Part shown: one piece after another, positions 1 through 36,279 of the stretch | Position numbering within the stretch: the stretch's first letter is position 1 | Layout of the letters: every line of letters begins with the position of its first letter | Source: Bacteroidia bacterium | Lineage (GTDB): Bacteria; Bacteroidota; Bacteroidia; SpSt-205 | Reading direction: 5' to 3' | DNA length: 36,279 bases | Assembly: GCA_026003235.1 (NCBI GenBank) | Contig: BPGW01000011.1 | Coordinates: 1-36,279 of the forward strand | The notes under the pieces: model-generated | What the model was told of the DNA's origin: nothing | What the model saw: the letters and a program-made list of their open reading frames with translations, nothing else | Databases searched by the model: none | Program-made: the position numbers and the translations under genes

Positions 1-573
1 AAAAGTGGGGTTTCGGCCCGGCTTACCATCTCGGCCTACGAATGCGTGTTGGCTTGGGCTGAGCAGCGCATGCTCCTCCATCGCGAAACCCACACCACCG
101 TTCGGCCCATGGACCTCTACGCCGCCGTGCCCGCTATCGCCGGTAAAGTGGAGCTGGTCTACGAAGGAGAAAAAGAGGGCATCCAAAACGTCGCCCTTTA
201 CCTGTGCAACCGCGCCTTGAAGGAAGAGTTTCTTGCCCACTTCCCTTCGCCTGAGAAGTTTCGTCGGGGCACCCAGCCCAATCCTTACCAACCTATCATA
301 GAGTGGTTTTCCGGGGGTGGGCAGCTTTCCCTCTCGCGATGGATGGCAGATGCCGAATATCAGGCAGCCCTCCATCGCGTGCCTCACCTGCGGCGCTTTG
401 TAGAGAATACCGGCTTGACCGGGGAGCTTTCCATCTGGATGGAACTGGTGCTGCATGGCCTGGCAGATATGTCTCTCATTGGGCGCACCCTTTCCGACCG
501 AGACCTGCATTTCAAGGATATTCTGGGTGAGCTTTTGAGCCGCCATTCCGACGAAGAGGAAGAAGAAGACTGA
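1..573 (+). CDS. Mg-chelatase-type AAA+ ATPase, C-terminal part (5' end outside the window)
   Basis: The reading frame is open from base 1 and ends with TGA at 571-573, giving 190 residues of a C-terminal part. The first visible residues include SGVSARLTISAYE, matching the arginine-bearing segment that begins the C-terminal helical domain of Mg-chelatase ChlI/BchI-like AAA+ proteins. The following RPMDLYAAVPAIAGKVEL is a typical motif of the Bacteroidota 'magnesium chelatase' family, which are soluble ATPases often annotated as sigma-54-interacting but of unknown role. The C-terminus is a run of acidic residues (DEEEEED). The Walker A and B motifs must lie upstream of the window. scpA follows after 9 nt, so the two are probably co-transcribed. 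I am confident of the family and cannot assign a role in pigment synthesis. Confidence 0.75.
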   Translation, partial: KSGVSARLTISAYECVLAWAEQRMLLHRETHTTVRPMDLYAAVPAIAGKVELVYEGEKEGIQNVALYLCNRALKEEFLAHFPSPEKFRRGTQPNPYQPIIEWFSGGGQLSLSRWMADAEYQAALHRVPHLRRFVENTGLTGELSIWMELVLHGLADMSLIGRTLSDRDLHFKDILGELLSRHSDEEEEED

Positions 574-582
574 AGCCTGCCT

Positions 583-1287
583 GTGGAAGTCGCTTGGAAA
601 GAAGGGCAAGCGTGGATTCGCTCTTCTTTTTACGAAGGGCCGCATGAGCTCTTGCTGGTCTTTGCTGAGCGGGCACGCCTAAGCTGGCAAGACCTTTCCC
701 TCTCGGAGCTTTTTACGGCGCTGGTGACCCTCCTCCCTGACCTGGCCCTGGAGGAGCGAATGGAACTGCTGGTGTTTGCTTCGCACCTGATTCGGCTCAA
801 AGCGCTGGCCCTGCTGCCCGTGCCTCTGCAAGCCGGCCAGGCGGAATTGCAAACCGAGGGGTCTGTGCCCCCCTCTTTTCCCTTTGCTGAGCTGCTCCGC
901 TCTTGGGAGCCGCTCATAGAGCGGCAGGCCTATCGCTGGCTGCGTCCTACGCCGACAGAAGCGCTGGAAAAAGAAAAGTTTATCACGGGCATCCCCGTGT
1001 TTCGCCTGGTGCGCGCTTACCAGGAAGTGCTTGAGCGAATGCGCCGTCGCCAAGCTCGGGCCGCTCTCGCGGCCCCTCCCTTCACCCTTGAGGAAGTAGA
1101 GGCCAACCTCTTAGGCTATTTCCAGCAATGCTCTACTTGGTGGCTTAGTGAGCTCTGGCAGCGCTTGTACCCCCATCCTTTTTACCGAGCTGTGGCGCTT
1201 ATGGTGATCTTAGGGTGGATCCAGGAAGGGCGGCTCCTTCTCCAGGTTGAAGACCTATGGTCCGCTCAGCTTTCCTGGCGGTCTTAG
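583..1287 (+). CDS. scpA: Segregation and condensation protein A (ScpA)
   Basis: ScpA is the kleisin that bridges SMC heads with ScpB for chromosome compaction and segregation in the cytoplasm. The N-terminus carries the kleisin signature FYEGPHELLLVFAERARL (compare FEGPLDLLLxLI in the family). It is followed by a helical segment ending in HLIRLKALALLP, which corresponds to the conserved 'LxIKSRxLLP' motif. The C-terminal winged helix (about residues 175-234) contains FYRAVALMVILGWIQEGRL, resembling the family FLALLELxRxGxV motif. At 234 residues the length is normal. The start is GTG at 583. No Shine-Dalgarno (SD) sequence is evident. The gene overlaps the next one by 31 nt. scpB is not in the window. 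The protein is diverged, so the call rests on motif order more than on high identity. Confidence 0.8.
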   Translation: MEVAWKEGQAWIRSSFYEGPHELLLVFAERARLSWQDLSLSELFTALVTLLPDLALEERMELLVFASHLIRLKALALLPVPLQAGQAELQTEGSVPPSFPFAELLRSWEPLIERQAYRWLRPTPTEALEKEKFITGIPVFRLVRAYQEVLERMRRRQARAALAAPPFTLEEVEANLLGYFQQCSTWWLSELWQRLYPHPFYRAVALMVILGWIQEGRLLLQVEDLWSAQLSWRS

Positions 1288-1976
1288 CCAGCCTCCTCTC
1301 GGCTCAGCCTTTGCACCTGCGGCCTTGGCATGTTGAGATGGGATACGCCTGGTTTTATCGGTCTGGAAAGGAACGCCAGGTGGCCCCTCCCGGCCCCCTC
1401 AACCTGGATCCCAGGGGCATTTTCCTACGCGCTCGGAAAGCTTACTTTGCTCCTCGCGGCGGGATGGGATGGTTCTTCGGGGCAGAAACCTTTTCCTGGT
1501 CCTTTTCTCAGGGGAGTTTCCTGGCGTCGTATTTGCCTCCCGGGGTTCAGATAGTGCCTGACTCCCAAGGGATCTGGCGATCGATTGCCTGTCGTGGGGT
1601 AGAGGTAGGCTTTCTGGGCCGATGGGTGCGGGGCCGATGGGGAGCCCTCTCCGGGGCCAGCTTGTACTTGCTTAGCACACGAGTGGCCCCCCTGAGTGTG
1701 CCTTTCACGGATGGGAGTCGGTTCGTCCTGCAGCCTACCCTCAACACTTTCGTGGGGTTTCGGGCTTCGCTGGTAGGGGTGTACAGACCACCTGACGAGG
1801 AAAACGTTGTTCTGACCCTGGGCCTTCACTGGCCTTTTCTATGGGGGCGTCCCGCTCCGGTCCTGGCACGGCATCAGCTTCCCGATGGGAGCACCGTAGC
1901 TCAGACCACTTCCTGGTATCTGCACCCCCGCTTCTGGCAGGTGTCGGTAGGCATGCTCTTCAAGTCGCCTCTTTAG
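1257..1976 (+). CDS. Secreted, probable outer-membrane beta-barrel protein
   Basis: A 239-residue protein of unknown function. It starts with a short signal peptide (MVRSAFLAVLASLLSAQ, cleavage probably after SAQ). It continues with many alternating aromatic and small residues in short amphipathic stretches separated by glycine and proline turns, as expected of a small outer-membrane beta-barrel. No enzymatic motif is visible. The ATG start lies inside the end of scpA (31 nt overlap), so expression is probably coupled to the upstream operon. A second barrel-like protein follows 25 nt downstream. The two have similar size and layout but no obvious sequence identity by eye. I cannot assign it to a named family. 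Confidence 0.6.
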   Translation: MVRSAFLAVLASLLSAQPLHLRPWHVEMGYAWFYRSGKERQVAPPGPLNLDPRGIFLRARKAYFAPRGGMGWFFGAETFSWSFSQGSFLASYLPPGVQIVPDSQGIWRSIACRGVEVGFLGRWVRGRWGALSGASLYLLSTRVAPLSVPFTDGSRFVLQPTLNTFVGFRASLVGVYRPPDEENVVLTLGLHWPFLWGRPAPVLARHQLPDGSTVAQTTSWYLHPRFWQVSVGMLFKSPL

Positions 1977-1987
1977 CTTTTCCGCCC

Positions 1988-1995
1988 TACTTTTG
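1988..1995 (+). promoter_or_regulatory. Bacteroidota -7 promoter element (TACTTTTG)
   Basis: Perfect match to TAnnTTTG, ending 6 nt before the ATG at 2002. If the transcription start lies a few bases after the element, as in characterised Bacteroidota promoters, this mRNA has almost no leader. Confidence 0.6.
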
Positions 1996-2001
1996 CGGCG
2001 T

Positions 2002-2697
2002 ATGCGGTACGCACCCTTCGTTGGAGCCTTCCTTGCCGTGGGGTGGGCGCAGCTGGAGAGCCCTAACAGCTTCCTTGCCCTCTCGGTGGGGGCTGCTTCG
2101 CCGACTGGCCGCTCCGCTCAGAAGGCCTTCATGTATCCTACTGATGGGTACGCCCTGCCGGGTGCCGCTGTCGGTTTGCACCTCCACACCTTTGTGGCCC
2201 CTTACTTGAGCCTCAACCTTCGTCTCACGCAGAGCTTTTTCTCGCTGGATGCCAAGAGCTTGGGTAAAGAAGACCACCTCTTCCCTGAGCCGGTGGCTAT
2301 CAGCAAGAATCCCACTGTTTCCCATACTGTGGTCGGATTTGGGGTGGGCACGGGCTTTCGGTTGGATTGGGTGAGCTTTTACTTGCCTGTCCAGTTTGCT
2401 TTAGGGATTTATGCCCTTCCTGAAATACAGGGCGTCAAAAGCGCTACCCAGACGTGGTTCCAGTCAAAAACCTCTACCGCTCAGGTGGGCTTCAGCACAG
2501 GCCTCATCACGAATTTTTCCCTGTCTGATGATTTTTTTGTGGGGCTTTCGCTTTTGTACACCGGCGTGCGCTCAGGGGAAAAGGAGTGGGAGCGGTATCG
2601 GGTGACTCGTGGCGCTACGGACCAGCGCTTCCTCTACCGGGTGCCGGTAGCGACGGATCTGGCCGAGGTGGGGGTGCTGGTGGGCTTGCATTTCTGA
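2002..2697 (+). CDS. Probable outer-membrane beta-barrel protein
   Basis: A 231-residue protein with a signal peptide (MRYAPFVGAFLAVGWAQ) and a barrel-like body of amphipathic strands rich in Gly, Ser and aromatic residues. It ends in GVLVGLHF, and a C-terminal phenylalanine is the usual beta-signal recognised by the BAM machinery. This suggests insertion into the outer membrane. I chose the ATG at 2002 over the in-frame TTG at 1993 because the TTG overlaps the -7 element and the ATG gives a cleaner signal peptide. Its last 64 nt overlap the 3' end of the RND gene on the other strand. The function is unknown. Confidence 0.6.
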   Translation: MRYAPFVGAFLAVGWAQLESPNSFLALSVGAASPTGRSAQKAFMYPTDGYALPGAAVGLHLHTFVAPYLSLNLRLTQSFFSLDAKSLGKEDHLFPEPVAISKNPTVSHTVVGFGVGTGFRLDWVSFYLPVQFALGIYALPEIQGVKSATQTWFQSKTSTAQVGFSTGLITNFSLSDDFFVGLSLLYTGVRSGEKEWERYRVTRGATDQRFLYRVPVATDLAEVGVLVGLHF

Positions 2698-3047
2698 CGA
2701 GGGCGGGCATAAAGGAGAGGTAAAAGCCACAGGTTGAAGAGGGCGCCGCACAAGAGGCCCCCGATGACCGTCGTAGCGAAGGGGCGTTGCACTTCAGCGC
2801 CGGCCTGCTGGGAAAAGGCCATAGGCAAAAGCCCCACCACGGCCACGAGGGTGGTCGTCAGAATAGGTCGCGTACGCTCTTGCAGCGCATACAGAAGGGG
2901 CCTTAGGCTCATAGGATACACCGCTCGCAAGCTGTAGTAGCGGTTCAGGAGGACCGTGCCGTTGAGGGTCGCCAAACCAAACACGCTAATAAGCCCAATA
3001 GCCGCCGACAAGCTGAAGGGAAGGCCTCGCAGGGCAAGGCTAAGCAT
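2634..3047 (-). CDS. Heavy-metal RND efflux pump, C-terminal fragment (after a frame break)
   Basis: This frame encodes the C-terminal transmembrane block of the CzcA/CusA-type pump that begins at 5723. It carries SAAIGLISVFGLATLNGTVL, the helix-11 region, then LLYALQERTRPILTTTLVAV and VIGGLLCGALFNLWLLPLLY, which are typical HME-RND TM10-TM12 sequences. The frame connects to the preceding segment if one G is removed from the run of six at 3049-3054 (written as C on the + strand). The short segment between about 3055 and 3258 is in a different frame and is open only as part of the repaired gene. The tail after LLPLLYARPRQK overlaps the convergent barrel gene. Confidence 0.75.
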   Translation of the reverse strand: MLSLALRGLPFSLSAAIGLISVFGLATLNGTVLLNRYYSLRAVYPMSLRPLLYALQERTRPILTTTLVAVVGLLPMAFSQQAGAEVQRPFATTVIGGLLCGALFNLWLLPLLYARPRQKCKPTSTPTSARSVATGTR

Positions 3048-3643
3048 GCCCCCCAGCCGGGGCAGCCAGCGACACCAAGAAAATCAGCAGAATGGCCTGG
3101 GTTCGATGGAGCGTGAGGTACATCAGGCTCCCTACCAGGAGGATCGTCAGCGGGACGATCCACAGGAGGCGTTCCCGGGCTGAGAGGTAATTTTGCCACT
3201 GGCCTCCGTAGGAGATGCGGTACCCCGGTGGTAGAGGGAGGCGGTTGGCCAGGGCTTGGAATCTCCTCTACCACAGAGAGGGTGCCGCGTCCCCGCACGT
3301 TGATACCGAGGGCGTAAGAGCGTTCTCCTTCAGCGTGGGGGATTTCGTTGAAGGAAGGCACATACTGGATGTGGGCTACCTGGGTGAGGGGCACCCAAGG
3401 GCCCCGCTGGGTGGGCAGGGCGAGCTGAGAGATGTCGGCTGGAGGGTTAGCCAGGCGAAGCGCCACAGGTACCCTGAGCCCTTCTGCCGTAAGGACAGGA
3501 GGTAGAGCCAGCCCTATGCGGTAAGCTTGAATCCAGCGTTGGGCTTCGGCCAGATCGATCCCGTAGAAAGCGAGGGCTTCAGGCTTCCAGCGGATTACGA
3601 TCTGCTGTGCGCCAAAAAAGAGCGGTCGGGATAGGTCAGCCAC
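2945..3643 (-). CDS. Heavy-metal RND efflux pump, middle fragment (periplasmic domain)
   Basis: From about 3685 down to about 3258 this frame encodes the second periplasmic porter/docking part of the pump. It includes GVADLSRPLFFGAQQIVIRW, the substrate-loop region with VPVALRLANPPADISQL, and NVRGRGTLSVVEEI. Downstream of 3258 the frame is not the pump: it becomes proline-rich and low in similarity. Removing one base of the pair at 3258-3259 restores EEIQALANRLPLPPGYRISY, a good match to CusA-type sequence. The true upstream join is at the seven-base run 3679-3685. Confidence 0.65.
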   Translation of the reverse strand: MADLSRPLFFGAQQIVIRWKPEALAFYGIDLAEAQRWIQAYRIGLALPPVLTAEGLRVPVALRLANPPADISQLALPTQRGPWVPLTQVAHIQYVPSFNEIPHAEGERSYALGINVRGRGTLSVVEEIPSPGQPPPSTTGVPHLLRRPVAKLPLSPGTPPVDRPADDPPGREPDVPHAPSNPGHSADFLGVAGCPGWGACLALPCEAFPSACRRLLGLLACLVWRPSTARSS

Positions 3644-3665
3644 CCCGGGCAGGTGCTGGACCTGG

Positions 3666-5723
3666 TCAGCCAGGATTTCCCCCCCACTTAGCCAGGGTGT
3701 CCAGGTCTGGGCCGAGCAGCCTCACCACGACGTCCGTGCGAGCGCCAGCTAAAAGCTCGTTGAACCGCATCTGGATAGGCTGCTGGATGCTAATAAAGAT
3801 GCCAGGATAATGAGCCTGAATGGTGGCTTTGACGCTTTCAGCCAGGGCCGTGCGGGAAATCGCCGTGTCCGGGTTATGCGTCAGGATAAGGTCCGCACTC
3901 TCCACAAACATGGGGTCCATCGGAATCTCCGAGGTGCCGATTTTGGCTACCATTTCCTGAAAGACCTGGGGGAAGCGCTCTCTGAGCAGCCGGTGGATGT
4001 TTTGGCAGTAGGTGAGGGTTTGGCTAAGCGAGCTACCCAAAGGCAGGCGGGTTTCTACCGCAAAGGCTCCTTCCTCAAGTTCTGGCAGAAAGGTGGATTC
4101 TGAAAGCACGAACATCAGACCTCCTACCAGCAGCAAAAGCCCCCAGCTTGTCAGGGCTACCCAGGGCCGGTGGAGCGTCCACCTCAGCAGCCGCCGAGCG
4201 CTTTCTTGCAAGCCATGGTGCAGGTTATGGGCCCACCGGCTTCGGACCGGCGCAAGCAGGCGAGCGCTCACCCAGGGCACAAACGTGAGGGACAGCACCA
4301 GCGCCCCTGTCAGCGCAAACATCATGGTGAGCACCATGGGGCGAAACATCTTTCCTTCCACGCCGGTCAGGAAAAGCAGAGGTAGGTACACCGACAGCAC
4401 CACCATCTCACCGAAGAGGCTGGCTTGCCGGATCTGGATGGCTGCTTTTTCGGTGGCGGCGAGGCGATCGGGCTGTGCGGCCAGGCGCACCAGCACCGCT
4501 TCCACCAGGATCACCGTCCCATCCACGATAAGCCCAAAGTCTATGGCGCCGAGGCTCATCAGGTTGGCGGAAAGGCCGGTCAGGCTCATCAGCCCCAAGG
4601 CAAAGAACATGGAGAGGGGGATGACGGCGCCAACCACCAGGCCCGCCCGCCAACTGCCCAGCAGCACCGTCAGCAGGCCTATCACCAGCAGCGCCGCTTC
4701 TATGAGGTTTTGGCTCACGGTGTGCAGCAGCCGCTCAATCAGGTCTTCTCGGTCCAGAAAAGGCACTATCCGAATCCCATAAGGCAGACGACTTTCCAGG
4801 GCGCTCAACTGTGCTTTGAGCCGGTGAATGACCTCGGCGGTGTTTTCTCCTTTGCGCACCAAGACGATCCCGCCTACCGCTTCTCCGAGGGTGTCTCGCA
4901 GGAGGGCTCCATAACGAGGCAAGTGACCTTCCTCGACGGTAGCGATGTCTACCAGCCGGATAGGTCGTCCACCCCGGACAGCGACTACGGCGGTCCGGAT
5001 GTCAGCGGGGCTACGCCATACCCCTTCCGCTCGCAGGGCCAGTGTAGCCTGGCTTTTCTCAATGAACCCTCCTCCCGTAAGCTGGTTGGTGGTGAAAAGG
5101 GCCTGTTCCACTTCGGTGAGGGTAAGCCTGTATCGGTCCAGGGCCTCTGCCCGAAACCGAATTTCCCACCGCCGGACATACCCGCCAAAGCTACTCACAT
5201 CCGCCACCCCAGGCACCTCCAAGATCGTGCGGCGCACCAGCCAGTCCTGAATCGTGCGCAGCTCGCTGAGCGAAACCGGCTCGCGGGGCACTAATACGTA
5301 CTGGTAAGCTTCGCTAAGGCCGGTACTGGGCGGCCCAATCTCAGGCTGTACGCCGGCAGGCAACTGCCCCTGCAGCGCCATCAGCCGCTCCGCAATCTGC
5401 GCCCGTGCCCGGTACAGGTCCACCCCTTCCGCAAACACCATCGTAATCAGCGACAACCCCATCCGTGAGATAGAACGCCACTCCACCCGGTCAGGCACCG
5501 TGGCCAGCGCCGTCTCAAGGGGGCGCGTCACCAGAAGTTCTACTTCCGCAGCGGAATAGCCCGGAGCGTAGGCATACACTTGCACCTGGTTGTTCGTAAT
5601 GTCAGGTACAGCGTCAATCTGCACATGCACCAGTCCATATATCCCAATGCCCAGCACCACGAGCGTAACCCCAAGCGCCACCCCTGCTGAGCGTACGCTT
5701 AGGCGCAGCAGGCTTGCCCACAC
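3666..5723 (-). CDS. Heavy-metal RND efflux pump (CzcA/CusA type), N-terminal fragment
   Basis: Inner-membrane proton-driven RND pump of the heavy-metal subfamily. Its trimers normally pump Cu/Ag or Co/Zn/Cd across the envelope together with an adaptor and an outer-membrane channel. Visible features are TM1 followed by VQIDAVPDITNNQVQVYAYA, the porter domain motif PGVADVSSFGGYVRRWEI, and IDFGLIVDGTVILVE in TM4, the HME-type charged motif. A GTG start at 5723 is preferred over the in-frame ATG at 5750: a perfect -7 element (TACTTTTG, 5735-5728) lies inside the longer version and ends 4 nt before the GTG. The frame stops at 3666 after WGGNPG. Deleting one base at 3679-3685 continues it into family sequence. 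Repairing the three insertions gives 1028 residues, the normal length. No adaptor or channel gene is adjacent. Confidence 0.8.
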   Translation of the reverse strand: MWASLLRLSVRSAGVALGVTLVVLGIGIYGLVHVQIDAVPDITNNQVQVYAYAPGYSAAEVELLVTRPLETALATVPDRVEWRSISRMGLSLITMVFAEGVDLYRARAQIAERLMALQGQLPAGVQPEIGPPSTGLSEAYQYVLVPREPVSLSELRTIQDWLVRRTILEVPGVADVSSFGGYVRRWEIRFRAEALDRYRLTLTEVEQALFTTNQLTGGGFIEKSQATLALRAEGVWRSPADIRTAVVAVRGGRPIRLVDIATVEEGHLPRYGALLRDTLGEAVGGIVLVRKGENTAEVIHRLKAQLSALESRLPYGIRIVPFLDREDLIERLLHTVSQNLIEAALLVIGLLTVLLGSWRAGLVVGAVIPLSMFFALGLMSLTGLSANLMSLGAIDFGLIVDGTVILVEAVLVRLAAQPDRLAATEKAAIQIRQASLFGEMVVLSVYLPLLFLTGVEGKMFRPMVLTMMFALTGALVLSLTFVPWVSARLLAPVRSRWAHNLHHGLQESARRLLRWTLHRPWVALTSWGLLLLVGGLMFVLSESTFLPELEEGAFAVETRLPLGSSLSQTLTYCQNIHRLLRERFPQVFQEMVAKIGTSEIPMDPMFVESADLILTHNPDTAISRTALAESVKATIQAHYPGIFISIQQPIQMRFNELLAGARTDVVVRLLGPDLDTLAKWGGNPG

Positions 5724-5727
5724 CGGA

Positions 5728-5735
5728 CAAAAGTA
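5728..5735 (-). promoter_or_regulatory. -7 promoter element for the RND pump gene
   Basis: On the minus strand the sequence is TACTTTTG, a perfect TAnnTTTG, followed by TCCG and then a GTG codon that begins the pump sequence. I see no clear TTTG -33 element. Its position decides the start codon of the pump gene. Confidence 0.6.
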
Positions 5736-5865
5736 CCATCTCCTCGGCATGGGGACTCCGCACCACGTTTTATCAACCAGCGGTTTACATTTTTTGAAGA
5801 GCTGGACACCGACGCTTGCCAGAGCTGACCCACCCTTCCAAGCGGGGTGGCTTTGGGGCTTGCGT

Positions 5866-5873
5866 TACCTTTG
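5866..5873 (+). promoter_or_regulatory. Perfect -7 element without an adjacent start codon
   Basis: TACCTTTG, preceded by TTTG at 5852-5855 with only 10 nt between them. It lies in the 232-bp divergent gap between the RND gene and the T9SS gene. No ORF starts just downstream, so it would give a leader of about 80 nt for the T9SS gene or a short non-coding transcript. A small inverted repeat (5830-5835 with 5845-5850) lies just upstream. Nothing else is recognisable in the gap. Confidence 0.4.
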
Positions 5874-5918
5874 GGTCCGGCTTAGGGGGGGCCCTTTCTG
5901 AAGCCCACACAATTCCTA

Positions 5919-5951
5919 TTTGCAGAAATCCGAACTTTTGTGTTACCTTTG
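5919..5951 (+). promoter_or_regulatory. -33/-7 promoter of the T9SS adhesin gene
   Basis: TTTG (5919-5922) and TACCTTTG (5944-5951) are separated by 21 nt, close to the Bacteroidota -33/-7 arrangement. The element ends 4 nt before the ATG at 5956, which predicts a leaderless mRNA. Confidence 0.7.
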
Positions 5952-5955
5952 CTTT

Positions 5956-8900
5956 ATGCACCGTGGTGTGTGGATAGGCTTGCTTGTACAGGCAGGACTG
6001 GCGCAAGTGCTAGTCTGGCAGGAGACCTTTGACGACGCTGGCGCGACCGCCCGCTGGGTCACCGAAAGCCCACCCGGCAGCAAAAACAACCCCACTCCGC
6101 CTGGTATCCCAGGCCTCACTTACGTGGCCAACCAATCCGGCCACAATTATTTCGTCATCAATGACGCCAACACGCCAGAGCTGGACGGGACCGGGGCTTT
6201 CGTTCGAGGCCGTCGGGCGGAATGCGGCCCCCCTAACGACCTTCCTAACCCCTACACCAACGGCGGCCCTGTCAACCGCAGCCTCCACATCACCGCTCAG
6301 GCAGGCAGCGATGGCGACGTGCTCGGCTACATCAACTTCCCTGATTACGGCGATGAGTATTCCTGGTCCAACCAAGGCTTCGGCGCCGATGGCAACACCG
6401 ACCAGTGGGCCTACCTCACCCAAGACATTAGCACCGTAGGCAAGACTTGCTTGCGTCTCACCGCAGACTTTTACTTGGGCGGAGACCGAGACCGTGTGCG
6501 CAGCTACGCTTCTATTTTATATAGCACCGATGGCGGAACCACCTGGCAAGTTCTGGTGCCCAACATCCAAGCCACCATCGCCCTGCCCGTGTGGTTAGCC
6601 TACCACTTCGTGGCGGGCACCTGCAATAATTGGATTCGTCTCACTTTTCCTTTGCCTGCCGCCGCAGAAAACATCCCCAACCTGCGGATTGCCTTCCGCT
6701 GGCGCAACGACAACAGCGATCCCATGACCACGGCCGACTACACCCTCTCCGCCGGCTTCAATGTAGACAATATCCGCATAGAGGCGGCAGCTCCACCTAC
6801 GGCCGACTTCGTAGCCGATAACACCACCGTCTGCAAAAACCAAACCGTCACCTTCACCAATCTCACCACCATCCCCTGCGCTCTACCTACCACGTACAAT
6901 TGGGAGATCACCCCTGCTGCGTCGGTGGTGTATGTGGGGGGCACCAACTCCACCAGCCCTAACCCGCAAGTGCAGTTCACCGCCAACGGCACCTACACCG
7001 TCCAGCTTACCGCTACCAATGCGGCGGGCACCCATACGGTGGTCAAAACCGCTTACATTACAGTACAGGACTGCCCACCTCAAGCCGCTTTTTCTGCCAG
7101 TGCTTCGTCGGTGTGTGCGCTTAGCCCTACCCCGCCTCCCGGCAGCCCTACCCAAATCACCCTCACAGACAATAGCAACCTCAACTACCAAACGCTGGTT
7201 AGCCGCATCTGGAGCGCCTGGCCGGCTGCAGGGGTCACCTTCGATCCCAATACCAGCGCTTCGCCCGTCACGGTCACCTTCGCCAATCCTGGACTCTACA
7301 CCATCACCCTCACCGTGCAGACAGCCGATGGGACCAGCTCTTACAGCCAAACCTTCTCTATCGCCTCCTGCGCTTGCGGCGGATCCCCTTCCTCCACCTC
7401 CCAAATAGACACCCTCTACAAGGAGACCTTTGATGGATGCGGAGACTATGTCTTTAGTACGAACGGAAGCGTTAGCTGCGGCTGGCGCACGCAGTTTCTA
7501 TCCAACAACTGTTACACAGATGGTTTTTTCGGCACCTGTTGTAACCACTGGCGCATAGATGCCAACGAGGCCGGGGTCGCTCCACCGGGCTGCGGCACGG
7601 GCGGCGGGTCAGACAAGTCCCTTTACATGGGGGCTACGGGGGGGATATGCGCATTTATGTGCTCAGGTGCTTGTTACCTTGCAGACCCGGCTACGCTTAC
7701 CGACAAACGCATCCATCTCAATACCAACATAAACTTTACCACTCGGCCCTTGTATCCCTTTGACTCTGTGGTGGTGCAGTTTGACATGATAGGCTATGGA
7801 GGGGATGATGCCTGCTTTGTTACAAAGTCCGACTATGGATTTTTTGAGTACAGTACGAACGGGGGGACCACGTGGATAGCGCCGACCGATCAGCCCTGGG
7901 TGGTAGCAGGCGGCCTCCAGGACTGGGCCAACACCATGGACTACTTAGCGTCTGATACTTGTTTAATTGGATCAGCGGTTCAAGGGTTTTGGACTCGCTT
8001 GCGGTGGCGCGTGCCCGCAGGCGCCCTTACTAGCACCCAGTTCCGTATCGCCTTCCGCTGGAAAAATACCAATGATGGCTGCGGGTACGATCCCTCTTTC
8101 GCCGTGGATGATGTCTATATTTTGGGGTACAAGACGCTTCCGAGCTTCACGGCTAATCAGTACATCGGCCCCAATGGCGGTTCCTGGCATGTAGCGGCTA
8201 ACTGGAGCAGTGGCAATGTCCCCGACACCCCCACAGAAGATGCGGAGATTCCCGCTGGCAAGCATGTAGTGATTACCACCGCTGTAGATGTGCGGCATGT
8301 GTGCAACTTTGGCAAAATCACCATAGATGACCCCACTGCCGTCACCCTCAACATCCACGGCAACCTCCTCAACGAAGGTCAGATTACGTCCACGGGTACG
8401 ACAAACGATCCCGATGTGCGGTTTGTGGGTTCTGATAGCCGGTATCGCGGCACGGGCACCAACTGGGATGCCGATTATGGGATTGCCAGCGGCAAAACCA
8501 CCCTTGAAGCCAACCTTTCCTGCCGCTCCCTTCGCGTGAGCGCAGACTTTGACTTCTCTAATCGGGTTATCACGGTTTACCGGGATTTTAGCTATACGGG
8601 TGGGGGCACGCTTACTTATGCTGGCAGTCGCCTCGTCTTAAATGGGCCTTGTACCTCTTGCCTTTACAGTAGCGATGCCCAGCAGATCAACAGCGGCGCG
8701 GTCGCTACCAACCTGTACGATGTAGAGGTCAACAAGGCCTCTGGGGTTGTCCTTCAGAATGCTGGTGATGTGCGGATCAATGGGACTTTCTTCGTTCATG
8801 GGGGGGTGTACGATGCCCAGACCAATCGGCTGCGGGACGGAGCGGGGGGGCCGGCTCCCCTGGTCATGACGGGAGGGGAGTTGCGCCTGGCGCGCCTAAA

Positions 8901-9234
8901 CGCTGTCCTGCCAGAGCTAAGCGGCCCCTATACGCTCAATGGCGGATGGGTAACCCTCTACGGCGGTACAAACCCCAGCGATGTGCAGACCTTGCGCCAG
9001 CGCACCTACTGGAACCTTCGTTTTGCCGGCCAGGGCATCAAGCGGTTGGAAGCCGGCACCACCAGCGTCCAGAACCTCCTGGATCTGGCCGTGGATGGCT
9101 TTGTAGATGCCGTATCCAATGGGGCTGTGCTGTGGGTGCAAAATCCCCTTCTTACGGCGGTGACCCGCAGCAATGGCCATGTGTATGGGCTGCTTCGCCG
9201 AACCGTGCAAGGGCTGGGCCAGTACCCGCTTTGA
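5956..9234 (+). CDS. Large T9SS-secreted PKD-domain protein, N-terminal 1092 residues
   Basis: Signal peptide MHRGVWIGLLVQAGLAQ. Approximate domains: a jelly-roll/MAM-like domain at residues 20-280 (opening QETFDDAG, closing FNVDNIRIEA), two PKD-like Ig folds at 281-372 and 375-470, a second jelly-roll domain at 488-725 (opening KETFDGCG, closing FAVDDVYILGY), then a beta-rich stretch from about 734 beginning NQYIGPNGGSWHVAANWSSG, a repeat type common in Bacteroidota surface proteins. The frame stops at 9232-9234 after GQYPL. Removing one C from the run at 9225-9227 restores GQYRFDVGEGDPNRRYERLD in the next frame, and a second repair leads into the ORF from 9297. The intact protein would be 1401 residues, exported by Sec and then by T9SS to the surface. 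The ATG at 5956 is supported by promoter spacing and the signal peptide. Confidence 0.8.
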   Translation: MHRGVWIGLLVQAGLAQVLVWQETFDDAGATARWVTESPPGSKNNPTPPGIPGLTYVANQSGHNYFVINDANTPELDGTGAFVRGRRAECGPPNDLPNPYTNGGPVNRSLHITAQAGSDGDVLGYINFPDYGDEYSWSNQGFGADGNTDQWAYLTQDISTVGKTCLRLTADFYLGGDRDRVRSYASILYSTDGGTTWQVLVPNIQATIALPVWLAYHFVAGTCNNWIRLTFPLPAAAENIPNLRIAFRWRNDNSDPMTTADYTLSAGFNVDNIRIEAAAPPTADFVADNTTVCKNQTVTFTNLTTIPCALPTTYNWEITPAASVVYVGGTNSTSPNPQVQFTANGTYTVQLTATNAAGTHTVVKTAYITVQDCPPQAAFSASASSVCALSPTPPPGSPTQITLTDNSNLNYQTLVSRIWSAWPAAGVTFDPNTSASPVTVTFANPGLYTITLTVQTADGTSSYSQTFSIASCACGGSPSSTSQIDTLYKETFDGCGDYVFSTNGSVSCGWRTQFLSNNCYTDGFFGTCCNHWRIDANEAGVAPPGCGTGGGSDKSLYMGATGGICAFMCSGACYLADPATLTDKRIHLNTNINFTTRPLYPFDSVVVQFDMIGYGGDDACFVTKSDYGFFEYSTNGGTTWIAPTDQPWVVAGGLQDWANTMDYLASDTCLIGSAVQGFWTRLRWRVPAGALTSTQFRIAFRWKNTNDGCGYDPSFAVDDVYILGYKTLPSFTANQYIGPNGGSWHVAANWSSGNVPDTPTEDAEIPAGKHVVITTAVDVRHVCNFGKITIDDPTAVTLNIHGNLLNEGQITSTGTTNDPDVRFVGSDSRYRGTGTNWDADYGIASGKTTLEANLSCRSLRVSADFDFSNRVITVYRDFSYTGGGTLTYAGSRLVLNGPCTSCLYSSDAQQINSGAVATNLYDVEVNKASGVVLQNAGDVRINGTFFVHGGVYDAQTNRLRDGAGGPAPLVMTGGELRLARLNAVLPELSGPYTLNGGWVTLYGGTNPSDVQTLRQRTYWNLRFAGQGIKRLEAGTTSVQNLLDLAVDGFVDAVSNGAVLWVQNPLLTAVTRSNGHVYGLLRRTVQGLGQYPL

Positions 9235-9296
9235 CGTGGGCGAAGGAGACCCCAATCGCCGCTATGAGCGCTTGGATGTGCTGATTCGGCAGGTCC

Positions 9297-10163
9297 TTGC
9301 CGGGGGTAAACCACCTCACCACGCAGTTTGTGCCTACGGATCCGACCGATCCTTCTCCAGCGGTGACGGAGGGAACGGCCACCTGGCAGGTGGCGTTACC
9401 GCCGGGGTACTGGCAGGTGAGTCCGAGTGCACCCCCTTCAGCAGGGCTTTACGATGCCATTTCGTATCCTGTGGGCTTTACCCTACCGGCTAATCCCGCC
9501 CAGTATACTTTGGGCAAGCGACCCGATGGAAATGGGGCCGATTGGAGCCAGACGCTGACGGGCTCGTATGTCTTGCCGGCGGGGGGCACAGTCCGACGCA
9601 ATGGGTTTGGAAGTTTTTCGGAGTTTGGCATTCTAACCAGTCCGACGCCGCTGCCGGCGCTTGCCCTTCGGCTGGAGGGGCGCTGGACAGCCCCCGGACA
9701 AGTAGAGCTGCGGTGGGAGCCCATCGGAGGGGTGCCTGTGGTGGCTTATCGGCTCTATGCGGAAGAAGGGGGCAGGTGGCGCTTGCTGGCGGCAGGGGAG
9801 GAAAGCTTCCGGCGATGGGCCGGCCTGCAGGCGGCCCCGCTTCAGCGCTATCAAGTAGAGGCGGAGCTGGCAGGGGGGGCCACCCTTCGTTCCAACGCCG
9901 TGGAGCTGGTCCAAGGGAAAGGCGACCTGGAGCTGTCTGTTTGGCCGAATCCTGCCTCGGAGGAAGTGCACTTCGTGCTTAGGGGGGCTGCGGATCCGCT
10001 TGAGGTAGAGGTGTGGGATGCGCTCGGGCGGCGGGTCGCCTCGCTGAAAGGGGTAGGGGGGGTTACTTGGCCGATCTCGCCAGCGCTTCCTGTGGGGGTC
10101 TACTTGTGGAAGGCGCAGGCAGGAGGAGAGCTTTTTTCTGGGCGGATAGAGGTGCGCCGGTAA
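9297..10163 (+). CDS. T9SS-secreted protein, C-terminal fragment with sorting domain
   Basis: Continuation of the preceding protein after two frame breaks. The TTG at 9297 is not a credible start. The frame joins upstream if one G is removed from the run of five at 9302-9306, giving LAGVNHLTTQF. About 75 residues at the C-terminus form a type A T9SS sorting domain: LELSVWPNPASEEVHFVL, VWDALGRRV, then LPVGVYLWKAQAGGE and a basic end (IEVRR). This is the signal that directs cargo through the Por/Sov translocon and onto the surface, where it is normally cleaved. A fibronectin-III-like domain (residues about 125-205 of this ORF) precedes it. Without a frame repair, the upstream ORF would lose its sorting signal. 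Confidence 0.75.
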   Translation: MPGVNHLTTQFVPTDPTDPSPAVTEGTATWQVALPPGYWQVSPSAPPSAGLYDAISYPVGFTLPANPAQYTLGKRPDGNGADWSQTLTGSYVLPAGGTVRRNGFGSFSEFGILTSPTPLPALALRLEGRWTAPGQVELRWEPIGGVPVVAYRLYAEEGGRWRLLAAGEESFRRWAGLQAAPLQRYQVEAELAGGATLRSNAVELVQGKGDLELSVWPNPASEEVHFVLRGAADPLEVEVWDALGRRVASLKGVGGVTWPISPALPVGVYLWKAQAGGELFSGRIEVRR

Positions 10164-10170
10164 AGACGCC

Positions 10171-10200
10171 TCCTCCCCTTTTACTTTAGCGAGGGGAGGA
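10171..10200 (+). terminator. Hairpin downstream of the T9SS gene
   Basis: A 9-bp perfect inverted repeat, TCCTCCCCT (10171-10179) and AGGGGAGGA (10192-10200), with a 12-nt loop, starts 7 nt after the stop codon. It is followed by AATTT and no real U-tract, so it may stabilise the 3' end more than terminate. Confidence 0.45.
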
Positions 10201-10218
10201 AATTTGCGTACAGCGTTG

Positions 10219-10226
10219 TACCTTTG
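10219..10226 (+). promoter_or_regulatory. -7 promoter element of tRNA-Thr
   Basis: TACCTTTG ending 10 nt before the tRNA 5' end. A TTTG lies at 10203-10206, only 12 nt upstream, shorter than a usual -33/-7 spacer. The promoter and downstream bases resemble those before the tuf tRNA-like element (10412-10430). Confidence 0.6.
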
Positions 10227-10236
10227 CCCTGCTTTC

Positions 10237-10308
10237 GCCATCGTAGCTCAGTGGCAGAGCACTTCCTTGGTAAGGAAGAGGTCGCCGGTTCGATCCCGGC
10301 CGATGGCT
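10237..10308 (+). tRNA. tRNA-Thr (GGT)
   Basis: A 72-nt cloverleaf: acceptor GCCATCG (10237-10243) pairs with CGATGGC (10301-10307), the D arm is GCTC/GAGC, the anticodon loop is TTGGTAA (anticodon GGT), the T loop is TTCGATC and the discriminator is T. CCA is not encoded. Confidence 0.95.
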
Positions 10309-10389
10309 CAGAAGCCCCCAAAAGACTCAGAGGGAAAAGGGGGATGTAGGGGCTCAAGCGGAGTAAAGGGCAAAGCTGACTCGGCCGCA
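10309..10389 (+). other. Spacer between tRNA-Thr and the tuf promoter
   Basis: No gene is visible in these 81 bases. Two short inverted repeats (AGCCCC at 10313-10318 with GGGGCT at 10349-10354, and alternatively five Cs at 10315-10319 with five Gs at 10339-10343) could fold after the tRNA. There is no T-run, so I do not call a terminator. Confidence 0.4.
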
Positions 10390-10419
10390 TTTGGAAGTGT
10401 GTGATTTTTTGTACCTTTG
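10390..10419 (+). promoter_or_regulatory. -33/-7 promoter of the tuf transcript
   Basis: TTTG (10390-10393), an 18-nt spacer, then TACCTTTG (10412-10419). It lies 11 nt before the tRNA-like element, the spacing seen for the real tRNAs in this window. Confidence 0.7.
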
Positions 10420-10430
10420 CCCCGCTTCTG

Positions 10431-10495
10431 GCCGTTGGGCTCGGGTGAGCGGTCCTCGCAAGGGGGCTTGGCCGGTTCGACTCCGGACGATGGCG
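10431..10495 (+). ncRNA. Degenerate tRNA-like element in the tuf 5' leader
   Basis: GCCGTTG (10431-10437) pairs over 7 bp (two G-U) with CGATGGC (10488-10494), the same 3' strand as tRNA-Thr. GCCGG / TTCGACT / CCGGA (10471-10487) makes a T arm with a canonical TTCRANY loop and four of five pairs. GCTC/GAGC (10439-10442, 10447-10450) forms a D stem with only a 4-nt loop. The remaining 20 nt (10451-10470) are too short for an anticodon arm plus variable loop and fold at best into a 4-bp stem with a tetraloop. It is therefore not a working elongator tRNA. It is either a tRNA-Thr relic or a tRNA mimic retained in the tuf leader. The tuf ATG at 10499 lies 3 nt after the expected discriminator base. 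Confidence 0.65.
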
Positions 10496-10498
10496 CTT

Positions 10499-11686
10499 AT
10501 GTCCAAGGAGGTTTTCGTACGTGATAAGGAGCACGTCAATGTGGGCACCATTGGCCACGTTGACCATGGTAAGACGACGCTGACCGCCGCTATCACCAAA
10601 GTCCTGGCGAAGCGAGGCATGGCTCAAGAGCGCTCCTACGATTCCATTGACAACGCTCCGGAAGAGCGGGAGCGGGGCATCACCATCAACACCGCCCATG
10701 TGGAGTACCAGACCGAAAAGCGCCATTATGCGCATATTGACTGTCCCGGGCATGCCGACTATGTCAAGAACATGGTTACCGGCGCAGCTCAGATGGATGG
10801 CGCTATTCTCGTGGTGGCCGCTACGGATGGTCCCAAAGCCCAAACCCGCGAGCACATTCTTCTTGCCCGGCAGGTAGGTGTGCCGTACATCGTGGTATTC
10901 CTGAATAAGGTAGACATGGTGGACGATGAAGAGCTTCTGGAGCTGGCGGAGATGGAAATTCGGGACCTGCTCAACTTTTACGGGTATCCGGGTGACACGA
11001 CCCCTATCATCCGAGGCTCGGCGTTAGGCGCGCTGAACGGCGACCCGAAGTGGGAAGAAAAAGTGCTTGAGCTATTGAACGTGCTGGATACCTACATTCC
11101 CACGCCTCAGCGTATCATTGATAAGCCCTTCCTGATGCCGGTAGAGGACGTGGTCTCCATCACCGGTCGGGGAACGGTGGTGACAGGGCGTATAGAGCGG
11201 GGCAAGATCAAGCTCAACGAACCGGTAGACATCGTGGGACTGCGGGAAGACAAGCTTACCTCCGTGGTGACAGGCATTGAGATGTTTCGCAAGCTTCTGG
11301 ATGAAGGGCAAGCGGGCGACAATGTGGGCCTTCTCCTGCGAGGTATTGACAAAGACCAAATCAAGCGCGGGATGGTGGTGTGCGCCCCCAACAGCGTAAC
11401 GCCCCATAAGCGCTTCAAAGCCGAGGTGTATATCCTCACCAAGGAAGAAGGCGGCCGGCATACCCCCTTCCAGACAAACTATCGCCCGCAGTTTTTCTTC
11501 CGTACGGCGGATGTGACAGGCACGATTAAGCTACCCCCTGACGTGCCGATGGTCATGCCCGGCGACAACGTCAGCATTGAGGTGGAGCTGATTTACCCCA
11601 TCGCCATGGAGAAAGGGCTCCGGTTCGCTATTCGCGAGGGGGGGCGAACGATCGGGGCTGGCCAAGTTACGGAAATTTTAGACTAA
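10499..11686 (+). CDS. tuf: Elongation factor Tu
   Basis: EF-Tu carries aminoacyl-tRNA to the ribosome as a ternary complex with GTP. The 395-residue length is normal. The G domain shows GHVDHGKTT (residues 19-27), the switch II motif DCPGHADY and the specificity motif NKVD. Domains II and III follow and end in [10 protein letters not shown]. The start is taken as ATG 10499 ([10 protein letters not shown]), the family N-terminus. An in-frame ATG at 10490 would add three residues, but it lies within the 3' acceptor strand of the upstream tRNA-like element. The gene has its own -33/-7 promoter. Its TAA stop is the first three bases of the next promoter's -7 element. I see no SD sequence. Confidence 0.97.
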
Positions 11687-11691
11687 CTTTG
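11684..11691 (+). promoter_or_regulatory. -7 promoter element of tRNA-Trp/secE operon, sharing the tuf stop codon
   Basis: TAACTTTG is a perfect TAnnTTTG whose TAA is the tuf stop codon. It ends 9 nt before the 5' end of tRNA-Trp. It probably starts transcription of tRNA-Trp, secE, nusG and the L11-L1-L10-L7/L12 genes. Confidence 0.6.
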
Positions 11692-11700
11692 CCGGCCTAC

Positions 11701-11773
<73 letters not shown>

Positions 11774-11775
11774 CC

Positions 11776-11970
11776 ATGAAGACTCGTCTTGCGCAGTTGT
11801 GGAAGGAGTATGTGACGGAGTGGCGAGAAAAAGTGGAGTGGCCTTCCTTTCCCCAACTGGTGAGCACCACCATTGCGGTGCTGGTGGGAAGTCTCCTACT
11901 GGCTATCGTGATTGGCCTTATAGATCTATTGTTTAGCACTATCATGCGAGGGGTTTATTCGCTTTTTTGA
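11776..11970 (+). CDS. secE: Preprotein translocase subunit SecE
   Basis: A small inner-membrane subunit of the SecYEG channel. The 64-residue single-TM form is typical of most bacteria. It has an amphipathic N-terminal helix with the family motif EWREKVEWPSFPQL and one TM segment (about residues 33-55, TIAVLVGSLLLAIVIGLIDL). The ATG at 11776 shares its A with the CCA of tRNA-Trp, so there is no room for a ribosome binding site. The TGA stop shares its A with the nusG ATG. The position between tRNA-Trp and nusG is conserved in many bacteria. Confidence 0.93.
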   Translation: MKTRLAQLWKEYVTEWREKVEWPSFPQLVSTTIAVLVGSLLLAIVIGLIDLLFSTIMRGVYSLF

Positions 11971-12518
11971 TGGGTATGCCGTGGTACGCGCTGAAGGTTC
12001 GGGTTTTCCAAGAGAAAAAGGCCTCTGAACGCATCCGGCAAGAGCTGGAGCGTTTGGGCCTTTCGCACCAGGTGACGGACATCTTGGTGCCCATGGAGCG
12101 CGTGCTGGAGGATCGCAAAGGGGGCAAAAAGCGCGAGCGAGATAGGGTCTTTTTGCCGGGATACCTATTTCTGGAAATTCCGGTAGAAGAGCATGTGCCA
12201 GAACTAGCCCAGGTCCTACGGGGCGTACCCGATGTGATGTACTTTGTCTCTCCGGCCCGGGGAGCGGTTCCTGTTCCCTTGCCCGAGCAAGAAATGACGC
12301 CCATCCTTTCCCGGGCCCGCTCGCAGCAGCAACTGGTGGAAGTCTTACATGCTTTTGAGGTAGGACAGCTGGTGCGCATCGTAGAAGGCCCGTTTGCCGG
12401 TTTTGAGGGCTATGTGGCTGAAGTCTACCCCGAAAAGCAGCGCCTTCAGGTCCGGGTCAAAATCTTCAACCGTGAAACACCTATAGAACTTCCTTATCAC
12501 CAGGTTCAGAAACTATGA
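11970..12518 (+). CDS. nusG: Transcription termination/antitermination factor NusG
   Basis: NusG binds the RNA polymerase clamp, promotes processivity and links to Rho or ribosomal S10. The NGN domain has [20 protein letters not shown] at the N-terminus and [13 protein letters not shown] in the middle. The C-terminal KOW domain contains [20 protein letters not shown]. The length is 182 residues from ATG 11970; an ATG at 11976 (MPWYALKV) is equally compatible with the family. The last bases ATGA overlap the rplK start, indicating translational coupling. Confidence 0.95.
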
Positions 12519-12943
12519 AAGAGATAACCGCCATCGTAAAGCTCCAGATAAAAGGGGGGCAAGCCAACCCTGCGCCTCCTATCGGGCCTGCCTTGGGCTC
12601 CAAAGGGGTCAACATCATGGAGTTTTGCAAGCAATTCAACGCACGCACGCAGGACAGGCCGGGGGAAGTCCTCCCCGTGGTCATCACCATCTACAAGGAC
12701 AAGAGCTTTGATTTCGTCATCAAGACCCCTCCGGCGGCGGAACTCCTCAAAAAAGCCGCCCGCATTGAGAAGGGGTCAGCCGAACCCAACCGGAAAAAGG
12801 TGGGTTCAGTCACTTGGGCTCAGGTTCGGGAAATTGCAGAGAAAAAGATGCCCGACCTTAACTGCTATTCCGTTGAGGCTGCTATGAATATGATAGCCGG
12901 CACGGCGCGCAGCTTAGGCCTAATCATTCAAGGAGAGCGTTGA
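12515..12943 (+). CDS. rplK: 50S ribosomal protein L11
   Basis: L11 (142 residues) binds the 23S GTPase-associated centre with the L10-L12 stalk. Family motifs: [20 protein letters not shown] near the N-terminus, [17 protein letters not shown] in the middle, and the C-terminal RNA-binding domain with [18 protein letters not shown] and GTARSLGL. The ATG start overlaps the nusG stop by 4 nt, so no room remains for a separate L11-L1 leader. Confidence 0.97.
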
Positions 12944-12945
12944 CT

Positions 12946-13632
12946 ATGGCTCGCCGAGGAAAAAAATACCTTACGGCCCTCCAAGCCCTGGAGAAGCGTC
13001 TTTATGGTCTGGCTGAGGCGATAGAGGCGCTGAGAAAGGTGCGCTTTGAACGGTTTGACGCTACGTTTGAGTTGGCTGTGGATCTGAATATCGATCCTCG
13101 TCAGGCTAACCAGCTTGTGCGTGGTACCGTCACGCTTCCCCACGGCACGGGCAAAACCGTTCGGGTGTTGGCGCTGGTGCCCCCCGACAAGCAAAAAGAA
13201 GCCGAAGCCGCTGGAGCAGATTACGCTGGTTTAGAGGAATACATCGCCCGTATTGAGCAGGGGTGGTTGGACTTTGATGCCGTGGTTTGCACCCCCGATG
13301 TGATGCCCAAAGTCGCCCGCCTTGGGAAAATCCTGGGGCCTCGGGGCCTGATGCCTAACCCCAAAAGTGGTACGGTAGCCCCTGATATCGGCCGTGCTGT
13401 GCGAGAACTCAAAGCCGGTAAAATAGAAGTTCGCAATGACAAGACAGGGGTGGTCCATGTGCCTATTGGGAAAGCATCGTTTGAGACCCAAAAGCTCCGT
13501 GAAAACGCCATAGAAGTGCTCAAAGCGCTGGAATCCATGCGTCCTGCAGGCGTCAAAGGGAACTACATCCTGTCTGTGTACCTTTCCACCACGATGAGTC
13601 CTGCTGTAGCCATCGATCGCAGTCGCCTATGA
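12946..13632 (+). CDS. rplA: 50S ribosomal protein L1
   Basis: L1 (228 residues) forms the L1 stalk at the ribosomal E site. Visible motifs are FDATFELAVDLNIDPRQANQ, the signature LGKILGPRGLMPNPKSGTV and FVEVRNDKTG-like EVRNDKTGVVHVPIGK. ATG 12946 is chosen; the TTG at 12940 overlaps the rplK stop. An SD-like AGGAG (12931-12935) lies 10 nt upstream, one of the few convincing ribosome binding sites in this window. The last four bases ATGA overlap rplJ. Confidence 0.97.
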   Translation: MARRGKKYLTALQALEKRLYGLAEAIEALRKVRFERFDATFELAVDLNIDPRQANQLVRGTVTLPHGTGKTVRVLALVPPDKQKEAEAAGADYAGLEEYIARIEQGWLDFDAVVCTPDVMPKVARLGKILGPRGLMPNPKSGTVAPDIGRAVRELKAGKIEVRNDKTGVVHVPIGKASFETQKLRENAIEVLKALESMRPAGVKGNYILSVYLSTTMSPAVAIDRSRL

Positions 13633-14162
13633 CCCGAGAAGAAAAAACCGCCTTGATAGCCGAAATCAGCCAGACCCTTTTGGAGGCTTCGGCTTTTTAT
13701 TTGGTAGACCTTGGCCCACTGAACGCCGAAGATACCGTAGCCTTTCGCCGGCAGCTTTATGAGAAGGGGCTGCGCGTGCGGATGGTCAAAAATACCCTGC
13801 TAGCCAAAGCGCTTGAGCGCGCCCAAGTCTCAGATTGGCTGACCTTGGAAAAAGCCCTCCGAGGCAGTACAGCGCTTATTGTGTGCGGGCCCGACCCGAA
13901 GGTGCCAGCTCAGGTCGTCCAAGCTTTTCAAAAAGAAAAGCAAAAGGACTTCCCGGCCTTCAAAGCAGCTTACGTAGAGGGCAGCTATTATGTAGGCGCT
14001 TCCCAGCTTGAAGCGCTAACCCGCCTCAAGTCCAAACAAGAACTCCTGGGCGAGGTCGTAGCTACCCTGCAAAGCCCTCTGCAACGCGTTGTAGGCGCGC
14101 TCCAAAGCGCGGGTTCAACCGTAGCTGGCCTCCTACAAACCCTTTCCGAACGAAAATCCTAA
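13629..14162 (+). CDS. rplJ: 50S ribosomal protein L10
   Basis: L10 (177 residues) anchors L7/L12 dimers to the ribosome. It shows the family N-terminus TREEKTALIAEI followed by the RNA-binding domain with LRVRMVKNTLLAKALE. The C-terminal helix (LQSPLQRVVGALQSAGSTVA) is where L12 dimers dock. Its ATG overlaps the rplA stop, so the long L10-binding leader known from E. coli, which autoregulates rplJL, has no place immediately upstream here. Confidence 0.96.
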   Translation: MTREEKTALIAEISQTLLEASAFYLVDLGPLNAEDTVAFRRQLYEKGLRVRMVKNTLLAKALERAQVSDWLTLEKALRGSTALIVCGPDPKVPAQVVQAFQKEKQKDFPAFKAAYVEGSYYVGASQLEALTRLKSKQELLGEVVATLQSPLQRVVGALQSAGSTVAGLLQTLSERKS

Positions 14163-14183
14163 ACAACCCATTCCCTGATACCT

Positions 14184-14567
14184 ATGGCAGACTTGAAAGC
14201 ACTCGCAGAAACGCTGGTGAATCTCACCGTCAAGGAAGTGAACGAGCTTGCAGCGATTTTGGAGAACGAGTATGGCATCAAGCCCGCAGCGGCTGCGCCC
14301 GTCATGGTGGCCGCCGCACCGGCCGCTTCGGCGGCAGAGGCGCAAGCCCCCGCTAAGACCGAATTCGACGTTATCCTCAAATCGCCAGGCGAACGCAAGC
14401 TTGATGTGGTAAAAGTTGTCAAAAATATCACCGGACTTGGCCTAAAAGAAGCTAAAGAGCTGGTGGATAAAGCCCCGCAGCCCATCAAGGAAAAAATCTC
14501 CAAAGAAGAAGCCGAGCAAATTCGTCAGCAGCTTGCCGAACTGGGGGCCGACGTTGAGGTCAAGTAA
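14184..14567 (+). CDS. rplL: 50S ribosomal protein L7/L12
   Basis: L7/L12 (127 residues) is the stalk protein that recruits translational GTPases. The N-terminal dimerisation helices ([20 protein letters not shown]) are followed by an alanine-rich hinge (about residues 35-57). The C-terminal domain has [18 protein letters not shown] and [17 protein letters not shown], the GTPase-contacting motif. It starts 21 nt after rplJ with no clear SD sequence. Confidence 0.97.
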
Positions 14568-14595
14568 GTGCGTCCCTTCCCCAGGCTCCTATTTG

Positions 14596-14640
14596 CCGTG
14601 CTTAGCACTGTAAAAGCTAAGTACGGTCTTCTCTTTTGTT
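14596..14640 (+). terminator. Attenuator-like hairpin between rplL and rpoB
   Basis: CCGTGCTTAGC (14596-14606) and GCTAAGTACGG (14616-14626) form an 11-bp stem with one G-U pair and a 9-nt loop. A pyrimidine-rich tract, TCTTCTCTTTTGTT, follows. The U-tract is interrupted, which fits partial termination that lowers rpoBC relative to ribosomal protein transcription, as at the rplL-rpoB junction of E. coli. Confidence 0.65.
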
Positions 14641-14679
14641 TTAGGATAGCTTATCGTCCTTCCCTTTTCCTTGCCAGGT

Positions 14680-17600
14680 ATGAGTGACAAGCGCATCTCT
14701 TTTTCCTCGCACCGGTCGGCCGTCATGGTGCCTGACCTTTTGTCTGTGCAATTAGATTCCTTCCGGAGGTTCATGGATCTCAGTACCCCTCCCGAAAAGC
14801 AGTCCGAGGAGGGGCTGTACAAAGTTTTCCGGGAGCATTTCCCTGCTAAAGACCCTCGGGAAGAGTACCTTATGGACTTTGAGGGGTACCTTTTGGAACC
14901 CCCTCGGTATTCCCCTCAGGAGTGTAAAGTTCGGGGTGTTACCTATGGTGTTCAGCTCAAGGTTAAGTTTTCCCTGCGTCCGCTTAAGCCTGATAATACC
15001 GTTTTCCATCCGAAGGAAGAGTGGGTCTACCTTGGGGTGATTCCCTACATGACTCCTCAGGCCACCTTCATCATCAATGGGGTTGAACGGGTGGTTATCA
15101 ATCAGCTTCATCGTTCGCCGGGGATTCTTTTTTCGGCTAAGCTGCGTTCTGGTACTACGGAGATGACCTATGGCGCCCGTATCATTCCCGAGCGGGGTAG
15201 CTGGACCGAAGTGGCCACCGATGCGACAGGGTACACGCGGCTTTATTTTGACCGGAAAAAAGCGGTGCCGGCTACGGTTTTGCTTCGGGCCATGGGGCTC
15301 AGTTCGGATGCCGATATTGTCACGCACTTCGGCCTGGCTGAAGAGATCAAGTTCAGTGCCCTCCGCTCTGAGAAGGCTTTTGCCCCCTATGTAGGCCGCA
15401 AGCTCGCGACCCGCATCACCCATGTCACCCAGCAGGAAATCACCGACCCTGAAACGGGGGAGATGAGCTACTTACGGCGTTTTGAGACGATCTTTGAAGT
15501 GGGCCACGTGCTGAGGGAAGAAGACTTTCACACGCTGCGCGAGCGGCACATAGACACCCTCTATATCCTCAAATCCGAATACGAGGACGAGCGTCATGTT
15601 GTCCTGGCTACACTCAAGAAAGACCCCAGCTATTCGCAAACCTCGGCCATCGTGGAAATCTACAAGGTCATGAAGGGAGCTGAATCCGTCCCAGACGAAG
15701 AAGTAGCCCGGCAGTTTATGGAAAAGCAAATCTTGTCCAACAAAAGATATGATCTGGGGCGGGTGGGTCGCTTCCAACTGAACCGAAAACTCTACGGAGA
15801 GCAGCGCTACGACGATAACCTACTGCGGGTTGAGGACGTGGTAGCGATTCTCAATCGTCTGCAAGATCTCTTTGCCGGTCGGGCCGAAGGGGATGAAGAA
15901 GATCACCTCAGCCACCGTCGCATCCGTACCGTGGGCGAACAAATGTATCTCCAGATCTCGGAAGGGCTCAGTCGGCTCACCCGCGCTATCCGTGAGCGCA
16001 TGAGCACGTACGAAGGGGAGGACTTCAAGCCTTCGGATGTCATTCAGGCTAAGTCTTTCGCTTCTGCCCTACAGAAATTCTTTACTCAAGGCCAGCTCAG
16101 TCAGCTCCTAGACCAGACCAACCCCCTCTCCGAACTGGCTCATAAGCGCCGGATCTCAGCTATCGGTCCCAACGGCGGCCTGTCGCGAGAACATGCAGGC
16201 TTTGAGGTGCGTGACGTGCACTATTCTCACTATGGTCGAATTTGCCCTATTGAAACCCCAGAAGGCGCTAATATCGGTCTCATTAATTCCCTCGCCATCT
16301 ACGCCCGCGTCAATGATCTCGGCTTTCTGGAGACTCCTTACCACCCCGTAGAAAACGGTAAGCCTGCCTTTTCCCAGGTCGTTTATCTCACCCCTGACCA
16401 CGAGGAAAAATACCCGATCGCCCCTCTCAAACCTCTGCTGAATGGAAAAAAGCCAGCCGAGCTGCAGGTGCGCTATGAAGGCGAATACCCTGAGGTCCCT
16501 ATAGAAGAAGTGCGCTTCACCGATGTAGCTCCTGACCAGCTTTTGGGGCTCTCCGCCAGCTTGATACCTTTCCTTGAACACGACGACGCCAACCGAGCCC
16601 TCATGGGGTCCAACATGCAACGGCAGGCGGTCCCCCTTCTGCGGCCGGAAGCCCCCATCGTGGGAACCGGCATGGAAAAGCATGTGGCCCGAGATAGCCG
16701 GGTTCTCATTTATGCAGAATATCCCGGTGTCGTACAGTATGTGGATGCAAATCGTATTGTCATTCGTTACGAGCGCCCTCCCGAAGAAGCGCTTGTTTCC
16801 TTTGAGGATGACGAAGTGACCTATGAAATCCCCAAGTTTTGGCGCACTAACGAAAGCACTTGCCTCAACCTGCGTCCTATTGTCAAAAAAGGGCAGCGCG
16901 TGCAAAAGGGCCAGCCCCTTGTGGAAGGCTATTCCATTGAACAGGGGGAGCTGGCCTTGGGTAAAAACTTGCTGGTGGCTTTCATGCCCTGGCAAGGGTA
17001 CAACTTTGAAGACGCTATCGTGATCTCCCAGCGCCTGGTGCAGGATGATGTCCTAACCAGCATTACGATACAAGAATTTGAGGTGGAGGTGCGGGAAACC
17101 AAAGCGGGTCCCGAAGAGCTAACACGAGAATTGCCCAACGAATCTGACGATCGGACACGCTACTTAGATGAGGAGGGCATTGTGGTGGTCGGCGCCGAAG
17201 TGCGGGAAGGCGATATTCTGGTAGGCAAAGTCACCCCTAAGGGGCAGAGTGCAGACCTTTTGCCGGAAGAAAAGCTTTTGCGGCAGATTTTTGGCGACCG
17301 CAGCTCGGAGGTCAAAAGCACGCCGCTGGTCATGCCCCCCGCCTCCCATGGGTACGTGATTGCGACCTACCTCTACCGAAAGGACCGTCGTATCCCTGAT
17401 GCGGAAAAGCGTCGCGAAGAAGAACGCAAAATTGATACCTACTTTGAACAGCAGGTGCAGGCTCTGCGCCGCCGTATGGTTGAAAAGCTGGAAAAACTCC
17501 TTGCGGGCAAAAAACTCGTCTCCATCCAGAATAAGTACGGCGAAGAGCAGCTTCCTCCTTCCAAAAAGATTTCTTCTGCCTGGCTGGCAGCTCAGCGCTT

Positions 17601-18483
17601 TGAAGAACTCAATCCCACAGGCTGGACGACCGATCCCCACACGAACCTCTTGATTGAGCGCCTTTTCCAGAACTACATGGCGCTCTATTCGCGCTACTAC
17701 GCCGACGCCCAGCGGGAAAAACTCTATCTCATCGCCGGCGATGAACTGCCTAACGGCGTACTCAAGATGGCTAAAGTCTACGTGGCCACCAAACGAAAAA
17801 TCAAAGTAGGGGATAAACTGGCCGGTCGCCACGGCAACAAAGGGGTCATCGCCAAGGTAGCTCCTGTGGAAGATATGCCTTACCTGGAGGACGGTACGCC
17901 TGTGGATATTGTTTTGAACCCCTTAGGCGTGCCTTCTCGGATGAATATAGGCCAGATTTACGAGGCTGTCTTGGGATGGGCAGGTCAGAAGCTTGGTGTA
18001 AAATTTGAAGCACCTCCTTTTGCAGGTGCCAGTTACGAAGAGGTCAACGCTTGGCTTGAGAAAGCTGGGCTGCCACGCGACGGCCGGGTGTACCTCTACG
18101 ATGGGCAGACCGGTGAACGCTTCGATCAGCCTGCAACCGTAGGCGTGATCTACATGCTCAAGCTTGACCACATGGTAGATGACAAGATGCATGCGCGTTC
18201 GGTAGGGCCCTATGGGGTTGTGACTTCTCAGCCTTTGGGTGGTCGTTCGCACTTCGGGGGGCAGCGTCTGGGAGAAATGGAAGTCTGGGCGCTGGAAGCC
18301 TTTGGCGCAGCCAACCTCCTCCAGGAAATGCTCACTGTGAAGTCCGACGACGTGGACGGCCGCATGAAAGCCCACGAGGCCATCATCAAAGGGGAAAACA
18401 TCACGTATTTCGGCGTTCCAGACTCCTTCCAGGTTTTAGTGAATGAGCTGAGGGGTCTGGCTTTGGATGTCCGTTTTGACTAA
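14680..18483 (+). CDS. rpoB: DNA-directed RNA polymerase subunit beta
   Basis: Second-largest polymerase subunit, 1267 residues. It shows the rifampicin region GQLSQLLDQTNPLSELAHKR, then HYGRICPIETPEGANIGLIN, the C-terminal NGVLKMAKVYVATKRKIKVG and GDKLAGRHGNKGVIAKV active-site segments, and the end motif FQVLVNELRGLALDV. ATG 14680 (MSDKRISFSS) is chosen over TTG 14671. An oddity in fork loop 2: GPNGGLSREHAGF has one extra residue (Asn, codon 16171-16173) and His in place of the second Arg compared with the usual GPGGLTRERAGF. The gap upstream (112 bp) holds the attenuator-like hairpin and only a weak -7-like TTTCCTTG before the start. rpoC follows directly. Confidence 0.98.
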   Translation: MSDKRISFSSHRSAVMVPDLLSVQLDSFRRFMDLSTPPEKQSEEGLYKVFREHFPAKDPREEYLMDFEGYLLEPPRYSPQECKVRGVTYGVQLKVKFSLRPLKPDNTVFHPKEEWVYLGVIPYMTPQATFIINGVERVVINQLHRSPGILFSAKLRSGTTEMTYGARIIPERGSWTEVATDATGYTRLYFDRKKAVPATVLLRAMGLSSDADIVTHFGLAEEIKFSALRSEKAFAPYVGRKLATRITHVTQQEITDPETGEMSYLRRFETIFEVGHVLREEDFHTLRERHIDTLYILKSEYEDERHVVLATLKKDPSYSQTSAIVEIYKVMKGAESVPDEEVARQFMEKQILSNKRYDLGRVGRFQLNRKLYGEQRYDDNLLRVEDVVAILNRLQDLFAGRAEGDEEDHLSHRRIRTVGEQMYLQISEGLSRLTRAIRERMSTYEGEDFKPSDVIQAKSFASALQKFFTQGQLSQLLDQTNPLSELAHKRRISAIGPNGGLSREHAGFEVRDVHYSHYGRICPIETPEGANIGLINSLAIYARVNDLGFLETPYHPVENGKPAFSQVVYLTPDHEEKYPIAPLKPLLNGKKPAELQVRYEGEYPEVPIEEVRFTDVAPDQLLGLSASLIPFLEHDDANRALMGSNMQRQAVPLLRPEAPIVGTGMEKHVARDSRVLIYAEYPGVVQYVDANRIVIRYERPPEEALVSFEDDEVTYEIPKFWRTNESTCLNLRPIVKKGQRVQKGQPLVEGYSIEQGELALGKNLLVAFMPWQGYNFEDAIVISQRLVQDDVLTSITIQEFEVEVRETKAGPEELTRELPNESDDRTRYLDEEGIVVVGAEVREGDILVGKVTPKGQSADLLPEEKLLRQIFGDRSSEVKSTPLVMPPASHGYVIATYLYRKDRRIPDAEKRREEERKIDTYFEQQVQALRRRMVEKLEKLLAGKKLVSIQNKYGEEQLPPSKKISSAWLAAQRFEELNPTGWTTDPHTNLLIERLFQNYMALYSRYYADAQREKLYLIAGDELPNGVLKMAKVYVATKRKIKVGDKLAGRHGNKGVIAKVAPVEDMPYLEDGTPVDIVLNPLGVPSRMNIGQIYEAVLGWAGQKLGVKFEAPPFAGASYEEVNAWLEKAGLPRDGRVYLYDGQTGERFDQPATVGVIYMLKLDHMVDDKMHARSVGPYGVVTSQPLGGRSHFGGQRLGEMEVWALEAFGAANLLQEMLTVKSDDVDGRMKAHEAIIKGENITYFGVPDSFQVLVNELRGLALDVRFD

Positions 18484-18496
18484 ACTGAATCTGCTT

Positions 18497-21400
18497 ATGC
18501 AAACCATAAAAAACACTCAGAATCAGTTGGTGGCCCGCCATTCGGTGGTTACCATCCCGATTCCGATTCGGAGGGTTACGATTTCGCTGGCTTCGCCGGA
18601 CCGCATCCTTGAGTGGAGCAAAGGGGAAGTCATCCGGGCGGAGACCATAGACTACCGTACTCACAAACCCGAAATGGGGGGGCTTTTTTGTGAGCGCATC
18701 TTCGGTCCCGTGAAGGACTACGAGTGCGCTTGTGGTAAGTACAAGGGCGCTCGGTACAAAGGCATCCGGTGCGATCGGTGCGGCGTGGAAGTCATTGAGA
18801 AAAAATGGCGTCGGGTCCGAATGGGCCATATCGCCCTCCAGGAACCGGTGGTACATCCCTGGTATTACCGGCACGCGCCGTCTAAGCTGGCTTCTCTCTT
18901 AGGGTATCCCCCCAAAAAGCTTGAGCAGATTGTACTGTACGAGCGCTATGTGGTGATTCGGGTGGGCGATGCGGCTCATGTCCATAAGAACCTCCGAGAA
19001 AGCGACCTGCTTACCCCAGAAGAGTATCAAAAAATCACCAAAACCCTGCAGGCTCTATCCCGCGAAAATCCGGCTATACAACCTTCGTCTTTTGTGGCCA
19101 AGATGGGGGCTCGGGCTCTGGATGAGATTTTACGAGAACTGGACCTTGAAAAATTGGCTGCCGAGCTACGGGCTCAGTTGGAAAATGAAGTTTCCCAACA
19201 GCGTCGGAGTGACCTGCTCAAGCGCCTCAAGGTCGCAGAGGAGTATCGTTCGGCCAATCGCCGCCTGGAAAACCGTCCCGAGTGGATGGTTCTGCGGGTG
19301 ATACCGGTCGTACCGCCAGAGTTGCGTCCCCTGATACCGCTCCCGGGGGGGCGGTATACCGCCGCTGACCTGAATGACCTGTATCGCCGCCTCATTCAGC
19401 GCAATAACCGCCTCAAACGCATGATGGAGAATCGCACCCCCGACCTTCTCCTCAACAATGAGCGGCGCATGCTGCAAGAAGCGGTGGATGCCCTACTGGA
19501 CAGCGCCCGCAAGCGTAACCAAACCTCTGCGGCCGCCGAAAGTACTACCGGGCGTATGCTCCGTTCCCTCAGCGACAACATCAAGGGCAAGCAGGGCCGT
19601 TTCCGCCAAAACCTCCTGGGTAAGCGCGTAGACTATTCCGGGCGTTCGGTCATCGTGGTGGGGCCGCACCTCAAGCTCCACGAGTGTGGCCTGCCCAAGG
19701 ATATGGCTGTCGAGCTCTTCAAGCCGTTTATCATTCGGGATCTTTTGGCTCAACGAGTCGTGCGCACCGAAAAAAGTGGCCGCAGGCTCGTGGAACGCAA
19801 AGACCCCAGGATATGGCCCATCCTGGAAAATGTGCTCAAAGGCCACCCCGTGCTCCTAAATAGAGCGCCTACGCTGCACCGACTGGGCATACAAGCTTTC
19901 CAACCTAAGCTTGTAGAAGGAAAAGCTATTCAGCTGCATCCGCTGGTTTGTACGGGTTATAATGCGGACTTTGATGGGGATCAGATGGCTGTCCATGTGC
20001 CGCTCAGCCAAGCGGCTATCATGGAGGCCCAGGTGCTTCTGTTGTCCAGTCACAATATCTTGCACCCGGCCAATGGCGCTCCCATAGCCGTGCCCTCTCA
20101 GGATATGGTTCTGGGGCTGTATTACCTCACCAAAGAAGCCCAAGGCGCTCGAGGAGAGGGAGCCATCTTTGGCAGCCCTGAGGAGGCGATCCAGGCCTAC
20201 CAAGCGGGCAAAGTGGCTATACATGCGCGCGTTACGGTCCGCCTCCCCAATGGCGAAAAAGTGCTAACTACCCCAGGCCGCGTGATCTTCAACCAAACCC
20301 TTCCGCCCGAGATTCCTTTCGTCAATAAGCTGCTCACCAAAACCGCTATCCGAGATGTGATTATGGAGGTCTTTCGGCGCACCGACCACCGTCGCACAGC
20401 GGAGTTTTTGGATCGCATCAAGGAGTTAGGCTTTCAAACGGCCTTCAAAGGGGGCTTGTCTTTTACCCTGTACGATGTCATTGTGCCCTCCAATCGTGAG
20501 CGGCTTATTCAGGAGGCTTTTGCCCAGCGCGAGGAGATTCGGGAGGAGTATCGCATGGGGCTTATTAGCGATGGGGAGCGCTACAACAAGATCATAGACT
20601 TGTGGACTCGTACTTCCAATGAGATTGCCGATCAGCTGATACGGGAGCTTGAGAAGCACCAGGGCGGCTTCAACCCTATCTACATGATGATGCACTCGGG
20701 GGCACGAGGGTCTCGGGAGCAGGTGCGGCAATTGTGCGCCTTGAGAGGGCTGATGAACAAGCCTCAGCGGCGCCTCGGTGCCCGGGAGATCATTGAAACC
20801 CCCATTCTGTCCAGCTTGCGTGAAGGGCTCAATGTGATTGAATACTTCATTTCCACGCATGGCGCTCGGAAGGGGCTGGCCGACACGGCCCTGAAGACCG
20901 CGGACGCCGGTTATCTGACCCGCAAGCTCGTGGACGTGGCCCAGGATGTGGTGGTCACCGAAGAGGATTGTGGGACTCTGCGAGGGCTTCGGCTGACGGC
21001 GCTCTACGACGAAAACGAAGAGCTCATAGAATCCTTGGCCTCCCGCATTGCAGGTCGTTTCGCCCTCAATGACATTTTCCATCCCGAGACTGGAGAAAAA
21101 CTCTGCGCAGCCGGCCAGGAAATCACCGACGACATCGCAGCCAAAATAGAAGCGGCCGGCATTGAAAGCGTAGATGTGCGCTCACCCATCACCTGTGAAG
21201 CCGAACGGGGAATATGCCAGAAGTGCTACGGGCGTCACCTGGCCATTGGGCGGCTGGTAGAGATCGGCGAAGCCGTAGGGGTGATAGCCGCTCAGTCTAT
21301 TGGCGAACCGGGTACGCAGCTCACCTTGCGCACGTTCCACACGGGGGGGACGGCCCAGCGCATTACCGGCCAAAGCGCCCTGAAGGCCAAGTACGAAGGA

Positions 21401-22891
21401 ATAGTGGAGTTTAGCCAGGACCTGCGTACGGTCGAGCGAACCAGCCGAGGCGAAAAAGAAACCGTGGTGCTGAGTCGTACCTCCGAAGTCTTCATCAAGT
21501 CGCCTCAAACCGGGCAGGTGTTGTGGCGAGCCGATATCCCTTACGCTTCGGTGCTACGCGTGCGCTCTGGCGATACGGTCCTCAAAGGCCAGGAAATTTG
21601 TAGTTGGGACCCGTATGCCCGTCACATCTTGGCCAGTCGGGATGGCCGGCTTCAGTGGGTCGATCTCATAGAGAACGAGACCTACCGCAAAGAGCACATT
21701 GAGGAAGCTCAACAAGATGAGTACATCGTCGTGGAATCTTCGGATAGATTCCTTTCGCCGGCGCTGCAGATCCTCAACGACTATGGCGAAGTGGTAGAGG
21801 CCTTTACGCTTCCCATAGGGGCTCGCATCATGGTCAAAGACGGCGAAGAGGTTCGGGCCGGCCAGATTCTGGCCCGCACGCCTGTCCAAGCTGCTCGTAC
21901 AGCTGACATCACCGGCGGGCTGCCTCGCGTGACCGAACTCTTTGAGGCACGCAACCCTAACCGCGCCGCTGTATTAGCCGAGATCGATGGAATTGTGCGC
22001 ATGCGCAAGCGCCGCTCCAGCCGCCACGAGATAGAAATAGAGTCTCCCGATGGCCATATGCGCGTGCTCCACTCTGTACCGACCAGTTCGCTCTTGCTGG
22101 TGCAGGATGGGGATCGGGTTCGAGCAGGACAGCCGCTCTGTGACGGCCCCATCAGTCCGCACGATGTCTTGCGTATCCTCGGGCCTTCGGCTGTAGCCCA
22201 GTACCTGCTGGAGAATATCCAGCGGATCTATGCTCCGCAGGCGGTGCGCATCAGCACCAAGCACCTGGAGGTGATTCTGCGGCAGATGCTCCAGAAAGTA
22301 GAAGTCGTTGATTCGGGAGATACGATCTTCTTACCCAATGAGGTCGTGGAAAAATCGGAATTTTTCCAGGAAAATCAGCTTCTGCAGGGTAAGTACATTG
22401 TGACGGATGCGGGAGATTCTTCGGAGCTGCAGGTAGGGATGCTTGTTTCAGCTGAGCAGGTGGAAGAAGTCAATAAACGGCTGCAAGCGGCGGGCAAGGC
22501 GCCTGTAGGGGTGCGTCCAGCACGCTTGGCGGTAGGCCGGCCCGTTCTCCTGGGTATCTCGCGAGCGGCCTCCACGACGCGCAGCTGGCTTTCTGCGGCT
22601 TCTTTCCAGGAGACCATTCGGGTGCTCATTGACGCGGCTGTGATGGCCCGCACCGACGAGCTTGTGGGCCTGAAGGAGAATGTGATTACAGGGCAAAAGA
22701 TCCCTGCAGGTACGGGGTACTTTGAGCGCGCTGCAGAAGAAGAGAAGATTCGCCTTTCCGGCCTAGAGTGGGTAGAAGAAGTGGCTGCTCAACCTCTGGA
22801 AACACCTTCTGCGCAGGCTTCTCGCCGCTCTACGAAGGTATCCGCCTCGGCTGGTAAGGTTCGTTCCTCCAAAAAGAAATCGGCTTCGTGA
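18497..22891 (+). CDS. rpoC: DNA-directed RNA polymerase subunit beta'
   Basis: Catalytic subunit of RNA polymerase, 1464 residues from this start. The first zinc-binding cluster is [10 protein letters not shown]...[11 protein letters not shown] (about residues 75-99). The catalytic Mg-binding motif [13 protein letters not shown] lies near residue 490, and the second zinc cluster contains [14 protein letters not shown]. The trigger loop region [20 protein letters not shown] is intact. The C-terminus ends in a Ser/Lys-rich tail ([10 protein letters not shown]). ATG 18497 ([10 protein letters not shown]) is preferred because other RpoC N-termini are short before ITISLASP. ATG 18467, overlapping rpoB by 17 nt and adding 10 residues, is possible. 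The TGA stop overlaps the GTG of the next gene. Confidence 0.97.
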
Positions 22892-23670
22892 TTCGTATCA
22901 CGGAGATTGTCCAGGTGCTGGAAAAGTGGGCACCCCCGCAATACGCAGACTCGTATGATACGGTCGGCCTATTGTGGGGGGCCCCTCAGCAGCCTGTACA
23001 AGGGGTTCTCACCACCCTGGATATCACGCCGGCTACCCTGCAGGAAGCCCACGAAGTCGGCGCCACGCTGATTGTGACGCATCATCCGATATGGTTTGGG
23101 CCCAAGACCCGCCTGCAATGGGAAGCGTACGCAGACCGGCTTATTTTGCAGTTGATTCAGGCTGGCTTGGCGGTCTACGCTATGCATACCAACCTGGACC
23201 AGGTTGCCGATGGGGTCAATTTTCATTTGTGTAAAGCCTTAGGCCTTGAGCCGGTGGGTTTTTTGCGGCCGGCAGGTCCAGGGTACGGAGCCGGCTATCT
23301 CGGCGAATGGAATCAACCCCTCGAGCCTCCTTGTTTTCTAGCCCATGTCCAACAGGCCCTTGGAGCGCAAAGCCTGCGGTTTGCCGCCGGGCCCGAAAAA
23401 CCCATCCGTCGGGTAGCGGTATGCGGCGGAGCGGGGAGCTTCCTTTTGCTGGAGGCCCTCACGGCAGGAGTAGACGCTTTCATCACGGCTGATGTGCCTT
23501 ACCATCGCTTTTTTGAAGCGCAGCAGCGCCTCTGGCTGGTAGATGTAGGCCACTATGAGTCCGAACATCACATTGCCGAGGTGATGGCCGCTTACCTGCG
23601 CACCCACTTTCCCGACTTACCGGTTTTCAGCACACGAACTTGTACCAATCCTATACGCCACTGGATATGA
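22888..23670 (+). CDS. NIF3/YbgI-family (DUF34) metal-binding protein
   Basis: A 260-residue member of the NIF3 family, often annotated as GTP cyclohydrolase I type 2-like. These are dinuclear metal proteins of uncertain function. Metal-ligand motifs are present: LIVTHHPIWFG (about residue 62), AMHTNLDQVADGVN (about residue 98) and GHYESEHH near the C-terminus. The size matches the short form; many Bacteroidota homologues carry an extra central domain that is absent here. The GTG start overlaps the rpoC stop (GTGA), and the stop overlaps the next ATG (ATGA). The pairing with a zinc-ribbon protein is common in Bacteroidota and suggests a shared, still unclear role. Confidence 0.88.
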   Translation: MIRITEIVQVLEKWAPPQYADSYDTVGLLWGAPQQPVQGVLTTLDITPATLQEAHEVGATLIVTHHPIWFGPKTRLQWEAYADRLILQLIQAGLAVYAMHTNLDQVADGVNFHLCKALGLEPVGFLRPAGPGYGAGYLGEWNQPLEPPCFLAHVQQALGAQSLRFAAGPEKPIRRVAVCGGAGSFLLLEALTAGVDAFITADVPYHRFFEAQQRLWLVDVGHYESEHHIAEVMAAYLRTHFPDLPVFSTRTCTNPIRHWI

Positions 23671-24458
23671 TTACCGTAGAGACACAACATGTGCAAGAAA
23701 GGCTGGTGGAGCTGATTCAGCTCCAGGTCCTGTACAATCGGTTGTATGCCGTCCAGCAGAAAAAGGGCGACCTCCCTCAGCAGATAGAAGATTTAGAGCT
23801 GCAGCTGGCAGCTCGAGCTCGGGCCCTGGCAGAGCTCCAGAAGCAGATCAAAGAACTAGACCAGGAGATTCGTACGCTGCGAGCGAGCAACGATAGCTTG
23901 AAAGACCACGAACAAAAGCTTAACAAGATTCTTCAGCAAGTGCGGAACGAGCAGGAGTATTACAAGGTGGAAAGCGATATCAAAGAGATTCGGCTTACGC
24001 TGGAGAAAAATATGAAGGATATCTCAAAGAACCAGCAGCGTGTTGATGGGCTAGAGCAGAAGAGACGGGAGGAAGAAGCAAAGCAGGAAGAGCTTCGTAA
24101 GTTCATTGCTGAGAAGCAGGAACTTTTAGATCGCATATCCCAAGAGACGGCTGCTCAAGAAAAGGCTCTTCTCCAGCGTATAGCCAAGCTCAGCAAGAAG
24201 ATAGAGACAGAGGATGCTCGGCTGTTTCAGCTTTTTGAGCGGCGGCGGCGTTCGCTTCGGGAAGGTCGGGCGCTTGTACCTGTCATAACCTTAGAGGGGC
24301 GCGAGGAACGGGTAGCCTGCAGTGGCTGCCACACCCTTTTACCGCGGCAGCTGCAATGGGAGCTTTCCCAGCGAAGCCAGATCTTTGTGTGTGAAAGCTG
24401 TGGGCGTTTTCTGGTGGATGCGGCTCTTTTCGATCAGGTGGCTGCTGATCTGGAGTAG
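23667..24458 (+). CDS. Coiled-coil protein with C4 zinc ribbon (DUF164/zf-RING_7 family)
   Basis: A 263-residue cytoplasmic protein. Residues about 10-200 form a long coiled coil rich in Glu, Lys, Gln and Leu. A C-terminal zinc ribbon follows with CSGC and CESC cysteine pairs (about residue 217 onward), matching the C4-type family. Some members are proposed to bind nucleic acids or act in flagellar or secretion assembly; there is no direct evidence here. ATG 23667 overlapping the NIF3 stop is preferred over the TTG at 23640. The neighbour relation with NIF3 supports the call. Confidence 0.88.
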   Translation: MITVETQHVQERLVELIQLQVLYNRLYAVQQKKGDLPQQIEDLELQLAARARALAELQKQIKELDQEIRTLRASNDSLKDHEQKLNKILQQVRNEQEYYKVESDIKEIRLTLEKNMKDISKNQQRVDGLEQKRREEEAKQEELRKFIAEKQELLDRISQETAAQEKALLQRIAKLSKKIETEDARLFQLFERRRRSLREGRALVPVITLEGREERVACSGCHTLLPRQLQWELSQRSQIFVCESCGRFLVDAALFDQVAADLE

Positions 24459-25887
24459 TGGTCTCTGGGCTCAGCGAGCGTCTTTTTTGTATGCGTTATG
24501 GGACTTAGACTTTGAGGCGGCCGAGCGAGAGATAGCCTTCGAGTGGAATGGTTCCTACATAACTTGGGACCAGCACCGAATTGCGTTTTTTCGGGCTGTT
24601 TTTCCGGTAGAGCCTGCAGAACGGAAAGCCTTTTGGGAAGCTACTGACCTGTACGAGCGCCAGTTTGAGCGGCAAATAGCGTCGGCCTTGCCTGAGCTGG
24701 TGGCCGATATGTATGCGCAGCGGGCTGTGGTATATGCTTTGGAGTCCAGCTGGGTTTCTGCCGGCTGGGCCGCCTGGCAAAGCTGGCGCTACTTACAGCG
24801 GGGTCTGGCTGGGGACCCCCTCACCGCGCAGTGGCAGGGACTCTGGCAAGTGATCTTTGCTACGCTCCCCCCTCCTTACAGCAAGTGGCTTCCAGGCAAA
24901 CCGGACCTTCGCTGGGAAGCCGCCCACAGCGCCTTCCAAAAAGCTACCGCCTCAGATAGCTACACCGCATGGGAGTCTAACTTGCTTTACTTTTTTGTGC
25001 TGCGTAATTTTGACACCATGGCGGGGGCTTGGCTGGATACCTGTCGGGTCCGGCTTTTCCGCCATGCTTCTCCTCCCTACCTCTGGCGGTTTGCCCTGGG
25101 CCTGCATGCTTTTGAGGAGGGGCACTTGAGCCAAGCGGAGTCTCTTTTTCAGGGGCTAACGCGCAAGCCGCAGATCACTCGTTTTCCCTATCCTTACTAC
25201 TGGCTGGGCAAGCTCTACCTGTACCGAGGAGAAGCCCAAAAAGCCCGCGAGATGTGGCTTAGTTTTGTACAGCGGCAGAGGCAACCTTTCGGCGTGGCCG
25301 CGCAGTATAGTTGGCGAGGTTTCCTGGCCTGGATTGAAGGAGACACCACCGAAGCCAAAAAGTACTGGGAAACTGCCCTCTCTTATTCAGGCCTTCTCTG
25401 GGAGGAAGACCGACTGGCTCAGGATCTGGCTAAAAAATGGCTTCAAAAACCACCTGACTCCGTAGAAAAGCGGCTCTGGGCTGCCCGATGGCTTCTCCAT
25501 CAGAAAGCTTACTTGCAAGCTCAGGATACACTTGAACCGCTGCGGGTGGCGGTGGCTCGCCTGAGTGGCGACCAGAGAACCGCCCTCTACTATACCTACG
25601 GCCGGCTGTATCACCGTTGGGGCAAGGAGGAGCCTGCTCGGTTTGCGTATTATCAGGCTACCCGCCAAGTGGCCCAAGAAAATCGCTGGATGCAAGCCTA
25701 CGCAGCTCTCTACCTGGCCCAGCTTTACGAACGGGCCGGTGATTGGCACCCGGCTAGGCTCTACTACACCGAAGCCCAACAGATAGGGGCTGCGGTAGGG
25801 CGGACCGGCGTGGTGCAAAAAGCCAAGGCAGGCTACGAGCGCGTCAAAAACAAGCGGTACCCCGTACCCGCCGAGGCCCGCCGGTAG
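24418..25887 (+). CDS. Exported TPR-like protein of unknown function
   Basis: A 489-residue protein starting with a signal peptide-like segment MRLFSIRWLLIWSSGLWAQ, so probably periplasmic or surface exposed. The body is almost entirely helical with TPR-like repeats (for example YYWLGKLYLYRGEAQKAREM, ALYYTYGRLYHRWGKEEPAR and AALYLAQLYERAGDWHPARL), unusually rich in Trp, Tyr and Arg. ATG 24418 lies 41 nt inside the zinc-ribbon gene in another frame. This start is supported by the signal peptide; an upstream start at 24322 would bury it behind about 32 residues antisense in character to an export signal. It probably scaffolds protein-protein contacts. Confidence 0.7.
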   Translation: MRLFSIRWLLIWSSGLWAQRASFLYALWDLDFEAAEREIAFEWNGSYITWDQHRIAFFRAVFPVEPAERKAFWEATDLYERQFERQIASALPELVADMYAQRAVVYALESSWVSAGWAAWQSWRYLQRGLAGDPLTAQWQGLWQVIFATLPPPYSKWLPGKPDLRWEAAHSAFQKATASDSYTAWESNLLYFFVLRNFDTMAGAWLDTCRVRLFRHASPPYLWRFALGLHAFEEGHLSQAESLFQGLTRKPQITRFPYPYYWLGKLYLYRGEAQKAREMWLSFVQRQRQPFGVAAQYSWRGFLAWIEGDTTEAKKYWETALSYSGLLWEEDRLAQDLAKKWLQKPPDSVEKRLWAARWLLHQKAYLQAQDTLEPLRVAVARLSGDQRTALYYTYGRLYHRWGKEEPARFAYYQATRQVAQENRWMQAYAALYLAQLYERAGDWHPARLYYTEAQQIGAAVGRTGVVQKAKAGYERVKNKRYPVPAEARR

Positions 25888-25910
25888 CCTGCTATCCGAG
25901 GGAATTTTGT

Positions 25911-25918
25911 TTTCTTTG
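25911..25918 (+). promoter_or_regulatory. Near-consensus -7 element (TTTCTTTG) before the M3 peptidase
   Basis: Seven of eight positions fit TAnnTTTG if the two free positions are counted. The element ends 3 nt before the ATG at 25922. It supports that ATG over the TTG at 25907. Confidence 0.4.
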
Positions 25919-25921
25919 CGT

Positions 25922-27640
25922 ATGCAAATCACGCGCCCGGTTCGGGAATGGCTCCCTGCCCAGCTCAAGCTCACCGGATGGGAAGCAGTGGCCCCTTTTG
26001 CCGAAGAGCTTCTCACAGCTCCCTGGAAAAGCTTCACTGACTTTTATCAGTGGCTGCGGCGCCTAAACGAGCTGGAAGCCGCCCTCAGCGAAGAAGCCGC
26101 CTGGAGCTTTATCCACTTCACGCAGAACACCCAGGATGCGGCCAGTCGGGAAGCGTATGAAAAATACATCCAGGAAATCCAGCCCCGCCTAAGCGAAATC
26201 CGCTACCAATTGTACAAGCGCTACTGGGAGTCTCCTTGGCGCTCGCTTTTGCCTGAAGAGGAGTTCCTGAACTTCAACCGTACGGTGCAGAATTACCTTT
26301 CCCTGTACCGTCCTGAAAACATCCCCCTTGAGACCCAAGCTGAACTGCTGGCCAAAGAATACAACGAAATCATCGGGCAGCTCACGGTAGAGGTGGAGGG
26401 CAAAGCGTATACGCTTTCGCAGGCAAGCCTCTTTTTGGAGCTGCCAGACCGTGAGCGGCGAGAAGAGGTGTGGCGCAAGATTCAGGAGGCGCGCATGGCG
26501 CACGCTGACCGCCTTGAAGCGATCATGGATGAATTGGTCGCCTTGCGCACGCAGATCGCCCATAACGCCGGGTTTGACAACTACTACGATTATCGGTTTC
26601 GGCAGCTCGGACGCTTTGATTGGACGGTGGAGCTGTGCCACACTTTCCACGGCGTGGTGGAGAACACCATTCGTCGGCTTTATCGCCGACTCCTCTTATA
26701 TCGTCGTAACCAGCTGGGGGTAGAGGCGCTCGCTCCATGGGACCTGTCGGTGGACGTATGCGACACCCAGGCACCTCTACGGCCCTTCCAGACCGAAGAA
26801 GAGCTGATCGAGAAAAGCCTGGCGGTTTTTCGGCAAATCCATCCCCGTATCGCTGAGATGGTGGCTTACATGCGCGAAGTGGGGCACTTAGACCTCTTCT
26901 CTCGGCCCGGCAAGGCGCCCGGCGGGTACAACTACACCCTCCAAGAGTCGGGCCTCCCCTTCATCTTCATGAACGCAGCCGGGTCACATGGAGACTTGGT
27001 GACCCTCATGCACGAGGTAGGGCATGCCGTGCATACCTTTCAGAGTCGGCACCTGCCCTTCGTCCTGCAAAGGGAGTACCCCTCAGAAGTGGCGGAGTTG
27101 GCTTCTATGAGCATGGAGTTGATGGCTCTCTATCCGCGCGTGTTTTACCCTGAGCCGGCCCAGCAAGCCAGGGCGTGGTTCCAGCAAATCAGCCGAATCA
27201 TCACGATTTTCCCCTGGATAGCTACGGTAGATGCTTTTCAAGAATGGCTCTACAAGAATCCTCGCCATACGCATCAAGAGCGCCGGCAAAAATGGGTCGA
27301 GCTATACCGGCGTTTTCATGGAGACGACGTCGCTTGGCCCGAAGGTACCCTGGAAACCCTCTGGCATCGCCAGCTCCACATTTTTGATTACCCCCTTTAC
27401 TACATTGAGTATGGCCTGGCGCAGATTGGCGCCCTTCAGCTCTGGTATAACTACGACCGAGACCCGAAAGGCACCGTGGAAAAATACCTCTATGCCCTGT
27501 CGCTCGGCTACTTGAAAACCGTACCCGAGATTTACGAGGCGGCCGGCGTGAAGTTCTTCTTCACGCAAGCTGACCTGGAGGAAATTTTCCGTTTCGTGAT
27601 CCGTCACCTCAAGAAAGTGCGGGATCTTTTGCACCGGTGA
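25922..27640 (+). CDS. M3-family oligoendopeptidase (PepF-like)
   Basis: Cytoplasmic zinc metallopeptidase that degrades oligopeptides; 572 residues, the normal size for oligoendopeptidase F-type enzymes. The zinc motif HEVGH lies near residue 364 within TLMHEVGHAVHTFQSRHLPF. The third ligand is probably the Glu in ELASMSMELMAL, 35 residues after the first His. The downstream FDYPLYYIEYGLAQIGALQL carries the conserved His/Tyr region of M3 peptidases. There is no signal peptide. ATG 25922 is chosen from promoter spacing. The TGA stop overlaps the GTG of the following methyltransferase, so the two are probably translated together. Confidence 0.93.
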   Translation: MQITRPVREWLPAQLKLTGWEAVAPFAEELLTAPWKSFTDFYQWLRRLNELEAALSEEAAWSFIHFTQNTQDAASREAYEKYIQEIQPRLSEIRYQLYKRYWESPWRSLLPEEEFLNFNRTVQNYLSLYRPENIPLETQAELLAKEYNEIIGQLTVEVEGKAYTLSQASLFLELPDRERREEVWRKIQEARMAHADRLEAIMDELVALRTQIAHNAGFDNYYDYRFRQLGRFDWTVELCHTFHGVVENTIRRLYRRLLLYRRNQLGVEALAPWDLSVDVCDTQAPLRPFQTEEELIEKSLAVFRQIHPRIAEMVAYMREVGHLDLFSRPGKAPGGYNYTLQESGLPFIFMNAAGSHGDLVTLMHEVGHAVHTFQSRHLPFVLQREYPSEVAELASMSMELMALYPRVFYPEPAQQARAWFQQISRIITIFPWIATVDAFQEWLYKNPRHTHQERRQKWVELYRRFHGDDVAWPEGTLETLWHRQLHIFDYPLYYIEYGLAQIGALQLWYNYDRDPKGTVEKYLYALSLGYLKTVPEIYEAAGVKFFFTQADLEEIFRFVIRHLKKVRDLLHR

Positions 27641-28368
27641 GGGAACAGGTGGAAACAACCTTTTCGGAGACCCAGTATAACCAAATATACCCGGATGGGG
27701 TTGAGGAGCATTTCTGGCACCGAGCCCGCAATGCGATTTTACTGCATTACCTGAAGCGCTACCGGGCTGAACCCCTCCTGGAAATCGGGGCAGGCCGGGG
27801 GCTAGTCTTGGCCGCTTTTCACAGAGAGGGATGGCAGGCCGAAGGGGTGGAGCTCGGTATCACTTCTCCCCGTTGGCCAGAGCTGCGCATTCGGTACGGA
27901 CAAGATGCCTTTGCCCTACCTCAGGAAGAGCGGGCTTGCTACCGGTCTATAGGGCTTTTTGACGTCATAGAGCACTTGCCTGATCGGGTGGCGTTTCTGG
28001 AGCAGGTTCGTTCCAGCTTTCCTGCCCTGCGTTATCTGTACCTTACCGTGCCAAGCCCGCCAGATATCTGGTCCAACTACGATGTTTTTTGGGGTCATTA
28101 TCTGCGTTATGATATGCCTACCCTGAAAAGCGAATTAGCCCAGGCCGGCTACCGGGTCTTGTATGTACGGTACTTTTTTCACAGCTTGTATTGGATGATG
28201 CGGTTTATACTTGTTCTTAATCGCCAGCGTAAGGAGGACATCTCTGTTCCTCGGGGGCTGGCGAGGCTGGGGCACAGAGGATTAGGGGCCTTTTTTACAG
28301 CAGAGGCCTACCTTTTGCCGCCCGCCTGGCGTGGTACTTCTCTCTTGGCCGTGGCAGAACCCCTATAA
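27637..28368 (+). CDS. Class I SAM-dependent methyltransferase
   Basis: A 243-residue Rossmann methyltransferase. Motif I is LLEIGAGRGLVLAAF (about residue 47), the acidic loop is WQAEGVELG, and motif IV is IGLFDVIEHLPDRVAFLEQV. The layout matches methyltransferase domain proteins acting on small molecules or lipids (Methyltransf_11/23 type). The C-terminal third has hydrophobic, aromatic stretches (FHSLYWMMRFILVL) that may bind a lipid substrate or the membrane. The GTG start overlaps the peptidase stop (GTGA). The substrate is unknown. Confidence 0.8.
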   Translation: MREQVETTFSETQYNQIYPDGVEEHFWHRARNAILLHYLKRYRAEPLLEIGAGRGLVLAAFHREGWQAEGVELGITSPRWPELRIRYGQDAFALPQEERACYRSIGLFDVIEHLPDRVAFLEQVRSSFPALRYLYLTVPSPPDIWSNYDVFWGHYLRYDMPTLKSELAQAGYRVLYVRYFFHSLYWMMRFILVLNRQRKEDISVPRGLARLGHRGLGAFFTAEAYLLPPAWRGTSLLAVAEPL

Positions 28369-28384
28369 AAAATCCCAGACGCGC

Positions 28385-28392
28385 TACCTTTG
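28385..28392 (+). promoter_or_regulatory. -7 promoter element before the second methyltransferase
   Basis: TACCTTTG, a perfect match, ends 5 nt before the ATG at 28398. No clear TTTG -33 is present. It predicts a leaderless transcript. Confidence 0.6.
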
Positions 28393-28397
28393 GCCCT

Positions 28398-29012
28398 ATG
28401 CGCAAGCTAAACTTAGGCTCAGGTGAATTCCCTAAGCCTGGTTTTGTCAATGTGGATTACTATTCTCGTATCCAACCGGATGTCGTTCATGATCTAGATG
28501 TTGCCCCGTACCCTTTTCAGGAGGATGAGTTTGACTTGGTAGAGGCGGATCATTGCTTGGAACATTTACGGGATCCTTTTGCCGTCATGCGGGAAATCCA
28601 TCGCATCACCAAGCCTGGGGGAATCGTGCGAATACGCGTGCCTCATTTTTCCCGGGGCTTTACCCATGCCGACCACAAAAGAGGCTTTGATGTGACCTTC
28701 CCCTACTATTTTGACCCTTCCTTCCCAGGAGGGTATATGGGGGTGCCCTTCAAACTTCGCCGGGTCCGCCTTACTTGGTTTGCCCAACCCTACCTCAAAA
28801 AAGCCGTATTGTCTCCCTTTGTCTTTTATGGAGCTACCGCGTTAGGGAAAGTCCTGGATTTCCTGGCTAACCTCTCTCCCTTTTTGTGTTCTCGGTTCTG
28901 GTGCTTTTGGGTCGGGGGCTTTGAGGAAGTGTTCTTTGAGTTTGAGGTGGTCAAGGAAAAAGCTGGCAAGGGGGTAGAGGCGAGGGCTCACCTCATGGAA
29001 GGCGGGCGCTAA
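28398..29012 (+). CDS. Class I SAM-dependent methyltransferase
   Basis: A 204-residue methyltransferase with motif I reduced to LNLGSGEFPKPGFVNVDYY, then VHDLDVAPYPFQEDEFDLVE and the motif EADHCLEHLRDPFAVMREIH-RITKPGG. This form is common in polysaccharide and glycan gene clusters, but no such cluster is present here, so the substrate is open. It is preceded by a perfect -7 element and follows another methyltransferase on the same strand. The two differ clearly in sequence, so this is not a recent duplication. The TAA stop forms part of the next -7 element. Confidence 0.82.
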   Translation: MRKLNLGSGEFPKPGFVNVDYYSRIQPDVVHDLDVAPYPFQEDEFDLVEADHCLEHLRDPFAVMREIHRITKPGGIVRIRVPHFSRGFTHADHKRGFDVTFPYYFDPSFPGGYMGVPFKLRRVRLTWFAQPYLKKAVLSPFVFYGATALGKVLDFLANLSPFLCSRFWCFWVGGFEEVFFEFEVVKEKAGKGVEARAHLMEGGR

Positions 29013-29025
29013 ATTTGTACCTTTG
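29010..29025 (+). promoter_or_regulatory. Two abutting -7 elements before tRNA-Val
   Basis: TAAATTTG (29010-29017) and TACCTTTG (29018-29025), both perfect TAnnTTTG, sit back to back. The first begins with the TAA stop of the upstream methyltransferase. The second ends 6 nt before the tRNA. Confidence 0.6.
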
Positions 29026-29031
29026 CAGGAC

Positions 29032-29105
29032 GGGAACTTAGCTCAGGGGTTGAGAGCGTCTGCCTTACAAGCAGAAGGTCGGTGGTTCGAATCCACCAGT
29101 TCCCA
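29032..29105 (+). tRNA. tRNA-Val (TAC)
   Basis: Acceptor GGGAACT (29032-29038) pairs with AGTTCCC (29098-29104), the discriminator is A, the anticodon arm is TCTGC-CTTACAA-GCAGA (anticodon TAC) and the T arm is GGTGG-TTCGAAT-CCACC. CCA is not encoded; one C separates it from the next tRNA. Confidence 0.95.
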
Positions 29106-29106
29106 C

Positions 29107-29178
29107 GCCATCTTAGCTCAGTGGTAGAGCAGCTGATTCGTAATCAGCAGGTCGGCGGTTCGAATCCGCCAGATGGCT
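29107..29178 (+). tRNA. tRNA-Thr (CGT)
   Basis: Acceptor GCCATCT (29107-29113) pairs with AGATGGC (29171-29177), the discriminator is T, the anticodon arm is GCTGA-TTCGTAA-TCAGC (anticodon CGT) and the T arm is GGCGG-TTCGAAT-CCGCC. It starts 1 nt after tRNA-Val and ends 1 nt before the ATG of the cytochrome gene. Confidence 0.95.
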
Positions 29179-29179
29179 C

Positions 29180-30856
29180 ATGCGTTGGGGCCCGGGCCTT
29201 TTTGCCCTGGGCGTCTCTCTGTACCTTTCCTGTCACCCCCAAGAGAAGACGGCCCCTTCTCCGCACTACGTCGGGGATGCCGTGTGTCAGCGCTGCCACG
29301 CTGCCATAGCCCAGGCTTACGCCGCCACCTGGAAAGCGCGTTCTCTCCTCCCCGTCACACCCGACCTGCCTCGTATAGAGGACTTCCAGCAACCCCCCGT
29401 GTATGACCCCCACCGGGACTTCTACTATCGCGCCCGGTGGGAAGGGGATTCGTTGTACTTGTACGAGTATCGGTTGCGGGGCTCAGATACGGTGTACCTG
29501 CGGCGGGAACGGCTGGACTTTGTGGTCGGGTCAGGTCACCAAACGCGCTCTTACCTCTTGTGGCGAAATGGCTTTTTGTACGAGGCTCCTCTCACCTGGT
29601 ATGTTCGGGCGCGCAAGTGGGACTTGTCACCGGGTTATCACGGGGGACGCAATAGCCGTTTTGATCGGGAGATTGCGCCGGCTTGTTTAGCCTGCCATGC
29701 TCAGGGCACTCAGCCGGTTGCCTGGACCTACAACCGCTATGAGCAAGTGGGCGGGCCGCTGGGTTGTGAATCCTGTCATGGTCCTGGCAGCGCCCACGTC
29801 CAAAATCCCACTGACACCCTTTACCACTGGAGCCGCTGGCCAAAAGCCCGCCAAATGGACGTGTGTAGCCGCTGCCATCTGGAGGGCTTCACCGTAGAGA
29901 AGCGATCAGGTTGGAAGCCCGGTGACACCTTAGCGGCGTTTTATGCGGTGTTTTTGCCCCATCGGCCGGAGCTGGGCCAAGCCGGCATCGCTTCCCACGC
30001 GGAGCGGCTCCTGCGTTCTGCTTGCTACCAAAAGGGGGGCCTCACCTGCGCCACCTGCCACGCCCCCCATCCTGTGGGGGCCGTGCCTTCTTACGATCAG
30101 CGCTGCTTGAGTTGCCATACCGCTGGCTGCGCTAACCCTACCCATCCCCGTACGGGCTGTCCCACTTGCCACATGCCGAAGGGGGCTACCAGCGACATCC
30201 CGCACACGCAGTTTACGGATCACTACATTCGGGTGGTGGGGGCTTCGGCACCGAGGGATACCGCTCTTTCGCTGCGGCTGCTTTGTGCGACGGAAGCTGC
30301 ACCGGATTCGGCCTGCGTCGCCGAAGCCTACTTCCGCTGGTACGTGGAAGGGGAGGGGGGAAAGGAGGTGGGAGCCCTTGCGGAGCGGCTTTTGGAGCGG
30401 TGGGGGCCGCCTTTGGTGCTTGCTCAGCTCTACCTTTGGACGGGCCGCCCTGACAAAGCCCTTCCGTACGCCGAGCAGGCCCTGGCCCGTGATACCACGC
30501 TACGCACCCTGGAAACCCTGGGATACGCCTTAGAAGGGGTAGGGCAGGGGAAGCGGGCTTTGGCGGTGTGGGGGGAGCTGGCCCGACGCGCTCCAGCCCA
30601 TCCCGACGCGCCCTTCCGGCAAGCGATCCTCGGCTACCAGCAGGGCTACCTCTCTCCCGCTCAGGCCTATCGGTGGCTGGATAGCTTGTGCGCGGTTCAA
30701 CCTTGGAACCCCCAATACCACTACAACGCCGCCGTGCTGGCTTTGCAGCTAAGCCAGCACGCCCAGGCCCAGCGCCACCTCTCCGCCGCCCTTTCCGTCG
30801 ATCCCGACTACCCTCCAGCCCTGGCCCTCAAAAGGACGCTCGCTCTGCGCCGCTGA
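29180..30856 (+). CDS. Heptaheme c-type cytochrome with C-terminal TPR domain
   Basis: A 558-residue exported protein. The N-terminus MRWGPGLFALGVSLYLSCHP is a signal peptide; the Cys after YLS could be a lipobox, although Tyr at -3 is unusual. Seven CxxCH heme sites are present: CQRCH, CLACH, CESCH, CSRCH, CATCH, CLSCH and CPTCH, all before about residue 340. The opening YVGDAVCQRCH is typical of cytochrome c554-like multiheme proteins, and GCESCHGPGSAHV of the same superfamily. The C-terminal third (about residues 390-558) has TPR repeats (for example LYLWTGRPDKALPYAEQAL). The protein probably carries electrons in the envelope; its substrate is unknown. The ATG is 2 nt after the 3' end of tRNA-Thr, so there is no leader. 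Confidence 0.88.
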   Translation: MRWGPGLFALGVSLYLSCHPQEKTAPSPHYVGDAVCQRCHAAIAQAYAATWKARSLLPVTPDLPRIEDFQQPPVYDPHRDFYYRARWEGDSLYLYEYRLRGSDTVYLRRERLDFVVGSGHQTRSYLLWRNGFLYEAPLTWYVRARKWDLSPGYHGGRNSRFDREIAPACLACHAQGTQPVAWTYNRYEQVGGPLGCESCHGPGSAHVQNPTDTLYHWSRWPKARQMDVCSRCHLEGFTVEKRSGWKPGDTLAAFYAVFLPHRPELGQAGIASHAERLLRSACYQKGGLTCATCHAPHPVGAVPSYDQRCLSCHTAGCANPTHPRTGCPTCHMPKGATSDIPHTQFTDHYIRVVGASAPRDTALSLRLLCATEAAPDSACVAEAYFRWYVEGEGGKEVGALAERLLERWGPPLVLAQLYLWTGRPDKALPYAEQALARDTTLRTLETLGYALEGVGQGKRALAVWGELARRAPAHPDAPFRQAILGYQQGYLSPAQAYRWLDSLCAVQPWNPQYHYNAAVLALQLSQHAQAQRHLSAALSVDPDYPPALALKRTLALRR

Positions 30857-30868
30857 GAGATCCGCAGG

Positions 30869-30902
30869 TTTGGAAATGTGCCAGACAGTTTGCCTAACTT
30901 TG
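30869..30902 (+). promoter_or_regulatory. Candidate -33/-7 promoter upstream of the C-tract
   Basis: TTTG (30869-30872) and TAACTTTG (30895-30902), a perfect -7 match, are separated by 22 nt, slightly long. The element ends 4 nt before the ATG at 30907 and 134 nt before the PAS-SpoIIE start. Confidence 0.55.
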
Positions 30903-30906
30903 TAGT

Positions 30907-31056
30907 ATGGCTATAGTCTCCCCCCCCCCCCCTTCAATTTGCATTGAAAAGAACCTGCCAAGGGGGAGGTGTTTATTTTTAGAGGAGAGAAGGGAGCGGC
31001 TCTTGCTGTATTGCAATCTGTCAAAACCTTGTGTATATGGTACCGGGCGCAGATGA
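30907..31056 (+). CDS. Possible small leaderless ORF containing a poly-C tract
   Basis: An ATG lies 4 nt after a perfect -7 element and opens a 49-codon frame with peptide start MAIVSPPPPSICIEK, stopping at TGA 31054-31056. The proline run comes from the 13-C tract. The frame overlaps the following regulator by 20 nt in a different frame. The peptide resembles nothing I recognise. Changing the C count changes the frame: with 14 Cs it would stop after about 13 codons, and with 12 Cs after about 24. It may be a real small protein, a regulatory upstream ORF, or simply a transcribed leader. Confidence is low. Confidence 0.25.
   Translation: MAIVSPPPPSICIEKNLPRGRCLFLEERRERLLLYCNLSKPCVYGTGRR
30920..30932 (+). 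repeat. Homopolymer of 13 C
   Basis: Thirteen consecutive C residues in the leader of the PAS-SpoIIE gene, followed at once by a perfect 6-bp inverted repeat (TTCAAT 30933-30938, ATTGAA 30943-30948). The tract can pair with the G-run at 30962-30966. Confidence 0.9.
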
Positions 31057-32272
31057 AATCAAATCAGCTCTAATGGGGCTGATGCAGCAGGTTTCCAAGA
31101 TGGAATCGGACCTGCAAGGCACGCAGTATGAGCTCCAAGACCGGCTTGCGATTCTGGACCGCTTTGCGCTTATTAGTCAGACGGACACCCGAGGCGTGAT
31201 CCAGTACGCCAATCCCAAGTTTTGCGAGGTCTCGGGCTTTACGCTTGAGGAGCTGGTGGGCAGGCCGCACAACATCGTGCGGCATCCCGACATGCCGAAA
31301 GCGCTCTTCAAGGACCTGTGGGACCACCTCAAGGCAGGCAAGATCTGGCAAGGGGAGATCAAAAATCGCCGGAAAGATGGCTCGCATTATTGGGTGCTGG
31401 CGACGGTGGGCCCTCTGCGAAATGCCCAGGGTGAGATAGACCGCTACCTCAGCGTCCGGGTGGACATCACCCACCAGAAAGATTTAGAGGAGCGACTCCG
31501 GGCTCGGTCCCTGGAGCTGGAAGAGGACCTCATGGCCAACTTTCAGGCGGCGCAGTCGGTGCAGATGGCGCTCATGCCGGCCTTACGCCCCCTCCATACG
31601 GAGCCTCTACCGCTGCCTCACTTCATCCTGTGGCAGCCTTACAACCCCGTGAGCGGCGACTTTTTCTGGAGCCATGTGGAGAAGCGGCGCGTGCTTTTTG
31701 CGGTGGGGGATGCGATTAGCCATGGCGTGTTTGGGGCGATGTTGTCGGTGGTTTTTATGCAGAAGCTGCGGCATCTCGTTTTGTATAATGCGATTTGGTC
31801 CACAGAGCGGCTGGGAGAAGAGGCCGACCGCATGCTAAGCCAGCTCTTTGCTTTCTCTACAGACCGGCCCCTAACCATAGACGCTTTCGTGGGGGCCTTA
31901 GACCTGGGTAAGCGCCGCCTTAGCTACATCAGCCTCAAGGGCAAGGGCTACTTGGTGCGGGGCGGCCAGATCCAGAAGCTGGAGTCGTATCCCTTCAGTT
32001 TTGGGGAGCGGCTGGGCGGCTCCGCCGAAGAAAAAGAGCTCAGCTTAGAGGTGGGGGACCGCTTGTATTTTCTCTCGGATGGACTGGCTAACCAGCGCTG
32101 CGAGACCACGCAGAAGCCCCTCGGTTCCAAAGCCGTGGCCGACCTGCTGCTGCGCATTCAATCGGTGCCTATAGAGCGGCAGCGAGAGGCTCTCCTCTCG
32201 GAGTTGGACGGACTGCGTGGTACCTGCCCCCAAAGCGATGATATGGTCGTGGTGGGGATGGAGATAGACTGA
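31037..32272 (+). CDS. PAS domain-SpoIIE-type protein phosphatase
   Basis: A 411-residue cytoplasmic signalling protein. Residues about 45-150 are an Aer-like PAS domain: YANPKFCEVSGFTLEELVGR and the signature PHNIVRHPDMP, then GEIKNRRKDGSHYWV. A coiled-coil linker (LEERLRARSLELEEDLMANF) leads to a SpoIIE/PP2C phosphatase (about 176-411) with SGDFFW, GDAISHGVFGAML, DRLYFLSDGLANQR and QSDDMVVVGME, which hold the metal-binding Asp residues. The usual GHG is SHG here, but the acidic ligands are intact. Such proteins often dephosphorylate anti-sigma-factor antagonists in partner-switching, but no such partner is nearby. I chose ATG 31037 over GTG 31031. The 180-bp upstream gap holds a promoter and the C-tract. 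Confidence 0.88.
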   Translation: MVPGADEIKSALMGLMQQVSKMESDLQGTQYELQDRLAILDRFALISQTDTRGVIQYANPKFCEVSGFTLEELVGRPHNIVRHPDMPKALFKDLWDHLKAGKIWQGEIKNRRKDGSHYWVLATVGPLRNAQGEIDRYLSVRVDITHQKDLEERLRARSLELEEDLMANFQAAQSVQMALMPALRPLHTEPLPLPHFILWQPYNPVSGDFFWSHVEKRRVLFAVGDAISHGVFGAMLSVVFMQKLRHLVLYNAIWSTERLGEEADRMLSQLFAFSTDRPLTIDAFVGALDLGKRRLSYISLKGKGYLVRGGQIQKLESYPFSFGERLGGSAEEKELSLEVGDRLYFLSDGLANQRCETTQKPLGSKAVADLLLRIQSVPIERQREALLSELDGLRGTCPQSDDMVVVGMEID

Positions 32273-32295
32273 GCTGGCCAGTGGATTTTTTGCGT

Positions 32296-32303
32296 TAATA
32301 TTG
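32296..32303 (+). promoter_or_regulatory. Near-consensus -7 element (TAATATTG) before the acyl-CoA dehydrogenase
   Basis: One mismatch to TAnnTTTG. It ends 5 nt before the ATG at 32309. No clear -33 element. Confidence 0.45.
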
Positions 32304-32308
32304 CCGAC

Positions 32309-33499
32309 ATGTCGGTAGAGGCTACCTTACTGGAGACGGCGGGCTTCTCGCTGGAGCTGCCGGAGTCGGTGCGTCAGGTGCAGGAGATTGTACGGCGGTT
32401 TGCGCAGGAGCGGCTGGCCCCCCATGTGCGAGAACTGGATGAGCGCCAGAGCCTTCCCTTGGACCTGCTACGCGAAGCGGGAGAGCTGGGCCTGATGGGA
32501 ATTTTCGTACCGCAAGAATACGGCGGTGCGGGTCTGGGGTACTACGAGTATGTGGCGGCGATAGCGGAGCTGGCGCGGGTAGATGGAGCCTTCGCGCTGT
32601 CGGTGGCCGCCCACAACTCCCTCTGCGTAGGCCATATCTACTACCACGGCAGCGAAGAGCAAAAGCGGAAATACCTTCCTCGACTCACTTCCGGGGAGTG
32701 GCTGGGGGCCTGGGCCCTTACGGAACCGAACACCGGTTCGGACGCCTCCAACATGGACACCGTAGCGGTGCGCGAAGGGGAGGGTTGGCGTATCACGGGC
32801 CAGAAAAACTTCATTACCCACGGCATTTCGGCGGATGTGTATGTGGTCATAGCCCGCACAGGCGAGCGGCGCACCCCTCGTAATGCGACGACTTTTATCC
32901 TGGAGAAGGGCACACCAGGGCTGCTTCCTGGCAAAAAAGAAGACAAGCTGGGCATGCGGGCCAGCGAGACGGCCTGGATAGGCTTGGATGGCGTGTGGGT
33001 GCCTGATAGCCAGCGGATCGGAGCGGTAGGAGAAGGCTTCCACCAAGCGATGCAGGTCTTAGACGGCGGGCGCATCTCTATAGCGGCGTTGGCGCTGGGG
33101 ATCGCTCGGGGGGCTTATGAAGCAGCCCTGGCTTATGCGGAGCAGCGCCAACAATTCGGCAAGCCGCTCCTAGAACATCAAGCTATCGCCTTCAAACTGG
33201 CCGATATGGCCATGGAGCTCAGCGCAGCGGAGCTTCTGACGATGCGGGCAGCTTACCTCAAAAATACCGGCCAGCCCGTCACCCGCTTTTCCTCTATGGC
33301 CAAGTACTACGCCAGCGAAGTCGGTGTCAAAATCTGCAACGAAGCGCTGCAAATTTTCGGCGGCTACGGCTACATCAAGGACTACCCGGTGGAGAAGTAT
33401 TACCGAGACATCAAGCTTTGTACGATTGGAGAGGGGACTTCGGAGATTCAGCAGCTTGTGATTTCTCGGGACCTTCTGCGGGAAGCGGGCCTGGCGTGA
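32309..33499 (+). CDS. Acyl-CoA dehydrogenase
   Basis: FAD enzyme of fatty-acid beta-oxidation or branched-chain amino-acid breakdown that oxidises acyl-CoA to enoyl-CoA and passes electrons to ETF. The length of 396 residues is typical. Visible motifs are GAWALTEPNTGSDASNM (FAD-binding), ITGQKNFITHG, RISIAALALGIARGAYEAAL (family signature 1), QIFGGYGYIKDYPVEKYYRD and the terminal IGEGTSEIQQLVISR, where Glu375 (GEGT) is the probable catalytic base. It resembles the short-chain/butyryl-CoA group, but the exact substrate cannot be read from sequence. Its 3' end overlaps the convergent membrane gene by 89 nt. No ETF or thiolase gene is adjacent. Confidence 0.93.
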   Translation: MSVEATLLETAGFSLELPESVRQVQEIVRRFAQERLAPHVRELDERQSLPLDLLREAGELGLMGIFVPQEYGGAGLGYYEYVAAIAELARVDGAFALSVAAHNSLCVGHIYYHGSEEQKRKYLPRLTSGEWLGAWALTEPNTGSDASNMDTVAVREGEGWRITGQKNFITHGISADVYVVIARTGERRTPRNATTFILEKGTPGLLPGKKEDKLGMRASETAWIGLDGVWVPDSQRIGAVGEGFHQAMQVLDGGRISIAALALGIARGAYEAALAYAEQRQQFGKPLLEHQAIAFKLADMAMELSAAELLTMRAAYLKNTGQPVTRFSSMAKYYASEVGVKICNEALQIFGGYGYIKDYPVEKYYRDIKLCTIGEGTSEIQQLVISRDLLREAGLA

Positions 33500-34823
33500 G
33501 GGCAGGTTCTGGCCAAGCCCGGAAGCCCCTTTGTACAGCTGAGAGAATCTCAAGCAGGTAGGCATTGAGGCGAGCTTGCATTTCCGCTTCTTCAAGACGG
33601 CGGATCAGGTGGTCCAGGATAGCTTGCGTAAGCTCGGTCAGAGCGGCCTGACCTTCTGGGCTGGCCAAGTAGGCTTCTGTGTGGAGCAGGAGCCGTTCTA
33701 CGGTACGCCGGACCGTTTGCTGAATCCAGGCTTGGAGCCGTTCTTTGGGGAGGCCTGGGAGGGTAGGGAGTTCTTTTTCCAGGGCTTGGCGGAGGCTGGT
33801 CTCCAGGAGGTGGTAGAGGGCGGGCTGCTGCCGCAGCATGCGTAGGACAGGGGCGGCTTCGGTGCCGATCAGTTCACCGGTGAGCGTGCTGCTGGCCTTT
33901 AGCAGGGTGCGGAGCTGGGCAAGGTTTTCCCCTGAGGCAACCTGGCGTTTGACCTGCTCCAGAATCTGGTAGGCCACTTCGTTGGAGATGGCTTTGGCGA
34001 TGGTGCGGGACTGCTGAGTCAGCAGCTGCCCAAGGACGGTATTAGAAAAGTTGATGAGCTGGCTGCGGTTGAGCCGCACGTACAGCTTCCATATTCGCAG
34101 AAGGCGGAAAAAGCGGAGCGCCTCAAAAGGGGCAAGGGCCAGTACATCGTACCAGTGCACCAGAGGGTACATCCACGCGTGGCGGTACTGGCGGGTGCGG
34201 AGGGCAGCCCACCATCCCGCCCAGAATTCCAGCCAGAAAAAGACGAGGAAGGGTAGGTCCAGCTTCCAGAACTCATCCACAAAGCCCCCATCAATCGCAT
34301 AATGGCGGTAGTAACAGACCTGCAGGCGCCAGCGGATTTCTTTTTCGTAGAGGGCCAGGCGGCCGGGGAGGTTAGCCGGAGTCAACGCCCAGAACCGACG
34401 AAAAGCCTCGGTGGCGGGTACTTTGACTCCCTCGGTGAGGAGGATGTAGTTTTTTACGGCGTGTTTGAGGCCTTCTTGGTAGCCCATGAGCCCAAACCGC
34501 TCGTAGGGGCGTTCAGAGAGTATTTGTACCGACAGGCGGAAAAGGGTATCGCCCAAGCTACGGAGGGTTTGGGTATCCAATCGGGCAGGGTAACTCCTCC
34601 AGAGGGTGCTAAGGCTGTCGCCGAGCTGGCGGTACCGGTCTGTGGTCCAGTGCGGCTCCACGCCTTTGTACCGGTCGTACCAGGCTGCTATGGCCGGCGC
34701 ATAGCGGATGTAACGGGGGCGCAAAGCAAAGTAAGTCATGTCAAACAGAATAAGCAGGACATTCAGGGTGGCGATAAGGAGGATAGTGGCATCCCACACC
34801 AGGTCCCATCGCAGCCGTGCCAT
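33411..34823 (-). CDS. Membrane protein with voltage-sensor-like S3-S4 segment, no visible pore
   Basis: A 470-residue protein of unrecognised family. TM1 is about residues 11-33. A largely polar region of about 150 residues follows, then TM2 (about 188-208, with Glu199), and a segment HWYDVLALAPFEA (Asp226) leading into FEALRFFRLLRIWKLYVRLN. There, Arg237, Arg240, Arg243 and Lys246 occur every third residue, then Arg250 and Arg253. This copies the S3-S4 pattern of voltage-gated channels (Ion_trans). No pore helix or TxGYG filter follows; instead there is a long soluble helical C-terminus (about 255-440) and a Pro/Ser-rich tail. The ATG at 34823 is preceded by a -7-like TACTTTG. It may be an orphan voltage-sensor protein; the function is unknown. 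Confidence 0.7.
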   Translation of the reverse strand: MARLRWDLVWDATILLIATLNVLLILFDMTYFALRPRYIRYAPAIAAWYDRYKGVEPHWTTDRYRQLGDSLSTLWRSYPARLDTQTLRSLGDTLFRLSVQILSERPYERFGLMGYQEGLKHAVKNYILLTEGVKVPATEAFRRFWALTPANLPGRLALYEKEIRWRLQVCYYRHYAIDGGFVDEFWKLDLPFLVFFWLEFWAGWWAALRTRQYRHAWMYPLVHWYDVLALAPFEALRFFRLLRIWKLYVRLNRSQLINFSNTVLGQLLTQQSRTIAKAISNEVAYQILEQVKRQVASGENLAQLRTLLKASSTLTGELIGTEAAPVLRMLRQQPALYHLLETSLRQALEKELPTLPGLPKERLQAWIQQTVRRTVERLLLHTEAYLASPEGQAALTELTQAILDHLIRRLEEAEMQARLNAYLLEILSAVQRGFRAWPEPALTPGPLPAEGPEKSQAAESPKSPLQSYKA

Positions 34824-34827
34824 GAGG

Positions 34828-34834
34828 CAAAGTA
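34828..34834 (-). promoter_or_regulatory. -7-like element (TACTTTG) before the membrane-protein gene
   Basis: On the minus strand TACTTTG matches TAnnTTTG with a spacer one base short and ends 4 nt before the ATG at 34823. Confidence 0.35.
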
Positions 34835-34896
34835 CGGCAGTTCTCTAAACTCCGGTGGCCCACAGGGTCGGGGAAAGGTGACGCGTAAGAAAAGAA

Positions 34897-34920
34897 GCGC
34901 CCTCCTTGGTGGGAGGGCGC
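34897..34920 (-). terminator. Rho-independent terminator after groEL
   Basis: Perfect 9-bp GC-rich stem (GCGCCCTCC at 34897-34905 with GGAGGGCGC at 34912-34920) and a 6-nt loop, 27 bp after the groEL stop. On the minus strand it is followed by TTCTTTTCTT. A T-run also lies on the other side, so it could act in both directions. Confidence 0.85.
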
Positions 34921-34947
34921 TAAGGGTGCTTTTTTTCCTTCTGGGCT

Positions 34948-35751
34948 TTAGAAGTCCATGTCGCCGCCGCCGGTCCGAGCTGGAGCCTTTTCCTCTTCGG
35001 GTTCCTCTACCACCACGCATTCGGTGGTCAGCAGGAGAGAGGCGATGGAGGCGGCGTTTTCCAGGGCGGTGCGGGCTACCTTGGTCGGGTCTACCACGCC
35101 GCTTTCAAAGAGGTTCTCAAACTGCTCGGTGCGGGCGTTCCAGCCAAAGTCATCCTTGCCTTCCTTGACCTTTTCCACGATGATGGCGCCTTCTTTGCCG
35201 GCGTTGTAGGCGATTTGACGCAGGGGCTCTTCCAGGGCGCGGCGGATAATCTCCACGCCGATGCCCGTATCGCCCTTGAGGAGCTTGTCGTTGATACCGC
35301 CTTTACCAGGCGCCAAGGCAGGCAAGCACCGTAGGTAGGCTACACCCCCGCCGGGCACGATACCCTCTTCTACAGCGGCGCGGGTCGCATGCAGGGCGTC
35401 TTCTACGCGGGCTTTCTTTTCCTTCATGGCGACTTCGGTGGCTGCACCGACATAGAGAACCGCCACGCCGCCGGAGAGCTTAGCCAGCCGTTCTTGCAGC
35501 TTTTCACGGTCGTAATCGGACGTGGTGGTTTCAATTTGCGCCTTGATTTGGTTGATGCGGGCCTTGATCTTTTCGGGATCGCCTTGACCGCCAACGATGG
35601 TGGTGTTGTCCTTGTCTACGGTGATTTTCTTGGTTTTGCCCAAGTAAGTCCAGGGTGGCGTGTTCAAGTTTATAGCCTTGCTCTTCGGAGATGACAGTGC
35701 CGCCTGTGAGGATGGCGATGTCTTCCAGCATGGCCTTGCGCCGATCGCCAA
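34948..35751 (-). CDS. groL: Chaperonin GroEL, C-terminal fragment (after a frame break)
   Basis: From about 35646 downward this frame encodes the second half of Gro[62 protein letters not shown], and [12 protein letters not shown], the equatorial ATP-binding region. It ends in [25 protein letters not shown] without the usual long GGM repeat tail. It joins the other fragment if one base of the TT pair (AA at 35646-35647 on +) is removed, restoring HATLDYLGKTKK. GroEL is essential in nearly all bacteria, so a sequencing error is more likely than inactivation. Confidence 0.9.
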
Positions 35752-36279
35752 AGCCCGGTGCTTTGACGGCGACGACCCGCAGCGTCCCCCGCAACTTGTT
35801 CACCACCAGGGTAGCCAGCGCTTCGCCTTCTACATCCTCAGCGATGATAAGGAGAGGTTTGTTGATCCGGACCACTTGCTCCAGGATGGGGAGAAGGTCC
35901 TTCATGCTGGAGATCTTCTTGTCGTGGATGAGGATGAGGGCATCTTCCAGCTCGGCTACCATCTTGTCGGCGTTGGTGACGAAGTAGGGCGAGATGTAGC
36001 CCCGGTCAAATTGCATCCCCTCCACCACTTCCAGGTAGGTTTCAATGTTGCGGGACTCTTCTACGGTGATCACGCCGTCTTTGCCCACCTTGTCCATGGC
36101 ATCGGCGATGAGCTTGCCGATTTCTTCATCGCCATTGGCGGAGAGGGTGGCCACTTGGGCGATTTCCTTTGAGCTGGTGATAGGGCGGCTGATTTTCTTC
36201 AGTTCGGCCACGACCACTTTGACGGCTTCGTCGATGCCCCGCTTGATTTCCATGGGGTTCGCGCCGGCCGTGACGTTTT
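35531..36279 (-). CDS. groL: Chaperonin GroEL, middle fragment (5' end outside the window)
   Basis: The frame is open to the window edge. The first visible residues, [16 protein letters not shown], correspond to about residue 108 of E. coli GroEL. The intermediate and apical domains follow: [53 protein letters not shown] and TGGTVISEE. The frame leaves GroEL sequence at 35646 and stops at 35531. GroEL folds nascent proteins with GroES in the cytoplasm. groES would be expected upstream (to the right), outside the window. Confidence 0.93.

Follow-up and report, generated by a model that had tools for sequence, protein, structure and literature searches.

A conserved tRNA-like structure abutting the start of tuf in a genus of Bacteroidia, a candidate bacterial t-element

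The setting of the level of EF-Tu, which is among the most abundant bacterial proteins, is an old question. tRNA-like structures that are cut from longer RNAs have been described as the plant mitochondrial t-elements and as mascRNA (PMC11658184), and the substrates reported for RNase P include tRNA-like structures, riboswitches and mRNAs (PMC11143913). When a tRNA was placed ahead of an ORF, in vitro translation rose 2- to 6.3-fold, an effect that depended little on the 3' ACCA, and a double mutation of the D-loop-like GG brought yjdF-driven translation near background (PMC9142559). In addition, tRNA mimicry occurs in the operator of E. coli thrS, which is named in PMC9976931. We describe here a tuf leader that is under clear structural selection, mimics the class of ligands of EF-Tu and adjoins the start codon. 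Because this tRNA-like structure (TLS) resembles such a ligand and abuts the start, models of autoregulation, of processing and of ribosome recruitment predict opposite outcomes for it. No description of a tRNA-like tuf leader was recognised in the open-access literature, which is a limit of that search rather than proof of absence.

The locus lies in a window of 36,279 nt (the whole stretch of DNA that was analysed, contig 11 of the 2.06-Mb genome G000), and its features are collected in Table 1. An earlier note had read the leader between the promoter and the tuf ATG as an acceptor stem, a T arm with a TTCGACT loop and a D-like hairpin, with no 7-nt anticodon loop, and this fold was borne out, direct reading giving five Watson-Crick and two G-U pairs in the acceptor stem. 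The likeness to the upstream tRNA-Thr(GGT) was also found as claimed: the 3' acceptor strands are the same, the two elements start 194 nt apart, and in G000 the promoter and leader of both match closely. Neither intrinsic terminators nor sigma-70 sites were found between 10100 and 10600. The 3' acceptor strand of G000 contains a second in-frame ATG of tuf, and none was seen there in the other ten leaders of the genus. A canonical tRNA identity was rejected, since in G000 the TLS was called neither by ARAGORN nor by Rfam (RF00005) at the gathering score, was absent from the list of an RF00005 search up to E 10, and is missing the 5-bp anticodon stem and the 7-nt loop. Its best Rfam match at a lax threshold was tRNA-Sec (RF01852, 15.5 bits, E 0.78), an identity that was likewise rejected against a gathering score of 47. 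The folding energy of the G000 element was ordinary (MFE z = +0.39; 123/200 shuffles of the stretch 10424-10512, which includes 14 nt of tuf, folded as well), and it is the comparative evidence, not the single sequence, that lifts the TLS above chance.

Table 1. Positions in the window of the tuf leader, its parts and the tRNA genes discussed in the text
Feature	Position	Strand	Remark
tRNA-Thr(GGT)	10237..10309	+	functional-looking; probable source of the TLS
tuf promoter	10390..10419	+	TTTG at 10390-10393, -7 box TACCTTTG at 10412-10419; Bacteroidota promoter type
TLS, acceptor to acceptor	10431..10494	+	64 nt; 57.0 bits, E 1.7e-11 with a covariance model built from 11 sequences that include this one
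Acceptor 5' strand, GCCGTTG	10431..10437	+	pairs with 10488-10494
D-like hairpin, GCTC-GGGT-GAGC	10439..10450	+	GG in loop
Third hairpin, GTCCTC-GCAA-GGGGGC	10452..10467	+	at the anticodon-arm position, without a 7-nt loop
T arm, GCCGG-TTCGACT-CCGGA	10471..10487	+	four pairs plus G.A at 49-65
Acceptor 3' strand, CGATGGC	10488..10494	+	in-frame ATG at 10490
Tail, GCTT	10495..10498	+	discriminator position 73 at 10495, then C74; 3' cut predicted after 10495
tuf (EF-Tu)	10499..11686	+	395 aa; ATG at 10499
tRNA-Trp	11701..11773	+	discriminator 2 nt before the secE ATG (11776); PF00584, residues 8-60
tRNA-Thr(CGT)	29107..29178	+	discriminator followed after 1 nt by the start ATG (29180) of a 558-aa protein

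EF-Tu was searched for in 40 genomes (G000 and 39 relatives) and matched in 38, and 30 tuf loci were returned, 11 from the genus and 19 from outside it; G011, a genome of the same family that is 66% complete, stays outside the comparison of leaders, as its match covered residues 268-395 only. The TLS was found at the start of tuf in all 11 genus genomes searched, always on a common plan: -7 box, spacer, acceptor, D-like hairpin, variable hairpin, T arm, acceptor, discriminator, 3-4 nt, ATG. Between the -7 box and the acceptor lay 11 nt in ten members and 9 nt in one. The genus is divergent, with tuf DNA 76-82% identical and RpoB 75-83% identical in amino acids to that of G000. The T-loop read TTCGA[C/G]T in 11/11, the GG of the D-loop, G1-C72 and C74 were likewise present in every TLS, T75 in 10/11, and the T-loop stood 11-12 nt from the acceptor end. 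The D-like hairpin was paired in 43/43 cells, and the third hairpin varied in sequence and length from species to species with its pairing kept (3-9 bp with loops of 3-12 nt, as set by hand).

Covariation was counted on a hand-set alignment of the 11 elements, in which 91% of 233 cells were paired and 14 of the 22 pairs carried changes on both sides. The alignment held 40 double-change cells, as against 12.6 in shuffles, none of 500 of which reached 40, and 6-11 when the strands were slid. Of the seven acceptor pairs, five carried changes on both sides and five changed state on the tree, pairs 3 to 7 doing so 3, 4, 5, 5 and 4 times. This tree was built from eight proteins and replaced a tuf-only tree that had placed the outgroup inside the genus; several of its nodes are weak (supports 23-100%, five of nine below 75). 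When 3' acceptor strands were swapped between species, a test that is independent of the alignment and not corrected for kinship, the observed pairing of 127 exceeded a mean of 111.3, and 12 of 100,000 swaps were as high. The acceptors of the TLS vary and yet pair, whereas that of the real tRNA-Thr(GGT) was identical in 10/11 genus genomes (those in which it lay within the fetched stretch), which argues for selection on shape and not on sequence. A pairing of the pre-acceptor leader with the first codons was also considered and rejected (79 observed, mean 86.6, p 0.99).

With the 11 species combined, the region between the D and T arms folded better than shuffled versions of itself (Fisher P 3.7e-7); singly, four of the 11 had a fraction above 0.1. 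Unconstrained MFE folds at 37 C gave all four helices, with at least three expected pairs each, in 8/11 genomes; in the others, the register of the third hairpin was shifted (G002), the T arm was missing (G007), or both the D and the T arm were missing (G008). RNAalifold returned the cloverleaf on the hand-set alignment; from the raw MAFFT alignment it recovered the T arm, together with incorrect pairs. The median pair probability of the acceptor exceeded 0.5 in 8/11 genomes with 18 nt of coding sequence and in 4/11 with 60 nt, so that in the complete message other folds may compete with that of the TLS. Taken together, the leader is almost certainly a functional element that is selected for its tRNA-like fold. 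The selected property could in principle be another structural role: the leader could protect the 5' end from decay in the manner of a cap, sense temperature, or respond as a riboswitch to some ligand. In favour of such roles, the fold sits near the predicted transcript start (about 10424 in G000), the four helices form in most of the unconstrained folds, and the genus, judged by the sample names, consists of probable hot-spring bacteria and thermophiles. However, a plain hairpin would protect a 5' end, and none of these roles needs an invariant tRNA T-loop and D-loop GG, and we give this explanation only a small chance.

The main alternative offered by the earlier note was a plain decaying pseudogene. 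The element resembles tRNA-Thr in G000 and is not called as a tRNA, as would be the case for a decaying tRNA-Thr copy or an assembly error; nevertheless, it is present in 11/11 genomes at near-fixed distances on both sides, and acceptor pairs 3-7 changed state three to five times each while mostly remaining paired (68/73 acceptor cells). The covariation on the hand-set alignment and the acceptor changes on the tree refute a plain pseudogene, and decay or error of any kind is now highly improbable. Neither of the observations that the note had named as pointing to a local pseudogene was made within the genus, i.e., the stems were kept with compensatory changes, and at this position an intact tRNA was called by ARAGORN in none of the 11 genomes. 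The observation is right, and it concerns more than a single pseudogene. As for the origin, the TLS probably arose as a tRNA-Thr copy and then lost decoding, a descent made plausible by the best non-target matches of the covariance model, most of which are tRNA-Thr, and by the tRNA-Thr(GGT) found upstream of tuf in 19/19 loci outside the genus. The duplication proposed earlier is hence plausible on model scores that suggest homology, although the acceptor identity that had been taken as its mark is confined to G000, the acceptors of the other species being different. Degenerate tRNA copies also occur elsewhere in G000: on contig 9 (6465-8037; L002, 1-1573), next to a tRNA gene, two of them lie within a repeat of some 701 bases, at 19.4 bits each, and form a small array of tRNA pseudogenes.

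The range of the element was then delimited by two kinds of search. An exact pattern matched 51 stretches among 84,980 species; eight were genus members with EF-Tu beside the match, and of the other 43, none contained EF-Tu as fetched and eight were ARAGORN tRNAs. The pattern is blind to the genus variants G007 and G008, and G000 or genomes near it may be left out. With the covariance model the tuf element ranked first in 11/11 genus genomes (49.7-69.5 bits), as is to be expected of a model built from those sequences. At E 0.01, 303 of 395 class genomes gave a match of some kind; at E 1e-8, five of 395 phylum genomes did so, the genome studied here among them, and the class and phylum sets overlapped in part. 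The best scores outside the genus were 47.1 and 49.1 bits, and those non-genus matches that were retrieved as loci, 17 in the class and 4 in the phylum, were ordinary tRNAs by ARAGORN, mostly tRNA-Thr; this check covered the best matches under strict filters, so that a divergent relative scoring like a tRNA could be missed. At the 19 tuf loci outside the genus the TLS plan was not seen at the tuf start. In all 19, the 600 nt upstream of tuf contained tRNA-Thr(GGT), which was the tRNA nearest to the gene in 18 and the second nearest in L056, and in a different family of the order (G012, L042) it ended some 21-23 nt short of the tuf ATG. The TLS is absent elsewhere as far as sampled. A TLS-like plan, in which the D-loop is short and the middle hairpin long, was seen in a Tannerella sp. 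MAG (L100, 2560-2635, minus strand); ARAGORN calls it tRNA-Ile, and EF-Tu is absent from that stretch.

In the earlier note, the preserved half was explained by EF-Tu itself, which when free could bind its own mRNA. In a sensor model of this kind, the protein would bind the acceptor/T half of the leader, stabilise the fold over the start codon and repress its own synthesis. Ribosomal proteins and ThrRS provide precedents, as they repress via mimics of their RNA ligands. The controlled gene here encodes a tRNA-binding factor, the discriminator position lies within 3-4 nt of the start codon in 11/11 genomes, the acceptor and T stems are conserved, the former with covariation, and the affinity of an operator may be lower than that of the true ligand. 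Among the T-stem pairs, EF-Tu affinity depends most on 49-65, 50-64 and 51-63 (PMC8219837); altered T-stem pairs accompany the EF-Tu-avoiding tRNA-Sec and cell-wall tRNA-Gly, and E. coli tRNA-Sec rejects EF-Tu through G49.U65 together with C7-G66 and C50-G64 (PMC9976931). An EF-Tu operator that keeps these three determinants was rejected, since in the TLS 50-64 was paired in 10/11 and 51-63 in 11/11, but 49-65 in 3/11, as against 30/30 G000 tRNAs (30 of the 40 above the cut-off; Fisher P 1.7e-6); it was also paired in 30/30 tRNAs of G007. In six of the eight unpaired cases the position was G.A. C50-G64 occurs also in the tRNA-Thr of the genus itself. Furthermore, the TLS is without a free, aminoacylated 3' end, and its D arm and elbow are invariant, parts that EF-Tu is not known to read. 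The statement that the preserved half is exactly the half bound by EF-Tu did not hold, given the state of 49-65 and the conservation of the D-like and third hairpins as well. What stood of the proposal is the fusion of a tRNA-like element with the tuf leader, kept throughout the genus; the part played by EF-Tu was weakened by 49-65, and sensing of EF-Tu, while possible, is unlikely and is not the explanation that we favour.

In the window, two further tRNAs stand directly before start codons (Table 1), and the 558-aa protein that follows tRNA-Thr(CGT) has cytochrome c and TPR matches. Among the best 30 tRNA loci of each of three genus genomes, 87 had 300 nt downstream, and in 25 of these an ORF of at least 60 codons started 0-6 nt after the discriminator, as against 0/59 in two class relatives (P 5.7e-7); besides 11701-11776 and 29107-29180 of the window, the loci are L001, L018, L020, L021, L029, L181-L204 and L265-L294. 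Pairs with secE, L25, dxr and a DUF2480-type gene recurred across the genus. Eight abutting proteins were chosen for Pfam analysis (seven from G000, one from G007), and seven contained a family, four of them matching from within eight residues of the start. Taken alone, G007 had ORF starts 0-12 nt after the tRNA in 11/27 cases, as against 1-5 at other offsets, and G000 in 8/30, no excess over ten other offsets (2-9/30). Promoters also abut start codons. The genus sequence examined amounted to 495 kb, most of it flanking tRNAs or the tuf operon (window, L001-L030, L160-L169, L175-L204 and L265-L294). In it, 50/355 sites of the -7 box TAnnTTTG, with orthologous sites counted apart, had the start ATG of a 100-codon ORF 3-9 nt downstream; the same spacing was found at 5/83, 3/153, 1/62 and 0/7 sites in other class sets, and control motifs in the genus sequence had an ATG within 0-9 nt at 1/143, 0/93 and 6/165 sites. 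These abutting boxes suggest leaderless messages, in which the genus is probably rich. The lineage thus seems to make many of them, some perhaps through tRNA cutting, while elsewhere in the phylum leaders seem to be the rule. In Flavobacterium johnsoniae, 87% of the predicted transcripts have leaders of more than 10 nt (PMC6847099), and the survey table entry for Bacteroidetes/Chlorobi, 1 (/37), 2.4, can be read as one of 37 genomes with predicted leaderless genes (PMC3160421).

The genus tRNAs that abut ORF starts and the promoters that abut ATGs are the basis for the reading that we favour, at somewhat less than an even chance, namely that the TLS is a bacterial t-element, i.e., a decoding-dead tRNA that would be cut by the maturation enzymes so that a near-leaderless tuf mRNA is freed. 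In 11/11 genomes it lies at the predicted 5' end of the tuf mRNA, between promoter and ATG, as the placement of a t-element demands; it has the shape of one, and homology to tRNA-Thr is suggested by the model scores. This reading is preferred to that of an EF-Tu sensor because the features kept (T-loop, D-loop GG, the T-acceptor stack, G1-C72 and C74) and those lost (the anticodon loop and the EF-Tu pair 49-65) fit better with what each of the maturation enzymes reads in a tRNA. C74 is suggestive at most, since T75 is also conserved and C74 is common in tRNA genes, being present in 29/30 of those examined in G000 and in 30/30 in each of two class relatives. In the proposed mechanism, a former tRNA would have lost decoding and been retained at the 5' end of the tuf message, as a module under selection for its shape. 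The folded TLS would cover the start region, so that tuf would be poorly translated from the uncut transcript; RNase P would trim the 5' end of the TLS, RNase Z or an equivalent 3' enzyme would cut after position 73, and the released mRNA, beginning 3-4 nt before the AUG, would be read as a leaderless message, with tuf output then tied to tRNA-maturation capacity. RNase P RNA is encoded in G000, above the cut-off. For RNase Z, 0/12 genomes passed the curated cut-off of 293 bits; nine of the ten other genus genomes had an end-to-end match of 262-288 bits, and G008 and G012 had weak matches only. In G000 itself the RNase Z match on contig 6 (124386-125280; L295, L296) falls into two adjacent pieces in different frames, which reflects an assembly error or a broken gene.

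The promoter alone could give a leaderless tuf message, so that formation of the 5' end does not explain why the TLS was retained, and some regulation must be added to the t-element reading. In one form of it, a lock and a sensor would be combined, tuf staying silent until the mimic is cut, with precursor tRNAs and free EF-Tu competing for the enzymes or for the mimic; we regard this as speculative, with little probability of its own. If it were true, the supply of EF-Tu would be set by the tRNA economy of the cell, and, together with the genes that start at tRNA 3' ends, it would mean that leaderless messages are made lineage-wide by tRNA processing. A different kind of regulation would be a cis-acting translation enhancer, in which ribosome binding by the L-shaped leader would increase initiation at tuf, as in the ON state of the yjdF riboswitch. 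The yjdF work shows that tRNA-shaped leaders can enhance translation (PMC9142559), the GG and the T-loop are invariant in the TLS, and the A-rich leader of the class relatives is gone, the mean A fraction from -25 to -1 being 0.18 in the 11 genus loci and 0.53 in the 19 others. Against this, the tRNA in the constructs described stood upstream of an enhancer element and a Shine-Dalgarno sequence (PMC9142559), whereas the stem of the TLS ends 4-5 nt before the AUG, in what would be the ribosome-covered region, and start-proximal structure tends to lower initiation (PMC6847099). Enhancement, though a live rival, is for these reasons rather improbable. In conclusion, the TLS has probably kept its shape to let tRNA-cutting enzymes, or other machinery that handles tRNAs, act on the tuf message, and the t-element reading would make it a chromosomal bacterial case of a decoding-dead tRNA retained as an mRNA module.

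When the locus is compared with known systems, the tRNA-tuf operons of the class relatives share the tRNA-Thr upstream of tuf, which is the probable ancestral arrangement, and they differ from the TLS leader in having an intact tRNA-Thr and an A-richer spacer. tufB of Salmonella is also controlled post-transcriptionally near the start codon, reportedly through competing stem-loops and translation speed (Brandis et al. 2016), without a tRNA mimic and in this respect unlike the TLS. The E. coli thrS operator resembles it in that tRNA-Thr is mimicked in the leader of a translation gene; that operator, however, mimics anticodon arms, for ThrRS, and it is exactly the anticodon arm that the TLS has lost. 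A yjdF riboswitch, of which Rfam holds a model, was rejected, since no yjdF match was obtained in Rfam up to E 10 and the long J1/2 site is missing. Both the yjdF/cis-tRNA leaders and the TLS are tRNA-related and lie upstream of a start codon; the D-loop GG and the T-loop, from which the elbow of yjdF is formed, are invariant in sequence in 11/11 TLS, where they may form such an elbow. yjdF differs in its purine-rich J1/2 ligand site and in sequestering the ribosome-binding site (PMC9142559), the corresponding linker of the TLS being 1-3 nt. The human mascRNA is tRNA-homologous and tRNA-shaped, lies at the end of a lncRNA, and is degenerate in the D stem and the anticodon region, and the plant mitochondrial t-elements are homologous to tRNAs, as the TLS probably is, and like it tRNA-shaped and located at an mRNA end (PMC11658184). 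The TLS, for which cutting is a prediction, differs from both in that it resides on a bacterial chromosome, under its own promoter and beside the start codon of tuf.
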